From: Armatimonadetes bacterium Uphvl-Ar2
GTDB lineage: Bacteria > Armatimonadota > Fimbriimonadia > Fimbriimonadales > Fimbriimonadaceae
DNA: 64,000 nt
Assembly: GCA_002162095.1 (NCBI GenBank)
Contig: CP021424.1
Span: 1,922,001 to 1,986,000, forward strand
Reading direction: 5' to 3'
Part shown: positions 1-64,000 of the stretch, piece after piece
How the letters are laid out: each line of letters begins with the position of its first letter
How positions within the stretch are numbered: position 1 is the first letter of the stretch
Notes under the pieces: generated by a model
The model's database searches: none
Told to the model about the DNA's origin: nothing
What the model saw: the letters and a program-made list of their open reading frames with translations, nothing else
Made by a program: the position numbers and the translations under genes

Positions 1-972
1 GCCAACGTAGGTGGGATTCCAACGGCGGCCTTTGGCTTGGCGGCGTACGTCATTTTGCTACTCTTGAGCTTCAAGCGAACGACCAGCATTCAAGAGCAGT
101 TCACCAAGCTGGCCCGGGTGGGATTCGGAATCTCGGCGGCCGGGTTTCTGATCAGCGTCTTTCTCATCTATTACGCCCTGGCGGCCATTGGTGCGCAGTG
201 CTACTGGTGCATGGCTTCGGCGGCCATCATGACGGTTCTCTTCGCCTTGCACGGGGCGATGGTGAAGGCCGTCGCCCCCGAAGAGCCGGACAAGGCCGGG
301 ATGCCCCTGGCTGTGGGTGGCGCGATGCTGGCCATTGCCGCTGCATTTATCATGCTGAACGTCGAAGCGGGCAAGGCCCCGGCGGGCGGCACCCGCATTA
401 CCGGCGTGACCGATGCCCAAAAGCGCCTTTATCTGCCGGCCGCATCCCGAATGAAGGGGGACGAAAACGCCAAGGTCACGGTGGTGGAGTATATGGACGT
501 GAACTGCCCGCCCTGCCGGCTGGCCGCGCCCATGGTCGAAGAACTCATCTCCAGCTACGGCGGCAAGGTGCGATTGGGCATCAAGCACGCGCCGCAGCCC
601 ATCCCGGGGCACGAAACCAGCCCCAACGCCGCCTCGTTGCTGACGGTGGCCGAATCGAAGGGCAAGTTCTGGGAACTCTACGATCTGATGATGGACCCCA
701 AGAACGAGGCCACGTTGAAGAGCAAGGATGGCCTGAAGGCGCTGGGCAAAGAAGTTGGCCTGACCGATGCCGAAGTGAACAAGGGCGTAGACACGCCGGA
801 TAACCTGATTCTGGATACCCTGAGCAAGGACTTGGACCAGTTCATGAGCCTGAACCCGCCGGGGACGCCGCTCTTCCTGATCGTGGCGGATGGCAAGGAC
901 CTGCGCCACGTGGGGCCGGGGCAACTGACGAAGGTTCTGGAGTCGGCAGAGTATGCCGACCTCCTCAAGTAA
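1..972 (+). CDS. VKOR-like / thioredoxin-domain fusion, 5' partial
   Basis: Membrane disulfide-forming protein combining a vitamin K epoxide reductase-like domain with a periplasmic thioredoxin/DsbA-like domain. The reading frame is open to base 1, and NVGGIPTAAFG before the first possible start is typical VKOR sequence, so the gene begins outside the window. The visible part has hydrophobic helices, the VKOR redox motif CYWC near base 200, another helix, and then a thioredoxin-like domain with CPPC near bases 505-516. In this family the VKOR part passes electrons from the soluble domain to quinone, driving disulfide bond formation in exported proteins. mnmA starts 9 bases downstream. The fusion is clear; the substrates are unknown. 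Confidence 0.88.
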   Translation, partial: ANVGGIPTAAFGLAAYVILLLLSFKRTTSIQEQFTKLARVGFGISAAGFLISVFLIYYALAAIGAQCYWCMASAAIMTVLFALHGAMVKAVAPEEPDKAGMPLAVGGAMLAIAAAFIMLNVEAGKAPAGGTRITGVTDAQKRLYLPAASRMKGDENAKVTVVEYMDVNCPPCRLAAPMVEELISSYGGKVRLGIKHAPQPIPGHETSPNAASLLTVAESKGKFWELYDLMMDPKNEATLKSKDGLKALGKEVGLTDAEVNKGVDTPDNLILDTLSKDLDQFMSLNPPGTPLFLIVADGKDLRHVGPGQLTKVLESAEYADLLK

Positions 973-981
973 GTCCGAACG

Positions 982-2067
982 ATGACACCGAAGCGCGGGG
1001 CTCCCGTTTGTGTGGCCATGTCTGGCGGTGTGGATAGCGCCGTCGTCGCGTACCTGCTCAAGAAGCGCGGGTACGACGTGGTGGGCATCACCATGCAAAT
1101 CTGGCAAGAGAGCCAGCGGGACCCTCGCCACGCCGGCTGTTGCAGCCTGGGCGCGGTGGAAGACGCCCGGCGCTCAGCCCGGATGCTGGACATCCCGCAC
1201 TACGTCATCAACTTCAAGGATCAGTTCAAGCAGACCGTTATTGACGAGTTTGTGCGCGAATACGCGGCGGGCCGCACGCCCAACCCGTGTGTGACCTGCA
1301 ACAAGAAGGTGAAGTTCGAAGCGATGCTCCAGAAGAGTCAGGAACTCGGCTGTGAAGCCCTCGCCACCGGCCACTATGCTCGGCTCCGCCGCGACCCCAA
1401 AACCGGCCTGATGCGCCTGATGCGCGCCCGGGGGATTGCCAAGGACCAGAGCTACGTGCTCTACGGGTTCACCCAGGCCCAGATGGAAGGTTGTTACTTC
1501 CCGCTCGGCGAGATGCCGGACAAGGCCGAGACCCGGCGACTGGCCCGCGAAGCTGGCCTGCCCGTGGCCGACAAGCCCGATAGCCAAGAGATCTGCTTTG
1601 TGAGCGAAGCGGGCGGCTACCGCGAGTTCCTGCGGAAGTCGCGGCCGGATATGTTTGAAGAAGGCGAACTCGTCACCGTGGGTGGCGAACGACTGGGCAC
1701 CCACCAGGGCGTGGCGGATTTCACCGTGGGTCAGCGCCGGGGCTTGGGTGTGGCCAAGGGCAAGCCGCTCTACGTCATTGAGATTCAGCCCGACCAGAAC
1801 CGCGTGGTGGTGGGCACGGATGAAGACCTCAAGCTTGCGCATGTGCGGGTGCCCGCGTGGCACTGGACCTCCGTGGCGCCGACAAACGAACCCCTGCGCG
1901 TGCAAGCGAAAATCCGGTACAACATGGCTCCTCAACCGGCGACCCTCCGGGTCGAAGACGGCACCGCGACCCTGACCTTTGATCAGCCGGTCCGGGCGGT
2001 CACACCGGGTCAGATTGCCGTGGCGTACCGGGGCGAGACGGTCATTGGGGGAGGGAACATCGAATGA
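982..2067 (+). CDS. mnmA: tRNA-specific 2-thiouridylase MnmA
   Basis: Thiolates U34 of tRNAs for Lys, Glu and Gln using ATP and a persulfide sulfur donor, in the cytoplasm. The 361 residues match the family length. The N-terminus has the PP-loop motif SGGVDS (residues 14-19). The catalytic cysteines are in NPCVTC (around residue 103) and in SQEICF (around residue 205), followed by the central and beta-barrel domains. The ATG at 982 lies just after the VKOR fusion, so the two are probably cotranscribed. The stop overlaps the next start by four bases. Confidence 0.96.
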   Translation: MTPKRGAPVCVAMSGGVDSAVVAYLLKKRGYDVVGITMQIWQESQRDPRHAGCCSLGAVEDARRSARMLDIPHYVINFKDQFKQTVIDEFVREYAAGRTPNPCVTCNKKVKFEAMLQKSQELGCEALATGHYARLRRDPKTGLMRLMRARGIAKDQSYVLYGFTQAQMEGCYFPLGEMPDKAETRRLAREAGLPVADKPDSQEICFVSEAGGYREFLRKSRPDMFEEGELVTVGGERLGTHQGVADFTVGQRRGLGVAKGKPLYVIEIQPDQNRVVVGTDEDLKLAHVRVPAWHWTSVAPTNEPLRVQAKIRYNMAPQPATLRVEDGTATLTFDQPVRAVTPGQIAVAYRGETVIGGGNIE

Positions 2068-2453
2068 CAGTAGAAACCGGACTTCTCATCACGATCGTGA
2101 TCTTGGGGGCCGGCATGGTGATCGGGGTGGTGATGCTTACCCGCACCATTGGTCTGCTTCGCAAAGAGGTGAACCAGCTTCAAAATCGCATTGCGCGCCA
2201 GGATGCCGATCTCACCGCGCTGCAAGCCCAATTGACCGAATTCAAGCAATCTCGCCAAGCTGTGGGCGCGCATGATCCGATCATTGCCGCCCTGGAAGGT
2301 TTGGCAGAGTTTCAAAAGAGAGGGCCCGTCGGCACCGCTATTCATGTCGGTATGGGCCTGATTCGGGCATACTGGAAACCAAAGCGCCGCGCACTACCCG
2401 CGAAATCGGGAGCGAAGGCACTCGGAGAAAAAGATGAATCATCAAGACGATAA
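2064..2453 (+). CDS. Small membrane-anchored coiled-coil protein, unknown function
   Basis: A 129-residue protein with one N-terminal transmembrane helix (about residues 5-27). A charged, leucine-containing segment follows that looks like a coiled coil (about 30-60), then a short amphipathic stretch and a basic tail. Its ATG overlaps the mnmA stop (ATGA), so it is translationally coupled. It overlaps the following YtxH-like gene by 20 bases. No family was recognised. It could be a scaffold or envelope-tethered factor acting with the YtxH-like neighbour. Confidence 0.75.
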   Translation: MTVETGLLITIVILGAGMVIGVVMLTRTIGLLRKEVNQLQNRIARQDADLTALQAQLTEFKQSRQAVGAHDPIIAALEGLAEFQKRGPVGTAIHVGMGLIRAYWKPKRRALPAKSGAKALGEKDESSRR

Positions 2454-2667
2454 GAACGCACTCGTTTACCTGCTGGCCGGTTTCGGCCTCGGCGCTCTCA
2501 TCGGTGCCGTCGCGGGCTTGCTCTTTGCGCCGAAGGCGGGCGAAGAAACGCGCCACGAACTGGCCGACCGCATGAAGGAACTGAAGAGCAAGACGGAAGA
2601 TTACGTGGCCGAGCAGCGCGCCAAGCGCCGCTCGCTGACGGGTGAACCGGACGAAGCGGGAGCCTAA
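2434..2667 (+). CDS. YtxH domain protein
   Basis: A 77-residue protein with one glycine-rich transmembrane helix near the N-terminus, ending in the motif LLFAPKAGEETR, then a charged helical tail. This is the hallmark of the YtxH family, small membrane proteins often found in stress-related operons; their biochemical role is not established. It overlaps the end of the preceding coiled-coil gene and lies 15 bases before the AI-2E-type transporter, suggesting one operon. Confidence 0.85.
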   Translation: MNHQDDKNALVYLLAGFGLGALIGAVAGLLFAPKAGEETRHELADRMKELKSKTEDYVAEQRAKRRSLTGEPDEAGA

Positions 2668-2682
2668 GGACTCCTTCCTTTT

Positions 2683-3909
2683 GTGAACAAGCCGGCCGTG
2701 GGAGGATGGCGACTCGCCCTGTGGGGCGTGATCGTGCTTGCCGCGGCCTGGTTTCTTTATTCCGTCCGCGCGATTTTGCCGCCCTTCCTTTTGGGTTGGG
2801 TCATCGCCATTGTCTTGGAGCCAGCCGTGCGCTGGCTTCGGTTGCGCGGGATGCCGCGCATGGCCGCCGTGCTTTTGCTCACGGTGGTGTTTTTCGGCCT
2901 CGCGACGCTGGTGGTCGTCAAAGTCAGCCCCATTGTGGCCGGGCAGATTTCGTCCGTCCGCGACCAGCTCGTGCGCGTGACGCAGGGCCTCGCCGAAGGC
3001 GACCAGAAAGCCAACATCTACACCAATTGGAACCCGGCGGTGCGCGCCGCACCGGATGGGGCCAGCGCCATGGTGGATGACCTGTTGAGTCGTTACGGCG
3101 ACCAACTGACGCGGGCGGGCTTGCCCTCAAACCGACAAGCCATCGTCGAGCAGTACGTCGAGCCCCAGCGCGAGAACCTCGTCAAGGCTTTGCAGGGCTT
3201 TGTCAATGGCTTCTTCGGCATTGTGGCGGGGGCAGCGCAGAGCGTCTTGTTGCTCGCCATCACGCCCTTGATCGTCTTTTATCTGCTCAATGATATGGAC
3301 CGGATGGGCAAACGGGCGGCCACCTGGATACCCGTCAGTATCCGCAAAGAAACGCTCAGCCTCATTGGCGAAGTCAGCGGGGTGTTCCGGTCGTATTTGC
3401 GCGGCATCTCTCTGCTCGTGCTCATGTATTCGGCGGCGGCGGCGTTGCTCTTGGGCATCCTGGGCGTGCCGTTCTTCATCATCCTCGCGGCGCTGGCAGG
3501 CTTGCTCTATCTCATCCCGATGTTCGGGAGCCTCATCAGTACCGTGCTCATTTTTGTGGTGTGCCTGGTGAGCGGCCAGAGCGGACCGGCGTGGACGTCG
3601 TTCGGTTCGCCCATCATGTACGCGATCATCTGTACGGTGGCGTTCTCACTGCTGTCGAGCTTCGTGTTCGACCAGATCATCGTGCCGCAGGTCATCGGCG
3701 GCGCGGTGGAACTCCACCCCCTCTTCAGCATCTTCGTCATCACGGCGGCGGGCGCCCTGTTTGGGGTGCCGGGGATGCTGTTGGCCTTCCCCGTGGCGGG
3801 TTCGGCCAAGGTGATTTTGGATCGGTTGCTCCGCGTGGTCAGTCAGCCCCCACCGGCTTTGGCGGGCTTGCCAAGTGTGCCGATGCGGCACCGAGTTTCG
3901 GAAGACTAA
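2683..3909 (+). CDS. AI-2E family transporter (PerM/YdiK-like)
   Basis: A polytopic inner-membrane protein of 408 residues with about eight predicted helices: two pairs at the N-terminus, a soluble segment (about residues 85-165), then the conserved C-terminal helical block with LITPLIVFYLLND and PMFGSLIST. This is the AI-2E exporter/PerM family, whose members have been linked to signal or ion efflux; the substrate here is unknown. The start is a GTG; no other start fits better. It converges on the kinase-like gene and their ends overlap by four bases. Confidence 0.88.
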   Translation: MNKPAVGGWRLALWGVIVLAAAWFLYSVRAILPPFLLGWVIAIVLEPAVRWLRLRGMPRMAAVLLLTVVFFGLATLVVVKVSPIVAGQISSVRDQLVRVTQGLAEGDQKANIYTNWNPAVRAAPDGASAMVDDLLSRYGDQLTRAGLPSNRQAIVEQYVEPQRENLVKALQGFVNGFFGIVAGAAQSVLLLAITPLIVFYLLNDMDRMGKRAATWIPVSIRKETLSLIGEVSGVFRSYLRGISLLVLMYSAAAALLLGILGVPFFIILAALAGLLYLIPMFGSLISTVLIFVVCLVSGQSGPAWTSFGSPIMYAIICTVAFSLLSSFVFDQIIVPQVIGGAVELHPLFSIFVITAAGALFGVPGMLLAFPVAGSAKVILDRLLRVVSQPPPALAGLPSVPMRHRVSED

Positions 3910-5825
3910 TCCGCCTTGCGATGGCGATGGCGGGAGAATCGCCGCGCCAGGTCGCTGGCCGTGAGCTCCAGCTTGCGCCGGCCCGAAGGCAGCACTAAGT
4001 TCCACCGGATGGGCGTAACTTCAAACTCCCAATCGGCCTCGCTTTCTCGCCACATCATAAACAGGCGCTCGCCATCAAAATCCATGCCCTTAAGCTGGCT
4101 AACCAGCCCCATATGGCGGCGTAGCCATCCCCGGAACTGGATCCGGTCCGGCGTAATCCGCAGCATGCCACTCCGGCGCTCACCGTCCTTTACCCAAACG
4201 GCGCGGCCGCTCCAGCACAAGGCATTGGCCTCGCCATCCAGCCCCAATTCACCTTGGCCGTAGGCAAGCCGCAGGGCATCGTTGAAGAGTTCTTCGAGGT
4301 CGTCTTCCTCTTCGGCCGTGGGGAGATCCCGGGCGATACGGTGCCACGTGCCTAGGTCGTGGATTTGCCCGAGATGCTCGGCAATGGGGTTGGATTCGGC
4401 CCGCACGAGCTTCAGCCCTTGCGGAGTGGTGTCGAACTCCACGTCTCCGCTGCGGCACACCAAGCCGGGGTTGGCGGTGGTCTGCCCCACGGCCACCCAC
4501 GGCACAATATCCTTGCGCAGGGCACGCAGAGAGTAGCCACGCTCGTAGCCGCTACCCGTGAGCGGCGAAAGAAGGGTGAAGTAACCGTTCTCCGTGTGGC
4601 CCCGGGCATCACACTTGGGGCACATGCCGTTGCCCAGCCCCATCTCGCCGGTGGCGGCGAGTTCGGCCCATTCGCGCATTGTCCAGGCGTCCCCCTCAGG
4701 GCCGAGTTGCCAGGTCTTGTCGGCGGCAGGGGCGAGAGCCTGGTCGCAGTCTTCGCAGATGAAGAGTTCACGCTCGGTCAGGGTGCCCGCGTCCGGCTGG
4801 GCATGGCACCAGGCGCACTTCCATCCCGTTTTGGTCTTCATGAGCAATCCGCGATCACAATCTGGACAGGCGGGGCGGCGTTTGCTCGTGGTGCGGTGTC
4901 GCAGAACTCCGGTTTGGCAAGCCGGGCACATGCCTTCTCGGGCCTGGTACGCCGACCAGCGACCGGCCAGGCATACCGGGCAGGTGCGGGGTTTGGCGGG
5001 CTTGGGATCCTCCAGCACATCACCGCAGGCCGGACACTCGCGGCGGGCAAACTTGAGGTCTTGCAGCGCGACGCGAATCGCGTCCAGGTGTCGCCAGGTG
5101 GGGAGCGAAACGGGCACTGACTGCAACGCCCATGCGGAACGGGCTTGCATGGCGGTGGCGGGGCGCACCGCGGGGTCCAGGCTGCGCCAGGAGGAAAGTT
5201 CATCCGGGCCGGCGGGAGGATGGAGCTGATCCAGCAGGGATGCCAGGGCGTAGAGATCGCGGGCGGGCAGGTGCATCCGCCGCCGGTCATGGCCCTCGGG
5301 GGTCGGATCTATAGGATCGTCTTGGTCAAATCGGTCGGCCAGCCAGTTGCGGGCTACGCCCATTCCGCCCAGCCACGGACGCCCATCCTCATCCAAGAAG
5401 ACAGCCCGGGGCGTCACATTCCCGTGAATCCAGCCGTGTGCGTGCCACTGCTCAATGATGAGGAGGAGGCGCTGCGCCCACCGGTCCCGTTCAAGGGTGT
5501 CGAGTGTAACGGACGTTTCGTCGAGGCGCACGGCCCCGGGGATGGCGTCGGTCACCCACCACAGTTGGCCGCCTTCAAAGCCCACCCATTCGGCCCCCAG
5601 CCAGGGGATGCCCAGGCGCGGGGGCACGGCCAGCAGGGCGCGCCGCACCAGGTGGGCCAGCATGCGCCTCTCATCCGTTCCCAGGCCCTTGGTTGCGGTC
5701 TCAGCGAGGCACCACGCCCACTTCTCCGCCCCCGTGGCCACCTCATGCGCCAAGAAAACCGGGTGCACGGGGTCCGCCCATTTGAGTTCCCCCCGCAGGT
5801 AGCGGCCATCGGCCATGGGGGTCAT
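3906..5825 (-). CDS. Degenerate protein-kinase-like protein with tandem zinc ribbons
   Basis: Large cytoplasmic protein of about 639 residues. The N-terminal third has a kinase-like layout: a hinge-like VTDAIPGAVRLDE, then HGNVTPRAVFLDEDGRPWLG in the place of the HRDLKPxN catalytic loop and DFG. The catalytic Asp, the DFG Asp and the expected Lys are absent, so it is probably a pseudokinase. The middle has paired cysteine motifs (CPAC/CPVC, CPAC/CPDC, CAWC/CEDC, CPKC) between roughly 4600 and 5050, typical of zinc ribbons. The C-terminal part is unrecognised. Start codons at 5825 (ATG), 5816 (ATG) and 5855 (GTG) are all possible. It is divergent from the secreted-protein gene at 5889. Its function is inferred only as binding or scaffolding. 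Confidence 0.7.
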   Translation of the reverse strand: MTPMADGRYLRGELKWADPVHPVFLAHEVATGAEKWAWCLAETATKGLGTDERRMLAHLVRRALLAVPPRLGIPWLGAEWVGFEGGQLWWVTDAIPGAVRLDETSVTLDTLERDRWAQRLLLIIEQWHAHGWIHGNVTPRAVFLDEDGRPWLGGMGVARNWLADRFDQDDPIDPTPEGHDRRRMHLPARDLYALASLLDQLHPPAGPDELSSWRSLDPAVRPATAMQARSAWALQSVPVSLPTWRHLDAIRVALQDLKFARRECPACGDVLEDPKPAKPRTCPVCLAGRWSAYQAREGMCPACQTGVLRHRTTSKRRPACPDCDRGLLMKTKTGWKCAWCHAQPDAGTLTERELFICEDCDQALAPAADKTWQLGPEGDAWTMREWAELAATGEMGLGNGMCPKCDARGHTENGYFTLLSPLTGSGYERGYSLRALRKDIVPWVAVGQTTANPGLVCRSGDVEFDTTPQGLKLVRAESNPIAEHLGQIHDLGTWHRIARDLPTAEEEDDLEELFNDALRLAYGQGELGLDGEANALCWSGRAVWVKDGERRSGMLRITPDRIQFRGWLRRHMGLVSQLKGMDFDGERLFMMWRESEADWEFEVTPIRWNLVLPSGRRKLELTASDLARRFSRHRHRKAD

Positions 5826-5888
5826 CGGGGCCAGAAGGGAAGGCGGCTGACTCACAGACGTTCTTAGTAACAAGATACACTTTTCTCT

Positions 5889-9714
<3,826 letters not shown>

Positions 9715-9729
9715 ACGTAAAATATCTGT

Positions 9730-10572
9730 ATGTCCCTCACCGCTCTGGTTCTCGGCGCAATGGCAATGCAGTCGGCGCGCAATTACGGCATTCCGCAGGA
9801 TTTCATGGAGGTGGACGATTCGCGTCTCACCGAGCTGAGCGGGCTGGGCAGTAGCCCGTTCCAGGACGGCGTGTTCTATGGCCACAACGACAGCGGGGAC
9901 ACGGCGCGTTTCTTCCGCATGAGCCGCGAGGGCCGCATTACGGCCACCTTCACCCTCACGGGAGCCACGGCCAAGGACTGGGAGGACATGGCAGTGGTCA
10001 ACATTGCCGGGCGAGGATGGGTGTATTTGGCCGATATCGGCGACAACAACCGGCAGCGCGCGGACGTGGTGATCTATCGCACCCGCGAACCCGAGGCCGG
10101 GGTGGCCTCTCGCACCCTCACCTTTGAGACTTATCGCTTGAAGTATCCCGACGGCCCGCGAGACGCCGAGGCGTTCTTGGTGGATCCGCGCAACGGGGAT
10201 TTCTACATCGTCAGCAAAGCCGCGACCGGGAGTGCGGTGTATCACTTGCCCGCACCGGCTCGGAGCGGCGGCTATCGCCTGACCAAGCTCGGGGATTTGC
10301 CCATCGCCACAGGTGGTCTGGGTGGAAACCTGGTGACCGCCGCCGACTGGAGCCACGACGGTAAGTACGTGGTTGTGCGCACCTACTCCGGCGCCCGCGA
10401 GTACCCCGTGCCCGCCAACCGACGCGATTGGTTTAAGCAACCGCACGTCTCCGTAGAGTTGCCGGTGGAAAGGCAAGGCGAGGCCATTTGCTACAACCGA
10501 TCCTCCAATGCGCTGATCTCGGGGAGCGAGGGCCGACCCGCTCTGTTTGCCATCATTCCCCTAGAACCCTGA
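9730..10572 (+). CDS. Secreted protein, possible beta-propeller-like fold
   Basis: A 280-residue protein with a short N-terminal hydrophobic stretch that may be a signal or anchor. The body contains repeated beta-type segments such as GVFYGHNDSGD, GWVYLADIGDNN and DFYIVSKAATG, each an aromatic strand followed by an Asp-rich turn. This resembles six-bladed propeller proteins, but no family could be named. TAAAAT lies 6 bases before the ATG and there is no Shine-Dalgarno, suggesting leaderless expression. A strong hairpin follows the stop. Confidence 0.65.
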   Translation: MSLTALVLGAMAMQSARNYGIPQDFMEVDDSRLTELSGLGSSPFQDGVFYGHNDSGDTARFFRMSREGRITATFTLTGATAKDWEDMAVVNIAGRGWVYLADIGDNNRQRADVVIYRTREPEAGVASRTLTFETYRLKYPDGPRDAEAFLVDPRNGDFYIVSKAATGSAVYHLPAPARSGGYRLTKLGDLPIATGGLGGNLVTAADWSHDGKYVVVRTYSGAREYPVPANRRDWFKQPHVSVELPVERQGEAICYNRSSNALISGSEGRPALFAIIPLEP

Positions 10573-10573
10573 T

Positions 10574-10597
10574 TTCTTGCGCTGAATGGCGCAAGAA
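10574..10597 (+). terminator. Hairpin after the secreted-protein gene
   Basis: A perfect 9-bp stem (TTCTTGCGC / GCGCAAGAA) with a 6-base loop starts two bases after the stop codon. There is no U-run, so it may be a terminator acting with other factors or an mRNA-stabilising 3' end. Confidence 0.5.
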
Positions 10598-10599
10598 TC

Positions 10600-10751
10600 A
10601 TGGCCTTAGGCGCGGTTCTCAGGGAAAAAAGGGTCCCTTGGTCTGGGTCCGGAGGGCCGGAGGTGGGGAAAAGTCGGTGCACGGCCAACAAACCAGGAGG
10701 TAGCGTCTTTTCGCTCGGGCGGCGTTTCCGCGTAGCCTGAACCACCCAGTT
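10600..10751 (+). promoter_or_regulatory. Structured, purine-rich leader of the 3D-domain gene
   Basis: About 150 bases without a credible gene. It contains several small inverted repeats: AAGGG/CCCTT near 10627, CCGG/CCGG near 10650, AGCG/CGCT near 10703 and GCGG/CCGC near 10722. Purine-rich blocks also occur. It holds the promoter for the 3D-domain gene and could fold as a leader RNA. I looked for c-di-AMP (ydaO) and cobalamin riboswitch signatures and did not find them. Confidence 0.3.
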
Positions 10752-11414
10752 ATGCGGCGTGAACTTACATTCGTCGGGGTCCTCGTGGCCCTTGCGATGA
10801 TAGAAAGTGCAGATGCGAACGGCAAACTCATGCCGAACGTGTTTGCCGAAAGAATTACTTACTCGGTGGCCACCCAAGCGGCGGCCCCGGCACCCAACAC
10901 CTATGTGCTGGATGACAGCCTCCCGGTCGGCAAGATTGTCGATGGCGGCGGCGGCGTCCCCGGTTTTGTGGAGCGCACCGTGGCCCGGCTTTGGGTCGAA
11001 GGCGAACTCAAGTCCGAAACCGTAGTGGCGGAGCGCGAAATTCCGGCCATTCCCGGTAGTAAGCGCATCTCCTCGATTGGCTTTGATGTGCCGCACAAGC
11101 AACTGACGCTGGCGCGCACAATGACCGTGGAATCCACGGCCTACACCCCCGACGCTGGCCTGGGCAGCCGCGCCACGTTCCGCACGGCCACCGGCCGCCG
11201 CGCCGAGTTCGGCGTGATTGCGGTGGACCCGCGCGTCATCCCGCTGAACACCTTGGTGTTTGTCGAAGGTTACGGCCTGGCCCTAGCCTGCGATACCGGC
11301 GGCGCCATCAAAGGGAATAAGATCGACGTGTGCGTCACGACGAATCGAACCGCCCGCATTTGGGGACGTCGAAACGTTCGGATTCACGTCTTCAAGGAAC
11401 GGATCACGCGGTAA
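10752..11414 (+). CDS. 3D-domain cell-wall protein (YabE/Rpf-like C-terminus)
   Basis: Exported 220-residue protein with a signal peptide (residues 1-22). The C-terminal 3D domain shows ESTAYTPD, TATGRRAEFGVIAVDP, VFVEGYG and the Asp-containing DTGGAIKGNKIDV, the conserved aspartates of the family. This domain acts in peptidoglycan cleavage by MltA-like and YabE/resuscitation-type proteins. The middle region around ERTVARLWVEG resembles a reduced G5-type linker. It directly precedes and overlaps rsmA, echoing the yabE-(rnmV)-ksgA order of Bacillus. Confidence 0.85.
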   Translation: MRRELTFVGVLVALAMIESADANGKLMPNVFAERITYSVATQAAAPAPNTYVLDDSLPVGKIVDGGGGVPGFVERTVARLWVEGELKSETVVAEREIPAIPGSKRISSIGFDVPHKQLTLARTMTVESTAYTPDAGLGSRATFRTATGRRAEFGVIAVDPRVIPLNTLVFVEGYGLALACDTGGAIKGNKIDVCVTTNRTARIWGRRNVRIHVFKERITR

Positions 11415-12193
11415 TCGCGCCCGTATCTGAACGGCTTCGTCGGTTCGGTATCCGAGCCGACAAAGCCTTGGGTCAGCACTTCTTGGTCTCGGAAGGGGCC
11501 GTCCGCCGCATCACCGAGAGCGTGGCGGACATGGCGGGCATTCTTGAAGTTGGCCCAGGCCCCGGTGCCATCACACTCCCGCTGAGCCTCGCCCACCCCG
11601 TTCTGGCCATCGAGCTTGATGAACGCTGGCGCGACCTCTTGGCGCACTATTGCCCCGATGTGGAGGTGATCTACCAAGATGCCTTGCAGGCCGACCTGGC
11701 CACGCATCTGGAGGCCCTCCCGGCCCCCCGCGCCGTCGTTAGCAACATGCCGTACAACATCACCGGGCCGCTACTCGCCGCTTTCTCGGCCCAGGCGGGG
11801 CGGGTGGAACGCCTGGTGCTGATGATGCAGAAGGAGGTGGCTGATCGGATCATTGCCCCGGCGGGCGATGCGAAGCGCGGCGCACTCTCGGTGGTGATGC
11901 AAGCACAGTTCGCCGTGAAGTGGCAACAAACCGTGCCGCCGGGGGCCTTTGCGCCGCCCCCGAAGGTGCAAAGCGCGGTGCTGGAGTTCACGCCCCGGGC
12001 AGCGCTGCCGGCGGGGTGGGCGGAGTTCGTTCACGCCGGATTTCGTCAGCCGCGCAAGACCCTCGCCAATAACCTAAGAGAACGCGGCGGCGCGGCGCTC
12101 ATCGAGTCGGCAGGCTTGGCCGCCTCCATTCGCCCGCACCAACTCACCGAAGTGGAGTGGCAAACGCTATGGAGTCACTCGAAAGTCAACTAA
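11360..12193 (+). CDS. rsmA: 16S rRNA dimethyladenosine transferase RsmA (KsgA)
   Basis: Dimethylates two adjacent adenines near the 3' end of 16S rRNA, a late step of 30S assembly. Motifs are ALGQHFLV at the N-terminus, the SAM-binding ILEVGPGPGAIT, and the catalytic NMPY in VVSNMPYNITGPLL. The start is uncertain. There is no ATG near the conserved region, and the options are a TTG at 11360 or a GTG at 11330. Both lie inside the upstream gene and neither has a good Shine-Dalgarno. The gene overlaps queG by 25 bases. Confidence 0.93.
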   Translation: MGTSKRSDSRLQGTDHAVIAPVSERLRRFGIRADKALGQHFLVSEGAVRRITESVADMAGILEVGPGPGAITLPLSLAHPVLAIELDERWRDLLAHYCPDVEVIYQDALQADLATHLEALPAPRAVVSNMPYNITGPLLAAFSAQAGRVERLVLMMQKEVADRIIAPAGDAKRGALSVVMQAQFAVKWQQTVPPGAFAPPPKVQSAVLEFTPRAALPAGWAEFVHAGFRQPRKTLANNLRERGGAALIESAGLAASIRPHQLTEVEWQTLWSHSKVN

Positions 12194-13113
12194 AGTCCAA
12201 AGCCCGTAAGCTAGGGTTTGGGTTGGTCGGAATCACCGACGCCGCGCCGCCGCTGAGCTACGAGGCGTACCGGCAATGGGTGGCGGACGGCCACCACGGC
12301 ACGATGGCGTACATGGCCCGATCCCATGAGCTACGGGCCGACCTGAACACCCTTCTCCCCGGCGTGCAGAGCGTGGTGGCGGTGGGCGCGTTCTACCGGC
12401 AACCCGAGGAACTCCCGGCCGATCACCCGAAGTTTGCCCGCTACGCTCTGGGGCGCGATTACCACAAGGTGCTGCGTGGCCGCTTACGCACGCTCGACCG
12501 CTGGTTGCACGCCGAGGAGGGGCAGGGGCGCATCTGCGTGGACAGCGCCCCGGTGCTGGAGCGGGAGTACGCCCACCGGGCGGGCCTGGGGTGGTACGGC
12601 AAGAACACGATGCTGATCAACACCCACGCGGGGAGTTGGTTTGTCATCGGTCTGCTGCTCAGCACGCGCAAGTTGGCCCCCGATGCCCCCGCCCAGGGGG
12701 GCTGCGGCACGTGCCGCGCCTGCATTGACGCGTGCCCCACTGGGGCCATCGTGCATCGTCATGGGCGCTGGCAAGTGGATGCCCGCGATTGCATAAGCTA
12801 TCTCACCATCGAGCACCGAGGTGAGATTGAATCGGATCGGGAGGCCAAGTTGGATGACTGGGTGTTCGGGTGCGATGTGTGCCAGGAGGTCTGCCCCTTC
12901 AACACTGTCCGCCCTCACCAGCCCGGGCGCGCCCCGGTGCTGACGATTGAAGACTTCCGGGCCCGCACCTGGCCTCCGGTGGAGGAGCTTGCGCACCTCA
13001 CGTCGGAAGCCTGGGACACTCTCACCGCCGGATCGCCGGTGCGCCGCGCGGGCTACGACGGACTAAGACGTCACGCCCGACGTGCTCGACGGATGCGCGA
13101 TGCGCGCGTTTGA
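12169..13113 (+). CDS. queG: Epoxyqueuosine reductase QueG
   Basis: Last step of queuosine synthesis: a cobalamin- and iron-sulfur-dependent reduction of epoxyqueuosine in tRNA. The ATG at 12169 gives 314 residues. Two 4Fe-4S motifs are visible, CGTCRACIDACPTGA and CDVCQEVCPFN, with the conserved HRAGLGWYGKNT between the N-terminal domain and the clusters. It is translationally coupled to rsmA. Its 3' end overlaps the convergent glgA by 51 bases. Confidence 0.95.
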   Translation: MESLESQLKSKARKLGFGLVGITDAAPPLSYEAYRQWVADGHHGTMAYMARSHELRADLNTLLPGVQSVVAVGAFYRQPEELPADHPKFARYALGRDYHKVLRGRLRTLDRWLHAEEGQGRICVDSAPVLEREYAHRAGLGWYGKNTMLINTHAGSWFVIGLLLSTRKLAPDAPAQGGCGTCRACIDACPTGAIVHRHGRWQVDARDCISYLTIEHRGEIESDREAKLDDWVFGCDVCQEVCPFNTVRPHQPGRAPVLTIEDFRARTWPPVEELAHLTSEAWDTLTAGSPVRRAGYDGLRRHARRARRMRDARV

Positions 13114-14529
13114 GCGATGCGCCACGGCGTCCGCATACATGGCTTCGTAGGCTTGCGCACTGGATGACCAAGAGAAGTCTTGCGTCATGCAGGTGTGGAC
13201 CAACTTCTGCCAAGTTTCCGGTTCGCGGAAGGCGGCAATGGCCCGCGCCGTCGCGTCCCCAAACTCGGTCGCTGTGCGTTCGGTAAAGACGAAGCCCGTT
13301 TCGCCCTCCTTCACCGTGTCGGCCAGGCCGCCGGTTTGGCGGACCACCGGCACCGTGCCGTAGCGCATGGCAAACATCTGGCCGAGGCCGCAGGGCTCGA
13401 AGGCGCTGGGCATCAAGAAGATATCGCACCCGCCGTAGATTCTTTGGGCAAGGGCCACGTCAAACGCTTCCACAAATCTCACGCGGCCGGGATACTGGGC
13501 TTCAAGCCGGCGAAGCTCGCCGGCGGACCACGGATCGCCCGTGCCCAGCACGATCCAGCGCGCCCCCATGCCCAGAATGCGGTCGGCCGCCCCGATCATG
13601 AGATCGAAGCCTTTCTGGTTGCTCAAGCGGCTCACCACGCCCAGCAAGGGCGCATTGGTGTCCGGGTCCAAGCCCAACTCTTCCATCAGTTGCGTGCGGC
13701 TGGCCGCCTTGCCACTGAGGTCATCCACCGAGAAGTTGACCGGCAGATCGGGGTCGGTGGCCGGGTTGTGGTGGTGGACGTTGATGCCGTTCAGAATCCC
13801 GCGCAGTCGGCCTTGGTCATAGAGATAACCCATCAGGCCATCCAGGCGACAGCCGTACTCGCCGGTTTGGATTTCTTGGGCATAGTTCGGGCTCACCGTG
13901 TTGACCTGGTCTGCGTATACACAACCGGATTTAAGGAAGTTTACGGCCCCGTAGGTCTCCAAAGCGTGCATGTTGTAGAGCGACTTGGGTAGCCCCGCCA
14001 CTTCCAAGGTATCCGGCCCGAACTCCCCTTGGTACGCCAAGTTGTGGATAGTGATACAGCTGGCCACGCCTTCCCACCGCCCACCGCGCGTCTCGCGCAT
14101 CAGCACGGGCAAGAATCCCATGTGCCAGTCGTGGGCGTGCACGATGTCGGGCGTCCACTCGGTGGCGAGGCAGGCTTCTAGAGCCGCTTGAGCAAAGAAT
14201 AGGTACGCGTCGCGTCCCGGGGTGTAGACCTCTTCGCTCCGGCCAATGCCCGAGAAAAACCCGCAACCCTCGATCAGCCACAAGGTCAGCCCCTCGGACT
14301 GGACCTCGTGGAGGGTGGCCCGCGCCGTCCAGTACGGGTTCATGCGGACTTCGAAATCAATGCTCCGCTGGGGCGACCACCGGTCCAGGATCATCTGGTA
14401 GGCGGGCATCACGACCTTGACTTCGTGGCCTCGGGCCTGGAGCGCGAGAGGCAGGGAACCGGCCACATCGGCCAGGCCCCCCACCTTGGCAAAGGGCGCC
14501 ACTTCGGCGCTGGCAAAGAGAATCCGCAT
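13063..14529 (-). CDS. glgA: Glycogen synthase GlgA (ADP-glucose type)
   Basis: GT5 glycosyltransferase that extends alpha-1,4-glucan chains from ADP-glucose. The 488 residues begin MRILFASAEVAPFAKVGGLADV, with the KxGGL nucleotide-sugar motif (Lys 15). The C-terminal domain has SRLSNQKGFDL and SAFEPCGLGQMFAMRYG with the catalytic Glu. No other glycogen gene is nearby. The thiolase gene lies upstream in the same direction. The 3' end overlaps the convergent queG. Confidence 0.96.
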   Translation of the reverse strand: MRILFASAEVAPFAKVGGLADVAGSLPLALQARGHEVKVVMPAYQMILDRWSPQRSIDFEVRMNPYWTARATLHEVQSEGLTLWLIEGCGFFSGIGRSEEVYTPGRDAYLFFAQAALEACLATEWTPDIVHAHDWHMGFLPVLMRETRGGRWEGVASCITIHNLAYQGEFGPDTLEVAGLPKSLYNMHALETYGAVNFLKSGCVYADQVNTVSPNYAQEIQTGEYGCRLDGLMGYLYDQGRLRGILNGINVHHHNPATDPDLPVNFSVDDLSGKAASRTQLMEELGLDPDTNAPLLGVVSRLSNQKGFDLMIGAADRILGMGARWIVLGTGDPWSAGELRRLEAQYPGRVRFVEAFDVALAQRIYGGCDIFLMPSAFEPCGLGQMFAMRYGTVPVVRQTGGLADTVKEGETGFVFTERTATEFGDATARAIAAFREPETWQKLVHTCMTQDFSWSSSAQAYEAMYADAVAHRSNARIAHPSSTSGVTS

Positions 14530-14549
14530 TTAACTGTATGATCGGGACG

Positions 14550-15728
14550 TTACAACGCCTCGATCAGCACCGCCGTCGCTTCTCCGCCCCCAATACAGGG
14601 CGTGGCAATTGCATAGCGACCCCCACGGCGGCGCAGCTCGTGCAGGGCGGTGAGCACCAGGCGGGCTCCCGTCATCCCGATCGGGTGACCAATGGAGACC
14701 GCGCCGCCGTTCACGTTCAGCTTGTCGTGCGGAATACCCACTTCACGGGCGGCGTACATCGCCACCACGGCAAAGGCTTCGTTCACTTCAAACAAGTCCA
14801 CGTCGGCGACGGTCAGGCCGTGCTTGTCCAGGAGCTTCTGGATCGCGGCGGCGGGGGCGGTGGTGAACCACTCCGGGGCCTGTGCATGCTGGACGTAACC
14901 CACGACGCGGCCGATGGCCGTCTTACCGTTGGCTTGCGCCCAGGCTTCGCTGGCCAACACCATGGCGGCGGCGCCGTCATTGATGCTGCTGGCGTTGCCG
15001 GCGGTCGTCACGCCTTCCTTGCTAAAGGCGGGGCGAAGCTCAGGAAGCTTGGCCGGGTTGCCGCGGCCCGGTTCTTCGTCAGTGTCCACCATCATCGGGT
15101 CACCTTTGCGCTGGGGCACCGCCACCGGCACGATTTCGTCCTTAAACTGGCCACCGGTCTGGGCGGCCAGGGCGCGGCGGTAGCTCTCGGCGCTGTAGGC
15201 GTCCAGTTCTTCTCGCGAGAAAGAAAACTCGCTGGCGCAGGCGTCGCCGCAGGTGCCCATGTGGACGTTCTTGTAGGGATCCCACAGGCCGTCATGGATC
15301 ATCAGGTCCACCAGGTTGCCGTTCCCCATGCGATAGCCGGCGCGGGCCTGGGGCAGGGCGTAGGGGGCGTTGGTCATGCTTTCCATGCCGCCGGCCACCA
15401 CCACTTGGGCGTCACCCAGGGCGATGGCTTGCGCGGCCATCATCACCGCCTTCATGCCGCTGCCACAGACCTTGTTGATCGTGGTGCAGGGCACGGATTG
15501 GGGCAGACCGGCGCCGAGGGCCGCTTGGCGGGCGGGGGCCTGGCCGATGGCGGCCGAGAGCACGTTGCCCATCAAAACTTCGTCCACCTGGCCCGCATCC
15601 ACTCCGGCGGCGGTAAGGGCGCCCTGGATAGCCGTGGCGCCCAACTGGGGAGCCGTGAGGCTACCAAGAGCCCCTTGAAAGGCACCGATGGGGGTGCGAA
15701 CGCCACTGAGGATGACCACGTTGTCCAT
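14550..15728 (-). CDS. Acetyl-CoA C-acetyltransferase (thiolase)
   Basis: Condenses or cleaves acetyl-CoA/acetoacetyl-CoA. The 392 residues carry all three catalytic elements: Cys 88 in NKVCGSG, His 348 in SIGHPIGMTGAR and Cys 378 in CIGGGEA. The length and the first motif resemble biosynthetic thiolases (AtoB/PhaA). No PHA or mevalonate genes adjoin it. It lies 20 bases after murJ. CATACT and TACTCT hexamers just before the ATG could also be a local leaderless promoter. Confidence 0.94.
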   Translation of the reverse strand: MDNVVILSGVRTPIGAFQGALGSLTAPQLGATAIQGALTAAGVDAGQVDEVLMGNVLSAAIGQAPARQAALGAGLPQSVPCTTINKVCGSGMKAVMMAAQAIALGDAQVVVAGGMESMTNAPYALPQARAGYRMGNGNLVDLMIHDGLWDPYKNVHMGTCGDACASEFSFSREELDAYSAESYRRALAAQTGGQFKDEIVPVAVPQRKGDPMMVDTDEEPGRGNPAKLPELRPAFSKEGVTTAGNASSINDGAAAMVLASEAWAQANGKTAIGRVVGYVQHAQAPEWFTTAPAAAIQKLLDKHGLTVADVDLFEVNEAFAVVAMYAAREVGIPHDKLNVNGGAVSIGHPIGMTGARLVLTALHELRRRGGRYAIATPCIGGGEATAVLIEAL

Positions 15729-15748
15729 GGCCTAGAGTATGCCGGAAC

Positions 15749-17362
15749 TTAGGAGCCTTCTTCGGGTCCGGCGGGGGTTTCGGACTTGCCCTTTTGCAAG
15801 CGGCGATTGAGGCCCCGCGACACATATTCCGTTTCCTTGAGCCCGAACGCCTTACAGATGAAGTAGTACGCCCAGGCGTAGAGCAGGGCCAGGAACCCGG
15901 TGCTCGCCAGCACCCCCAGCTTGCCCCCGGAGGTGGTGAGGGCAGGGAATTGCCAAATCAGCGCCGCCAGGGCCGCCGCCGGGATGGCCATGGCCACCAG
16001 CGTTTGCGCTTGCACCTTCAGGATGCCCTTGATGTCCATGCTGGGGGCGATCTTCTTGGCCCCGCCGATGAGCAGGATGGCCAGGAGCACCGCCGCGAGG
16101 CTGCCCGCCAGCACCAGGTTGTCGTAGCTGCCGCCCTGGCGGGCCACCAGGTAGCCGCCCGCGCCAAAGGCCGCCGTGGCGATGGTGCCGTAGATGATGG
16201 GCGTGACGGATCGCTGCGCGGCGTAGAACCCGCGCATGATGATCGGCTGCATGCACCAGGCCGGGATGCCAATGGCAAACATGCGCAGGCCGGTGGCGGT
16301 GAGATCGGTGTTCTCGGGCTTCCAGTTGCCGTGCTCAAAGAGCGACCGGATGATCTCGTGCGGCATGGCCAAGAACAGGCCCGCGAACGGCACCGAGAGG
16401 AAAATGGCTAGCCGCAGCGACTTGGCGAGTTGATCATCAAAGAGGTCTTGGCGCTTTTGAGCAAGGAACTGGGCCAAGGCGGGGAAGGCGGCAATGGCAA
16501 GGCTTTGGCCGAAGATGCCGAGCGGCACCTGCATCAGCGTGTTGCCGTACTTGATGGCCGTATTAATGCCGTCGCTCTTATAAAGCGTGCCGAAGTTCTG
16601 GATGAGCAAGGCAAACACCCCGGGGAGAGAAAGCCCGAGCACCACCGGGGCCATCAGCCGAAACACCTTGCGCACGCCTTCGTGTTTGAAATCGAGGCAG
16701 GGCCGGAACGGCACGCCCATGCGGCGCAGCACCCACAGCGGCACAAAAATGTTGCCGATGAACGCCCCCGCCAATGCCCCCCAGGAGAGGCCGGCGATGC
16801 TGGGCGCGGTGAAATTGGCCAGCACCAGCGCACCAAAAATGATGCCGACGTTATAAATGTTCGGGCCGAGCCCGGGGACGGAGAACACTTGCCGCGCGTA
16901 CAGCGTGCCGAACATGAGGCCGCCAATAAAGAAGGCGTACTGCGCCGGGAGCACGATGCGGCTGAGGTATGCGACCATCTCCCGGTTGGCGGTGGCTTCC
17001 ATCGCCACCACGTAGGTCAAGGGTTCGGCGAAGATCCAGGCAAGTGTGATGACGACCAGAAGGGCCGCGCTCATGATGCCGAAGAGGCTGTTGAAAACCC
17101 GCCAGGCGTCTTCCTCACGGTTGGTGTGGAAGTACTCGCTGAACACCGGGATGAATGCCGCGCTCAGGGCTCCCCCCGCGATCAGGAAGAAAATGATGTC
17201 GGGGATTTGGAAAGAGAGGACGTAGGCGTCGGTCTCCGCGCCCATGCCAAAGCGACCCGAGATGACGGCTTCGCGGATGAGGCCGAGGACTCGGCTGAGC
17301 AACAAGCTGGCCGTCATGATCCAGCCCGCCCGAACCACATTCGGGGTTGTCGCGTTGCTCAT
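15749..17362 (-). CDS. murJ: Lipid II flippase MurJ (MviN)
   Basis: Flips lipid II across the inner membrane for peptidoglycan synthesis. A 537-residue protein with about 14 helices; the N-terminus has SRVLGLIREAVISGRFG and the FQIPDIIFFLIAGGALSAAFIPVF block diagnostic of MviN. TAGTGT lies 6 bases before the ATG and no Shine-Dalgarno is present, so it may start as a leaderless message just after the trxA terminator. Confidence 0.95.
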   Translation of the reverse strand: MSNATTPNVVRAGWIMTASLLLSRVLGLIREAVISGRFGMGAETDAYVLSFQIPDIIFFLIAGGALSAAFIPVFSEYFHTNREEDAWRVFNSLFGIMSAALLVVITLAWIFAEPLTYVVAMEATANREMVAYLSRIVLPAQYAFFIGGLMFGTLYARQVFSVPGLGPNIYNVGIIFGALVLANFTAPSIAGLSWGALAGAFIGNIFVPLWVLRRMGVPFRPCLDFKHEGVRKVFRLMAPVVLGLSLPGVFALLIQNFGTLYKSDGINTAIKYGNTLMQVPLGIFGQSLAIAAFPALAQFLAQKRQDLFDDQLAKSLRLAIFLSVPFAGLFLAMPHEIIRSLFEHGNWKPENTDLTATGLRMFAIGIPAWCMQPIIMRGFYAAQRSVTPIIYGTIATAAFGAGGYLVARQGGSYDNLVLAGSLAAVLLAILLIGGAKKIAPSMDIKGILKVQAQTLVAMAIPAAALAALIWQFPALTTSGGKLGVLASTGFLALLYAWAYYFICKAFGLKETEYVSRGLNRRLQKGKSETPAGPEEGS

Positions 17363-17379
17363 CGCGATACACTATGACA

Positions 17380-17410
17380 AACGGGAGCCCCCAAATTGGG
17401 GACTCCCGTT
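17380..17410 (-). terminator. Rho-independent terminator of trxA
   Basis: A long hairpin (ACGGGAG.CCCCA / TGGGG.CTCCCGT, one mismatch, 3-base loop) lies 20 bases after the trxA stop. On the minus strand it is followed by TTTGTC. It separates trxA from murJ. Confidence 0.8.
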
Positions 17411-17430
17411 CGTTCTGTTACTGGGCCAGC

Positions 17431-17754
17431 TTAGATGTGGCGTTCGACCAGGTTCTTAATCGCTTCCTTCGGACCCATGCCGACCATGCGGTCGACTTCT
17501 TGGCCGCCCTTGAAGACGACGAGGGCCGGGATGCTCATGATGCCGTAGCGGCTGGCGATTTCGCCGTTGTCGTCCACGTCGACCTTAAAGACCTTCGCGC
17601 GGCCTTCCAGTTCCGTGGCGACTTCGGCGACCGAACCCGCAATCATGCGGCAGGGGCCGCACCAGGGAGCCCAAAAGTCCACCAGCACCGGGACATCAGA
17701 GCCGAGAACTTCGGCATCAAACCGATCGGCAGTCATTGTGAGATTGTCAGCCAT
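17431..17754 (-). CDS. trxA: Thioredoxin TrxA
   Basis: Cytoplasmic dithiol carrier of 107 residues with the active site WCGPC (Cys 32 and 35), the cis-proline in MSIPALVVFKGG and the conserved FWAPWCGPCR context. AAGGAG stands 12 bases before the ATG. It is monocistronic, with its own terminator, and divergent from the Gly-rich secreted-protein gene. trxB is about 34 kb away in this window. Confidence 0.97.
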   Translation of the reverse strand: MADNLTMTADRFDAEVLGSDVPVLVDFWAPWCGPCRMIAGSVAEVATELEGRAKVFKVDVDDNGEIASRYGIMSIPALVVFKGGQEVDRMVGMGPKEAIKNLVERHI

Positions 17755-17799
17755 GGCAATTTATTTCTCCTTACGCCGGTGACGACGCGGATTGACTTC

Positions 17800-17809
17800 G
17801 GGTATACCC
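17800..17809. promoter_or_regulatory. Perfect palindrome between divergent trxA and secreted-protein genes
   Basis: GGGTATACCC, a perfect 10-bp palindrome, lies between the two divergent starts. It follows a TTGACT directly on the plus strand. A second inverted repeat, CCCTGG/CCAGGG at 17826-17845, lies closer to the plus-strand gene. These may be operator or leader elements; this is inferred from position only. Confidence 0.35.
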
Positions 17810-17867
17810 TCGACAAGCCGAAAGGCCCTGGTGTAACATCCAGGGTAGATCGGGAGTCGAAGCCAAC

Positions 17868-18689
17868 ATGCGTGCGACAGGATTGAAAACGATGATGCGA
17901 GTGACCCTTGGGGTTGTCCTTGCGAGTGGAATGGCCGTAACGGCCCTCGCCCAGTCGGGCCCGCAAGCTCGACGTGGCACGGCCGAGTCGAGCCTCGTGG
18001 GTGTGGCTCTTTACGATACGGCTCTTCGAGTCGTGAACCTTTACGGTTCGCCGGATGAAATTCAGGGTCTCACGATCGGTCAAGGAAACGCGGCCGGTGG
18101 GGGTCCGGGTACCGGGGCTACTGGTGCGGCTGGTGGTGGTGCCGGTGGCGGTGCGTCTGCGGCGCTGGCCGTGGAAGAAAACCGACCCGGCGTGGGCGGC
18201 CTGTACGGCAACCCGTTTGGGAACCAAGGTGAGTTTTGGCGCCAAGTGCGACCGGGTGACGGCGACAGTGAGCAAGAAGCTCGAAATGCAGCCGGTGGTC
18301 GACCGGGTGCCGGTGGTCCCGGCGGAACGGGCGCTCCGGGTGGCGGCGGTGCCGCTGGCGGTGGCTCGGGCACGCAAATCGTGCGCTGGGTTTACAAGCG
18401 TGGTTCCAGCCGCTACGCCTTCGTGTTCGACCGCTTCAGCCGAGTTGTCCAGATCGAAGCCGTGGGCATGAACGACAGCCGACCGAAGACGCGCCGAGCC
18501 ATCAGCTTCGGTTCTTCGTTCTCGTCGGTCATCAAGGCCTACATCGAGCCGGATTCCTACGAACTGATCGGTGACACGGTGATCGTCCGCTTCTTGGCGA
18601 ACGACCGCGTGGCCTTCCGCATGCAGCGACTCCGCCCGAACGGCACCCACGTGGTGACCGGTATCGTGGTGGCCGCCGCCGCACAATAA
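17868..18689 (+). CDS. Secreted glycine-rich protein of unknown function
   Basis: A 273-residue exported protein with a signal peptide (about residues 1-29, ending ALAQ). An ordered segment with YDTALRVVNLYGSPDEIQGL is followed by two low-complexity Gly/Ala/Pro tracts (about residues 75-102 and 142-165). The ordered C-terminal half contains QIVRWVYKRGSSRYAFVFD and YELIGDTVIVRF. The alternation of folded parts and flexible Gly linkers suggests a periplasmic or surface protein. Similar segments around the first tract (LYGSPDE and YAFVF) hint at a repeated domain. No family was recognised. It precedes dnaG by 15 bases. Confidence 0.72.
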   Translation: MRATGLKTMMRVTLGVVLASGMAVTALAQSGPQARRGTAESSLVGVALYDTALRVVNLYGSPDEIQGLTIGQGNAAGGGPGTGATGAAGGGAGGGASAALAVEENRPGVGGLYGNPFGNQGEFWRQVRPGDGDSEQEARNAAGGRPGAGGPGGTGAPGGGGAAGGGSGTQIVRWVYKRGSSRYAFVFDRFSRVVQIEAVGMNDSRPKTRRAISFGSSFSSVIKAYIEPDSYELIGDTVIVRFLANDRVAFRMQRLRPNGTHVVTGIVVAAAAQ

Positions 18690-18704
18690 TCTGAACTCGT
18701 AACC

Positions 18705-20486
18705 TTGTCCGACGACCTCGACCGCATACGCCAGCGTATCGATATTGTCGATCTCGTCGGACAGAAGGTAACACTCTCGCAAAGGGGCAAGACCTGGAAG
18801 GGTCTCTGCCCCTTTCATGATGATAAGAACCCGAGTTTCCAGGTCAATCGAGAGCTCGGACGCTATCGTTGCTGGGCGTGCGGGGCGCAGGGCGACATCT
18901 TTAACTGGGTGATGGAAACCCAGCGCCTCACATTCACCGAGGCCATGCACGAGCTCGCCGCCATGGCGGGGATCAAGCTCACCAAAGGCGCCGAACGCAC
19001 CACGCCTAGCCAGCGCGAAGCCGAGGATGCCCTGATGGCGCTGGCGCTCAAGTTCTATCGAGAGCAACTGGACAAGGCCAGTCGCGCTTTGGAGTATTGC
19101 GAGGAACGCGGCTTCGACCGCCAAATCCGCAACTACTGGGAGCTAGGGTATGCGCCCTCACTGGGGGATGCCCTCGCTCAGCGCATCAAGAAGGAAGGGC
19201 TATCGCTTACCTTGGCGCAGTCGCTCTCGCTATTGGATAAGGACGCAGGTGGTTCGTTTTTCGATCGCTTCCGAGGGCGCCTGATGGTCGCGATCCGGGA
19301 TGAACGTAGCCGGTTGGTGGGATTTGGCGGGCGCATCCTGGGCGACGGCCAACCCAAGTACATCAACTCGGCGGAGAATCCCGTTTTCCAAAAAGGTCGG
19401 CTGCTGTACGGCCTGCACCGGGCCAAAGAGCCGATGAGCAAGGGCGAACCGGCCGTACTGGTAGAGGGCTACTTCGACGTAGTGGCCTGTCACCGAGCGG
19501 GGCTCACCACCGCCGTTGCCCCGCTAGGCACGAGCCTTACGGAAGATCAAGTGCGACTGCTTTCGCGGTGGACCAACCAGGTGAACGTGCTCCTGGATGG
19601 AGACGAGGCTGGCCTGAAGGCCGCCGAGCGGGCGATGGAGATGCTCATTCCGGCGGGGCTGGCCCCGCGCATTATCACGCTCCCGAGTGGGGATGACCCG
19701 GATACGATCCTCCGCCGCGAAGGAGCTGACGGCCTGAAATCGCGGGTGGCCGAAGGGAAAAGCGGATTGGAGTTTCGGCTCTGGTTGTTGGAGCGGCGTA
19801 AGAGCCCCGAAAGCCGAGAATTTTGGCAAGAACTTGCCGAGTTGATCGCCAAGAACGCCGACCCGCTGCAGAGCGAGACGTGGATTGAAAAGTATGCACC
19901 CCGGTTCCCCGGGGTGAAAGATGCCCTCGCTAAGCGCACCGCCCTCCGCGAAATGGTGACCAGTCACCGGCCGGCCCCCGCTGCACGGTCCCGACGCCGC
20001 GAGGCCCCCAAGGCCCCCCGGGGACGCCGGATGTTCACCGAGTTGCACTCGGCCGAGATCCGCATTCTGAGCGCGCTGACCGAATCCCATTTGGTGCCCC
20101 AGGCCGACACGGCCTTACGGGAAGCCAGTCTCTGGGAGACGCCGATGGCGGAGAAGTTCCGGGCGGCGTATTTGCGCATGGCCCCGGATCGCGCTCCCCA
20201 GGAGCCCCTCAGCGCCTGGATCCACACGCTGGATGATGAAGATTTCAAGTCCTTCCTGGCGTGGCACGCGGATAAAGCCTCCCTCCTTGACCCCGAAGCC
20301 CAGGAGAAAGAGATCGAAGGGGCCATGGACCGCCTGCGTGAACGGGCAGAGGCACGCCGGCTGCGGGACCAGATGGTGGAACCCGAATGGGACACCGAAG
20401 CTTTGCGGCAGCTGACCGACCGCGCCCGGCGGCTGAAGCGGGGCGATGAGGCCAAGAGCGAGACGGACGACGACCTTTTCGCGTAA
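18705..20486 (+). CDS. dnaG: DNA primase DnaG
   Basis: Makes RNA primers at the replication fork. The 593 residues show the CHC2 zinc site (Cys 35, His 38, Cys 56, Cys 59 in CPFH...CWAC), the RNA polymerase core with GFGGRILGDGQPKYINS, TOPRIM motifs VLVEGYFDVV and LDGDEAGLKAAE, and a C-terminal helicase-binding region. The start is a TTG. The usual rpoD neighbour is absent; a peroxiredoxin-like gene follows by 9 bases. Confidence 0.96.
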   Translation: MSDDLDRIRQRIDIVDLVGQKVTLSQRGKTWKGLCPFHDDKNPSFQVNRELGRYRCWACGAQGDIFNWVMETQRLTFTEAMHELAAMAGIKLTKGAERTTPSQREAEDALMALALKFYREQLDKASRALEYCEERGFDRQIRNYWELGYAPSLGDALAQRIKKEGLSLTLAQSLSLLDKDAGGSFFDRFRGRLMVAIRDERSRLVGFGGRILGDGQPKYINSAENPVFQKGRLLYGLHRAKEPMSKGEPAVLVEGYFDVVACHRAGLTTAVAPLGTSLTEDQVRLLSRWTNQVNVLLDGDEAGLKAAERAMEMLIPAGLAPRIITLPSGDDPDTILRREGADGLKSRVAEGKSGLEFRLWLLERRKSPESREFWQELAELIAKNADPLQSETWIEKYAPRFPGVKDALAKRTALREMVTSHRPAPAARSRRREAPKAPRGRRMFTELHSAEIRILSALTESHLVPQADTALREASLWETPMAEKFRAAYLRMAPDRAPQEPLSAWIHTLDDEDFKSFLAWHADKASLLDPEAQEKEIEGAMDRLRERAEARRLRDQMVEPEWDTEALRQLTDRARRLKRGDEAKSETDDDLFA

Positions 20487-20495
20487 GGAAAAAGG

Positions 20496-21023
20496 ATGAC
20501 CGCCCCGGAAGTTGATGTGCTGCTCTCGAGTGGCGATCGCGTGTTGCTTCGCTCGCTGTACGAGGAGCGCCCGCTGGCCCTAGTGTTTTTGCGGCACTTT
20601 GGTTGCACCTTCTGCCGCGAGCACGTGAACGATTTGCGCGGCGAATCCGAGCTCAATCTCGCGTTTGTCAGCATGGCGGACCGAGTTGAGAGCGAAGCCT
20701 TTCAGCGCAAGATGCAGGTAACTCATCCGTTCATCTGCGACCCCGAGGCGCGGCTGTATGCACTTTTCGGGCTGAAACGTGCTTCGATGGGCGAGGTGTT
20801 TAACCCGCGAGTGTTCATGCGCGGCGTGCAAGCGGTGGGCAAGGGGAATGGCGTGGGCCGCCCCGTGGGTAACCCTTGGCAACTGCCCGGCACGTTCATC
20901 CTCAATACGAAGGGTGAAGTGGTGCATGCCCATCGCAGCCGCGACGCGGCGGACAACTTAAGCGCCGCTGAGATTCGGAAGTATCTCGCCGAGGCGACTG
21001 AGGTCGAACACGCCCGGAGCTGA
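20496..21023 (+). CDS. Peroxiredoxin-like (AhpC/TSA superfamily, PRXL2-type) protein
   Basis: A 175-residue thioredoxin-fold protein with FLRHFGCTFCREH, a CxxC at the peroxidatic position typical of the PRXL2/AAED1 subgroup. It also has PGTFILNTKGEVVHAHRSRDAADN, the conserved C-terminal strand of that group. The role is probably thiol redox or peroxide handling; the substrate is unknown. AAGGA precedes the ATG. The 3' end overlaps the convergent IMPase gene by 66 bases. Confidence 0.8.
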   Translation: MTAPEVDVLLSSGDRVLLRSLYEERPLALVFLRHFGCTFCREHVNDLRGESELNLAFVSMADRVESEAFQRKMQVTHPFICDPEARLYALFGLKRASMGEVFNPRVFMRGVQAVGKGNGVGRPVGNPWQLPGTFILNTKGEVVHAHRSRDAADNLSAAEIRKYLAEATEVEHARS

Positions 21024-21740
21024 GGCGATCAGCGGCGGCATCAGGCCGGGCACCGGGCTGGTGGCCGGATCGAACACCTGTCCGTCGAGGGTCCAGTACT
21101 TGGCCCCGAGTTCGGTAAGAATCACAAAGGAAGCGGCGGCATCATAGAGGCACGCGCGGCTTGAGGTCATCGCCCGTAAGCGTCCGGAGGCCATGAACAT
21201 GGCTTCGATCACAAACGCACCGTTGTGTCGCATTTTGCCGGGATAAACCTTGCGGAAAGCGTGGTAGGTGTCCACATCCCCGTACCCAATAAGGTCCGAA
21301 GGCTGCGTGGGTGAGGTATCCAGCTTCGGCAAGGGTCCGCCGTTGCAGGTGGCCCCGCCGCCCAGGTGTGCGGCGTACATTTCATCCAGTTCGGGCAGGT
21401 AGACCGCGCCCAAAACCAGTTTGCCGCCCATGCGCAGGCCCACACTGACGCCCCACAGGGGCTGGCCAAAGGCGAAATTCGAGGTCCCGTCAATCGGGTC
21501 AATCAGCCACAGGGGTTCATCCTCGTCGCCGGCAAAGCCTTGCTCTTCGCCCCATACCACCCCGGGCTGCAGCTCGAGCAACAAGGGTCGGAGATACGCC
21601 TCCACGGCGCGGTCGGCGGCCGTCACCAGGCTGCCGTCGGCTTTGGATTGAACGCCCAGCGCGGTGCGAAACGAAAGGGCAAGTCGGCCGGCCTCGTAGA
21701 CCCACTCGACCAGTTGTGCGCGCTTTTGTTCGTCAATCAC
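20958..21740 (-). CDS. Inositol monophosphatase family phosphatase
   Basis: Mg-dependent phosphatase of 260 residues. Metal-site motifs are WGEEQG, DPIDGTSNFAFG and the C-terminal LYDAAASFVILTELGA (the usual WDxAAG with Trp replaced by Tyr). Family members act on inositol phosphate, histidinol phosphate or 3'-phosphoadenosine phosphate; the substrate cannot be told here. The GTG start has AGGGGG upstream. Confidence 0.9.
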   Translation of the reverse strand: MIDEQKRAQLVEWVYEAGRLALSFRTALGVQSKADGSLVTAADRAVEAYLRPLLLELQPGVVWGEEQGFAGDEDEPLWLIDPIDGTSNFAFGQPLWGVSVGLRMGGKLVLGAVYLPELDEMYAAHLGGGATCNGGPLPKLDTSPTQPSDLIGYGDVDTYHAFRKVYPGKMRHNGAFVIEAMFMASGRLRAMTSSRACLYDAAASFVILTELGAKYWTLDGQVFDPATSPVPGLMPPLIASAPGVFDLSRLGEILPNLSGA

Positions 21741-21797
21741 CGCCCCCTGACGTTACCCCTCATTAGGCCCGAAGCATGAACGCTTGGCCTACACCGC

Positions 21798-21826
21798 TTG
21801 ACACCAGGGAACGAGTGCGGTACAAC
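21798..21826 (+). promoter_or_regulatory. Sigma-70-type promoter of tRNA-Gly
   Basis: A perfect -35 TTGACA (21798-21803), a 17-base spacer and a -10 TACAAC (21821-21826) lie 13 bases before the tRNA. This is the clearest housekeeping promoter in the window. Confidence 0.8.
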
Positions 21827-21839
21827 TCTATCGCGCGAC

Positions 21840-21914
<75 letters not shown>

Positions 21915-21959
21915 ATCCGCTTGCGCATTTCCTCCTTACGCTCCGGGTAGAACCCTGGC

Positions 21960-22847
21960 ATGCCCTTGACGGTGCTCGTCAGCTGTGCCATGGACCTGGT
22001 GTGGCGCATCCCGGCCTTCCCTCGTCCGGGGCAGTCTATCGCCGAGGCTAAATTCCAACGATTTCCTGGGGGCAAGGGCGCGAATCAAGCCGTGCAGGCC
22101 GCACGACTGGGGGCTGAAGTCACCGCCATTGGGTGCGTGGGCGACGATGAATCCGGCCAAGTGATTTTGGACATCCTTCGGCAAGACGGGGGCAATGCCG
22201 ACGGCGTGCGCGTGGTGCCAGGGGTCAGCACGGCTACGGCGGGCATTTACGTGGAGGCCTCGGGGCAAAACACCATCTGCATTGATCTGGGAGCCAATCG
22301 CTGCGTTACTGAAACCGACGTGACCACCCACATGCCTGTCGCCAATGACCATTTAGTTTTGAGCCAGCTGGAGATCCCCGCCGAGGCCACTCTCGCTGCC
22401 GCCCAGCGCGGGAGACTGTGCCTCAATCCGGCCCCCGCCGCCCCGATTGCTGAGGAGATTTGGGCACGGACCTGGCTCTTCGTCCCGAACCAAACGGAAG
22501 CCGAATTCTACGTCCAAGCCCCGGTGCGGAATTTAGAAGAGGCACGGGAAGCGGCTCGGCAGCTCTTGGCCCGGGGGCCGCAGCATGTCGTCATCACGAT
22601 GGGCGACCAGGGTGCCTATTGGCAAGACCGAGCGGGGGAGGAGTTCTTCGCGCCCGCTCCGAAGGTCGATGCGGTGGATACGGTCGCCGCGGGGGATAGT
22701 TTCTGCGCGGCGCTGGCGGTGTCCCTCGATCAAGGTAACGACTTTCCGGTGGCGCTGAGCTATGCCGTGCGGGTGGCTAGCCTGAGCGTCACGCGCTCCG
22801 GGGCGATGCCCTCATTGCCCTATCGGCACGAAATCGGCGCGAACTAG
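21960..22847 (+). CDS. Ribokinase / PfkB family carbohydrate kinase
   Basis: A 295-residue kinase with the N-terminal FPGGKGANQAVQAARLGAEV signature of ribokinase, NPAPA, PNQTEAEF and the catalytic DTVAAGDSFCAAL (usually DTTGAGD; the Asp base is kept). It probably phosphorylates ribose or a related sugar or nucleoside. No ribose transporter adjoins it. Its end overlaps the convergent membrane-protein gene by four bases. Confidence 0.88.
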   Translation: MPLTVLVSCAMDLVWRIPAFPRPGQSIAEAKFQRFPGGKGANQAVQAARLGAEVTAIGCVGDDESGQVILDILRQDGGNADGVRVVPGVSTATAGIYVEASGQNTICIDLGANRCVTETDVTTHMPVANDHLVLSQLEIPAEATLAAAQRGRLCLNPAPAAPIAEEIWARTWLFVPNQTEAEFYVQAPVRNLEEAREAARQLLARGPQHVVITMGDQGAYWQDRAGEEFFAPAPKVDAVDTVAAGDSFCAALAVSLDQGNDFPVALSYAVRVASLSVTRSGAMPSLPYRHEIGAN

Positions 22848-23200
22848 CCTGCGGTCAGCAGGGTGTGCGTGTGCCGGGGCAACATCAGCCCGACGATGGT
22901 GAGCGCGCACACTAGCGCCAGCGTGATCCAAGCCGTGCGATATTGGTTGCGGCTGTCTTCGCACTCGTGTGTGCTGCAGCAGTGGCGGCGCGGCCCCCAC
23001 TTGGCCCAACCAAAGAGCACGGCCACTTGCAGCCAGCTTAGGCCCACCAGCCAGGGCTGGTACGGCTCAAGTTGGTGGAGCCAGCTAAGGCCCGAGGTGC
23101 CGGCGGTGAGGGTCGCCAAGAGCACCGGCCCGCAACAGGGGATGTGCCCCAGAACGGCCGTCATGATCGGCAACGCCGCCACGCCTCGTTTGGGATTCAT
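22844..23200 (-). CDS. Small Cys-rich membrane protein, MerC/MerT-like
   Basis: From the ATG at 23200 the protein has 118 residues: a hydrophobic segment with HIPCCGPVLLATLTAGTSGL, two more helices, then a cytoplasmic-type loop with HCCSTHEC and a last helix. Paired cysteines in and beside membrane helices resemble small mercuric or other soft-metal transporters, though the match is loose. A -10 TATCAT 6 bases before this ATG supports the start. The frame continues upstream to 23290 but has no conserved features there. Confidence 0.6.
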   Translation of the reverse strand: MNPKRGVAALPIMTAVLGHIPCCGPVLLATLTAGTSGLSWLHQLEPYQPWLVGLSWLQVAVLFGWAKWGPRRHCCSTHECEDSRNQYRTAWITLALVCALTIVGLMLPRHTHTLLTAG

Positions 23201-23206
23201 ATACAA

Positions 23207-23246
23207 ATGATATCGGACATCCGGGTCAATTGCAAGAGAGTTGCAA
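23207..23246 (-). promoter_or_regulatory. Promoter with dyads for the Cys-rich membrane protein
   Basis: On the minus strand, TTGCAA (23235-23230), a 17-base spacer and TATCAT (23212-23207) lie 6 bases before the ATG. The spacer contains the dyad CGGATGTCCG. A second TTGCAA lies 5 bases further upstream (23241-23246). A dyad inside the promoter spacer is where MerR-type regulators bind, but no merR gene is seen. Confidence 0.5.
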
Positions 23247-23274
23247 AAAGGCCCGTGCCCGATGGCCATACAAG

Positions 23275-23304
23275 AAAAAGGCGGCACCACCAGGCACCGC
23301 CTTC
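23275..23304 (-). terminator. Rho-independent terminator of icd
   Basis: Stem AAGGCGG/CCGCCTT followed on the minus strand by TTTTTCTTG, about 25 bases after the icd stop. Confidence 0.8.
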
Positions 23305-23328
23305 TCGATGAGCTAACCGTAAGGGTTC

Positions 23329-24630
<1,302 letters not shown>

Positions 24631-24657
24631 GTCAGTGGGGGAGCGTACCCCTGGATT

Positions 24658-25353
24658 TCAGGCCGACCGGGTCCCCGAAGGATAGGTGTTGGCCCGGGAT
24701 TTCAGGTCGTCATCGCCGGGCATTTCCGGTTCCGGGGCCGAGAGGCCGCGCAGGATGACAATAACTTTGGTCACGCCGTGCACCACGGCGGCATTGATGG
24801 TGACAATCGCGCGCATGCGTCGCCCTTTGCAGGTGAGCATCTCCACGCCCTCGGTGCCATGGCCAATCACGATGCGGGTCGGGTCCTTGATGTACTGCTC
24901 GCGGTAGACCTTGTGCAGGTCATGGATTTCCGGCGGGATGAAACGTCCCACGCGCAGGCTCTGAAACTCAGATTGGTCACATTCCAGCATTTCCGCCGCC
25001 AGGGCATTGCCGCTTTCGATCCGCCCATCGGGGTCCACGATCAGCATGGCCTCGGGGGCCGCATCTACGAATCCTTGAAGGAGTTCCAGGCTGGTGCGCA
25101 GGCGTTGTTCCTCGTCTATGTGGGCTTCCAATTCTTGGCGGAGTGCCACCACTTCGGCCTCGGCCGCCCGCCGGATGAAGTGCCCCACGAGCTCGGCACG
25201 CGAAATGAGGCCGGTCTTGGCCCGGATGCGCCCCCAGTAAGTCACCACCGTCGCGGCACTGATGCCGATAGCCTCCGCGATGCCCTTATCAGTCAATCCC
25301 TGGGCCGCGAGTTCCAGAACTTTTTGTTCACGGGGTGAAAATTCAGCCGACAT
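24658..25353 (-). CDS. Regulator with N-terminal LuxR-type HTH and C-terminal PAS domain
   Basis: A 231-residue protein. Residues 1-60 form a LuxR/GerE-type helix-turn-helix (FSPREQKVLELAAQGLTDKG, then IAEAIGISAATVVTYWGRIR). A short coiled coil (about 60-90) leads to a PAS domain (about 91-205, with VDAAPEAMLIVDPDGRIESG). The usual order puts HTH last; here it is first. No phosphoacceptor domain is present, so it may sense a ligand or redox state through PAS. It is divergent from the respiratory operon and sits upstream of icd, so energy metabolism is a plausible target. Confidence 0.82.
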   Translation of the reverse strand: MSAEFSPREQKVLELAAQGLTDKGIAEAIGISAATVVTYWGRIRAKTGLISRAELVGHFIRRAAEAEVVALRQELEAHIDEEQRLRTSLELLQGFVDAAPEAMLIVDPDGRIESGNALAAEMLECDQSEFQSLRVGRFIPPEIHDLHKVYREQYIKDPTRIVIGHGTEGVEMLTCKGRRMRAIVTINAAVVHGVTKVIVILRGLSAPEPEMPGDDDLKSRANTYPSGTRSA

Positions 25354-25364
25354 GGCTCAATCCC

Positions 25365-25454
25365 GTGTCCCCAAGCTTGCGGACACAAAGATGAGTATAC
25401 CGCTCGATTAGGTTCACGAACGATACTCAGGAACGTGAGCGTAGCCCGCTCGAT
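25365..25454. promoter_or_regulatory. Intergenic control region with dyad and direct repeat
   Basis: Between the HTH-PAS gene and the respiratory operon. GTGTCC and GGACAC form an inverted repeat with a 10-base spacer (25365-25386). CCGCTCGAT occurs twice (25400-25408 and 25446-25454), each followed by a partial match. These are candidate binding sites for the adjacent regulator; no clear promoter hexamers were seen. Confidence 0.35.
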
Positions 25455-25495
25455 CGTGGAAACGAGCCCTGCGGATCGACGCTCTCCTTCAAGGA

Positions 25496-26620
25496 GTGAG
25501 TGAATTTCCCGTGTTTCCGACCCCGGATCCGATACCACTACCCGCCCCCGTATGGCTCCTCAAATTGCTGAGCCTTCTCACCCTCGGTCTCCACTTCGGG
25601 GCCGTGATGATCCTGGTGGGCAGTCTGATTCTGACGATTTATCTGAACGTCAAGGGCCGCGCCCGGCAGCAAGTCGAGTACGTGCAGGCCTCTTACGTCT
25701 TGGCCAAGCGCCTCCCCGTGATCATGACTTACGTGATCAACCTGGGGGTGCCACCGCTGTTGTTCTTGCAGGTGCTTTACGGCCAGCAGATCTACAGCAG
25801 TAGCGTGCTCATCGGCTCGCTCTGGATCAGCGTGATCATCCAACTCATGCTGGCCTACTGGCTGCTCTACCGCACCATCCACGGCATCGAAAACCGCAAG
25901 CCGATCTGGCACATCGCCGGGCTTTCGCTTTTGATCGTCATGGGGATCGGGCAGATCTACAGCTTCAACATGACGCTGATGCTCCGGCCCGAGGTCTGGA
26001 ACGAGATGTATCACAACAGCCCGATCGGGATGCAGTCCCCGAAGGGTGACCCGACCATCACGCCCCGTTGGCTGTTCGTCATGGCGGGCGGGCCGCTGTT
26101 CGGCGGTCTGTGGGCGGTGCTCCTCAGTCACATGGCGTACCTGGGCGATGCGGTCAAGGCGATTCTGCGCCGCGCGGGTGGCCTCATCGCCGGCGTAGGC
26201 GGCGTGCTGATGCTGGCCATGGGCTACCGCGTCATGTCGTTGCAACCCGCCGAAGTTTGGGCGGGCATCCAGGGTTCGCAACTCCACCTCTACGGGCTGT
26301 ATGCCGCCGGGGCCACCATCGCCGTAGCGACTCTGCTGGGCGTAGCCCAAGGGATGGGTAAGGCTCGCTCCTTGGCCGTTAGCAACTTGGGCATCGTCGC
26401 GGCTCTGCTGGCCACCATCACCTCCGCCATCGTCCGCGATGGCGTGCGGGACTTCACGCTCTTGCAAAAGGGCTTTGACGTCAACGCCGTTACGGTTTAT
26501 CCGAACTGGAGCGTGGTGATTGTCTTCCTGCTTCTCTTTGTGATCATGTTGGGAGTGATTTACTGGCTCCTGAACGTGATGCGCCAAGCCACGCCTCCGA
26601 AGGAGGAAATCTCGATATGA
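25496..26620 (+). CDS. Polytopic membrane subunit, cytochrome bd subunit I-like
   Basis: A 374-residue membrane protein with about eight to nine helices. The first helix carries a His (GLHFGAVMILVG). The next helices, TYVINLGVPPLLFLQVLYGQ and VIIQLMLAYWLLYRTIHG, align in layout with CydA and with the last gene of this operon, but lack the acidic residues of the oxidase site. It probably anchors or transfers electrons in the Rieske/cytochrome b complex. The start is uncertain: a GTG at 25496 sits on AAGGAG itself, and a second GTG at 25511 is 14 bases from it. Its stop overlaps the Rieske start (ATGA). Confidence 0.7.
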   Translation: MSEFPVFPTPDPIPLPAPVWLLKLLSLLTLGLHFGAVMILVGSLILTIYLNVKGRARQQVEYVQASYVLAKRLPVIMTYVINLGVPPLLFLQVLYGQQIYSSSVLIGSLWISVIIQLMLAYWLLYRTIHGIENRKPIWHIAGLSLLIVMGIGQIYSFNMTLMLRPEVWNEMYHNSPIGMQSPKGDPTITPRWLFVMAGGPLFGGLWAVLLSHMAYLGDAVKAILRRAGGLIAGVGGVLMLAMGYRVMSLQPAEVWAGIQGSQLHLYGLYAAGATIAVATLLGVAQGMGKARSLAVSNLGIVAALLATITSAIVRDGVRDFTLLQKGFDVNAVTVYPNWSVVIVFLLLFVIMLGVIYWLLNVMRQATPPKEEISI

Positions 26621-27114
26621 AAGATGAACAAGAAATGGTCTTGACGGACCCGTCGTCGCCCTCTTCTCCGGAAGATGTGAGCCGCCGTAAGTTCCTTCAG
26701 ACCGGAGTCTTTGGCGCCTGTGCCATATACATCGGGGCCATCGGCTATCCCGTCTTCCGTTACCTGAACTCGCCGGTCGAGGCCTCTCAATTGGCTTCGG
26801 CGGTGAAGGAAGTGACGCTGGACAAGGCCAATGAACTGGCGGTGGGCACGGCCTTCATGTTCAAGTTCGGCACCAGCCCGGCTCTGCTTATCCATCACGC
26901 CGATGGATCGTGGGTGGCGATGAGTGCGGTGTGCACCCACATGGGTTGCACAGTCAAGTTCGACGAGGGCGCCAAGAAGATCACCTGCGCGTGCCACGGT
27001 GGGGTCTTTGATGCCGCCACGGGTGAGAACATCTCGGGGCCGCCCCCGCGCCCCCTGGAGCGATACGACGTGAAGGTGAACGACGCCAGCGTGGTGGTGA
27101 CGAAGATCTCATGA
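26617..27114 (+). CDS. Rieske [2Fe-2S] protein of a bc-type complex
   Basis: Electron acceptor from quinol on the outer face of the membrane. The 165 residues start with a Tat-like SRRKFLQTG and one anchor helix (about 29-46). The cluster boxes are CTHMGC (ligands Cys 106 and His 108) and CACHGG (ligands Cys 124 and His 127), with Cys 111 and Cys 126 placed for the disulfide. It overlaps both neighbours by four bases, so the complex is translationally coupled. Confidence 0.95.
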   Translation: MKDEQEMVLTDPSSPSSPEDVSRRKFLQTGVFGACAIYIGAIGYPVFRYLNSPVEASQLASAVKEVTLDKANELAVGTAFMFKFGTSPALLIHHADGSWVAMSAVCTHMGCTVKFDEGAKKITCACHGGVFDAATGENISGPPPRPLERYDVKVNDASVVVTKIS

Positions 27115-28181
27115 AGCTGGAAACTCTCAAGGCCGACCTCGTCGAGCGTCTCGGGCTGGAAGAAGCCATTAAGCTGGCCGGCAAGAAGACCGTTCCGGTC
27201 CACAAGCACACGTTTTGGTACTTCTGGGGCGGCATCTCACTCTTCAGCTTCCTGATCCAGGTGGTCACCGGCATCTTGCTGATGGTCTACTACCGTCCGG
27301 GTCCGGAAGCCTACGAGTCTGTTCGCCAAATCACGTACCAAATTCAGTTTGGGTGGCTGATTCGCTCCGTCCACAATTGGAGCGCGAACTTCTTCCTCTT
27401 CTCGGTGTTCGTGCACATGTTCAGCGTGTTCCTGATGAAGGCCTACCGCCGCCCGCGCGAGGTCGGCTGGTACAGCGGGATCGCGTTGCTCTTGTTGGGC
27501 CTTACCTTCGGGTTTAGCGGCTACCTGCTACCGATGGACGAGCTCTCGTTCTTTGCCACCAAGGTGGGGATGGAGATCCCGAACGCGATTCCCATCATTG
27601 GGCCGCCGATTGCCAACCTGCTGCGCGGTGGGCTGGAAGTCAACGAGTTCACGGTGCAGCGGTTCTTTGCCCTGCACGTCGTGATCTTGCCGCTGCTCTA
27701 TATGCCGCTGTTGGGATTGCACCTGTGGATGGTGCAAAAGCACGGCAATGCGGCCCCGCCCAGCGAAGAAGCCAAGGAACCCAGCCAGCGCAAGACCATG
27801 CCGTTCTTCCCGAACTTCGTGGCCCAAGACCTGGGGGTGTGGCTCATCGTCCTCAACCTCATTTCGTTGCTGGCCGCCTTGTTCCCCTGGCAGTTAGGCC
27901 CGCAGGCCGACCCGCTCGCAGCGGCTCCGGAAGGCATCCACCCCGAGTGGTACTTCATGAGTCAGTTCGCGATGCTGAAGCTCATTGGGCGGGTGATCCC
28001 GGGCCTGGCGGGCGAAGCAGCGGCCATGACCCTCTTCACCCTCGGCCTGGTGCTGTGGGCGATGATCCCGGTCTTCGACAAGGATAAGACGAACACGAAG
28101 CGGAGCCGCCAAGTGCTCTACTTCGGAATCTTCGTGATTCTCGTCTTGCTGTCCACCACCTTCATGGGGTTTGTGATTTAA
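27111..28181 (+). CDS. Cytochrome b, b6/subunit IV fused type
   Basis: Quinol-oxidising core of the complex, 356 residues. The b-heme ligands are His 88 and His 102 and His 189 and His 204; the 14-residue spacing in the second pair is the b6 type. The C-terminal part has the quinol-site motif PEWY (278-281), so subunit IV is fused. About seven helices are predicted. It is coupled to the Rieske gene by ATGA and is followed after 14 bases by the bd-like cytochrome c fusion. Confidence 0.94.
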   Translation: MKLETLKADLVERLGLEEAIKLAGKKTVPVHKHTFWYFWGGISLFSFLIQVVTGILLMVYYRPGPEAYESVRQITYQIQFGWLIRSVHNWSANFFLFSVFVHMFSVFLMKAYRRPREVGWYSGIALLLLGLTFGFSGYLLPMDELSFFATKVGMEIPNAIPIIGPPIANLLRGGLEVNEFTVQRFFALHVVILPLLYMPLLGLHLWMVQKHGNAAPPSEEAKEPSQRKTMPFFPNFVAQDLGVWLIVLNLISLLAALFPWQLGPQADPLAAAPEGIHPEWYFMSQFAMLKLIGRVIPGLAGEAAAMTLFTLGLVLWAMIPVFDKDKTNTKRSRQVLYFGIFVILVLLSTTFMGFVI

Positions 28182-28195
28182 AAGGAGCTGATCAA

Positions 28196-29575
28196 TTGAA
28201 CTATCCAGTATGGGATGTTCCTGGCGTCGGAGGACCGTGGGTTATTGGCATCATTTCCATCTTCCACGTCCTCATCGCTTGGTTCGCCGTGGGAGGGGGA
28301 ATCTATCTCCCTTACGCCGAGCGTAAGCTCTACCGGGAAGGCCGCGAAGAGTGGCTACCGGTGCTGAAGAAGCACTCCCGCATGTTCCTGGTGCTCACCG
28401 GCGTGTTCGGTGCGGTCTCGGGGGTTGGCATTTGGTTTGCCATCGGTTTGGTGCAGCCGGAAGCCACGTCCACGCTCATCCATAACTTTGTGTTCGGATG
28501 GGCCATCGAGTGGGTGTTCTTCGTCATCGAACTCGCGGCGGCGGCGGTGTATTACTACACCTGGGACCGCATCCCGCGTGAGCTCCACCTGAAAGTCGGG
28601 TGGCTGTATGCCATCAGCTCGTTCCTCACGCTCGTGATCATCAACGGCATCCTCTCGTTCATGATGACGCCGAGCCAGGCATGGCTGAACGTGGCGGGCA
28701 CAGGCACCGAAGCCAGCCAGTTCTGGGCGGCGTTCTTCAATCCCACCTACTTCCCGTCGCTCTTCATGCGCACTTTAGCTTGCCTCTCGCTGGCGGGGAT
28801 CTATGCGCTGATCACCTACGGCAGAGTGACCGACGAAGCGCTGCAAGCTACGCGCACGGTGATGGTCCGCTGGAGTGCCAAGTGGCTGATCCCGATGGCC
28901 TTGCTATTGCCGGTGGGGCTGGGATGGATGTACGTCACGATGGAACCGGAAAGCCGCGAGATCATGAGCCTCGGGTTCAGCACCATCGGGTCGGGCTTGT
29001 TCACGCAAGTCACGCGTATCTCGATGATGACGGTCCTCACCACGGTCACGGTGGCGGGCGCGGTCTACTTCTTCGCGTTCCTGTTCCCGCGTGACCTCAC
29101 GGCGGGACACGCCTTTGCCTTGCTCGGGTTGGCGGCCATCGCGACGTCGTCTACCGAATACGCTCGCGAGACCATTCGCAAGCCGTACGTGATCCAAGAG
29201 CACATGTACTCCAACAGCATCCGGATGAACGAGGTCGAGAAGTACAACACGGAGGGGTACTTGGTGAACTCCAAGTGGAACCCGCCGCAGATGGAGCCGG
29301 TGGCCAAGGGCGAGGCGATGTTCCGCGGGCAGTGCATGTCTTGCCACACCCGGTCGGGCTACCGCTCGATGGAGCGGCTACTGCAAAAGCGCGACCGCAA
29401 GGCGATTGACCAACTCCTGCAGACGCTGCACGACTTCGAGCCGGATTCTCCGTACCGCAAGTACATGCCGCCGCTCGTCGGCACGCAGGACGAGCGGGAC
29501 AGTCTCGCGGTCTATCTGGAGAAGTTGTCGCTCGGCAAGACCGAACCGGCGCTCGCGCTCAACGCCGCTCGCTGA
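28196..29575 (+). CDS. Cytochrome bd subunit I-like protein fused to cytochrome c
   Basis: A 459-residue protein. Residues 1-330 form a membrane domain like CydA: IFHVLIAWFAVGGG with His 24 in the place of the first heme ligand, and NFVFGWAIEWVFFVIELAAA with Glu 105 and Glu 112 near the places of the conserved acids. The later His ligand position appears to be Arg 192 (LFMRTLACLS). Residues about 365-450 are a class I cytochrome c with CMSCH (380-384) and a YMPP methionine ligand (424). TTG start with AGGAG 8 bases upstream. It probably passes electrons from the Rieske/b unit to an outside acceptor. Confidence 0.8.
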   Translation: MNYPVWDVPGVGGPWVIGIISIFHVLIAWFAVGGGIYLPYAERKLYREGREEWLPVLKKHSRMFLVLTGVFGAVSGVGIWFAIGLVQPEATSTLIHNFVFGWAIEWVFFVIELAAAAVYYYTWDRIPRELHLKVGWLYAISSFLTLVIINGILSFMMTPSQAWLNVAGTGTEASQFWAAFFNPTYFPSLFMRTLACLSLAGIYALITYGRVTDEALQATRTVMVRWSAKWLIPMALLLPVGLGWMYVTMEPESREIMSLGFSTIGSGLFTQVTRISMMTVLTTVTVAGAVYFFAFLFPRDLTAGHAFALLGLAAIATSSTEYARETIRKPYVIQEHMYSNSIRMNEVEKYNTEGYLVNSKWNPPQMEPVAKGEAMFRGQCMSCHTRSGYRSMERLLQKRDRKAIDQLLQTLHDFEPDSPYRKYMPPLVGTQDERDSLAVYLEKLSLGKTEPALALNAAR

Positions 29576-29591
29576 CGAGAAGCAAGACACG

Positions 29592-29623
29592 GGGCTCTGG
29601 CAGGCAACTGCCGGGGCCCTTTC
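29592..29623 (+). terminator. Rho-independent terminator of the respiratory operon
   Basis: Twelve-pair stem (two G-U) with a GCAA tetraloop and a short T-run, 16 bases after the last operon gene. Confidence 0.85.
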
Positions 29624-29671
29624 ATTCGACCATAGGCCCAAACTTCACAATAATTTCCATATTCCGTCCCG

Positions 29672-29697
29672 AATCCTAGTGCCAGGCCAAATCCTAG
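29672..29697. promoter_or_regulatory. Direct repeat upstream of the suf operon
   Basis: AATCCTAG occurs at 29672-29679 and 29690-29697, and CTAGG at 29706-29710 matches in inverted orientation. They sit 20-45 bases before sufC. They could be sites for the Rrf2-family regulator encoded in the operon; this is inference. Confidence 0.4.
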
Positions 29698-29717
29698 AAC
29701 GTAGACTAGGACGAACA

Positions 29718-30476
29718 ATGCTTGAGATCCAAAACCTCCACGCCCGAGTAGAAGAAAAGGAGATTCTCCGGGGACTGAACCTCACCGTACGCCCCGGCGA
29801 AGTCCACGCCATCATGGGCCCCAACGGCAGCGGCAAGAGCACCCTGGCCAACGTTTTGGCGGGCCGGGAAGACTACGAAGTGACCGAAGGCTCGATCTCA
29901 CTGGAAGGTGAGGACCTGCTGGAGATGGAGCCGGAAGATCGCGCCCACGCCGGTGTGTTCTTGGCGTTCCAGTATCCGGTCGAGATCCCGGGCGTGAGCA
30001 ACGTCTATTTCCTGCGCAGTGCCCTCAATGCCATCCGAAAGGCGCGCGGCGAAGAGGAGCTGGATTCGTTGTCTTTCATGAAGTACATCCGCGAGAAGAT
30101 CAAGCTGCTCGGCCTGAAGGATGAACTGCTGAACCGCAGCGTGAACGAAGGCTTCTCCGGCGGCGAAAAGAAGCGCAACGAGATTTTCCAAATGGCCGTG
30201 CTGGAGCCCAAGCTCTGCGTGCTGGACGAAACGGACTCGGGTCTCGACATTGACGCCCTGCAAACCGTGGCCGCTGGGGTCAATGCCCTCCGCAGCCCGG
30301 ACCGCGCCTTCATCGTGGTGACCCACTATCAGCGCCTGCTCAACTACATCGTGCCGGACTACGTGCACGTGATGGTGGAAGGCCGACTGGTGAAGTCGGG
30401 CGGCCGTGAGCTTGCCCTGGAACTGGAAGAGAAGGGATACCAGTGGATTGAGCAAGAACTGGCGGGCCAAGTATGA
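29718..30476 (+). CDS. sufC: Fe-S cluster assembly ATPase SufC
   Basis: ABC-type ATPase of the Suf scaffold, 252 residues from the ATG at 29718 (AGGA 7 bases upstream). Walker A is GPNGSGKST, the SufC-specific signature is FSGGEKKRNEI, Walker B is LCVLDETDSGLDID, and the H-loop is VVTHYQRLL. It couples ATP use to the SufB/SufD scaffold. Its stop overlaps sufD (ATGA). Confidence 0.96.
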   Translation: MLEIQNLHARVEEKEILRGLNLTVRPGEVHAIMGPNGSGKSTLANVLAGREDYEVTEGSISLEGEDLLEMEPEDRAHAGVFLAFQYPVEIPGVSNVYFLRSALNAIRKARGEEELDSLSFMKYIREKIKLLGLKDELLNRSVNEGFSGGEKKRNEIFQMAVLEPKLCVLDETDSGLDIDALQTVAAGVNALRSPDRAFIVVTHYQRLLNYIVPDYVHVMVEGRLVKSGGRELALELEEKGYQWIEQELAGQV

Positions 30477-31780
30477 GCGCGCTGGACACCCGCTACAACA
30501 CTGAACAAGCGGCCCTGATGGCGGCCGTGGAACGCCGCGCCACCGATGGACCGGACTGGGTGCAAGCTCTTCGCCAGCGCGGCATGCGCATTCACGCGGA
30601 GCACGGCATCCCGACCCCGCGCACCGAAGCCTGGAAGTACACCCCACTCCGCAGCGTGGCCGAACGCTCCTGGCAGGCCGGGGAAGCTGGCCCGGCCGTA
30701 TTTGATTTCGATCTGCCGCAGTACACCGAAAGTGCCGTGCGCATTGTCCTGGTCAACGGTCGCTTCGACCGCAACCTGAGCGATGTGCCGCGCCTGCCGG
30801 GCCTGACGGCCATGAGCTTGCGCGATGCCTGGACCGAACATCCGGACTTGGTGCGCGAGCACCTCGGGCAGATCGCCCGCATTGAGGAGCACACCATGGC
30901 GGCCCTCGCCTCGGCCTTGTTCCAAGATGGACTCTTCTTACACCTCAAGTCGCAAGCCGTGATCGAATCGGTGATCGAGATTGTGCACGTCACGAGCGGC
31001 CAAGATGAAGTGTTTGCGCCGCGCCTGCTGATCCTGGCCGAAGACGGTGCGATCGCCCGGATTGTCGAAACCTACATCACCGATGGGGACACCACGGCGA
31101 TGACGCTGCCGGTGAGCGAAGTGGTGATTGGCTCCCGCGCCAACATCGAGCACGTCCGCGTGCAGGATGAAGCCACCAGCAACATCCACCTGGCCCTGTG
31201 GGAAACCCGCCAGGCCGGCAACAGCGAGTACCGCAGCTACAACGTGGCCTTTGGGGCCGCGATTGGCCGCACCGACCAGGGCATTGACCTGCAAGGCGAA
31301 TGGTGCACCACCCGCCTCGACGGTGTGGTGGTCGGCCTGGGCGAGCAGATTCTGGACAACCACACGCGCCTGGACCACGCTCTGCCCAACTGCAACTCGT
31401 TTGAGATTTACAAGCAAGTGATCGGCGACCGCGCGACGGTGGTGTTCAATGGTCAAATCTACGTGCACCCGCATGCGCAGAAGACCGACGCCAAGCAGAC
31501 CAACCAAGCCATCCTGCTGAGCCCGACCGCGACCATTAACAGCAAGCCGCAACTTGAAATCTTTGCGGACGATGTGAAGTGCACGCACGGGGCCACGGTG
31601 GGGCAGCTGGAAGATCTGCCGCTGTTCTACATGCGTCAGCGCGGCGTGCCGAAGGCACTGGCCCAGAGCCTTCTGGTCTACGCCTTTGCCGCCGAGGTGC
31701 TGGAACTGATCTCGATGGAGGAAGTGCGCTTGCGCCTGGAGCAGCGCTTGTTCGAGCGGCTCAATCCGACCAACGCCTAA
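30473..31780 (+). CDS. sufD: Fe-S cluster assembly scaffold protein SufD
   Basis: Partner of SufB and SufC in iron-sulfur cluster building. The 435 residues include the N-terminal TEAWKYTPL, a right-handed beta-helix region, and the conserved C-terminal EIFADDVKCTHGATVGQLE. Length and the N-terminal motif favour SufD over SufB. No sufB gene is in this operon, which is unusual; SufB would have to be elsewhere. Confidence 0.92.
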   Translation: MSALDTRYNTEQAALMAAVERRATDGPDWVQALRQRGMRIHAEHGIPTPRTEAWKYTPLRSVAERSWQAGEAGPAVFDFDLPQYTESAVRIVLVNGRFDRNLSDVPRLPGLTAMSLRDAWTEHPDLVREHLGQIARIEEHTMAALASALFQDGLFLHLKSQAVIESVIEIVHVTSGQDEVFAPRLLILAEDGAIARIVETYITDGDTTAMTLPVSEVVIGSRANIEHVRVQDEATSNIHLALWETRQAGNSEYRSYNVAFGAAIGRTDQGIDLQGEWCTTRLDGVVVGLGEQILDNHTRLDHALPNCNSFEIYKQVIGDRATVVFNGQIYVHPHAQKTDAKQTNQAILLSPTATINSKPQLEIFADDVKCTHGATVGQLEDLPLFYMRQRGVPKALAQSLLVYAFAAEVLELISMEEVRLRLEQRLFERLNPTNA

Positions 31781-31789
31781 TTCACGATC

Positions 31790-32155
31790 ATGCCGGAACC
31801 GATTCAACCCCCGCAAGCCACTGGAGAGCCGAACCTCAACGCGATCCAGCGCAGCCTGCTGGAAGGGGAAGTGATCGAGGCGATCCGCACGGTCTACGAC
31901 CCGGAAATCCCGGTGAACGTCTACGACCTGGGGTTGATCTACGGCATTGACGTCTCGCCGCGGGCCGAGGTGATGATCTTAATGACGCTCACCAGCCCGG
32001 CTTGTCCGGTGGCGGGCACGCTGCCCGGGGAAGTGGAGCAAGCCGCAGCTCAGGTGCAGGGTGTGACCACGGCCCATGTAGAATTGGTGTGGGATCCGCC
32101 CTTTAGTGTGGACCGGATCCCCGAACATATCCGTTTGGATTTGGGGTTGCTATGA
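31790..32155 (+). CDS. MIP18/DUF59 family protein (SufT-like)
   Basis: A 121-residue protein with VYDPEIPVNVYDLGLIYGI and TLTSPACPVAG, the hallmark motifs and the reactive Cys of the DUF59 family. Members such as SufT help mature iron-sulfur proteins. It lies 9 bases after sufD and overlaps the Rrf2 regulator gene by four bases. Confidence 0.92.
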   Translation: MPEPIQPPQATGEPNLNAIQRSLLEGEVIEAIRTVYDPEIPVNVYDLGLIYGIDVSPRAEVMILMTLTSPACPVAGTLPGEVEQAAAQVQGVTTAHVELVWDPPFSVDRIPEHIRLDLGLL

Positions 32156-32643
32156 AGTTCAGCGCGCAAGAAGAATTCGGTCTGCGATGTTTGATTTCCA
32201 TTGCCCGCGAAGGTGACGATGGATTCTTGACCATCCTGCAGATCAGCGAGCGCGAGGGCCTCAGTGGCTCCCACGTGGCGAAGCTGCTTTCCATCCTGCG
32301 CAAGCACGGATTTGTGAAGAGCGTGCGGGGCCAACAGGGAGGCTACCGAATGGCTCGGCCTCCCCAGGAGATCTTGGTTCGCGACCTTCTCGAGGCCCTG
32401 GGTGGGCGCCTTTACGATAGCGGCTTCTGCTTGCGCCACGCGGGTTTGGGTGAATCGTGCGTCCACGAGACCGACTGCACGCTCCGGCCCTTATGGGGCA
32501 CGGTGCAAAACGCGGTGGACCGCGTGATCGCTATGATTACCTTGCAGGATTTGCTGGACGGAACGTTGGAATCTCCCAACGCCGTCATGCAGGGCCTACC
32601 GCCGCGACGAGCCACCGCCAGCGCGACGTCGGAAAGATCATGA
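32152..32643 (+). CDS. Rrf2 family transcriptional regulator
   Basis: A 163-residue winged-helix regulator, with the DNA-binding helices around LTILQISEREGLSGSHVAKL and the wing KSVRGQQGGYRMAR. Three cysteines (FCLRHAGLGESCVHETDC) match the cluster-binding cysteines of IscR-type regulators. It probably senses cluster supply and controls the suf operon, perhaps at the repeats before sufC. It is coupled to both neighbours. Confidence 0.9.
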   Translation: MKFSAQEEFGLRCLISIAREGDDGFLTILQISEREGLSGSHVAKLLSILRKHGFVKSVRGQQGGYRMARPPQEILVRDLLEALGGRLYDSGFCLRHAGLGESCVHETDCTLRPLWGTVQNAVDRVIAMITLQDLLDGTLESPNAVMQGLPPRRATASATSERS

Positions 32644-32987
32644 GCGACTTCCCGGTGCAACTGACGCCGGAGGCCATTGCCCAGGCGAAACTCTATCTAG
32701 CCCGCAAGGCAGAGCCCGGCGCATTCCTGCGCATTGGGGTGAAGGGCGGCGGCTGCACCGGCATGGAATATGTGATGCGCCCCGACACGAAACGGCTCCC
32801 CATTGACCTTGAGCTGGAACTGGATGGGCTGACCGTGGTGTGCGACGGCAAGAGCGCCGAGTTTTTGCGCGGATCGACCCTGGCCTACACGGGCAACCTG
32901 ATGGGGGGCGCGTTTGAATTCCAAAACCCCAACGCGGCGCGCACCTGCGGCTGCGGCACCAGCTTTACGCCGTTGCCCAAGCGCTGA
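32640..32987 (+). CDS. A-type Fe-S carrier (IscA/SufA/ErpA family)
   Basis: A 115-residue carrier that receives and delivers clusters. It has the cysteine in GGGCTGMEY and the CGCG pair near the C-terminus, as all members do. The ATG overlaps the Rrf2 stop. The ATG at 32640 starts at the conserved domain (LTPEAIAQAK); an upstream extension within the Rrf2 gene is not supported. Confidence 0.93.
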   Translation: MSDFPVQLTPEAIAQAKLYLARKAEPGAFLRIGVKGGGCTGMEYVMRPDTKRLPIDLELELDGLTVVCDGKSAEFLRGSTLAYTGNLMGGAFEFQNPNAARTCGCGTSFTPLPKR

Positions 32988-32996
32988 ACGGATGGC

Positions 32997-33908
32997 TTAA
33001 GATTGGGCGGCGTTGCGCCAAGAATCCAAGGCCCCACCGGGGGAGCTGTGGTTCTCGGGCGTGAGTTCATAGGGGACGGTTTTGCCCCACCAGGCGGCAT
33101 CGCGCCCGCCGGGGATCAGCCGGAAAAGACCTTCGGCCTCACCAACGAGGGCACCCAATTCGAGCGGTTGTCCGCGCCAAACCCCGTGGGCTAGCCCCAG
33201 CAAGAACAGCTCACCGAGTTCTACGTGCTCGGCCCCTACGCCGGGGAGATCTAGTTCAGGGTGGCCTACCTTCGACATGCCCGCCGTGGCCAAGGCAAAG
33301 CGGTCGCCATCCGGGCGCACGTGGATGGCAATCACATCCGGCATGTTGAGCGACAGCCCGGGGGGCGGAGCGTGATAGATTTCGCTGGCGCTGAGGTAGC
33401 GCCGGGATAGCGGATCCGCAAGGACGCCGTCCGTAAGCTCGGTGAGGCGCTGGGCGACCTGGAGGAAGAAGCTCAGGGCCGGGAAGAGCGCGGGGTCAAA
33501 CGATTCGAATTGAAGCTGGAGCAGGGTCCAAGTGGCGGCGAGACGGGCGCGATCCTCTTGGCCCAATCGGTCCGCCATGCGGTCTTGCGCCACGGCGGCC
33601 GCGTCGAATCCCACCTCATCCGTGGGGACCACGGTCAGGCGCAGGACGGTTTTCTGGTCCGGACTGGCGATGCCGTAAGTGCCCCGGGCGAGGGGACGGG
33701 CAAGGTCGGATTTGTCGGCTCCGCTGGAGAGCGGCACGATGAAGCCCGGCACGGCCTCATTGGCACCCTTGGGGGCGGCAATGGCCGCCATGATGGGGAG
33801 CGGCTGCCGCGCCGCCATGACCGTGACGTAGTAATCCTTGGCCAGCGGTGCCACCGGGGGCACCCGCTTGGCGGGGAGCAAGTCCTTAAGTCGAAATCGC
33901 CGGCTCAT
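32997..33908 (-). CDS. Conserved-looking protein of unknown function
   Basis: A 303-residue soluble protein from the ATG at 33908, which has AGGAGG just upstream; the longer frame upstream lies inside the HTTM gene. It starts with basic residues (MSRRFRLKDLLPAKR) and has mixed alpha/beta composition with no signal peptide. No domain was recognised. Phrases such as PDVIAIHVRPDGDRFALATAG and HVELGELFLLGLAHGVW suggest an enzyme-like or ligand-binding fold. It overlaps the HTTM gene by 23 bases and is probably part of that operon. Confidence 0.65.
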   Translation of the reverse strand: MSRRFRLKDLLPAKRVPPVAPLAKDYYVTVMAARQPLPIMAAIAAPKGANEAVPGFIVPLSSGADKSDLARPLARGTYGIASPDQKTVLRLTVVPTDEVGFDAAAVAQDRMADRLGQEDRARLAATWTLLQLQFESFDPALFPALSFFLQVAQRLTELTDGVLADPLSRRYLSASEIYHAPPPGLSLNMPDVIAIHVRPDGDRFALATAGMSKVGHPELDLPGVGAEHVELGELFLLGLAHGVWRGQPLELGALVGEAEGLFRLIPGGRDAAWWGKTVPYELTPENHSSPGGALDSWRNAAQS

Positions 33909-34845
33909 GGCCCTCCTCTTGGCTTTGCGCTTTGGCTTGGCGCTTGGCTTTCCACTTGTCCACCCAAGCCCGCCACTCGTAGCCTTCGTAGAACGAGGCG
34001 TAGCTGGCAATCATTAAGAATGCAAAGAGGGGGATGTTAAAGCGGTATTCAATCCCGAGGTGGAGGCCAATGCCGAGCAGAAGCGAAATCTTGCGCAAGG
34101 GTTTATAGAAAACTGTGGTGGCGAGCATCAGTTCCACCACCAATGTGCCGTAGGTTAATATGGCCACAAAGGGCTGCTGATCCATAAACGCCGGCACAGG
34201 GAAGCGGTCGAATTCATGCAGTTGACTGGTGAACCAAGTGGCCGTCCCTTCGCGCCAAGTATTGCCGCCCCATTTATGCCAGGCGGTGGTGAAGTACACG
34301 ATGGCCACCTGAATGGCCATAAGCCGTTGGGGCCAGAGGCTGAACTCGGGCACGGTGCCGTCCCCGGTACGTTTGAACTTCCGCAGCCAATCCAGCGAGT
34401 AAACCGCACCGCTGGGGGCCACCAAAATGTAGAGGGCGAACGCCCGCATGAGCGTGTCGCCGCTATGCAGGAGGTCCGGAGTGCGATGGTGAATCGAAGT
34501 CAAGCCAAGCCACAGCACCGCTGCGCTCACCCGCGTGAACAATCCCAATGCGGTGCAAACCGCCCCGAGCATAGTGATGATGAACACGGCCAGGGTGATG
34601 CGGCTGTCCGTTACCCCCGCGAGGACATTGATGCGGGGCACGCCTTCCGCCCATCGCTCCGCAAAGGCCACGGGGACAAAACCCTTCTCGGTAAAGAACG
34701 CCTCAAACACGTTCATCAACATCAAAAGGTTGATGAAAATGAGAGTGCCAAACAGGATGCGGATAATGGCCATGGTTTCGGGAGAACCGTAACCAAACAT
34801 CCAGTGCTGAAGCTTCTTAAGGTCGCTGACCTTCTTGGTTGTCAT
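33886..34845 (-). CDS. HTTM domain membrane protein
   Basis: A 319-residue protein with about eight helices, in the HTTM (horizontally transferred transmembrane) family related to vitamin K-dependent gamma-carboxylase. Family features seen are RILFGTLIFINLLMLM, the helix before HHRTPDLLHSGDTL, and the YFTTAWHKWGGNTWREGTA segment. The enzymatic role in bacteria is unknown. The ATG at 34845 overlaps the stop of the partner gene (ATGA). Confidence 0.85.
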   Translation of the reverse strand: MTTKKVSDLKKLQHWMFGYGSPETMAIIRILFGTLIFINLLMLMNVFEAFFTEKGFVPVAFAERWAEGVPRINVLAGVTDSRITLAVFIITMLGAVCTALGLFTRVSAAVLWLGLTSIHHRTPDLLHSGDTLMRAFALYILVAPSGAVYSLDWLRKFKRTGDGTVPEFSLWPQRLMAIQVAIVYFTTAWHKWGGNTWREGTATWFTSQLHEFDRFPVPAFMDQQPFVAILTYGTLVVELMLATTVFYKPLRKISLLLGIGLHLGIEYRFNIPLFAFLMIASYASFYEGYEWRAWVDKWKAKRQAKAQSQEEGHEPAIST

Positions 34846-35465
34846 TTCGACCCCCAAGTGCCATAAACCTGCGGGTCGACGATGAGCTCAAAGAACTGCT
34901 CATCCTGTGCCACCGGCTCCTTCTGGAACGCCTTCGGGTAAATCCTAAAGTGCTTGAACAAACGCACCTTGGTGGGCACCGCACCATCCGCCCGGGGGTT
35001 TAGGTATGCCATGCGATAGGCAAACTGCGCCCACTTGTAACTCTGGTCAATCGGGTGCAACCGCTCGGTGAACTTGCGATACCGCTCGTTCACATACTTT
35101 TGCGGAATCGGCATGTGCTTAATGCGCGGATATTCGACCGGCACTACCTGGCCATCGGCATATTCAATCTCGGCGGTCAGCCAAGAATCCGTATTGGACG
35201 GGTTCGGCGCAAACATGTCCCAGTACTGCCAAAACCCGGTGACCTGCAAGTAGTAGCGGAAGTCGGATTCGTATCTCAACCGGTTATTGGCGGCCAGGAG
35301 TTGGTCGCGCGCCCGTTGCATCCGGTCGGCCATGGTCACGGGCTCCCGGTTGAGGTTGGCACTGGGCTGCGGCCATGTCCAAATGAAAATCGCGAACAAG
35401 TGGAACAGCACCAGGCACTGCACCCAAACGGGTGCCAACCGGGGTGAGTCCGAGGAACCGTTCAC
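34842..35465 (-). CDS. HTTM-partner protein with one membrane anchor
   Basis: A 207-residue protein with one N-terminal helix (about 14-31) and an outside domain. It has TGFWQYWDMFAPNPSNTDSW, a segment often seen in small proteins encoded next to HTTM genes. It is translationally coupled to the HTTM gene, so the two probably form a complex. The start is the ATG at 35465. The function is unknown. Confidence 0.75.
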   Translation of the reverse strand: MNGSSDSPRLAPVWVQCLVLFHLFAIFIWTWPQPSANLNREPVTMADRMQRARDQLLAANNRLRYESDFRYYLQVTGFWQYWDMFAPNPSNTDSWLTAEIEYADGQVVPVEYPRIKHMPIPQKYVNERYRKFTERLHPIDQSYKWAQFAYRMAYLNPRADGAVPTKVRLFKHFRIYPKAFQKEPVAQDEQFFELIVDPQVYGTWGSK

Positions 35466-35477
35466 GCTAACTTTATG

Positions 35478-36845
35478 TTACACCACGGTTTGGCCGTCTT
35501 TGGCCTCACGGATGAGTTTTCCAAGCCGCTCGCGCACCAGGTCCACGCTGATCTCAATCGTGCCTTGCAGCGTGTCCGGAGCATTGTAAAGTTCTGGTTC
35601 CAGCAAGCGCTCCAAAAGCGTGTGCAGGCGTCGCGCCCCGATGTTCTCGAACTTCTGGTTGGCTTCCTGCGCCAAGAACGCCACTTCATCCAGGGCCTCG
35701 GGGGCAAAGGTGAGCGTCACCCCGTCAACCGCCAGCAGCTTCTCGTATTGCGCGGTGAGGCTGTTGCGCGGCTCGGTCAGGATGCGGCGGAAGTCGTCTT
35801 CACCCAGGGCCTCCAGTTCCACGCGGATGGGCAAGCGGCCTTGCAGCTCGGGGATGAGGTCGCTGGGCTTGCTCATATGGAAAGCCCCCGCGGCGATGAA
35901 CAAGATGTGGTCGGTGCGCACCGGGCCGAACTTGGTTTGCACCGTCGAGCCTTCAATGATCGGCAGGAGGTCGCGTTGCACGCCCTCACGGCTCACGTCC
36001 GGCCCGCCGCCCGAACCCGACTTGATCGCCACCTTGTCAATTTCGTCAAGGAAGATGATCCCGGTTTGTTCCGTGCGCTCCAGGGCCAGGCGGTGGATGC
36101 CCGCCCGCTCCAGCAGGCGCTTTACTTCTTGGTCCAGGAGCGTGGCGTAGGCTTCGGGCACCGGCATGGTGCGCCAGCCACGGCGCGCCTGGAACGGGCC
36201 ACCCATTCCGGGCATGTCAATGCCCATTTCTTCCATGCCCTGCGGGGTGAAGACCTGCAGGAAGGAGCTCCCCGCCTCCTCCACTTCTAGGCTCACGCGC
36301 ACTTCGTCGTACTTGCCGGCTTGCAGATCTTGCTTGATCTGCTCACGGTCTTGGCCCGCTAGCGGGTGCTCCGGTTGCGGCGCATCGGCGGAGGCAAAGT
36401 GGTCGTAGGGCGGCTCTAGGGCTGTGCGCAGCATGTCCACCATGCGCTCCCAACTCTCTTGCTCGGCCTGGGGGGTGACCGCGTCGCGCTGCTCTTGCTC
36501 CACCAGGCGCACCGCCGCTGCCACCAGTTCGCGAATCATGGATTCCACATCGCGGCCCACATAGCCGACTTCGGTAAACTTCGTGGCCTCAACCTTTACA
36601 AAAGGTGCCCGTGCGAGCTGCGCCAGGCGGCGGGCGATCTCCGTCTTCCCGACCCCGGTCGGCCCCATCATCAAGATGTTCTTGGGCAGGATGTCATCGC
36701 GATCCTCACGCGGGACCTGCTGGCGGCGGAACCGGTTGCGCAGGGCGACCGCCACCGCACGCTTGGCCGCTTGCTGCCCCACGATCGTACGATCCAGTTC
36801 GGCGACAATTTGAGCAGGGGTAAGAACTTCGATCGGAGTGGCCAT
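35478..36845 (-). CDS. hslU: ATP-dependent protease ATPase subunit HslU
   Basis: AAA+ unfoldase of the HslUV protease, 455 residues from the ATG at 36845. Walker A is GPTGVGKTE, Walker B is GIIFLDEIDKVA, and the I-domain spans about 110-240. The frame runs further upstream, but that part is the reverse of the TPR gene and is not conserved. hslV is not next to it. The C-terminus ends EAKDGQTVV, unlike the DLSRFIL-type tail that docks into HslV. Confidence 0.93.
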   Translation of the reverse strand: MATPIEVLTPAQIVAELDRTIVGQQAAKRAVAVALRNRFRRQQVPREDRDDILPKNILMMGPTGVGKTEIARRLAQLARAPFVKVEATKFTEVGYVGRDVESMIRELVAAAVRLVEQEQRDAVTPQAEQESWERMVDMLRTALEPPYDHFASADAPQPEHPLAGQDREQIKQDLQAGKYDEVRVSLEVEEAGSSFLQVFTPQGMEEMGIDMPGMGGPFQARRGWRTMPVPEAYATLLDQEVKRLLERAGIHRLALERTEQTGIIFLDEIDKVAIKSGSGGGPDVSREGVQRDLLPIIEGSTVQTKFGPVRTDHILFIAAGAFHMSKPSDLIPELQGRLPIRVELEALGEDDFRRILTEPRNSLTAQYEKLLAVDGVTLTFAPEALDEVAFLAQEANQKFENIGARRLHTLLERLLEPELYNAPDTLQGTIEISVDLVRERLGKLIREAKDGQTVV

Positions 36846-36902
36846 CCGGCTGGGGTTGTACCCCCCACGGCGCATGGGGTCGGTACACTGACCCGCTGTA
36901 CT

Positions 36903-38729
36903 ATGAAACTTGCCGTACTCCCCTTTAACGCGGCTTCGGGCGCGCGTCCGGCAATGGCCCGCCAACTGAGCCACTTTGCCGTTGAATACGCGCAGGCCGC
37001 CATTCAAGAGCAGATTGGGCAAGTGAACTACATGGCCCAATTTGACGACCAAGGGGCCACCCGTTACGCGCTGGTCAACCCGAGCGAGGAACTGAACGAA
37101 ATTGAAATGCTCACGCAGTTGCTGGAGCAGTCGGAATTTGATTCGCTGATTGATGGGCTGTATCGCGAAAGCGAACTCGGTTCCGAACTCACCGTGCGTA
37201 CCGTGAACAAGGCGGGCGAAGTGAGCAACGAGCACGCCATTTCCATCACGAACGCCACCCTCTTCACCGCGCTTCGCGAGTTAGTGACCTACATCACCAA
37301 GGCGGCTGGCCACGAGAACGTGAAGCTGGAAGGCGATATGGATCTTTTCGGTACGGATAACCCGGAAGCGTTCCTCAACTTCATGCTGGGCTTCGATTCG
37401 GTGCAATACATCGAGCGCGCCCAGGGTCAAGTGGTGCGCGAGTTCACGCCGCAATCCGGTTTTGATGCCCTGCAGTCGGCCGTGGAATCGGACGCCGATT
37501 GGGAAGCTCCGTTCCTCAGCCTGCTCAACCTGGCCCGCATGTGCACCGCCGCCCGCATCGGCACGGCGGAAATCATCGAAGGGGCTCTGCAGAAGGCGAT
37601 CTCCGTGGTGCCCAAGGATGCCCGCGGCTACTTCGCTCTGGGTGAATTCTACGGGGCGCTGAACGAGCACCAGAAGTCGGCAGAAATGTTCGAGAAGGCG
37701 ATCCCGCTGGACGAAGACGAGCCTGCGCTCTACACCCGCCTGGGCCTCGCCCAAATGAACCTGGGGATGCCCGCCAATGCCGAGCGCAACTTCCGCAAGG
37801 CCATTGACCGCGAGCTCGAACCCAAGCCCAGCACGCAGTATCTGGCCGACATGCTGGTGAGCGTGGGTCGCGGCCACGAAGTTCCGGCCCTGTGGAAGGA
37901 ACGGATCGAAGCGGATGACCAAAACGCCGATGCCCACGTGCGACTCGGCATTGCTCTCATCAACACCGACCAGGCCGAAGAGGGCGAGAAGGTGTTCGAC
38001 AATGCGCTGGAAAATCTGGAAGACGCCCTGGTGGTCAAGCGGATGTACGCGCCTTATCTCGCTCAGAAGGGTGACATGGACCGCGCGCTGGACTTCTACG
38101 AAGACTGCCTGGACGTCGCCCCGACCGACCCCGGCCTGATGTACGAATACGCCCAGACGCTAGTGGCCGCCAACCGAGGCTTTGAAGCCCCGCGCGTGCT
38201 GCGCGACATGCTGCAACTGCAACTGGAGCCGAACCTGCGCGCGAACGTGCTGGCGACCCTGGTGGAAACCGACCAGCCCAAGCGAGCCGAAGCCGTGCAA
38301 CTGGCCGCTCAGAAGGTGGAAGAAGGCGACGTCGAAGGTGCGCTGCGCGAACTGCGCCCGCTGAAGACGTGGCTGGGCGATTACTGGAAGATGTGGGCCG
38401 TCATCGCCAACGCGTATAACGCGGCGGAAGAGTGGCGCGACGCGGAAGAAGCCGCCGTCAAGCTGGTGGACCTGTATCCGGGCTGCGAACCCGCTTACAT
38501 CGAGTACGCCACCGCTCTGGCCGGCCAAGAGCGCCACGAAGAGGCTTACCAAGCCCTTGCTGTGGCCCTCAACCGGATTTCGGGTAGCGCCGCCATTGGC
38601 CTGAACCTGGCCATGGCCGCCAAGAAGATTGGCCGCGACGACGAAGCCAAGATGCTAGCGGGTCAACTGCGCCCGGCCCTGCAGCAGCGCCCGGACCTGA
38701 TCCAGGTTCTCGATCAGCTGGAAAAGTAA
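36903..38729 (+). CDS. Large TPR-repeat protein, unknown partner
   Basis: A 608-residue soluble protein. Residues 1-200 are a non-repeat domain (MKLAVLPFNAASGARPAMAR...). From about 225 to the end are TPR repeats, for example GYFALGEFYGALNEHQKSAE and ALYTRLGLAQMNLGMPANAE, then more diverged ones. TPR proteins mediate protein contacts. It is divergent from hslU, so shared control with protein quality control is possible. A terminator follows. Confidence 0.85.
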   Translation: MKLAVLPFNAASGARPAMARQLSHFAVEYAQAAIQEQIGQVNYMAQFDDQGATRYALVNPSEELNEIEMLTQLLEQSEFDSLIDGLYRESELGSELTVRTVNKAGEVSNEHAISITNATLFTALRELVTYITKAAGHENVKLEGDMDLFGTDNPEAFLNFMLGFDSVQYIERAQGQVVREFTPQSGFDALQSAVESDADWEAPFLSLLNLARMCTAARIGTAEIIEGALQKAISVVPKDARGYFALGEFYGALNEHQKSAEMFEKAIPLDEDEPALYTRLGLAQMNLGMPANAERNFRKAIDRELEPKPSTQYLADMLVSVGRGHEVPALWKERIEADDQNADAHVRLGIALINTDQAEEGEKVFDNALENLEDALVVKRMYAPYLAQKGDMDRALDFYEDCLDVAPTDPGLMYEYAQTLVAANRGFEAPRVLRDMLQLQLEPNLRANVLATLVETDQPKRAEAVQLAAQKVEEGDVEGALRELRPLKTWLGDYWKMWAVIANAYNAAEEWRDAEEAAVKLVDLYPGCEPAYIEYATALAGQERHEEAYQALAVALNRISGSAAIGLNLAMAAKKIGRDDEAKMLAGQLRPALQQRPDLIQVLDQLEK

Positions 38730-38747
38730 GGCTCCCGCCCAAATCCA

Positions 38748-38790
38748 AACGGCCGGTCTCCCATGCAGGGAAGCCGGCCGTTCTTGTTTT
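38748..38790 (+). terminator. Rho-independent terminator between convergent genes
   Basis: Stem AACGGCCGG/CCGGCCGTT extended by TCCC/GGGA pairs, with a TTCTTGTTTT tail on the plus strand. It ends the TPR gene and may also serve the convergent mmgE/prpD-like gene. Confidence 0.8.
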
Positions 38791-38808
38791 CGCTTGTCCG
38801 GTTAAGGA

Positions 38809-40365
38809 TCAGGCGTAGATGTGCAGCAGGTCGCTGGCCGAAGCAAGCGGCAAGGCTTCCAGTCGCTTCAGGCGGCGTTCGGCGTCCACGGCTCCGGCCA
38901 GGTTGGCCATGCGCTCCCACTTAGTGGCCAGGATCGCGCTGAGGTTAGCGGTGGTGTTGCGGGCGTGACCGCTCGGGTACATCACCAGGCCGCTATCGGC
39001 CGTGTGGCCGGTGGAGGTGGAGATCACCAACGAGGTCGGGATGCCGTCGGGGTACTTGGCGTCGTACTCCGGACCTCCGTGCTCGAACTCGATGAGCGCC
39101 ATCAGGCGGCGGGTCTCCTGGTCGGCCAGGGCCGCGTCGTCGTAGTCCTCGGGCATCAGCATCAGGCGCTGCCAAAGGGCATCGTTGCCGGCGCTGGCGA
39201 TGAAGTTGGCATCGGCCGCGTGGACGGCAATCGCCTTCTTCAGCAACCGCGAGACGATGAAGACCATCGAGTGGTCGGCGCTTTGGCGGGTCTTGGGGTC
39301 GCGCTTGGCGGGGTCCCCAATGATGCCGAAGGCCGGCTCGTAGGCGCGGATGAGGATACGGGTCAGGTTTTGGCCCTGGTTGTCCAGCAGGTCCGGCGAC
39401 TGACGAATGAGGTCAATCACGCCCTGCAGGGCTCCGGCGCTCTGGTGTTCGTAGAGGCCGAGCTTGAAGTGCATACCCATCACGGCGAAGTCGTTGCCGC
39501 TGTGCGAGAGCACCAGATCGAACGGGCTGTCGCCGTCGGTTTGGATGAACTGGCGGAACATGCTTTCTGGGTTGCGGAAAATGTCTTGCGGGCCAAGGAA
39601 ACCGCGCATGGCACGCTTCATCGAGAGCACGGCGACTTCGGAGCTGATGGCGGCGCTCGCGCCCTTGCTGTCGCTCAGCTGCTTGCCCGCGCGGATGGCG
39701 CGCCAGGGGATGTAGTGGGCGACGACCATGCCGATGGCACTCTCAATCTGCTCCGCCGTGGCTCCGTGGAGAGCCCCGTAAACCGCCGCCGAAGCAATTG
39801 CCCCGTGCACCACGTGGTCAATCTTGTAAGTTTTTAGTGAGAAAACTTCCGCCAATCGCCCACGGATTTCATCAAGCGCCACCATGGCGCGGAGGGCGGT
39901 CTGGCCGTCCAGGCCGTTCTCTTGGCAGGCGGCAATGACGACCGGATAGAAGTCGTTGTGGCCGAACTCACCGGCGGTGTGCCCCAGGTTGGGGTTGAAG
40001 CCAAAGTTCGTTCCGTTGCTGTCCCATTCGCGCACTGCGCTGCTGTTGGCCACCACGGCCTTCTCAGACTTCACCCGGTTGGTGGAGAAGAACACGGTGG
40101 CGCCACCGGTATCGGTGTATTCCAGAGCTTCGGCGCGCAGAATGGTCGGGGCGTTGGTGCCCAGGGCCAGCGCACTCGCGCCGCACAGCACCGCATCGGT
40201 GTGGAACATGTGCGTGCGCATTAGCACTTCGGGGGCCAGGCCCTGCCCGAGTCGGCCGGAAACCATGTCAATGGCGTATTGCCCAATGCCCCGGGCTTGA
40301 TTGGTGTTCCGCAACAGGGTCACGGCGACGTCGGCGGATGGAAAAGCGGTCACGGGCAAAATCAT
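38809..40365 (-). CDS. MmgE/PrpD family protein
   Basis: A 518-residue protein of the 2-methylcitrate dehydratase family, from the ATG at 40365. Recognisable parts are TGEFGHNDFYPVVIAA-like N-terminal sequence, the GAIASAAVYGALHGAT helix and AIRAGKQLSDSKGASAAISS, the family's conserved region. PrpD dehydrates 2-methylcitrate in propionate breakdown, but relatives have other substrates. No prpB or prpC gene is adjacent. A hairpin overlaps the ribosome-binding region. Confidence 0.85.
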   Translation of the reverse strand: MILPVTAFPSADVAVTLLRNTNQARGIGQYAIDMVSGRLGQGLAPEVLMRTHMFHTDAVLCGASALALGTNAPTILRAEALEYTDTGGATVFFSTNRVKSEKAVVANSSAVREWDSNGTNFGFNPNLGHTAGEFGHNDFYPVVIAACQENGLDGQTALRAMVALDEIRGRLAEVFSLKTYKIDHVVHGAIASAAVYGALHGATAEQIESAIGMVVAHYIPWRAIRAGKQLSDSKGASAAISSEVAVLSMKRAMRGFLGPQDIFRNPESMFRQFIQTDGDSPFDLVLSHSGNDFAVMGMHFKLGLYEHQSAGALQGVIDLIRQSPDLLDNQGQNLTRILIRAYEPAFGIIGDPAKRDPKTRQSADHSMVFIVSRLLKKAIAVHAADANFIASAGNDALWQRLMLMPEDYDDAALADQETRRLMALIEFEHGGPEYDAKYPDGIPTSLVISTSTGHTADSGLVMYPSGHARNTTANLSAILATKWERMANLAGAVDAERRLKRLEALPLASASDLLHIYA

Positions 40366-40368
40366 ACC

Positions 40369-40391
40369 GGGACCCCCTAAAAGGAGGCCCC
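40369..40391 (-). promoter_or_regulatory. Hairpin covering the ribosome-binding site of mmgE/prpD
   Basis: On the minus strand, GGGGCCTCC and GGGGGTCCC pair (9 bp, two G-U) around a TTTTA loop. The 3' arm contains the only Shine-Dalgarno-like bases (AGGGGG) before the ATG at 40365, so the fold could limit translation. It could also act as a terminator for the gene ending at 41059-40415. Confidence 0.4.
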
Positions 40392-40414
40392 GGCGCGTTA
40401 GGGACTGGGTGCCT

Positions 40415-41059
40415 TTAGAACCGGACGCCGAACAGGATGCCCGGCAGTTGGAGGTCGTAAAGATAGAGGCCGCCGAAGACATCGCCCCGGTCGTGGGTGA
40501 CGAACAGGTGCTCGCGGAGGCCGTCCTCTTGGATGCCAATCGAGTACTGCGGCGCGAACGAATAGCGAGCCCCGCCGATGAGGCGCGCCCGGCTATCCGT
40601 GCGGCGGAAGCCGATGCCCACATAGGCACTGAGCTTGTCCCAGCGCTTTTCGAAGGTCATGGCGTAGCCCGGGTTACCGGTGGTGGTCTCCTGGGTGCCC
40701 AGCATGATGTTCACGCTGGGGGTCTTCTCTCGCTCCGGCACGAGGTTGGCCGAAAGCAGGAACCGGATGGCGTTTTGCTTGCTGAGGTGGGCGACCCCGA
40801 ACTGCAAGCGCGGATCGGCGCGGTACCAAAGGAAGGTTTCCGCTTCGGTGACAGAGCGAGGCACGTAGAGCGTGCTGAGATTCCAGTTGCGCTCGGTCAG
40901 CGAGCTCGCGCCAAAACCACCGGCCACACAGAGCGGGCATCGGGCTTCGGATTCGACGTGGTCACCTTCGGCGTCTTGGCCAAAAGCAAGCGATGAGGTG
41001 GCCAGAAGGCTGGCCATAAGTAACGTTTTGTTGAACATTTCTGATAGATATCGGTTCAT
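40415..41059 (-). CDS. Exported protein, possible outer-membrane beta barrel
   Basis: A 214-residue protein with a signal peptide (about residues 8-28, LAFGQ cleavage), a CPLC pair at about 41-44, then alternating strands rich in aromatic residues ending in an aromatic C-terminus (GILFGVRF). A terminal Phe and strand pattern are typical of outer-membrane barrels. No family was recognised. Starts at 41059 (GGAG upstream) and 41038 are possible. It lies 11 bases after the Cys-rich secreted protein gene. Confidence 0.68.
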   Translation of the reverse strand: MNRYLSEMFNKTLLMASLLATSSLAFGQDAEGDHVESEARCPLCVAGGFGASSLTERNWNLSTLYVPRSVTEAETFLWYRADPRLQFGVAHLSKQNAIRFLLSANLVPEREKTPSVNIMLGTQETTTGNPGYAMTFEKRWDKLSAYVGIGFRRTDSRARLIGGARYSFAPQYSIGIQEDGLREHLFVTHDRGDVFGGLYLYDLQLPGILFGVRF

Positions 41060-41070
41060 GGCTCCGGCCG

Positions 41071-41439
41071 CTATGCGGGCCGAAGCAACATCGAATCTCG
41101 ATCAGAACGGGGGGCGCGTCCGGGCGGGGCTCGGGGTCCGGTGGTGCTGACCCAGGGGGCGGGTTCCGCCTCGATGGGTTCAGCCACCACCACCGGGTTC
41201 GCCAAAGCGAGAACCGGAAACTCAATCGTCGCCACGACCGGCGCGAAGAAGGCTTGCGTTTCGGAAGGTGCGGGCGCCGGCTCCGGGGCTTGAACGCACC
41301 CGCAGTGGGTCTGGCACGCGCACGGCTGGGCGGCGTGCTGGCAGCATCCGAAGTCATGCGAGGTGGGCGCGCTGAGCGCGGACCAGGGAAGTGCAAAGAC
41401 TCCTAGCCAACACGCCAACAGAACGCGAAGAACCCGCAT
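41071..41439 (-). CDS. Small secreted Cys/His-rich protein
   Basis: A 122-residue protein with a signal peptide (residues 1-23) followed by HDFGCCQHAAQPCACQTHCG, then a Pro/Ala-rich segment and a basic tail. The cluster of six to seven Cys and two to three His suggests metal binding, possibly copper or zinc, at the cell surface. It is cotranscribed with the exported protein at 40415 and follows the aquaporin gene by 18 bases. No family was recognised. Confidence 0.65.
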   Translation of the reverse strand: MRVLRVLLACWLGVFALPWSALSAPTSHDFGCCQHAAQPCACQTHCGCVQAPEPAPAPSETQAFFAPVVATIEFPVLALANPVVVAEPIEAEPAPWVSTTGPRAPPGRAPRSDRDSMLLRPA

Positions 41440-41457
41440 GCTTGTTTCCTAATCTAC

Positions 41458-42132
41458 CTAACCCGGATCGTTGGTGTTCAGTTCCGGGTGGGGATCGGAG
41501 ACCCGGTACACCAAGGCGGCCAGGAGCCCACCGAGTAACGGACCACCCGCAGTAATGCCCAGGATGTCGAGGGGGCCCCGGTTCACGGCGGCATTCACCA
41601 ACGCGGTACCCGTGGCCACGGCCGGATTGAAAGAGGCCCCGGAGATTGGCCCGACGGCCAGGATCCCTGCCATCACCATCCCGCCAATGGCAAAGCCGTA
41701 GTAGCTGTTCGGTTGCTGGCGCGGGCTCACGGCGACGTGAAAGATAAGGAAAACCAGCGCAAAAGTGAACAAAAACTCACAGGCAAAGGCCGCGCTCGGG
41801 TTCACACTGGGGTTGGGGGTGGGCGTAAACGACTTCCCGATGGCCCAGGCCACCACCCCTGCGGCGGCGGCCGAGGCGGCCACCTGGGTGACGATGAACG
41901 CCACGGCGCGGCGGGGGCTCATCAGCCCAGAAACCGTCAAAGCCAAAGTGACGGCCGGATTGTATTGAGCTCCCGAAATCGCCCGGCCCATGTAGACCAG
42001 GGCCGTCAGGCCAAATCCGATGCTGAGCAAGCCAACCGTGGCATCCCCGGCCGTGACCGCAAACCCAATGATGAGCACCAAGAAAAAGGTGCCGATGAAC
42101 TCCATCAGGAGCATGGGTAAGGCGCGAGGCAT
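41458..42132 (-). CDS. Aquaporin / MIP family channel
   Basis: Water or glycerol channel of 224 residues with six helices and two NPA half-helices: AQYNPAVT and ASFNPAVA. The family's EFIGTFFLV start is present. The ATG at 42132 is chosen because the upstream extension is antisense to birA and not conserved; an ATG at 42114 is also possible. Selectivity cannot be judged here. Confidence 0.92.
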   Translation of the reverse strand: MPRALPMLLMEFIGTFFLVLIIGFAVTAGDATVGLLSIGFGLTALVYMGRAISGAQYNPAVTLALTVSGLMSPRRAVAFIVTQVAASAAAAGVVAWAIGKSFTPTPNPSVNPSAAFACEFLFTFALVFLIFHVAVSPRQQPNSYYGFAIGGMVMAGILAVGPISGASFNPAVATGTALVNAAVNRGPLDILGITAGGPLLGGLLAALVYRVSDPHPELNTNDPG

Positions 42133-42157
42133 CCGCGCGTGTTTACCCAGATTCCTG

Positions 42158-42874
42158 TTAACGCGTCGCGGGGCCGAAAATGGCTTCGGCGGCCAAGACC
42201 TGGATGGTCTCCCCATCGAGCGAGGCAATGAGTTCGCCCATCGGGCCAACCCCGATGGCCGTGGTGACCTCACCGGTCGGGATTTGGTACCGCTTGCCCG
42301 GGGTGTGGTCAAACATCATCCACACCGGCTTGAGGTCGTCCCAGTTGCGAGGCATTCGAAACTGCGCCATGCGCCGCATGAGTTCCTCGGCGATCTCGTG
42401 CGCGTCGTAGCTCTGGCCGCGTTGTTGGTGCAGGCTGGTGGCCCGGTGGGCAATCACTTCCGGGAAACTGGATTGATTCAGGTTGATGCCGATGCCAATC
42501 ACTGGGATCCGGCGACCTTCCGCATCGGGATAAAGCTCGGTGAGAACGCCCCCCACCTTGCGCGGACCAATGACCAAATCGTTCGGCCATTGCAACTGGC
42601 AGTGCACGATTCCGGCGGCGGCGGCGGCCACGGCCATGCCGATGAGCCAGGGGGCTTTGTGGTCGGCCCACTCCGGAAACGTGACGCTCAACAGGAGAGA
42701 CTGCCCGGCCTCATCGTGCCAGGTGCGCTCAAACCGTCCCCGACCCGAAACTTGCGTCTCGGCGCGCAGGGCGCGGGGCATCAAGCCCATCGCCAGGCGA
42801 CGAGCGATCTCCAGCTGAGTTGAGTCGACGGCAGGCAGGACCTCAATTTCCGTTGGCAGGGCCGTGGTCATCAT
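42158..42874 (-). CDS. birA: Biotin-protein ligase BirA, lacking the HTH domain
   Basis: Attaches biotin to acetyl-CoA carboxylase carrier protein. The 238 residues have VSGRGRFERTWHDEAGQSLL (biotin/ATP binding), QWPNDLVIGPRKVGGVLTEL with the conserved lysine, and a short C-terminal domain. There is no DNA-binding domain, so it is a group I ligase without repressor activity. The ATG at 42874 overlaps the nadC stop (ATGA). Confidence 0.94.
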   Translation of the reverse strand: MMTTALPTEIEVLPAVDSTQLEIARRLAMGLMPRALRAETQVSGRGRFERTWHDEAGQSLLLSVTFPEWADHKAPWLIGMAVAAAAAGIVHCQLQWPNDLVIGPRKVGGVLTELYPDAEGRRIPVIGIGINLNQSSFPEVIAHRATSLHQQRGQSYDAHEIAEELMRRMAQFRMPRNWDDLKPVWMMFDHTPGKRYQIPTGEVTTAIGVGPMGELIASLDGETIQVLAAEAIFGPATR

Positions 42875-43708
42875 TGTTCCAATTCGAGGTGATACGGGAG
42901 GGCCATGGCCGAGTGGGTCAGCGCCCCCACGGAGATCACGTGAACTCCGCACATAGCGACTGCACGCACTGTGCCAAGGTTGATTCCCCCGCTGGCCTCC
43001 AGGACGACGTGCTCACCCCATTGGTTCACGGCTTGGGCCATCGTGTCCGAGCTCATGTTGTCCAGCAAGACAATGTCGGCTCCCGCCCGCACGGCTTCTT
43101 CCACTTGCTCCAGCCGGTCGGCTTCCACTTCAATGCGCACCATGTGACCGACCCGCTCTCGCACTCTCGCCACTGCCGCTGCAATGGAACCGCACGCGGC
43201 AATGTGGTTGTCTTTGATCATCACGCCGTCGTGCAGGCCCTGCCGGTGGTTGGCGGCGCCGCCGCACCGGGTGGCGTACTTTTGCAGGTTGCGCATGCCG
43301 GGCAGAGTCTTTCGCGTATCGGTAATGCGGGCGCGCGTGCCCGCCACCGCTTCCACATATTGGCGGGTGAGGCTGGCCACTCCGCTAAGGTGCATGAGAA
43401 CATTTAGCCCTGTTCGTTCACGGCTCAGCAACCAACCGCAGGGGCTTCACCGCGCATGATAACGGTCTTGTCCGCCACCGGGTCGCCGTCGGTTACCAGG
43501 ACTTCGCTAGGCTGCAAAACGTAGGCCGCCGCCCCCACGCCACAGGCAATGCCCGTGGCTTGCGCTTCAATCATCCAGCGGATGGGAGCCTCGGGGTTGA
43601 GGGCGTGGATCGAAAGATCACCCCGCCGATATCTTGGGCCAGTTCGGCATCCAGCAAATCTTGCCACCCGCTGGGCGCGGGCGGTTGCCAACCTTGCTTG
43701 GCGATCAA
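42871..43708 (-). pseudogene. nadC: Nicotinate-nucleotide pyrophosphorylase NadC, split by two frameshifts
   Basis: Makes nicotinate mononucleotide from quinolinate in NAD synthesis. The protein is read in three frames. The first, from a TTG at 43708 (overlapping the previous stop), gives AKQGWQPPAPSGW and AELAQDIGG. The second gives GDLSIHALNPEAPIRWMIEA. The third gives LLSRERTGLNVLMHLSG to the end. Adding one base to the C/G runs at 43621-43624 and 43441-43444 restores a single 279-residue frame, the normal length. Sequence error is more likely than decay, because all family motifs are intact. Confidence 0.85.
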
Positions 43709-44190
43709 ACCGCTTCAATCTCCACACCGCACCGGACGGCGAGTTCTTCAATCAAGAGCGAATAGGGGACTTCGGTGCCGTTCCGAATCCAACCAACGGG
43801 GACACGAATACGTCCAGAAACAAGGTGCGCCACGGGCTTAATCTCTAGGCTACCGCCTTCGTGGTCAATCCGGTAACGGTCCGAACCCAGATCGCGAATG
43901 GCTTTGACTTTGACGTAAGGGATGCGCTTGGTTTTGGTGAGGCCGTTGTATTCCAGGGCGTCGTTGAGGAGGATATAGGCGGTCTCCTCCACGTGCTTGC
44001 GCTGCACTTGGTCCAGCGCGCCCTTCCCGGCGGTGAGGGCGGATTCCACCACCGTGCGCACGCGGTTGGACCACTCTTCCTTCGTCACGGTGGCGGGGAT
44101 GGGCAGGCGCACAGGGGTCGGCGCGCCGGCGGTTTGGCCAACTTCTAGCCACCGCACGATGTCAGCCGGACGATATGTGGCATCACCCAT
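43705..44190 (-). CDS. Protein of unknown function
   Basis: A 161-residue soluble protein with charged helical segments (VTKEEWSNRVRTVVESALTA) and a C-terminal beta-rich half. No family was recognised. The ATG at 44190 is preferred over 44199 because CATAAT lies 7 bases before it, matching the leaderless pattern seen at other genes here. The stop overlaps the start of nadC (TTGA). Confidence 0.65.
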   Translation of the reverse strand: MGDATYRPADIVRWLEVGQTAGAPTPVRLPIPATVTKEEWSNRVRTVVESALTAGKGALDQVQRKHVEETAYILLNDALEYNGLTKTKRIPYVKVKAIRDLGSDRYRIDHEGGSLEIKPVAHLVSGRIRVPVGWIRNGTEVPYSLLIEELAVRCGVEIEAV

Positions 44191-44241
44191 GACGTTCATT
44201 ATGGGTTTTCAGACGTTTCGTTGCGGATGGGCGTGCGTGGC

Positions 44242-45285
44242 CTAGGTCCTGCCCTCGGTTTCCGCGGCCGCCCACTGGTGGCGCAAGTACTCGGCGCGGT
44301 GACGATCGGCCACGCGGGCGTCGGTGGTCCCCGCCACGTCCAAATGCGTCATCCACTGGTCCACCACGCGGTAGTGGGCGGGGAAGCCCGCAATGCCCGC
44401 CGCGCCGGCCCAACGAATCCAAGAGAGGGCGGTCAGGCTTTGCGCCAGGCTGATTTCCGGGGCGGTGAGCAGTCCATCACGCTGTTCTTTGGCAAGCTGT
44501 TCAATCTTAAACCTGGGCATATCGCGTCGGGCTTCCCGTTCGGCTTGGAGCAAGAACTTGGCCGCGCCGTTGAAATCGTAGGCCGGGCCCTCGATGGCAC
44601 TCACCTGTAGGAAGGCCCCCACCCGGCGGCTCAGTTCACCAAAGAGCCCGCGCACCACCATGTCGGTGTTCTCCAGGGCGTCAATGATGCCCGGGAGGCG
44701 ACCGGTGTGCTCCAGCGCCGCTAGGTTGAAGAAAATGGACCAGCGCCGGGCCGGGCCGACGTTAGAGGGGCTGGCCGTCAGCCACCCAAACTCAGTGTGA
44801 TGGGCAAACTCCAGGTGATCTTCCAGGCGTTCCAGCACGTCATCGGCCAGTCGCTGAGCGGAACCCAGCGAGAAGCCCCCCGTCAGGGCCTGCAACCGGA
44901 TGTGGTCTTCTTCATTCACCATCAGGCTCAGGCGGCGGCGCGGATCCAGCCACAAAGACCGGGCGCCCTGACCCAATGTAAATTCAGGGGCGATCAGACG
45001 GCACCCGCGCAAGAAATCGCGCTCCGGGGCGTTCACTCGCTCGAGTTCGGTTAGGGGGAGTTCCGCTCGCTCTACCGCGCGGCGCACCTGGCGTTGCACA
45101 GCGCGCAAGCCATCAGGCGCAGAGTGGTGGGGGAAGCGAAAGCCCGTCAGGTTGCGGGCGTAGCGCACGCGCGAACTTAGGACGACATCGGACTCGGGAG
45201 CATCCTGCACCAGCCAGGCGGCAGGGGTCCACGTGCGGGAAACGGCCTCTCGCCAAGCTTCAGCATCCGTTCTCAGCGTGCCCAT
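44242..45285 (-). CDS. mcsB: McsB-like protein arginine kinase, altered active site
   Basis: Guanidino-kinase-fold protein of 347 residues. Nucleotide-site arginines in VLSSRVRYARNL, the NEEDHIRLQ motif (catalytic Glu 127) and VRGLFGE (Glu 217) are kept. The reactive cysteine of LTxCPSN is Ser 172 here (LTASPSNVG), and the following GTGLRAS-type loop is GPARRWS. McsB phosphorylates arginines to mark proteins for ClpCP; mcsA and clpC are not adjacent. It lies 29 bases after flhB. Activity is uncertain. Confidence 0.88.
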   Translation of the reverse strand: MGTLRTDAEAWREAVSRTWTPAAWLVQDAPESDVVLSSRVRYARNLTGFRFPHHSAPDGLRAVQRQVRRAVERAELPLTELERVNAPERDFLRGCRLIAPEFTLGQGARSLWLDPRRRLSLMVNEEDHIRLQALTGGFSLGSAQRLADDVLERLEDHLEFAHHTEFGWLTASPSNVGPARRWSIFFNLAALEHTGRLPGIIDALENTDMVVRGLFGELSRRVGAFLQVSAIEGPAYDFNGAAKFLLQAEREARRDMPRFKIEQLAKEQRDGLLTAPEISLAQSLTALSWIRWAGAAGIAGFPAHYRVVDQWMTHLDVAGTTDARVADRHRAEYLRHQWAAAETEGRT

Positions 45286-45314
45286 CGGTCCGTTGACCGA
45301 GAGAATACCGCCGA

Positions 45315-46379
45315 TTACCTGGCCCTGCGATTGAGCTGCTGGTAGACGTAAGCAAGGACTTCGGCGACGGCCCCGAAGAGCTCACGGGGACGTAATCGCC
45401 CACGTCGCACTGTTTGTGCAGGGCCCGGGCAAGGGGGCGGTTTTCCACGATCGGAATCTTGAGTTCGCCGGCGATTTCTCGGATTCTCAAGGCCACGAGA
45501 TCGGTGCCGAGCGCCACGACCATCGGGGCGTGCATCTTGCTGCGCTCGTACTTGATGGCCACGGCGTAGTGGGTCGGGTTCGTGACGATGACGTCTGCGT
45601 CCTTCACTCGCTCCTTCAGGCCACCGCGGGCCAGCTGCCGGGCCCGCTGCATCCGTGCCGACTTGATTTCCGGCGACCCTTCGCTCTCCTTCATCTCGCG
45701 GCGCACCTCGTCCTTGGTCATCTTCAGGTTCTTGTCCATCTCCTTGCGTTGCAAAAAGTAGTCAAGGCCCGCAATGGCCAGCCACACCAGGGCGATACGG
45801 GTGAGGATGGTGTGCGCCATGGTTCCCAGCACCACCATGCCCTGGGTGGTGCCCAGCCAGGAAAGCATGGCGAGTTGATCCCGCTGGTTCCAAATCTCCA
45901 TCCCGGCAATGCCGGTGAAGATGAAAAGCTTGAGGGTGGCTTTGAGGGCTTCGCCGAGTCCCCGAGTGGAGAACAACCGCTTGAGGCCATTGGCCGGGTT
46001 GATCTTGTCGAACTTGGGGTTATGGATTCGGTGCTGAACAGGAACCCCACCTGCGCAAAGTTTGATGCCAAACCCACCCCGGCAATGCCCAGCAGGAGAG
46101 GGAGGACGGCCATGACCAAGGGCGTGGCCATTTGCAGGCTATAGGTGTTGATGCCACCGGGGTCGTGACCTCGGGCATGCGCCCGGGAATGCTTTGGATG
46201 GCCGAGCCGGTGGCTTCAATAAAGCGCTGAATGACGGACGGACCCAGTTGCGCCACCAGGAGCAAGCTCAGCGCCCCCGGGATCTCCATCGAGCGCGCGA
46301 CTTGCCCTTTCTTGCGGGCGTCCTGTTTCCGTTTTGGAGTAGGGTCCTCTGTCTTTTCGCCGGTCGGCTTTTCGGACAT
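45315..46379 (-). pseudogene. flhB: Flagellar export gate protein FlhB, with three frameshifts
   Basis: Substrate-specificity switch of the flagellar type III export apparatus. Fragments in three frames cover the whole protein: the N-terminus EKTEDPTPKRKQDARKKGQV, the helices with MATPLVMAVLPLLLGIAG, and the C-terminus with the autocleavage site TNPTHY. Adding one base to the G runs at 46159-46162, 46016-46019 and 45386-45389 gives one 355-residue frame ending in ELFGAVAEVLAYVYQQLN, the expected C-terminus. AAGGAG precedes the ATG. Sequence error is the likely cause. Confidence 0.9.
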
Positions 46380-46388
46380 GGGGTCTCC

Positions 46389-47147
46389 TTATCCGGCCAG
46401 GGCGGCGCGAATTTGGGTCAGGGCTGCATCCACGCCGAAGTCCACGCCCATCGCCACGGCGGGGAGGGAGGCGGCCAGGATGAGCATGCCAAGACCGAGC
46501 TTGGCGGGCAGGGCGAGCAGGAAGGGCTGAGTCTGCGGCACGGCGCGGTTGATGAGTGAGGCGCTGATGTCAATAATCAGCGAGACCCCTGCCACCGGGG
46601 CCGCAATTTGTAGGGCCAACAAACTGGTGATGCCCACGAAGTTGATGACGGCATTGAGCAAGGCTTCCGAGCCTAGCGTGAGCTGGGTGGTGGCGTTGTA
46701 ACTCTCCACCACGGCCTGGATGAGCAGGTGGTGCGCATCCACGATGAAGAGCATCACGCCTGCCAACAGATACTTGAGGTTGGCGGTCGGGGTGACGGAT
46801 ACACCGATGAGCGGGTTGAAGACTTGTGCCGAAGCCAAACCGAGCTGGGTGTCAATGAAGCCCCCGGCGGTTTGGAAGGCCAGCACCAGCATGTGCATCA
46901 TCCCGCCGATCAAGAGACCGGTGAGGATGTCGCTGCCAAAGCGGAGCAGCAAGCCCAGCATGTCGTCGGGTACCTCGCCCATGTGCGGCACCACGGCCGG
47001 TGTGAGCGCGAAAGTAAGGGCAATGAGGATGAAGCCACGAATCTGAGCCGGGAGCATGGGGCCAAGCAACGGGGACGACAGAAACGTCGCCGAGAGGCGC
47101 ACAAACACGCTAAAGAACGTCACCAGCCAGATCGTATCGATGGTCAT
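46389..47147 (-). CDS. fliR: Flagellar export gate protein FliR
   Basis: Inner-membrane component of the export gate, 252 residues with about six helices, including FVRLSATFLSSPLLG, the family's conserved loop AGGFIDTQLGLASAQVFNP, and GVSLIIDISASLINRAVPQ. It overlaps fliQ by four bases and precedes flhB by 9 bases. This gene is intact in the sequence. Confidence 0.94.
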   Translation of the reverse strand: MTIDTIWLVTFFSVFVRLSATFLSSPLLGPMLPAQIRGFILIALTFALTPAVVPHMGEVPDDMLGLLLRFGSDILTGLLIGGMMHMLVLAFQTAGGFIDTQLGLASAQVFNPLIGVSVTPTANLKYLLAGVMLFIVDAHHLLIQAVVESYNATTQLTLGSEALLNAVINFVGITSLLALQIAAPVAGVSLIIDISASLINRAVPQTQPFLLALPAKLGLGMLILAASLPAVAMGVDFGVDAALTQIRAALAG

Positions 47148-47413
47148 CGGGCAACCTGCGAGGCGTATTCAAAACAAAGCGTTGTGAATCCCACGGTGGT
47201 TTGCAGCATCCATCCGCCCAGAGCGATGATGATGATGGCGGCCCCCGCCAGCTTCGGCAGGTAGGTCAGCGTCATTTCTTGGATCTGCGTGACGGCCTGG
47301 AACAGCGACACCGCCAAACCCACAAACAAGACCATAGCGAGGATGGGCATGGTGAGCATGAAGCCCACCATCATGGCCTGTCGCGTGAGGTCAAGGACAA
47401 CGGTTTCGGTCAT
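47144..47413 (-). CDS. fliQ: Flagellar export gate protein FliQ
   Basis: An 89-residue protein with two helices and the conserved VGLAVSLFQAVTQIQEMTLT and FLPKL-type loop (here YLPKLAG). It forms part of the gate with FliP and FliR. The start is two bases after the repaired fliP stop. Confidence 0.95.
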   Translation of the reverse strand: MTETVVLDLTRQAMMVGFMLTMPILAMVLFVGLAVSLFQAVTQIQEMTLTYLPKLAGAAIIIIALGGWMLQTTVGFTTLCFEYASQVAR

Positions 47414-47415
47414 GA

Positions 47416-48176
47416 CTAGAAGTACCCCGAGAGCAATGTGCGCATGAGAAGTTGCCAGCCGTCGCAGAGGATGAAGATCAGAAGCTTGGCGGGTAACGAG
47501 ACCACCACCGGGGCATCATCATCATCCCCATGCCCATCAGCACGCTGGCGATCATCAGGTCAATGAGCACGAACGGGATGAAGATGTAGAAGCCGATGAT
47601 GAAGGCGGTTTTGAGTTCGCTGATGACGAAAGCGGGGATGATGGTCCACAGCTCGATTTCGTCGGTCGTCTTGCTTTCTTCGCCGCGAATGGAGAGGAAC
47701 AACTCCAAGTCGCTGGTGTAGGTGTTCTTGAGCATGAAGGCGCGCAGCGGCTTTTCGGCGCGGTCCAGCGCTTCTTCCATCGAAATCGGGTTCTCCGCCC
47801 GCATGTAAGGGCGAATCGCTTCCTTGTCAATCTCCTGGTAGGTCGGTGCCATCACAAAGAAGGTGAGGAACAGACTCAGGCCAATGAGCACCTGGTTGGG
47901 CGGAATGCTGGGGGTGCCCAGGGCCGTCCGCAGGAACGACATGACGATGACAATGCGCGTAAAGGCGGTGGTGAGGATGAGCAGCGCCGGGGCGACGCTC
48001 AGCACCGTAAGCAACGCCATCAGTTGGAGACTGGTGGAGAGCTGACCCTTGTCCTGGGCGCCTCCGCCGAGGTTCACACTGAGGCTGGGCACGGCCGTGG
48101 TGCTTTGGGGGATGGCCACCGCCATTAATCCAAAGAAAGCCACAAGGACGATCCAGAGGCGAGCGCTGCGGTTCAT
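47416..48176 (-). pseudogene. fliP: Flagellar export gate protein FliP, with one frameshift
   Basis: Core of the export gate with a signal peptide. The frame has the family signature SFLRTALGTPSIPPNQVLIG and TAFIIGFYIFIPFVLIDLMI. It breaks after GMGMMMMP. Adding one base to the G run at 47510-47513 restores PPVVVSLPAKLLIFILCDGW and a 253-residue protein ending two bases before fliQ. Sequence error is likely. Confidence 0.9.
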
Positions 48177-48751
48177 TTCAGGTCCGTCAGGCGGGCAAAT
48201 CGTTCGTAGGCGGAGAGCACGTCGGCGTCGTCGCCTTGGTCCGGGGTGGCAGCCACTGCCGGTTCCGGGGTTTCGTCCGGCTGGGATTCCGTGACGGGCA
48301 TCGAGACAATCGCTTCGGTCGCAATCGGACTGATGACGGTCGCTCGGGGCTCGGGGGCAGTTTCGGTGGGAGCCTGCGCGAATTCACTGCGGGCTCGGTC
48401 CACAAAGTCGAAGAAGGCCGGTTCGGCGGGCGTCGCCGGGCCGCTCGTCAAGTCCGCCAAGAAGGCCACTCCGTTGGTGCCCACGGCCAGGAGCAGGGTG
48501 CGCCCTCGGACCTCAACCACTTGGAGCTGGCTCGCGCCGCAGGCCGCGCCCTCTTGCAGCACAATCGGGCTACCGAGCGGGGTGGACATGCGCTTGTTCA
48601 TCCGTTGCACGATGCGCGGGGCGCCCCACTTGAGCAGGGCGAACAAGATGCCAAGCACGACCAGGGTTTGCAGGAGCGGCCAGGGTCCAGCGGACCCGCT
48701 GCTCCCGGTCTTCATGACCAGGTCCGGCTTGGTGGCGAGAGAAGCGAGCAT
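48173..48751 (-). CDS. fliO: FliO-like flagellar biosynthesis protein
   Basis: A 192-residue protein with one helix (about 22-42, LLQTLVVLGILFALLKWGAP), a small FliO-like domain (SPIVLQEGAACGASQLQVVE, then GRTLLLAVG) and a Pro/Glu-rich tail. FliO helps FliP complex assembly. It overlaps fliP by four bases, and its position between fliN and fliP is the standard order. Confidence 0.85.
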   Translation of the reverse strand: MLASLATKPDLVMKTGSSGSAGPWPLLQTLVVLGILFALLKWGAPRIVQRMNKRMSTPLGSPIVLQEGAACGASQLQVVEVRGRTLLLAVGTNGVAFLADLTSGPATPAEPAFFDFVDRARSEFAQAPTETAPEPRATVISPIATEAIVSMPVTESQPDETPEPAVAATPDQGDDADVLSAYERFARLTDLK

Positions 48752-48756
48752 GAGGT

Positions 48757-49656
48757 TTAGGCGGCGTCGTTCAGGCGCTGAAGGCGCTCTTGCGGGCTCA
48801 GGATTTCGGTGATGCGGACACCGAAGTTGTCTTCGATGACCACGACTTCACCGCGGGCGACGAGCTTGCCGTTGACCAGCACGTCCACGGGTTCACCGGC
48901 GGCCTTGTCAATCTCGATGATGGAGCCGGAGATGAGTTCCACGATGTCACGGACCACCATGCGCTTGCGGCCGAGTTCCACGCTGATTTCCAGCGGGATG
49001 TCCATCAGGATTTCCATGCCGCTTTCGTCAAACGGCACGTCACCCGAGATCTGCGGAGAAGCAGCCCCCGCCGCCAGGCCACCCATTGTCGAATCGTCAT
49101 CGTCCTCTTGGTTGATCAAGAAGCGCGCGGCGTCTTCGTCCATCAACCACGTGATGGAACCTTGGGTTTCGCCCACGTTGATGGCCAGATTCACTCGGAG
49201 GAGTTCGTCGGCGCGCTGAAGATTGGGCGGGAAGCTGAAAATTTGGAAGCGGACCATCAGGCCGCTGGCCACTACGGCATCGTTGCGGATGTTGCCGCAG
49301 GCAATGCAGATGCCCTGCACCATGGCTTCCACCATGGGTCGCAGTTCTTGGATCACCACATCGTCCACGGCCGTGGCCGTGAAGTTGGTGACTTCGTCCA
49401 CCAAGCCCAGCAGCGTGTCCTGGTTGATCAGGATGATTTGGCTGTTCTCCGGCTGGTCCGAAAAGCTGAACTGCAAGACCAGCTTGGGAGACGCCATCTC
49501 GCCAAACAGCTCCGAGGGGTTCGACGTCAGCGTGAGCGGCGTGTTGAATTCCACCGCATTGTTGACCGCTTCACTAACGGTCATAGATGCGGTTTGCCAG
49601 ATTTGATTCTGGATGCTGTTTAGCTGGTCAACGATTTCAGTTGCGATCTTGGGCAT
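48757..49656 (-). CDS. fliN: Flagellar motor switch protein FliN/FliY
   Basis: Switch-complex protein of 299 residues. The C-terminal SpoA domain has MDIPLEISVELGRKRMVVRD, LISGSIIEIDKAAGEPVDVL and VNGKLVARGEVVVIEDNFGV. The N-terminal 190 residues resemble the CheC-like part of FliY, but the phosphatase motif is not clear (RPMVEAMVQGICIACGN). The ATG at 49656 is used; the frame continues into the end of fliM without conservation. Confidence 0.9.
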   Translation of the reverse strand: MPKIATEIVDQLNSIQNQIWQTASMTVSEAVNNAVEFNTPLTLTSNPSELFGEMASPKLVLQFSFSDQPENSQIILINQDTLLGLVDEVTNFTATAVDDVVIQELRPMVEAMVQGICIACGNIRNDAVVASGLMVRFQIFSFPPNLQRADELLRVNLAINVGETQGSITWLMDEDAARFLINQEDDDDSTMGGLAAGAASPQISGDVPFDESGMEILMDIPLEISVELGRKRMVVRDIVELISGSIIEIDKAAGEPVDVLVNGKLVARGEVVVIEDNFGVRITEILSPQERLQRLNDAA

Positions 49657-49663
49657 GAGAGTC

Positions 49664-50673
49664 TTATTCGTAAGCGTGAGTGACGGAGAAAACGAGTCGG
49701 TGGCCATCGAGGGCCGGGCGGACAAAGAACTTGGGTCGGTTCCCCACGATCATCCGGAGGTCACGGTCGGTCTTTTGATCGAGCCGGACCACGTCCCCGG
49801 GCCGAAGCCGGAGGAAGTCGCGGATGGTGAGCGGGCAACGCCCCAATTCAAACTTGCAGGACACCGGCGCCTCTTGTAGGTGCTGGGCAATCTGCTTGCG
49901 CACGGCAGCTTGGCCCCGGCGGCTGGTGGTGGCAAACCACTTCTGGGCGCTCAGCTTGGTGGTGATCGGCTTGAGCACCATGTAGGGAATACAAAGGCTC
50001 ATCGCGCCCTGGACATCCCCGATAGTCATCTCGAAGAGGATGCTCACGACGATGTCGTTGGGCGGCGCGATCTGCACAAATTGCGCAGAGGTTTCCAGGC
50101 CTTCCACGCCCGGATTGACAATGACGACGCCTTCCCAAGCGGATTTGAGGCCGGTGAACATCCGGTCCATGATGCCGCGCACCAGGGATATTCAATATCC
50201 GTGAGCATGCCGCGGTTGATGGCCTTCCCAGGGCCACCCAGCAGCTTGTCGATCATGGTGAAGACGAGCGGGAATTCAATCTCCATCACCGCCTGGCCGT
50301 TGAGCGGCGGCAGGGAGAGGATGGTGAAGACAGAGGAGTTGATGCTGCGCAGATACTCTTCGTAGGGCACTTGTTCCAGCGAAATCAACTCGATGGCCAC
50401 CGGCGTGCGGAGCATGGCGGAGAGGCTGGTCGCGCTCAGGCGGCCAAACGTCTCGTGGAGCATCTGCAGTGTGCGGAGCTGTTCCTTGCTGAACTTGTCC
50501 GGGCGGCGGAAGTCGTAGACTTCAAAAGCGATGGCCGCTTTGGGGGCGTGACCCGAAGGACGATAGGAACTGCCAAACGATCCGGCATCCGACGTGAGAG
50601 GATTTATCTCCTCTCCGGAGGCCAGTGAGCTCAAGAGAGACTCAATTTCGGCTTGCGACAGAATGTCCGACAC
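49664..50673 (-). pseudogene. fliM: Flagellar motor switch protein FliM, with one frameshift
   Basis: Binds CheY-P and sets rotation. The N-terminus has the CheY-binding LSQAEIESLLSSL and the C-terminus a full FliN-like domain. The frame breaks after MLTDIEYP. Adding one base to the G run at 50185-50187 gives LVRGIMDRMFTGLKSAWEG and a 336-residue protein. The start is a GTG with AAGGA upstream; it opens the flagellar operon. Confidence 0.9.
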
Positions 50674-50692
50674 GCTTCGTTCCTTGGCCCTT

Positions 50693-50710
50693 CCTGGCAG
50701 TTTTGCCAGG
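50693..50710. promoter_or_regulatory. Hairpin in the fliM leader
   Basis: CCTGGCA and TGCCAGG form a 7-bp stem with a 4-base loop, 20 bases before fliM. The 134-base gap to the metalloprotease gene also holds an imperfect palindrome (ACAAT...ATTGT, 50773-50791). No clear flagellar sigma promoter was seen. Confidence 0.4.
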
Positions 50711-50807
50711 CGTTTGCAGGGCTATCAGTTCGGTTGTCGGTATGCACCCCGCGCTCCTTTAGGGTTCACGGGACAATCTCTGAGAAATTGTGTGAGGTTT
50801 TTGCGAT

Positions 50808-51920
50808 TTAGTCCGTGATGGGCGGATTGATGATGACGACCTGGCCCTCGGCTGCCTTCACTTCCGACCAGTCTCCACGCTTGCGGAGTACGGTGCCCTT
50901 GGTTACGCGGCCCTTGCCCAGCGGCACCCACAGTGTCGTCAAGCCCGCGGGGGCGGAAATGGTGAGGGTCGGCACTTCCGCGGCCGCGTTCACAATTTCT
51001 GGTAGGGCTTGCTTGCCGTGGCCATCGCCCGTCAGCAACAGGAAGCGCCGGAACGCCGGGCGGGGCAGAATGGCTTCGCCGTAGACTACGAGCGCGACGT
51101 ATTCGAAGAAGGCGGCGCGGTCCGTGCCCTGCAGGACGCTGGCTTGGGGTCCGTTGCTGGCAATCTGCTTCACCAGCGGGTCGACCTTTTCGGCAAGGTA
51201 CTTGGCGATGTCTTCCTTCTTGGCATCGGCGGTGTCAAAGAAGCCCGCGCGGCCCGCCAGCATGTCGTCGTAGAGCCACTGCAGGTAAATGCGCTCGCCG
51301 ACGTCGCCGTTGGCCCAGCTTTCGGGTGCGGAGTACCCGCCAATGGCCGGGAGGGTGGCGTGGCCGTACTCGTGGGCCACCTCGCGGGCCTTTTCCAGCG
51401 GATTGGTGAAGGTGGCCAGATCGTAGATGTGAACTACGTTCACACGGCTGGCCCGACCGGAGGGGTCCAAGGTTTGGGGGTCCATGGTGATGCGCTGCTC
51501 GCCCCCGGCCTTGCCGTCCTTGCTCAGATAAACGTCCACGGTGCGCCCGTAGCTCGTGGCGTGATCGAGCCCCAGGTACTGCACGTTATAGTCCCACAGG
51601 CGCATGAGCATGCGGGTGACTTGGAATCCGGGCGACTGTTCGCCCACCGGCTCCTGGGTGTATATGCGGAATCGCTGGTTGTACTGGCCGCTACTACCCA
51701 CCCGGCCCATGCCGGCCACAATGTACGAATACGTCCAGCCGTGCACCGGCGACTGCTTCGGTTGTTCCAGGGCCTTGAGCGGCACGTGCATCAGCAAGCG
51801 GGGCTGCTGATCAATGAGGCTATCCAGGCGTGCCTGGGCGTACTCCTGTCCGCCCCCACTGTAGGCGATGGGAGCGGGTAGCGCCCCCAGAACCCCCCAG
51901 CAAAGCAGGAGCGGCGACAT
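50808..51920 (-). CDS. Secreted putative zinc metalloprotease
   Basis: A 370-residue exported protein with a signal peptide (about residues 1-19). The zinc motif is AREVAHEYGHATLPAIGGYS (HExxH with HEYGH), and downstream acidic residues (ESWANGDVGERIYLQWLYDD) could supply a third ligand. The C-terminal region from about 300 is beta-rich and ends GQVVIINPPITD. The family was not recognised. The ATG overlaps the trxB stop (TAATG). Confidence 0.68.
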   Translation of the reverse strand: MSPLLLCWGVLGALPAPIAYSGGGQEYAQARLDSLIDQQPRLLMHVPLKALEQPKQSPVHGWTYSYIVAGMGRVGSSGQYNQRFRIYTQEPVGEQSPGFQVTRMLMRLWDYNVQYLGLDHATSYGRTVDVYLSKDGKAGGEQRITMDPQTLDPSGRASRVNVVHIYDLATFTNPLEKAREVAHEYGHATLPAIGGYSAPESWANGDVGERIYLQWLYDDMLAGRAGFFDTADAKKEDIAKYLAEKVDPLVKQIASNGPQASVLQGTDRAAFFEYVALVVYGEAILPRPAFRRFLLLTGDGHGKQALPEIVNAAAEVPTLTISAPAGLTTLWVPLGKGRVTKGTVLRKRGDWSEVKAAEGQVVIINPPITD

Positions 51921-52861
51921 TAAAGCCCCCGGGCCTCCAGGTAGCGTTCGGCATCGATGGCGGCCATGCAGCCCGAGCCGGCGGCCGTCACCGCCTGGCG
52001 ATAAACATGGTCGGCCACGTCGCCGCTTACGAAGACACCATCAATCTCGGTGTGAGAGCTGTCCGGCTTGTGGTGCAGGTAGCCGTTCTCGTCGTGGCCC
52101 AGCCATTCGGTGAAAACTTCGCTGTTCGGCTTATGCCCGATGGCCACAAAGACGCCGTCAATCGGCATCTCCCACTTCTTGTCCACCACAGTGGAGGTCA
52201 GTCGCACACCCGTGACGTGCTTGACCGGCGTGTCGGTACCCAAAATCTCGTCCACGGCGGCGTTCCAGATGAACTCGATCTTCGGGTTGTTCATCGCGCG
52301 CTCCTGCATGATCTTGCTGGCGCGCAGGGTGTCGCGGCGGTGCACCACGTAAACCTTCTCGCAGTGGCGGGTGAGGTAGTTGGCCTCTTCCATGGCCGTG
52401 TCGCCGCCGCCCACGATGATGACCTTCTTGCCTCGGAAGAAGAAGCCGTCGCAGGTGGCGCAGGCACTCACGCCAAAGCCGCCGTACGTCTTTTCACTTT
52501 CCAGACCAATCCACTTGGCCGCCGCGCCGGTGCTGATGATGACGGCGTGGGCTTGATACTCCTTTTCGCCGACATAGACGCGGTGCGGGCTCTGGCTGAA
52601 GTCCACGCGAGTCACCGTATCGTGCTGGACCCGCGCGCCGAATCGCTCGGCTTGCTTCTGGAACAGCTCCATCATCTCCGGCCCCATGACGCCCTCAGGG
52701 AAGCCGGGGTAGTTCTCAACGTCGGTGGTGATCATCAATTGGCCACCCGGTTCGGGTCCGGCCAGCACGAGCGGGTTGAGACCGGCGCGGCCCGTGTAGA
52801 GCGCGGCAGTGTAACCGGCAGGCCCGGAGCCAATGATGATGACCTTTTCGACGTTCGACAT
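51920..52861 (-). CDS. trxB: Thioredoxin reductase TrxB
   Basis: Flavoprotein that reduces thioredoxin with NADPH. The 313 residues have the FAD motif IIGSGPAGYTAALYTGRAG, the redox pair CATC, the NADPH motif VIIVGGGDTAMEEA and the C-terminal IDGVFVSGDVADHVYRQA. The ATG at 52861 is chosen; the long upstream frame is the reverse of the M42 gene. Confidence 0.97.
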   Translation of the reverse strand: MSNVEKVIIIGSGPAGYTAALYTGRAGLNPLVLAGPEPGGQLMITTDVENYPGFPEGVMGPEMMELFQKQAERFGARVQHDTVTRVDFSQSPHRVYVGEKEYQAHAVIISTGAAAKWIGLESEKTYGGFGVSACATCDGFFFRGKKVIIVGGGDTAMEEANYLTRHCEKVYVVHRRDTLRASKIMQERAMNNPKIEFIWNAAVDEILGTDTPVKHVTGVRLTSTVVDKKWEMPIDGVFVAIGHKPNSEVFTEWLGHDENGYLHHKPDSSHTEIDGVFVSGDVADHVYRQAVTAAGSGCMAAIDAERYLEARGL

Positions 52862-52966
52862 ATGTAGGAAGAGCGTACCAGCGGGGCGGAAGATTCCCGG
52901 GCCATCCCCTTGGCCTTTCGACGCGGGCCACGCAAGAAGACGTTCGCCCCAGGTAGAACCAAAGCG

Positions 52967-54018
52967 ATGAACGTAGACCTTCTCAAGCGTCTCAGCGAAG
53001 CCCGCGGGATCCCTGGACAAGAAGATCATGTGCGCGCGATTGTGCGCGAGGAACTGGCCGGCATGGGCGAGATGCGCACCGATGCCATGGGCAACCTGAT
53101 TGTGCACAAGAAAGGCACCGGTGGCCCCGGCGCGCGCCGCATCATGATTGCGGCCCACATGGACGAAATCGGCTTCGTGGTCAAGTTCATTGACGACAAA
53201 GGCTTCCTTCGCCTGCACGCTCTCGGTGGGTTTGACATGCGCCAACTGGCCAGCCAGCGGGTGCACGTGCAGACCCGTGACGGCGTGCTGCCGGGCGTGC
53301 TGATGCTGAGCAGCAAGCCGAAGCACATGATGGCGCCGGGCGAAGATGCCAAGGCGAGCACACTGGACGACTTCTTTGTGGACGTCGGCCTTAGCGGCGA
53401 GCAAGCCAAGGAGCAAGTGGCGATTGGCGACATGGTGACGATGGACCGCACCTTCCGCACGATGGGCGACCTGATGACCGGCAAGGCAATGGACGACCGC
53501 TGTGCCGTCTTTGTGATGATCGAGGCGCTGAAGGCGCTAGGTGAACACGCCTGCGACGTTTACGCCGTGGCCACAGTGCAAGAAGAGATTGGCTTGCGCG
53601 GGCGGCCGCCAGCGGCTGGAGCGTGCAACCGGACGTGGCCGTCGCGCTGGACGTGACGCTGGCCAACGACATCCCCGGCCTGCCCGAGGCACTCCACGTG
53701 ACCAAGCTCGGCCTGGGAACGGCCATCAAGGTGCTGGATGGCTCGCTGATCTGCCACCCCAAGGTGGTGGCGCACTTCCGCCGCGTGGCCGAAACGAAGG
53801 GCATCCCCCACCAGATGGAGTTGCTCACGGCCGGGGGCACCGACGCGGGGGCGATCCAGAAGCTGCACGGCGGGATTCCGGCGTTCACGCTCAGCATCCC
53901 GTGCCGCTACATCCACACCGTGAACGAGACGGTGCACAAGACGGACGTGCAGGCGAGCATTGACCTGCTGGCCCGGTGGATTGAGAACGCCCACGAAGGC
54001 GATTACGCCTACGAATAG
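52967..54018 (+). pseudogene. M42 family aminopeptidase, with one frameshift
   Basis: Dinuclear-metal aminopeptidase of the M42 (FrvX/YsdC) family. Metal ligands are in MIAAHMDEIGFV, AMDDRCAVFVMIE, TVQEEIGLRG and VALDVT. The frame breaks after EEIGLRG. Adding one base to the G run at 53600-53602 gives RGAAASGWSVQPDVAVALDV and one 350-residue protein. Sequence error is likely. It is divergent from trxB and ends one base before the convergent VOC gene. Confidence 0.9.
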
Positions 54019-54019
54019 G

Positions 54020-54427
54020 TCAGCGACAGAGCTGATTCCAAGCCGGGTTGAGGAAGCGCTGCACCTCGACCCGGTAGCCCGTGGGGTCGAACGCGAAGAA
54101 GTGTTCGATCTCGTAGGCTTCGGTGATGCGCGGCGGGCCGTCGGTCTTCACGCCCCGACTCGTGAGGTGGTCGTACCAGGTCGGGACGTCCTCGGTCACA
54201 AAGGTGATGACCACGCGGTCGGGCGGCTCCGGCACCGGGCCGGTGTGCATGCAGAAGCCGATGTACGCTTCCTCTTGGATGCGCCAAATGCGGCATGAGC
54301 CTTGGTCCAGCACCATTTCCAGGCCGCAGAACTCGCTGTAGAACTCGGTCGTCCGCGCCAAATCCAGGCAAGGGAGGAACGTGATGGCCGATTGCAGCGG
54401 GGCGGGTTTCACTCGCCCAGTTCCCAT
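54020..54427 (-). CDS. VOC superfamily (glyoxalase/bleomycin-resistance fold) protein
   Basis: A 135-residue protein with FLPCLDLARTTEFYSEFCGL and DPTGYRVEVQRF, the two halves of a VOC domain. Family members bind a metal and act on many small molecules; the substrate is unknown. The ATG at 54427 overlaps dapF by 19 bases; a GTG at 54412 in a four-base overlap is also likely. Confidence 0.85.
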   Translation of the reverse strand: MGTGRVKPAPLQSAITFLPCLDLARTTEFYSEFCGLEMVLDQGSCRIWRIQEEAYIGFCMHTGPVPEPPDRVVITFVTEDVPTWYDHLTSRGVKTDGPPRITEAYEIEHFFAFDPTGYRVEVQRFLNPAWNQLCR

Positions 54428-55248
54428 TCGCCGGTGTAGACCGTGGCCGCCGGACCGGTCATCGTCACCTGGCCATCTTCGGTGTACTCAATGACCAAAT
54501 CACCGCCAGGCAGACTCACGCGCACCTTGCGATCGGTGAGTCCCAATCGGAAGGTCGAAACGGCGGCTGCGCAGGCCCCCGTTCCGCAGGCGAGCGTGAT
54601 GCCCGCGCCTCGTTCCCACGTGCGCTGGATGATGTGGTCGCGACTGACGACCTGCACCCAGTGCGCATTGACCCGGGCGGGGAACCACTCGTGGTGCTCA
54701 AAGGCCGGGCCGAGTTGCTCCAGCGCAATGGCCTGCACGTCCGCCACCGGCATCACCAGATGCGGGTTGCCCATGCTGACGGCGGTGCCACGGAAGGTTT
54801 CGCCCTTCGCGGTGACCGGTTCATCGACGCACTCCTGGTCGGCGGGGCCAGTCATCCCGATCTCGCCGCGCGTCAGGCGGGCACGACCCATGGCCACGGC
54901 CACCTGTCCGTCCTCGGTGAGGCGCAAGACCAGCGTGCCCGCGCCGGTTTCCACCGGAATCTCGGTCGCGTCGGTCAGCCCTTGGTCGCGGAGGTAGAGC
55001 GCAAAACAACGCACCCCGTTGCCGCACATCTCGCTTTCGCTGCCATCCGGGTTCCACATGCGCATGGCAAAGCCCCCGGTGGGCGTGCGGTCGGCGAAGA
55101 TCAGACCGTCTGCACCGACGCCAAATCGGCGCGAACAAGTCTGCTGGGCTAGCGCTGACCAGTCCGTATCCGCCGGGCACTGGTCAGCACGCATCATCAC
55201 GAAATCGTTACCGATTCCGTGCATCTTGGTAAAGTTTAAGTTTGCCAA
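54409..55248 (-). CDS. dapF: Diaminopimelate epimerase DapF
   Basis: Converts LL- to meso-diaminopimelate for lysine and peptidoglycan. The 279 residues have both catalytic cysteines, in SEMCGNGVRC and LACGTGACAA, and the N-terminal KMHGIGNDFV. The TTG at 55248 comes one base after the hfq stop and places the usual number of residues before KMHG. Confidence 0.96.
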   Translation of the reverse strand: MANLNFTKMHGIGNDFVMMRADQCPADTDWSALAQQTCSRRFGVGADGLIFADRTPTGGFAMRMWNPDGSESEMCGNGVRCFALYLRDQGLTDATEIPVETGAGTLVLRLTEDGQVAVAMGRARLTRGEIGMTGPADQECVDEPVTAKGETFRGTAVSMGNPHLVMPVADVQAIALEQLGPAFEHHEWFPARVNAHWVQVVSRDHIIQRTWERGAGITLACGTGACAAAVSTFRLGLTDRKVRVSLPGGDLVIEYTEDGQVTMTGPAATVYTGEWELGE

Positions 55249-55249
55249 A

Positions 55250-55501
55250 TCAGTCTTCGTCTCGGGGCGCGCGCTCTTCGTCGCGGCTCCCGATCTCGCG
55301 GGCCGGAACGATGCTGGCCACAGCGTGCTTATAGACCAGCTGCGTTGCGCGTCCGGGTTGATCGAGCAGAACGGTAAAGGCGTCGAAACCCTTCACCGTG
55401 CCCTTGAGTTGGTGGCCACCCGTCAAAAAAATCGTGACGACAATGCCTTCCTTGCGTACTTGATTCAGGAACATGTCCTGCAAATTAATAGATTTCCCCA
55501 T
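55250..55501 (-). CDS. hfq: RNA chaperone Hfq
   Basis: Hexameric Sm-like RNA-binding protein of 83 residues. Sm1 spans [20 protein letters not shown] and the Sm2 motif is [11 protein letters not shown]. The ATG at 55501 has GAGG six bases upstream. It follows miaA by 8 bases, the same order as in enterobacteria, and precedes dapF. Confidence 0.96.
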
Positions 55502-55509
55502 GAGATTCC

Positions 55510-56418
55510 TCAACGGCTTTTTTTAAGAAAAGATTCCTCCCAATCTCTCCCCCAAGCCAACGGGTTCCATTGTGCCCGTTCTCTTTGGTACGAAACTAGT
55601 CCCTTTTCAGTTCTCAACCAAGTCCTTTGTCGCTTCGCATATTGTCGGGTGGCGAGGTTGATTTGATCGATGAGCGCCGTGAGGGAAATCTCGCCCTGCA
55701 AATGATCGACAATGTTGCGGTAGCCGATGGCCCGCATGCCGGGGGCGTCTTTGGTGACGCCGCGAGCGAGTAGGTCCCTGACCTCCTCCATCCAACCTTG
55801 CGCAAGGAGCTGGGCGGTGCGGGCGACGAGGCGCTCATTCAGCCATTCGGAATCGGGGAGTAGCGCCAGCTTGTGCCGGGTAAAGGGCGGAAGCTGAATG
55901 GGGTCGGCCGGGGCCGCTTGCAGGCGTTCCAGTGCACGCCGCACCCGCACAGGGTTCTTCAGGTCCGTTTGGGCGGCCGTCTCGGGGGCTAGCGATTGCA
56001 ACTCGGCCACCAAGGCCGCCAAACCTTCCGCTTGCTCCCGGGCCATAAAGTGCGCCCGAAGTTCGGGGTCAGGGGCCTCGCGTAGGTCCGCGAATTCGTC
56101 CATCAACGCCCGGACGTAAAAGCCCGTGCCGCCGACCAAGATGACCGACCGCCCCTCAGCATAAGCCTGCGCGAGTAAGGGGAGGGCCGCTTGCACCCAG
56201 GGCACCACGCCGAAGGGTTCCTGCGGGTCCACCAGGTCGAGCAACTCATAGCGAGCCCGATCTCGCGGCTTGTTGGTGCCGATGTCGAGCCCTCGAAAGA
56301 CCTGGAACGCATCGGCATTGAGCAACAAAGCCCCCGTCCGATCGGCGAGGGCTTCGGCAAAGTCCGATTTTCCGGAACCCGTGGGTCCCAAAACGGCAAT
56401 GAGGGCAGGCGGTGTCAA
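55510..56418 (-). CDS. miaA: tRNA dimethylallyltransferase MiaA
   Basis: Adds an isopentenyl group to A37 of tRNAs. The 302 residues have the P-loop [13 protein letters not shown], the catalytic Asp region [30 protein letters not shown] and the C-terminal [14 protein letters not shown]. The start is a TTG overlapping the apt stop by four bases. Confidence 0.95.
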
Positions 56419-56936
56419 TACTCGATGAGGGCGTGGATGGGATAGCCCAGCAGGTTCTGCCGGCCCCCGAGGAACGACAGTTCCACCAAGAACCCGAACC
56501 CGCAGACCTTACCGCCTAGGCGTTCGACCAGCCGCGCCGAAGCGGCAGCGGTGCCTCCGGTGGCCAGCAGGTCATCCACCACGTAGGCGAGCTGACCCGC
56601 CGTGATCGAATCCGTATGCATCTCCACCGTGTTGGTGCCGTATTCCAGCGCGTACTCTTCGTGGATCTTGTCCGCAGGGAGCTTGCCGAGCTTGCGGGCC
56701 ATCACAAAGGGAAGGCCGAGCTTGAGTGCCACCGGCACCCCGAAGATAAAGCCCCGGCTCTCGATGCCGACGATGACCTCGGCCCCCTGGGCCTTGGCAT
56801 CTTCGGCCAGCAGGTCCACCGCTTGCTGCATGGCCCCGGCGTCCATCAGAACGGGCGTCACATCCTTGAACATGATGCCTTCCTTCGGGAAGTCAGGCAC
56901 GTCGCGGATGAGCTTAGCGGCCAGGATTTCAGGCAT
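56415..56936 (-). CDS. apt: Adenine phosphoribosyltransferase Apt
   Basis: Purine salvage enzyme making AMP from adenine and PRPP. The 173 residues have the PRPP motif VVDDLLATGGTA, FPKEGIMFKDVTP and IESRGFIFG. It overlaps the end of sucC by 8 bases and the start of miaA by four. Confidence 0.96.
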   Translation of the reverse strand: MPEILAAKLIRDVPDFPKEGIMFKDVTPVLMDAGAMQQAVDLLAEDAKAQGAEVIVGIESRGFIFGVPVALKLGLPFVMARKLGKLPADKIHEEYALEYGTNTVEMHTDSITAGQLAYVVDDLLATGGTAAASARLVERLGGKVCGFGFLVELSFLGGRQNLLGYPIHALIEY

Positions 56937-58080
56937 AGGCGAGTTCCACGATTCGCTTGGCGGCTTCCTGCATGGTGGCCGCGCCCACGATCTTGCTGCC
57001 CTTCAGCAGTTCGAGGCCCTCTTCGGCGCCGGTGCCGTCAATGCGGGCCACGACCGGGATGTTCACGTCCAGTTGCTCGAACGCGGTGAGGATGCCCTTG
57101 GCGACTTGGTCACCGCGGGTGATGCCCCCAAAGATGTTGATGAGCAGGCCCTTGACGTTCTCGTCCTTCAGCACGAGTTCCACACAGGTCTTCACGCGTT
57201 CGGCGTTGGCCCCGCCGCCCACGTCCAGGAAGTTGGCCGGGCGGCCACCCGCCGCGTTCACTTCGTCCAGCGAGCACATCACTAGCCCGGCACCGTTACC
57301 CATGATGCCGATGTCACCGCCCAGGCGCACATAAGCAATGCCCTTTTGGGCAGCTTCGGCTTCCAGCGGGTCTTCGGCGGAATCTTCCGCCGTCGCGGCG
57401 AACTCAGGATGTCGGAAGACGGCGTTTTCGTCCAGGCTCACCTTGGCGTCGGCGGCCAAAAGCTTGCCTTCGGGCGTCAGTGCCACCGGGTTGATTTCGA
57501 TGAGGTCGGCATCGCTTTCGATGTACGCACGCACCAGCGACTTGATCATCGCCACCATTTGGCGCTGGGCGGGGCCCGGGATGTGAGCCTTCATCACAGC
57601 ATCGCGAATTTCGAAGTCGGCGAGGCCCCACACCGGGTCCACCAGCAGGCGCACGATGGCCTCGGGGTTCTTCTCGGCGACTTCTTCAATCTCCATACCG
57701 CCTTCGCGGCTGATCATGACCAGCAACTTCTGCGCGGCGCGGTCCAGCAGCACGCTCAGGTAGTACTCCTCGGCGATATCCACCAGTTCGGCGACAAGCA
57801 CCTGCTCCACCACCATGCCGGCGGGGTTCTGGATGCTCACCAGTCGCTTGCCGATGAGTTCGCCCGCAAAGGTTCCGGCCTCGGCCGCATTGTCAAACAG
57901 CTTCACGCCGCCGGCCTTGCCGCGACCGCCCATGAGGACCTGCGCCTTGACGACGACCTTGCCGCCGTACTCTTCGGCAATGCTTTGGGCATCGGCAGCG
58001 TTCTTGGCCACGCGACCGCCGGGGACGACCACCCCGTACTTCGCCAGCAAGTCCTTCGACTGGTATTCGTGCAACTTCAT
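56929..58080 (-). CDS. sucC: Succinyl-CoA synthetase beta subunit SucC
   Basis: TCA cycle enzyme subunit with an ATP-grasp domain, 383 residues. It begins MKLHEYQSKDLLAKYGVVVP, with VLMGGRGKAGGVKL and the C-terminal NIFGGITRGDQVAKGI. The alpha subunit gene sucD is not adjacent, though the two are usually neighbours; it may be outside the window. Confidence 0.95.
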   Translation of the reverse strand: MKLHEYQSKDLLAKYGVVVPGGRVAKNAADAQSIAEEYGGKVVVKAQVLMGGRGKAGGVKLFDNAAEAGTFAGELIGKRLVSIQNPAGMVVEQVLVAELVDIAEEYYLSVLLDRAAQKLLVMISREGGMEIEEVAEKNPEAIVRLLVDPVWGLADFEIRDAVMKAHIPGPAQRQMVAMIKSLVRAYIESDADLIEINPVALTPEGKLLAADAKVSLDENAVFRHPEFAATAEDSAEDPLEAEAAQKGIAYVRLGGDIGIMGNGAGLVMCSLDEVNAAGGRPANFLDVGGGANAERVKTCVELVLKDENVKGLLINIFGGITRGDQVAKGILTAFEQLDVNIPVVARIDGTGAEEGLELLKGSKIVGAATMQEAAKRIVELAYA

Positions 58081-58094
58081 CGGTAGAGGTGATC

Positions 58095-59045
58095 TTACCG
58101 GGAGGAAAGCACGGGCAGGGACTTAGAAAAGTGCTGATAGGTGCGGGCGCGCTCAAATCCGTGCCGACCATAGAAGTCGAGGAGCACGGTCCAGTCAATG
58201 ATCGTGCGGCGGGCGCCTTGTTGTTGCAGGTCTTGCAAAGCCCAGGCCAGCAGGCCGTGGCCCCAGCCTCGCCCCCGGGTGGCTTCGCTCAGCCCAATCG
58301 GACCAAGCGCGCCCCAATCGGGGCCTAGATCAATGTGCCAGTTTGCCCCGGCGATAGGGGCATCGGTGCCGTCACGCTGCGTGATGGCGAAGCCTTCCAC
58401 GCGGTCCTCAGCGATGAGGATGACCAAATCCTGCGGGGCGGATGACCACCGGCGCAAGCCATCTTGCCGCCAGCGACCCGGAAAGGCGCGCCCAAAGAAC
58501 TCCGCGAGCATCTCGCCGTCGGCGGGGGTGGCGCGGCGCACGGTGCAGCCTTGGAGAGACTCAATGGCCCCGGCGGGAGGGGCGTAATCCTTGAGGTCGC
58601 GCTCGACGTCGTAGCTTTCGTGCGTGCATGTGAATCCGGCGGAGGTGAGAAAACCGGCCACGAGTTCCGACTCCGCCGGCAGGCTCGGCCAGAGGTGGTC
58701 GGCATCGCCCCCGAATTGGAGAATGGCGAAGCCCTGCCGGATGGCTTCCTCTTCGACTTTCTCAAGTAGCTGGTGGGCGATGTCGGTTTCGTGCGCCCAC
58801 AGGCCGGTGATGGGCAACACATGCGCCGCTGCCTCCTGCCAGGTGCCGGGCTGCTTGCAGGCGATGGCGCCCAGCGTGTCTCCGCCCGATTTCATGCGCC
58901 AGGAGTTGGTGGGGTCGTAGCGCGGGCTGGCCACGGTCTTGCTCCACAGCAAGCGCTCGTCCACCCGGAACGGCCGCGGATAGATCTCCCCATGAAGCGC
59001 CACCAGCTCTTCGTAGTTGATCTGGGCAAAGGGAACCCAAGGCAT
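58095..59045 (-). CDS. Tandem GNAT-fold N-acetyltransferase
   Basis: A 316-residue protein of two GNAT-like halves. The N-terminal half (about 1-150) lacks a clear acetyl-CoA loop. The C-terminal half has EATRGRGWGHGLLAWALQDL, the acetyl-CoA loop, and LLDFYGRHGFERARTYQHF. The substrate is unknown. TAACCT lies 6 bases before the ATG with no Shine-Dalgarno, suggesting a leaderless transcript. Confidence 0.85.
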   Translation of the reverse strand: MPWVPFAQINYEELVALHGEIYPRPFRVDERLLWSKTVASPRYDPTNSWRMKSGGDTLGAIACKQPGTWQEAAAHVLPITGLWAHETDIAHQLLEKVEEEAIRQGFAILQFGGDADHLWPSLPAESELVAGFLTSAGFTCTHESYDVERDLKDYAPPAGAIESLQGCTVRRATPADGEMLAEFFGRAFPGRWRQDGLRRWSSAPQDLVILIAEDRVEGFAITQRDGTDAPIAGANWHIDLGPDWGALGPIGLSEATRGRGWGHGLLAWALQDLQQQGARRTIIDWTVLLDFYGRHGFERARTYQHFSKSLPVLSSR

Positions 59046-59068
59046 GAGCGCAGGTTACCGGGTGGGCC

Positions 59069-59338
59069 TCAGGTGCGTTGCATGTAGTTGACGCGCAGAT
59101 CGTTGAGCAGGTTGTCGATCTGGCGCTGGTCGGCGGGGTCCAGGCGAGCGTGGATAAGTCCGGCCAGGTGCCCGCAGAGGTCAATGGCGACCTTGGCTTG
59201 GGCGAGGTCGGGGTGGGTGGTGCCGGTGACCGGGTCGGGGTGCAGGCCCAGCTTTTGCCAGGCGATGCCCGCCATCTGGTCGAGCATCAATGCGATGTAC
59301 TGATGAATGTCGAGGGGGCCTTGTTCACCATGCTCCAT
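59069..59338 (-). CDS. DUF1844 family protein
   Basis: An 89-residue helical protein with DLAQAKVAIDLCGHLAGLIH and the C-terminal DNLLNDLRVNYMQ, matching DUF1844 of unknown role. The ATG at 59338 is used; TACATT lies 8 bases before it. A TTG at 59347 is possible. Confidence 0.82.
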   Translation of the reverse strand: MEHGEQGPLDIHQYIALMLDQMAGIAWQKLGLHPDPVTGTTHPDLAQAKVAIDLCGHLAGLIHARLDPADQRQIDNLLNDLRVNYMQRT

Positions 59339-59567
59339 GGCTAGCAAATGTACTAGATTGTTTAGGAAGCCTTTGTAGCCTTGGTTGGCCTCAAAATCTA
59401 TCCCAAGAACCGTGTTTTGAACCTAAAGGCGACTGATGCGAGGGTCTGCAGGCTCCTCAAAATTGCCTGGGTCGTCTGGGCAAGGCTAGACCCATATTCC
59501 GGCACCCAACGGTTTTTGGTCAGTTCCTTGAATCACAATAGACCAAGTCCGGAGAGGGCACATCCTC

Positions 59568-60341
59568 ATGCGAATTCTTGCTATTGCTTCAATTTTGGCG
59601 GTCGCTGGCGCTGCGAACGCTGACATGACCTTCCACTCGCTGGCTGGTGGCGACTTCAGCCAAGACTGGAACAACACGGGCCTGATCACGGCTAACGACA
59701 ACTGGTCCGGCGTGCTGAGCATCACGGGTTACCTCGGCGACACGAACGCCGGTTCGCCGACGGGTGTTAATCCCACGACGTACCTGCTCCCCTCGCTGGG
59801 TGCGGTGGACGTGATCGCCAACCAAACCAACCCGAATACCAACACCTCTGGCGGTGTGGCCGAGTTCCAATCCAGCGTGAACTCTCCGTTCAGCCCGACG
59901 ATCGCTCTCAATGGTAGCGGCACCGCCGATACCCCGGGCATCGTCCTGTTCATGGACGCTACGGGTCGCACAAACGTGAACCTGCGCTTCGACCTGATTG
60001 ACCTTGACGGTTCGGCGGATAACTCGATCCAACAGGTTGCGGTTCAGTACCGCGTGGGTGGCACGGGCAACTTCGTGAACGTGACGGGCGGTTACGTGGC
60101 TGACGCCACGACGGGACCGAACCTCTTCGGTAACACCACGTCTTTGAGCTTGACGGATGCCGCTTGGGCGGGTGCTTCGAGCCTCGAGCTTCGAGTCATC
60201 ACTACCAACGCTGCTGGCAACGACGAATGGGTCGGCATTGACAACATCGTTGTCACGAGCCAAGCCGTGCCGGAACCGGCCAGCATGATCGCCCTGGGTG
60301 CGGGTCTCCTCGCCCTGGCGCGCCGCCGCCGCAGCAAGTAA
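59568..60341 (+). CDS. PEP-CTERM surface protein
   Basis: Exported 257-residue protein with a signal peptide (residues 1-18, ANA cleavage) and a Thr/Asn/Ser-rich beta body. The C-terminal sorting signal is VPEPASMIALGAGLLALA then RRRR. PEP-CTERM proteins are processed by an exosortase and released to the outside; no exosortase is in the window. The 220-base gap before it holds no gene and no clear promoter was seen. It is a tandem neighbour of a second PEP-CTERM gene. Confidence 0.88.
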   Translation: MRILAIASILAVAGAANADMTFHSLAGGDFSQDWNNTGLITANDNWSGVLSITGYLGDTNAGSPTGVNPTTYLLPSLGAVDVIANQTNPNTNTSGGVAEFQSSVNSPFSPTIALNGSGTADTPGIVLFMDATGRTNVNLRFDLIDLDGSADNSIQQVAVQYRVGGTGNFVNVTGGYVADATTGPNLFGNTTSLSLTDAAWAGASSLELRVITTNAAGNDEWVGIDNIVVTSQAVPEPASMIALGAGLLALARRRRSK

Positions 60342-60362
60342 GCCGCAAGGCTTGCAGCCATG

Positions 60363-60400
60363 CAGGTGTCATCCCGTCCGGGTTGGCACCTGTTCGTTTT
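60363..60400 (+). terminator. Rho-independent terminator of the first PEP-CTERM gene
   Basis: Stem CAGGTG...CACCTG extended by CCCG/CGGG, with a TTCGTTTT tail, 22 bases after the stop. Confidence 0.75.
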
Positions 60401-60489
60401 ACGGGGTTTCTGGTTCTCGCCGCCTCAAGTCCCGGCTCTTAATCTAGCTTTAACTTTGAACTCAAAGAATGTTCCCGAGGTTCAAACTC

Positions 60490-61200
60490 ATGCGCTCTCT
60501 TCTCACTCTTTCCTTCTTCGCGGTTGTGGCTTCTTCGCAAGCCGCGATCCTCACTCAGTGGAACTTCAACAGCACCACTTCCGACGCTAACACGAGCACC
60601 GGCACCACGCTTCCGGCCATCGGCACCGGCACTGCCAGCCTCGTCGGCGGCGTGACGGCCACCTTCGCCTCGGGCGATGCCAGCGGCGGTTCCACCGACC
60701 CGAACGTGGGCGATGACTCCGCCTGGAACACCACCACCTACGCCGCTCAAGGCACCGGCGACAAGACGCGCGGCGTGCAGTTCTTGGTCAGCACCGTTGG
60801 TCAGCAGAACATCGTCGTGACGTGGGACATCCGCCACAGCAACACGTCCAGCCGCTGGACGCAGTTCCAGTACACCACCGACGGTGTGAACTTTGTCGAC
60901 TTCGGCTCCAAGATTGACGGCCCGACCACTGGCGACAGCTGGAACAACACCCGATCCGTGGATCTGAGCACGGTGACGGCCGTGAACAACAACGCGAACT
61001 TCGGTTTCCGCGTGGTCAGCACGTTCGCCCCGGGTGGCAGCGTCTACGCCGGTACCACGACGGCCGGCACCTATGCCACCAGCGGCACCATGCGCTACGA
61101 CATGGTGACGGTGAACGCCAGCCCGGTGCCGGAACCGGCCAGCATGATCGCTCTGGGTGCGGGTCTCCTCGCCCTGGCGCGACGCCGCCGCAACGGCTAA
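60490..61200 (+). CDS. PEP-CTERM surface protein
   Basis: A 236-residue exported protein from the ATG at 60490, which has GAGG nine bases upstream; an ATG at 60469 is less likely. Signal peptide (about residues 1-19), a body with WNFNSTTSDAN, VTWDIRHSNTSSRWTQFQY and FGFRVVSTFAPGG, resembling a jelly-roll-like surface domain, and the same C-terminal sorting signal as its neighbour. The last 66 bases of the signal differ at only two positions from that gene. Confidence 0.88.
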   Translation: MRSLLTLSFFAVVASSQAAILTQWNFNSTTSDANTSTGTTLPAIGTGTASLVGGVTATFASGDASGGSTDPNVGDDSAWNTTTYAAQGTGDKTRGVQFLVSTVGQQNIVVTWDIRHSNTSSRWTQFQYTTDGVNFVDFGSKIDGPTTGDSWNNTRSVDLSTVTAVNNNANFGFRVVSTFAPGGSVYAGTTTAGTYATSGTMRYDMVTVNASPVPEPASMIALGAGLLALARRRRNG

Positions 61201-61228
61201 GTCGTCTGGGTTAGGATCACCAGATGAG

Positions 61229-61261
61229 AACGGGACCCCGGAAGGGGTCCCGTTTCTTTTT
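61229..61261 (+). terminator. Rho-independent terminator of the second PEP-CTERM gene
   Basis: Perfect 11-bp stem AACGGGACCCC/GGGGTCCCGTT with a GGAA loop and a TCTTTTT tail, 28 bases after the stop and just before the convergent end of mfd. Confidence 0.9.
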
Positions 61262-61268
61262 GCCTGGC

Positions 61269-64000
61269 CTAGGAGGAAGAGGAGGCGAGCGACGCGCGGT
61301 CTTCTTCCACTTCCGCCCACGCTCGGTCGAAGGCCAGCAGACAATCCTCAGCCGCATCGAGCGCCGCCCCGGTGAAGGGCCACACGTAAGCCCGGTCGCT
61401 CATGTAGCTGCTGGCGTGCTGCCGCTGGACCAACGAGAGCACACGCGGCGGAATCACCGTGCGGTCATAGAAGTCCACCCGGATGCGGCCCTGGTGGCCG
61501 TCCACCTTCTCGATGCCCAGATGCTGCGCCACCAACCTCAGTCGCATCACGCGCAGGGCGTTCTCCACGCTGGGTGGCATGCGTCCGTAGCGGTCGGCCA
61601 GTTCGTTGGCAATCTCGTCGAGACTCGCGCGCGAGCGCGCACCCATCATGCGTTGGTAAGCGTAAAGTCTTTGCGCCTGATCTTCAATATAATTCTCGGG
61701 GATATTGATCTGTGCGGGCAAGTCCACGGTGGGCAGGGGCTCGAGTCCGCGCAGAGGATCATCCAACGCGGGCGGAGCCTCGCCATCGGCTACCGTCTTC
61801 AGAAAGTTGACTTCCGATTCAATGAGCTGAGCGTAAAGCTCAAAGCCCACGGTCATCATCTGACCGCTTTGCTTGGCCCCCAGCAGGTCGCCCGCGCCGC
61901 GAATTTGGAGGTCGCGGAACGCCAGCGAATACCCGCTGCCCAGGTGCGCAAACTCTTGCAGGGCTTCCAAGCGTGCCATCGCGTTTTCGGTCAGGCTCGC
62001 GCTGCCCTTGTAGAGCATATAGGCGTAGGCTTGGCGGTCGCTTCGTCCCACGCGGCCACGCAATTGGTACAACTGTGAAAGGCCAAAGTTCTGCGCATTT
62101 TCCACGATGATCGTGTTCGCGTTGCTGATGTCCAGCCCGTTTTCCACAATCGTCGTCGAGATCAGGATGTCAATGTCGCCCCGGATGAAGTCGAGCATCA
62201 CGGGCTCCAGTTCGCGCTCTGTCATCTGGCCATGGCCAATGCCTATACGCGCGGTGGGCACAAGATTGCGGATGCGCTCGGCAATCATTTCGATGCCCTG
62301 CACCCGGTGGACCACGTAATAGGCTTGGCCGCCCCGCGCCAGCTCGCGGAGCAGCGCTTCGCGCACCACTTCGTCGCTGTAGGCGCGCACATAGCTGCGG
62401 ATGGGCAGGCGTCCCGGCGGCGGGTCGTTGATGAGCGACATCGGCCGGATGGACATCAGGGCCATGCTCAGCGTGCGGGGGATGGGAGTGGCGGACATGC
62501 TCAACACGTCCACGTTCACACGCATCTGCTTGAGGTTCTCCTTGTGCTTCACCCCAAACTTCTGCTCCTCGTCCACCACCAGCAGGCCGAGGTCTTTGAA
62601 CTTCATTTCCGATCCCAGAAGCGAGTGCGTGCCCACCAGCACCTGCACATCGCCGGTTTTCAGGCTCTCCAGAACTTCCTTGCGCTCGGCGGCGGTGCGG
62701 AAGCGGTTGAGGTAATCCACCCGCACGCCAAAGGGTTCCAGCCGCTCCTTGAAGTTGCGATAGTGCTGTTCGCTCAGGATGGTGGTGGGGCAGAGCACCG
62801 CCACTTGCCGCTCGGCGGTGACCGACTTAAATGCCGCGCGGATGGCGACTTCCGTCTTGCCGAATCCTACGTCGCCGCACACCAGCCGGTCCATCGGGTA
62901 GTCGGTCTGCATGTCCATCTTCACCTCCTCGATGGCCTGCAGTTGGCTGGGCGTCTCCACCCACGGGAAGGTGTGCTCCATCTCGGCCTGTTCGGCGGTG
63001 TCGTTGCCGTAGCTGGGGCGGTGGGCACGGTTGCGCTCGGCGTAGAGCCGAATCAGCTCACGCGCCATTTCACGGGCGTCTTCCCGTGCTTTTCCCACGG
63101 TCTTGCGCCATTCACCTCCGCTCAACCGGTTGATCTTGGGGGCACCATCGCCGGGGGCGAGGTACTTCTGAATGCGGTCTAGCTGGTCGGCGGGAAGGAA
63201 AAGCTTATCGGGTGGCTTGTATTCGATGAAGAGGAATTCGCGGTCGTGTCCGTCAATCTGGCGGGTGACCAAGCCTCGGTAGATGCCGATCCCGAACTGG
63301 ATGTGCACCACAAAGTCGCCGGGCTTGAGGTCCAGCACCGTGGCCACCGGCACACCCTCACTAAATTTGCGTTGGGGCAGCCGCAGGCGCGAGACGCCAA
63401 ACAGTTCTTGGTCCGAAACCAGCGCCGACCCCAGGGACGGCATGATGAAGCCGCCGGCAAGGTTGCCTTCCACCCAGAAGGTGCCGGGTTCCGTTTCGGC
63501 TTCGGGATCGAACGCCCCCGCGAAGATCTCGACCTGACTCAGCACCTTTTGGGTGCGGTTGGGCTGGTCGGTGGCGACAAAGACTTGCAGACCTTCCTCC
63601 ACCCACTGCTTTATCGCGCCCGTGAGGGCCTGCGGCTGGCCATGGTAGCCCCGCAGAGATTTGGCTTCGAGGCTGGCTTCGGGGCCGGCGGGGAACCAGT
63701 GCGGCAAATCATTGATCTGCGCCATCGCAATGGAGGCCGGCAAGTTGCCGAGGTGCTCCACGCCCACCAAGAAGTCATTAGCGTGGGCCTGCATGATCTC
63801 GCCGCGCTCGGCGCGGTGCAGCAGCGCCTGGGCGAGTTCCTCCTCGTTGCGCTGGGCCATGATCTCGAGCTCAATCGGCTCGTCAAGAATTAGCCAGCCG
63901 TCATCGCCCAGCAGGTCCACGGCGCAGCCACTTTCTGAGTGGAGTAACGGGCGGTACAGGTCCAGGCGATCGAAGAACTGCCGGTTCTCCATCGCCTTGA
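61269..64000 (-). CDS. mfd: Transcription-repair coupling factor Mfd, 5' partial
   Basis: Removes stalled RNA polymerase and recruits excision repair. The frame is open to the window edge; at least 910 residues are visible of about 1100-1170. The RNA polymerase-binding domain starts near FVVHIQFGIGIYRGLV. Helicase motifs are CGDVGFGKTEVAIRAAF (Walker A), VVDEEQKFG (DEEQ) and the TRG region with SYVRAYSDEV and GRVGRSDRQAYAYML. The C-terminal domain is present. The missing part is the N-terminal UvrB-like region. Confidence 0.96.
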   Translation of the reverse strand, partial: KAMENRQFFDRLDLYRPLLHSESGCAVDLLGDDGWLILDEPIELEIMAQRNEEELAQALLHRAERGEIMQAHANDFLVGVEHLGNLPASIAMAQINDLPHWFPAGPEASLEAKSLRGYHGQPQALTGAIKQWVEEGLQVFVATDQPNRTQKVLSQVEIFAGAFDPEAETEPGTFWVEGNLAGGFIMPSLGSALVSDQELFGVSRLRLPQRKFSEGVPVATVLDLKPGDFVVHIQFGIGIYRGLVTRQIDGHDREFLFIEYKPPDKLFLPADQLDRIQKYLAPGDGAPKINRLSGGEWRKTVGKAREDAREMARELIRLYAERNRAHRPSYGNDTAEQAEMEHTFPWVETPSQLQAIEEVKMDMQTDYPMDRLVCGDVGFGKTEVAIRAAFKSVTAERQVAVLCPTTILSEQHYRNFKERLEPFGVRVDYLNRFRTAAERKEVLESLKTGDVQVLVGTHSLLGSEMKFKDLGLLVVDEEQKFGVKHKENLKQMRVNVDVLSMSATPIPRTLSMALMSIRPMSLINDPPPGRLPIRSYVRAYSDEVVREALLRELARGGQAYYVVHRVQGIEMIAERIRNLVPTARIGIGHGQMTERELEPVMLDFIRGDIDILISTTIVENGLDISNANTIIVENAQNFGLSQLYQLRGRVGRSDRQAYAYMLYKGSASLTENAMARLEALQEFAHLGSGYSLAFRDLQIRGAGDLLGAKQSGQMMTVGFELYAQLIESEVNFLKTVADGEAPPALDDPLRGLEPLPTVDLPAQINIPENYIEDQAQRLYAYQRMMGARSRASLDEIANELADRYGRMPPSVENALRVMRLRLVAQHLGIEKVDGHQGRIRVDFYDRTVIPPRVLSLVQRQHASSYMSDRAYVWPFTGAALDAAEDCLLAFDRAWAEVEEDRASLASSSS

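Follow-up and report, generated by a model that had tools for sequence, protein, structure and literature searches.

A predicted pseudokinase with a zinc-ribbon array and a probably PH-like tail, from an Armatimonadota family with repeated losses of catalytic residues

Here, we describe a gene whose predicted product joins a kinase-like domain, stripped of its catalytic residues, to a zinc-ribbon array and a probably PH-like tail. We consider it about an even chance (probability roughly 0.5) that this protein is a cytosolic multi-domain signalling scaffold or adapter that derives from an active Ser/Thr kinase and works independently of kinase activity in its genus. Judged by sequence, it is a member of a family with this same architecture in Armatimonadota: in an alignment of 43 members, similarity extends along all three parts, with 24-31% identity outside sister species and with invariant positions in the zinc ribbons and the core.

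Results

The gene and its product

The gene was analysed within a stretch of 64,000 nucleotides (the window), taken from a genome that consists of one contig of 2,633,441 bases. The features discussed below are the following.

3906..5825, minus strand: complete gene for a 639-aa protein (pseudokinase, zinc-ribbon array, PH-like tail)
5091..5825, minus strand: kinase-like domain, residues 1-245, without Gly-rich loop, beta3 Lys, HRD Asp, catalytic Asn and DFG Asp
5409..5426, minus strand: HGNVTP, residues 134-139, at the catalytic-loop position
5358..5366, minus strand: GMG, residues 154-156, at the DFG position by the family alignment
4746..5036, minus strand: three zinc-ribbon-like pairs, six CxxC, residues 264-360
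4500..4685, minus strand: module A (EW...GN-CxxC...TLL), residues 381-442
4320..4499, minus strand: module B, related to A, residues 443-502, with Gly in place of the second CxxC Cys (460)
3915..4238, minus strand: PH/GRAM-like domain, residues ~530-637, a weak assignment below cut-offs
2683..3909, plus strand: AI-2E family transporter gene, tail-to-tail with the pseudokinase gene, with a 4-base overlap
5889..6872, plus strand: divergent neighbour encoding a secreted-looking 327-aa protein, family unassigned (context only)

The gene is real. Positions 3906-5825, where an initial annotation of the sequence had located it, hold one long open frame of 639 codons on the minus strand, counted from an ATG at 5825, and its GC content at the three codon positions (0.70/0.52/0.77) is consistent with a coding sequence; a GTG at 5855, in the same frame, is a second candidate start, and the choice between the two is uncertain. 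A scan of the genome_contigs collection returned one relative only, a 95% identical gene in DEIB01000054.1 ('Chthonomonas sp. UBA2785'), which NCBI places in Armatimonadota. The protein is most likely cytosolic, since hydropathy predicts no membrane helix: none of the 43 members has a 19-residue peak of 1.8 or more, and the maximum in the window protein is 0.99.

A kinase fold without catalytic residues

Profile comparisons identify the N-terminal ~245 residues as a Hanks-type kinase homologue. The initial annotation had made its reading depend on this homology, which withstood the check: a profile built from 40 relatives, with the window's genus left out, scores the kinase domain of the window protein at 46 bits, against 1.8 for the best of 900 shuffles, and those of its two congeners at 53 and 41 bits. 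The profile of the 43-member family matches PpkA across the entire kinase domain (3e-59), and Pfam Pkinase is matched by 40/43 members. When the window protein was searched alone, no kinase family was matched in Pfam; its top match in PDB was a non-kinase, TRIM69 (E 0.008), with kinases at 0.013 and worse, and NCBIfam and PADLOC gave weak matches to the kinase part only. Two identities that such matches might suggest were set aside. Lanthionine synthetase rests on an NCBIfam LanL match that is limited to the kinase part and scores 18.6 bits where the cut-off is 650, and a defence system on PADLOC matches (MkoA, PD-T4-6, mad6) to a kinase domain that is common to many systems; no defence neighbourhood was seen among the genes scanned around the pseudokinase.

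All four catalytic columns are altered in the window protein, with the beta3 Lys replaced by Ala, the HRD Asp by Asn, the catalytic-loop Asn by Ala and the DFG Asp by Gly, in keeping with the earlier judgement that phosphotransfer is unlikely. The catalytic loop does read HGNVTP (after I133), as first annotated, where the family consensus is HRDxKP and a 95% identical neighbouring species has HGDVTP. The DFG position is indeed degenerate; its initial placement at LGG, however, was one to two residues early relative to G154-M155-G156. The sister species G001 keeps HGD and is missing the other three catalytic residues; the second congener, G002, is missing all four. The activation segment of the window protein is shortened as well. 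As aligned, then, the domain is without the residues needed for phosphotransfer, and ATP binding is presumably absent.

Zinc ribbons and the C-terminal region

The window protein contains seven complete CxxC motifs (at residues 264, 282, 300, 320, 337, 357 and 402), whereas 5000 shuffles of the same protein averaged 0.43 and never exceeded 4. An eighth, at 457/460, lacks its second Cys, which is Gly in the window protein and Cys in 36/43 members. The three to four paired motifs of the initial annotation are thus borne out, and the array would amount to four ribbons' worth of CxxC, the fourth being incomplete. Ribbons 1 and 2 are alike (hhalign 95.8%), and of the 16 Cys positions of the family the window protein retains 15, all but 460. 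By alignment, these zinc-ribbon-type motifs are real and conserved across the family, and the array probably binds zinc.

Could the array be a zinc or redox sensor, reshaped by metal or thiol state, with the kinase-like domain relaying the change by binding? Conservation in the family is highest in the Cys array, where 10/16 positions are invariant in 43/43 members, and a gene for a VKOR-thioredoxin protein lies ~2.9 kb from the pseudokinase gene. However, the CxxC pattern is equally expected for structural zinc sites, VKOR is near the kinase gene in only 22/48 loci and stays where the kinase gene is absent, and the window's genus has lost the ligand Cys460 while retaining the gene. We therefore regard a sensor as rather unlikely. 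It is less probable still that the degenerate fold binds ATP in an altered manner and catalyses a different transfer. There are bacterial precedents for such a change, namely SelO (AMP) and SidJ (glutamate), as described in a 2025 review (PMC12599244), and the neighbouring species has HGD at the HRD position; against this, all four residues that handle nucleotide and metal are changed in the window protein, K, N and the DFG Asp in both congeners, and the Gly-rich loop is missing from the window domain.

After the last complete CxxC, about 234 residues remain, close to the ~230 of the initial annotation. That annotation called them unrecognised, which holds only in part, as we distinguish a pair of related modules with CxxC motifs and, after them, a domain that is probably PH-like. 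Modules A and B are matched by hhalign at 95.8%, with 10% identity; a third hhalign comparison reached 63.7%. The last ~110 residues are likely PH-like: bPH_6 matches 7/38 members, with 6.7e-5 at best and 0.057 in the window protein (13.9 bits, below the cut-off of 22), while bPH_4, bPH_10 and a syntrophin PH model each have one match in family tails. GRAM reaches 19.3 bits in L085, against a cut-off of 23.6 (0.001 for the fragment), and bPH_3 reaches 0.11 in L084; the tail of L083 gives no PH-type signal. No C-terminal match, whether to bPH_6 or to GRAM, passes the curated cut-offs of the PH families, profile searches of PDB with the C-terminal parts found no PH chain and nothing credible (best E 0.43-0.65), and a bPH_3 search of 151 genomes gave 0 matches. 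Structure prediction, suggested with the initial annotation, was of little help: AlphaFold2 reached a mean pLDDT of 31.5 for the window protein, with one relative as input beside it, and of 38.5 for the 121-residue C-terminal part, values too low for use.

Distribution of the family and losses of catalytic residues

The P0001 search found relatives in 51/113 genomes of the window's class, a few of which are ordinary kinases. A profile of the C-terminal part, which avoids other kinases, places the family in at least 48/113 class genomes, 42 of them in the window's own taxonomic family (f1) and 6 in another (f2), and in at least 3/178 genomes from the rest of the phylum; scoring was limited to 9 candidates per genome, which makes both 48 and 3 lower bounds. 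Further pieces, cut at contig ends, are present in two class genomes (G077 and G012). The three relatives outside the class are proteins of 886-960 aa, with intact kinases, 9-12 CxxC and similar C-termini. Among open-licence papers, we found none on a kinase / zinc-ribbon / PH-like family of Armatimonadota.

From the 51 fetched loci, the 43-member alignment omits six incomplete members (L048, L074, L076, L077, L078, L079), two ordinary kinases (L080, L081) and one locus cut at a contig end (L082); the A3, A4 and A6 sub-alignments also lack L032 and L052, and A6 lacks L061, L063 and L070. All four catalytic residues are kept in 32 of the 43 full-length class members, and one or more are gone in 11. 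Most relatives thus look catalytically competent, and at the level of the family the initial annotation's phrase "rather than an enzyme" does not stand. Since 32/43 relatives keep all four residues, the family probably descends from an active kinase, of which the window's genus would be a derived branch.

Mapped by parsimony onto a maximum-likelihood tree of the part outside the kinase domain, the K/D/D triad, which 11 members have lost, changes at least five times; the outgroup consists of the three relatives from outside the class, counted as intact on the basis of their motifs. These losses fall in the window's genus (clade support 99/97, with a long window branch), in the g28 clade (L052, L059, L061), in L053, in L036, and in L060 with L062/L063. 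The figure of five refers to losses of residues and not to proteins proven inactive, because loss of the Lys alone (L036) may leave activity. The f2 members diverge first on this tree, a branching order more easily reconciled with vertical descent and loss than with recent transfer. Over half of the class does without the family, so its function must be dispensable for many relatives.

Genomic neighbourhood

The start of the pseudokinase gene lies 63 bases from the divergent gene for the secreted-looking protein. A Pfam scan of six nearby window proteins identified a transporter, a VKOR/thioredoxin protein and MnmA, the other three having no family above cut-off. Across 48 loci, AI-2E is near the kinase gene in 26 and MnmA in 23. 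The secreted-looking protein itself has no Pfam family and no PDB match at E up to 10; it shows conserved motifs around GGxxG and PGL. In f2, four loci (L065, L075, L076, L078) have a different divergent neighbour of ~430-450 aa, whose N-terminus is alike in all four.

In 16 sampled kinase-less genomes, tblastn of the fetched stretch found a family member in 0/16. The AI-2E and secreted-protein genes lie side by side there in 11/16, in the same direction and 21-133 bases apart; in the remaining five, the gap is 1.8 kb in one and the AI-2E gene was not found in that stretch in four. The kinase gene is, therefore, a presence/absence gene between two conserved genes, and the empty site corresponds to 3906-5889 of the window. 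Since these neighbours persist without it, they are not obligate partners, and the AI-2E transporter, MnmA, VKOR and the divergent secreted protein were set aside as such. The survey for a conserved partner that had been proposed with the initial annotation was, in this respect, mostly negative.

We could also imagine that the pseudokinase works with the divergent secreted protein, for instance through control of its expression or export. The two genes are divergent and adjacent (gap <200 bases) in 25/48 loci, and are also found with the AI-2E/MnmA block elsewhere. This adjacency is explained by shared ancestry of gene order, and three observations make the link improbable: the secreted protein is present in 97/113 class genomes, in one copy nearly throughout, against at least 48/113 for the kinase family; its gene and the AI-2E gene adjoin one another in most of the sampled genomes that lack the kinase; and in many genomes both genes are present yet far apart.

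Selection on the kinase-like domain

Between the window gene and that of G001, dN/dS is 0.076 overall, and it stays within 0.03-0.10 in every segment: 0.054 in the ribbons, 0.030 in the core, 0.049 in the tail and 0.096 in residues 1-245 (0.059, 0.041 and 0.070 in three parts of that domain). Neighbouring genes give 0 to 0.03, apart from VKOR at 0.105, for which the ORF used in the other genome differed in length. The dead kinase domain thus evolves somewhat faster than the rest of the protein, yet is clearly constrained, and a value of 0.096 indicates that it is maintained. On these ratios we reject a pseudogene. It is very improbable that the gene is decaying and heading for loss, as its absence from over half of the class, its clean empty sites and the long window branch might hint, since purifying selection extends to the dead domain and no frameshift or stop is found across the three congeners. 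As a separate observation, dS in the same comparison is 1.8 at residues 161-245 (5091-5345), against 0.11-0.44 across the ribbons, the core and the C-terminal part; such a range along one gene implies that recombination or saturation touches single segments, and recombination in the sister species is a possible source of the high value.

Other kinases of the genome

Pfam PF00069 has two matches in the window's genome, and only one of these (L089:1429-3114, plus strand) has intact HRD and DFG motifs. The same genome encodes a PASTA kinase (L090:481-2271, minus strand; G000:C1:708283-710070; Pfam PASTA 2.2e-26, Pkinase 2.7e-26) that is itself degenerate, reading VTVR, HGDLSARN and MGGFW. Relatives of this protein occur in 108/113 class genomes, a few being kinase-only matches, and among the best 30 loci, 30/30 have the beta3 Lys changed to Arg, HGD for HRD, and no DFG Asp, with Trp next. 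This class-wide PASTA pseudokinase may be a more striking finding than the zinc-ribbon pseudokinase. Finally, L087:2752-10350 (minus strand) encodes a tandem of three kinases that have CxxC pairs at the N-terminus; in two of them there is repeated sequence that resembles WD40.

Discussion

In the ancestral family, the zinc-ribbon array and the PH-like tail would most likely recruit or position a partner, and in the competent members the kinase domain would act on the partner so recruited. In the window's genus, where phosphotransfer appears to have been lost, the kinase fold could serve as a docking or allosteric module. Loss of phosphotransfer in a protein whose whole chain is under purifying selection suggests that it probably works by binding alone. 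Zinc binding, the PH fold, the recruitment of a partner, the lack of ATP binding and the scaffold function are all inferences, as is the sensor or assembly hub suggested in the initial annotation.

It is tempting to go further and speculate that kinase activity is the optional part of this family, the ancestral and selected function residing in the zinc-ribbon/PH-like body, and the kinase fold, inactivated on at least five occasions, having been retained for binding. We hold this only tentatively and think it somewhat doubtful. If true, the family would be a natural experiment for the passage from kinase to scaffold, with active and dead orthologues at the same gene position. Bacterial pseudokinases are little studied, and here members that look active and members that look dead belong to one orthologous family in one class, catalytic residues have been lost independently at least five times, and selection still acts on a dead domain. 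Swapping active and dead orthologues could show what a kinase that does not phosphorylate does.

Among known proteins, the Hanks-type Ser/Thr kinases PpkA and PknB provide the first comparison, as the family kinase domain aligns with PpkA over its full length. The window's genus differs from these kinases in having lost the catalytic residues, and the family in carrying two additions, the zinc ribbons and the PH-like tail, and in showing no membrane helix by hydropathy. Actinobacterial kinase-zinc ribbon fusions (GAP1-N2), compared by description, likewise combine a kinase, a zinc ribbon and a beta-rich domain; they are described as catalytically active and as adjoining PP2C and vWA genes, neither of which was found beside the window pseudokinase in the Pfam scan of six nearby proteins. 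The C-terminal domain recalls bacterial PH-like domains (bPH_6, GRAM) through weak matches in several members, all below curated cut-offs. Zinc ribbons, PH domains and kinase domains occur, as reported, in other bacterial proteins with SHOCT domains (PMC3581485).

The 2025 review lists seven bacterial pseudokinase families, ActPs1-3, GLW, CP1, DYD and DLHK, which likewise have a bacterial kinase fold with one to three catalytic motifs lost (PMC12599244). As described there, they differ from the family presented here in phyla and partner domains, and the words 'zinc' and 'Armatimonad' are absent from its main text. The window protein has degraded motifs, as in ActPs3, but not the C-terminal hydrophobic segment that many ActPs3 members have (its hydropathy maximum is given above); it departs from GLW, where GLW replaces HRD, Leu/Trp occupies the beta3 Lys column and a membrane segment is present, in having HGN for HRD, Ala at the Lys column and no membrane segment; and it lacks the COG3899 ATPase domain of CP1 in a Pfam scan. 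CP1 nevertheless resembles the family in being membrane-free and a mixture of active and inactive members, according to the review (PMC12599244). MviN of M. tuberculosis, an ActPs3 protein, is unlike the window protein in that it is a membrane protein, has no zinc ribbons and recruits FhaA via phosphorylation by PknB; its pseudokinase domain is nonetheless an example of a non-catalytic kinase fold used as a recruiting module (PMC12599244), the kind of role that we propose, with the confidence stated at the outset, for the window protein.
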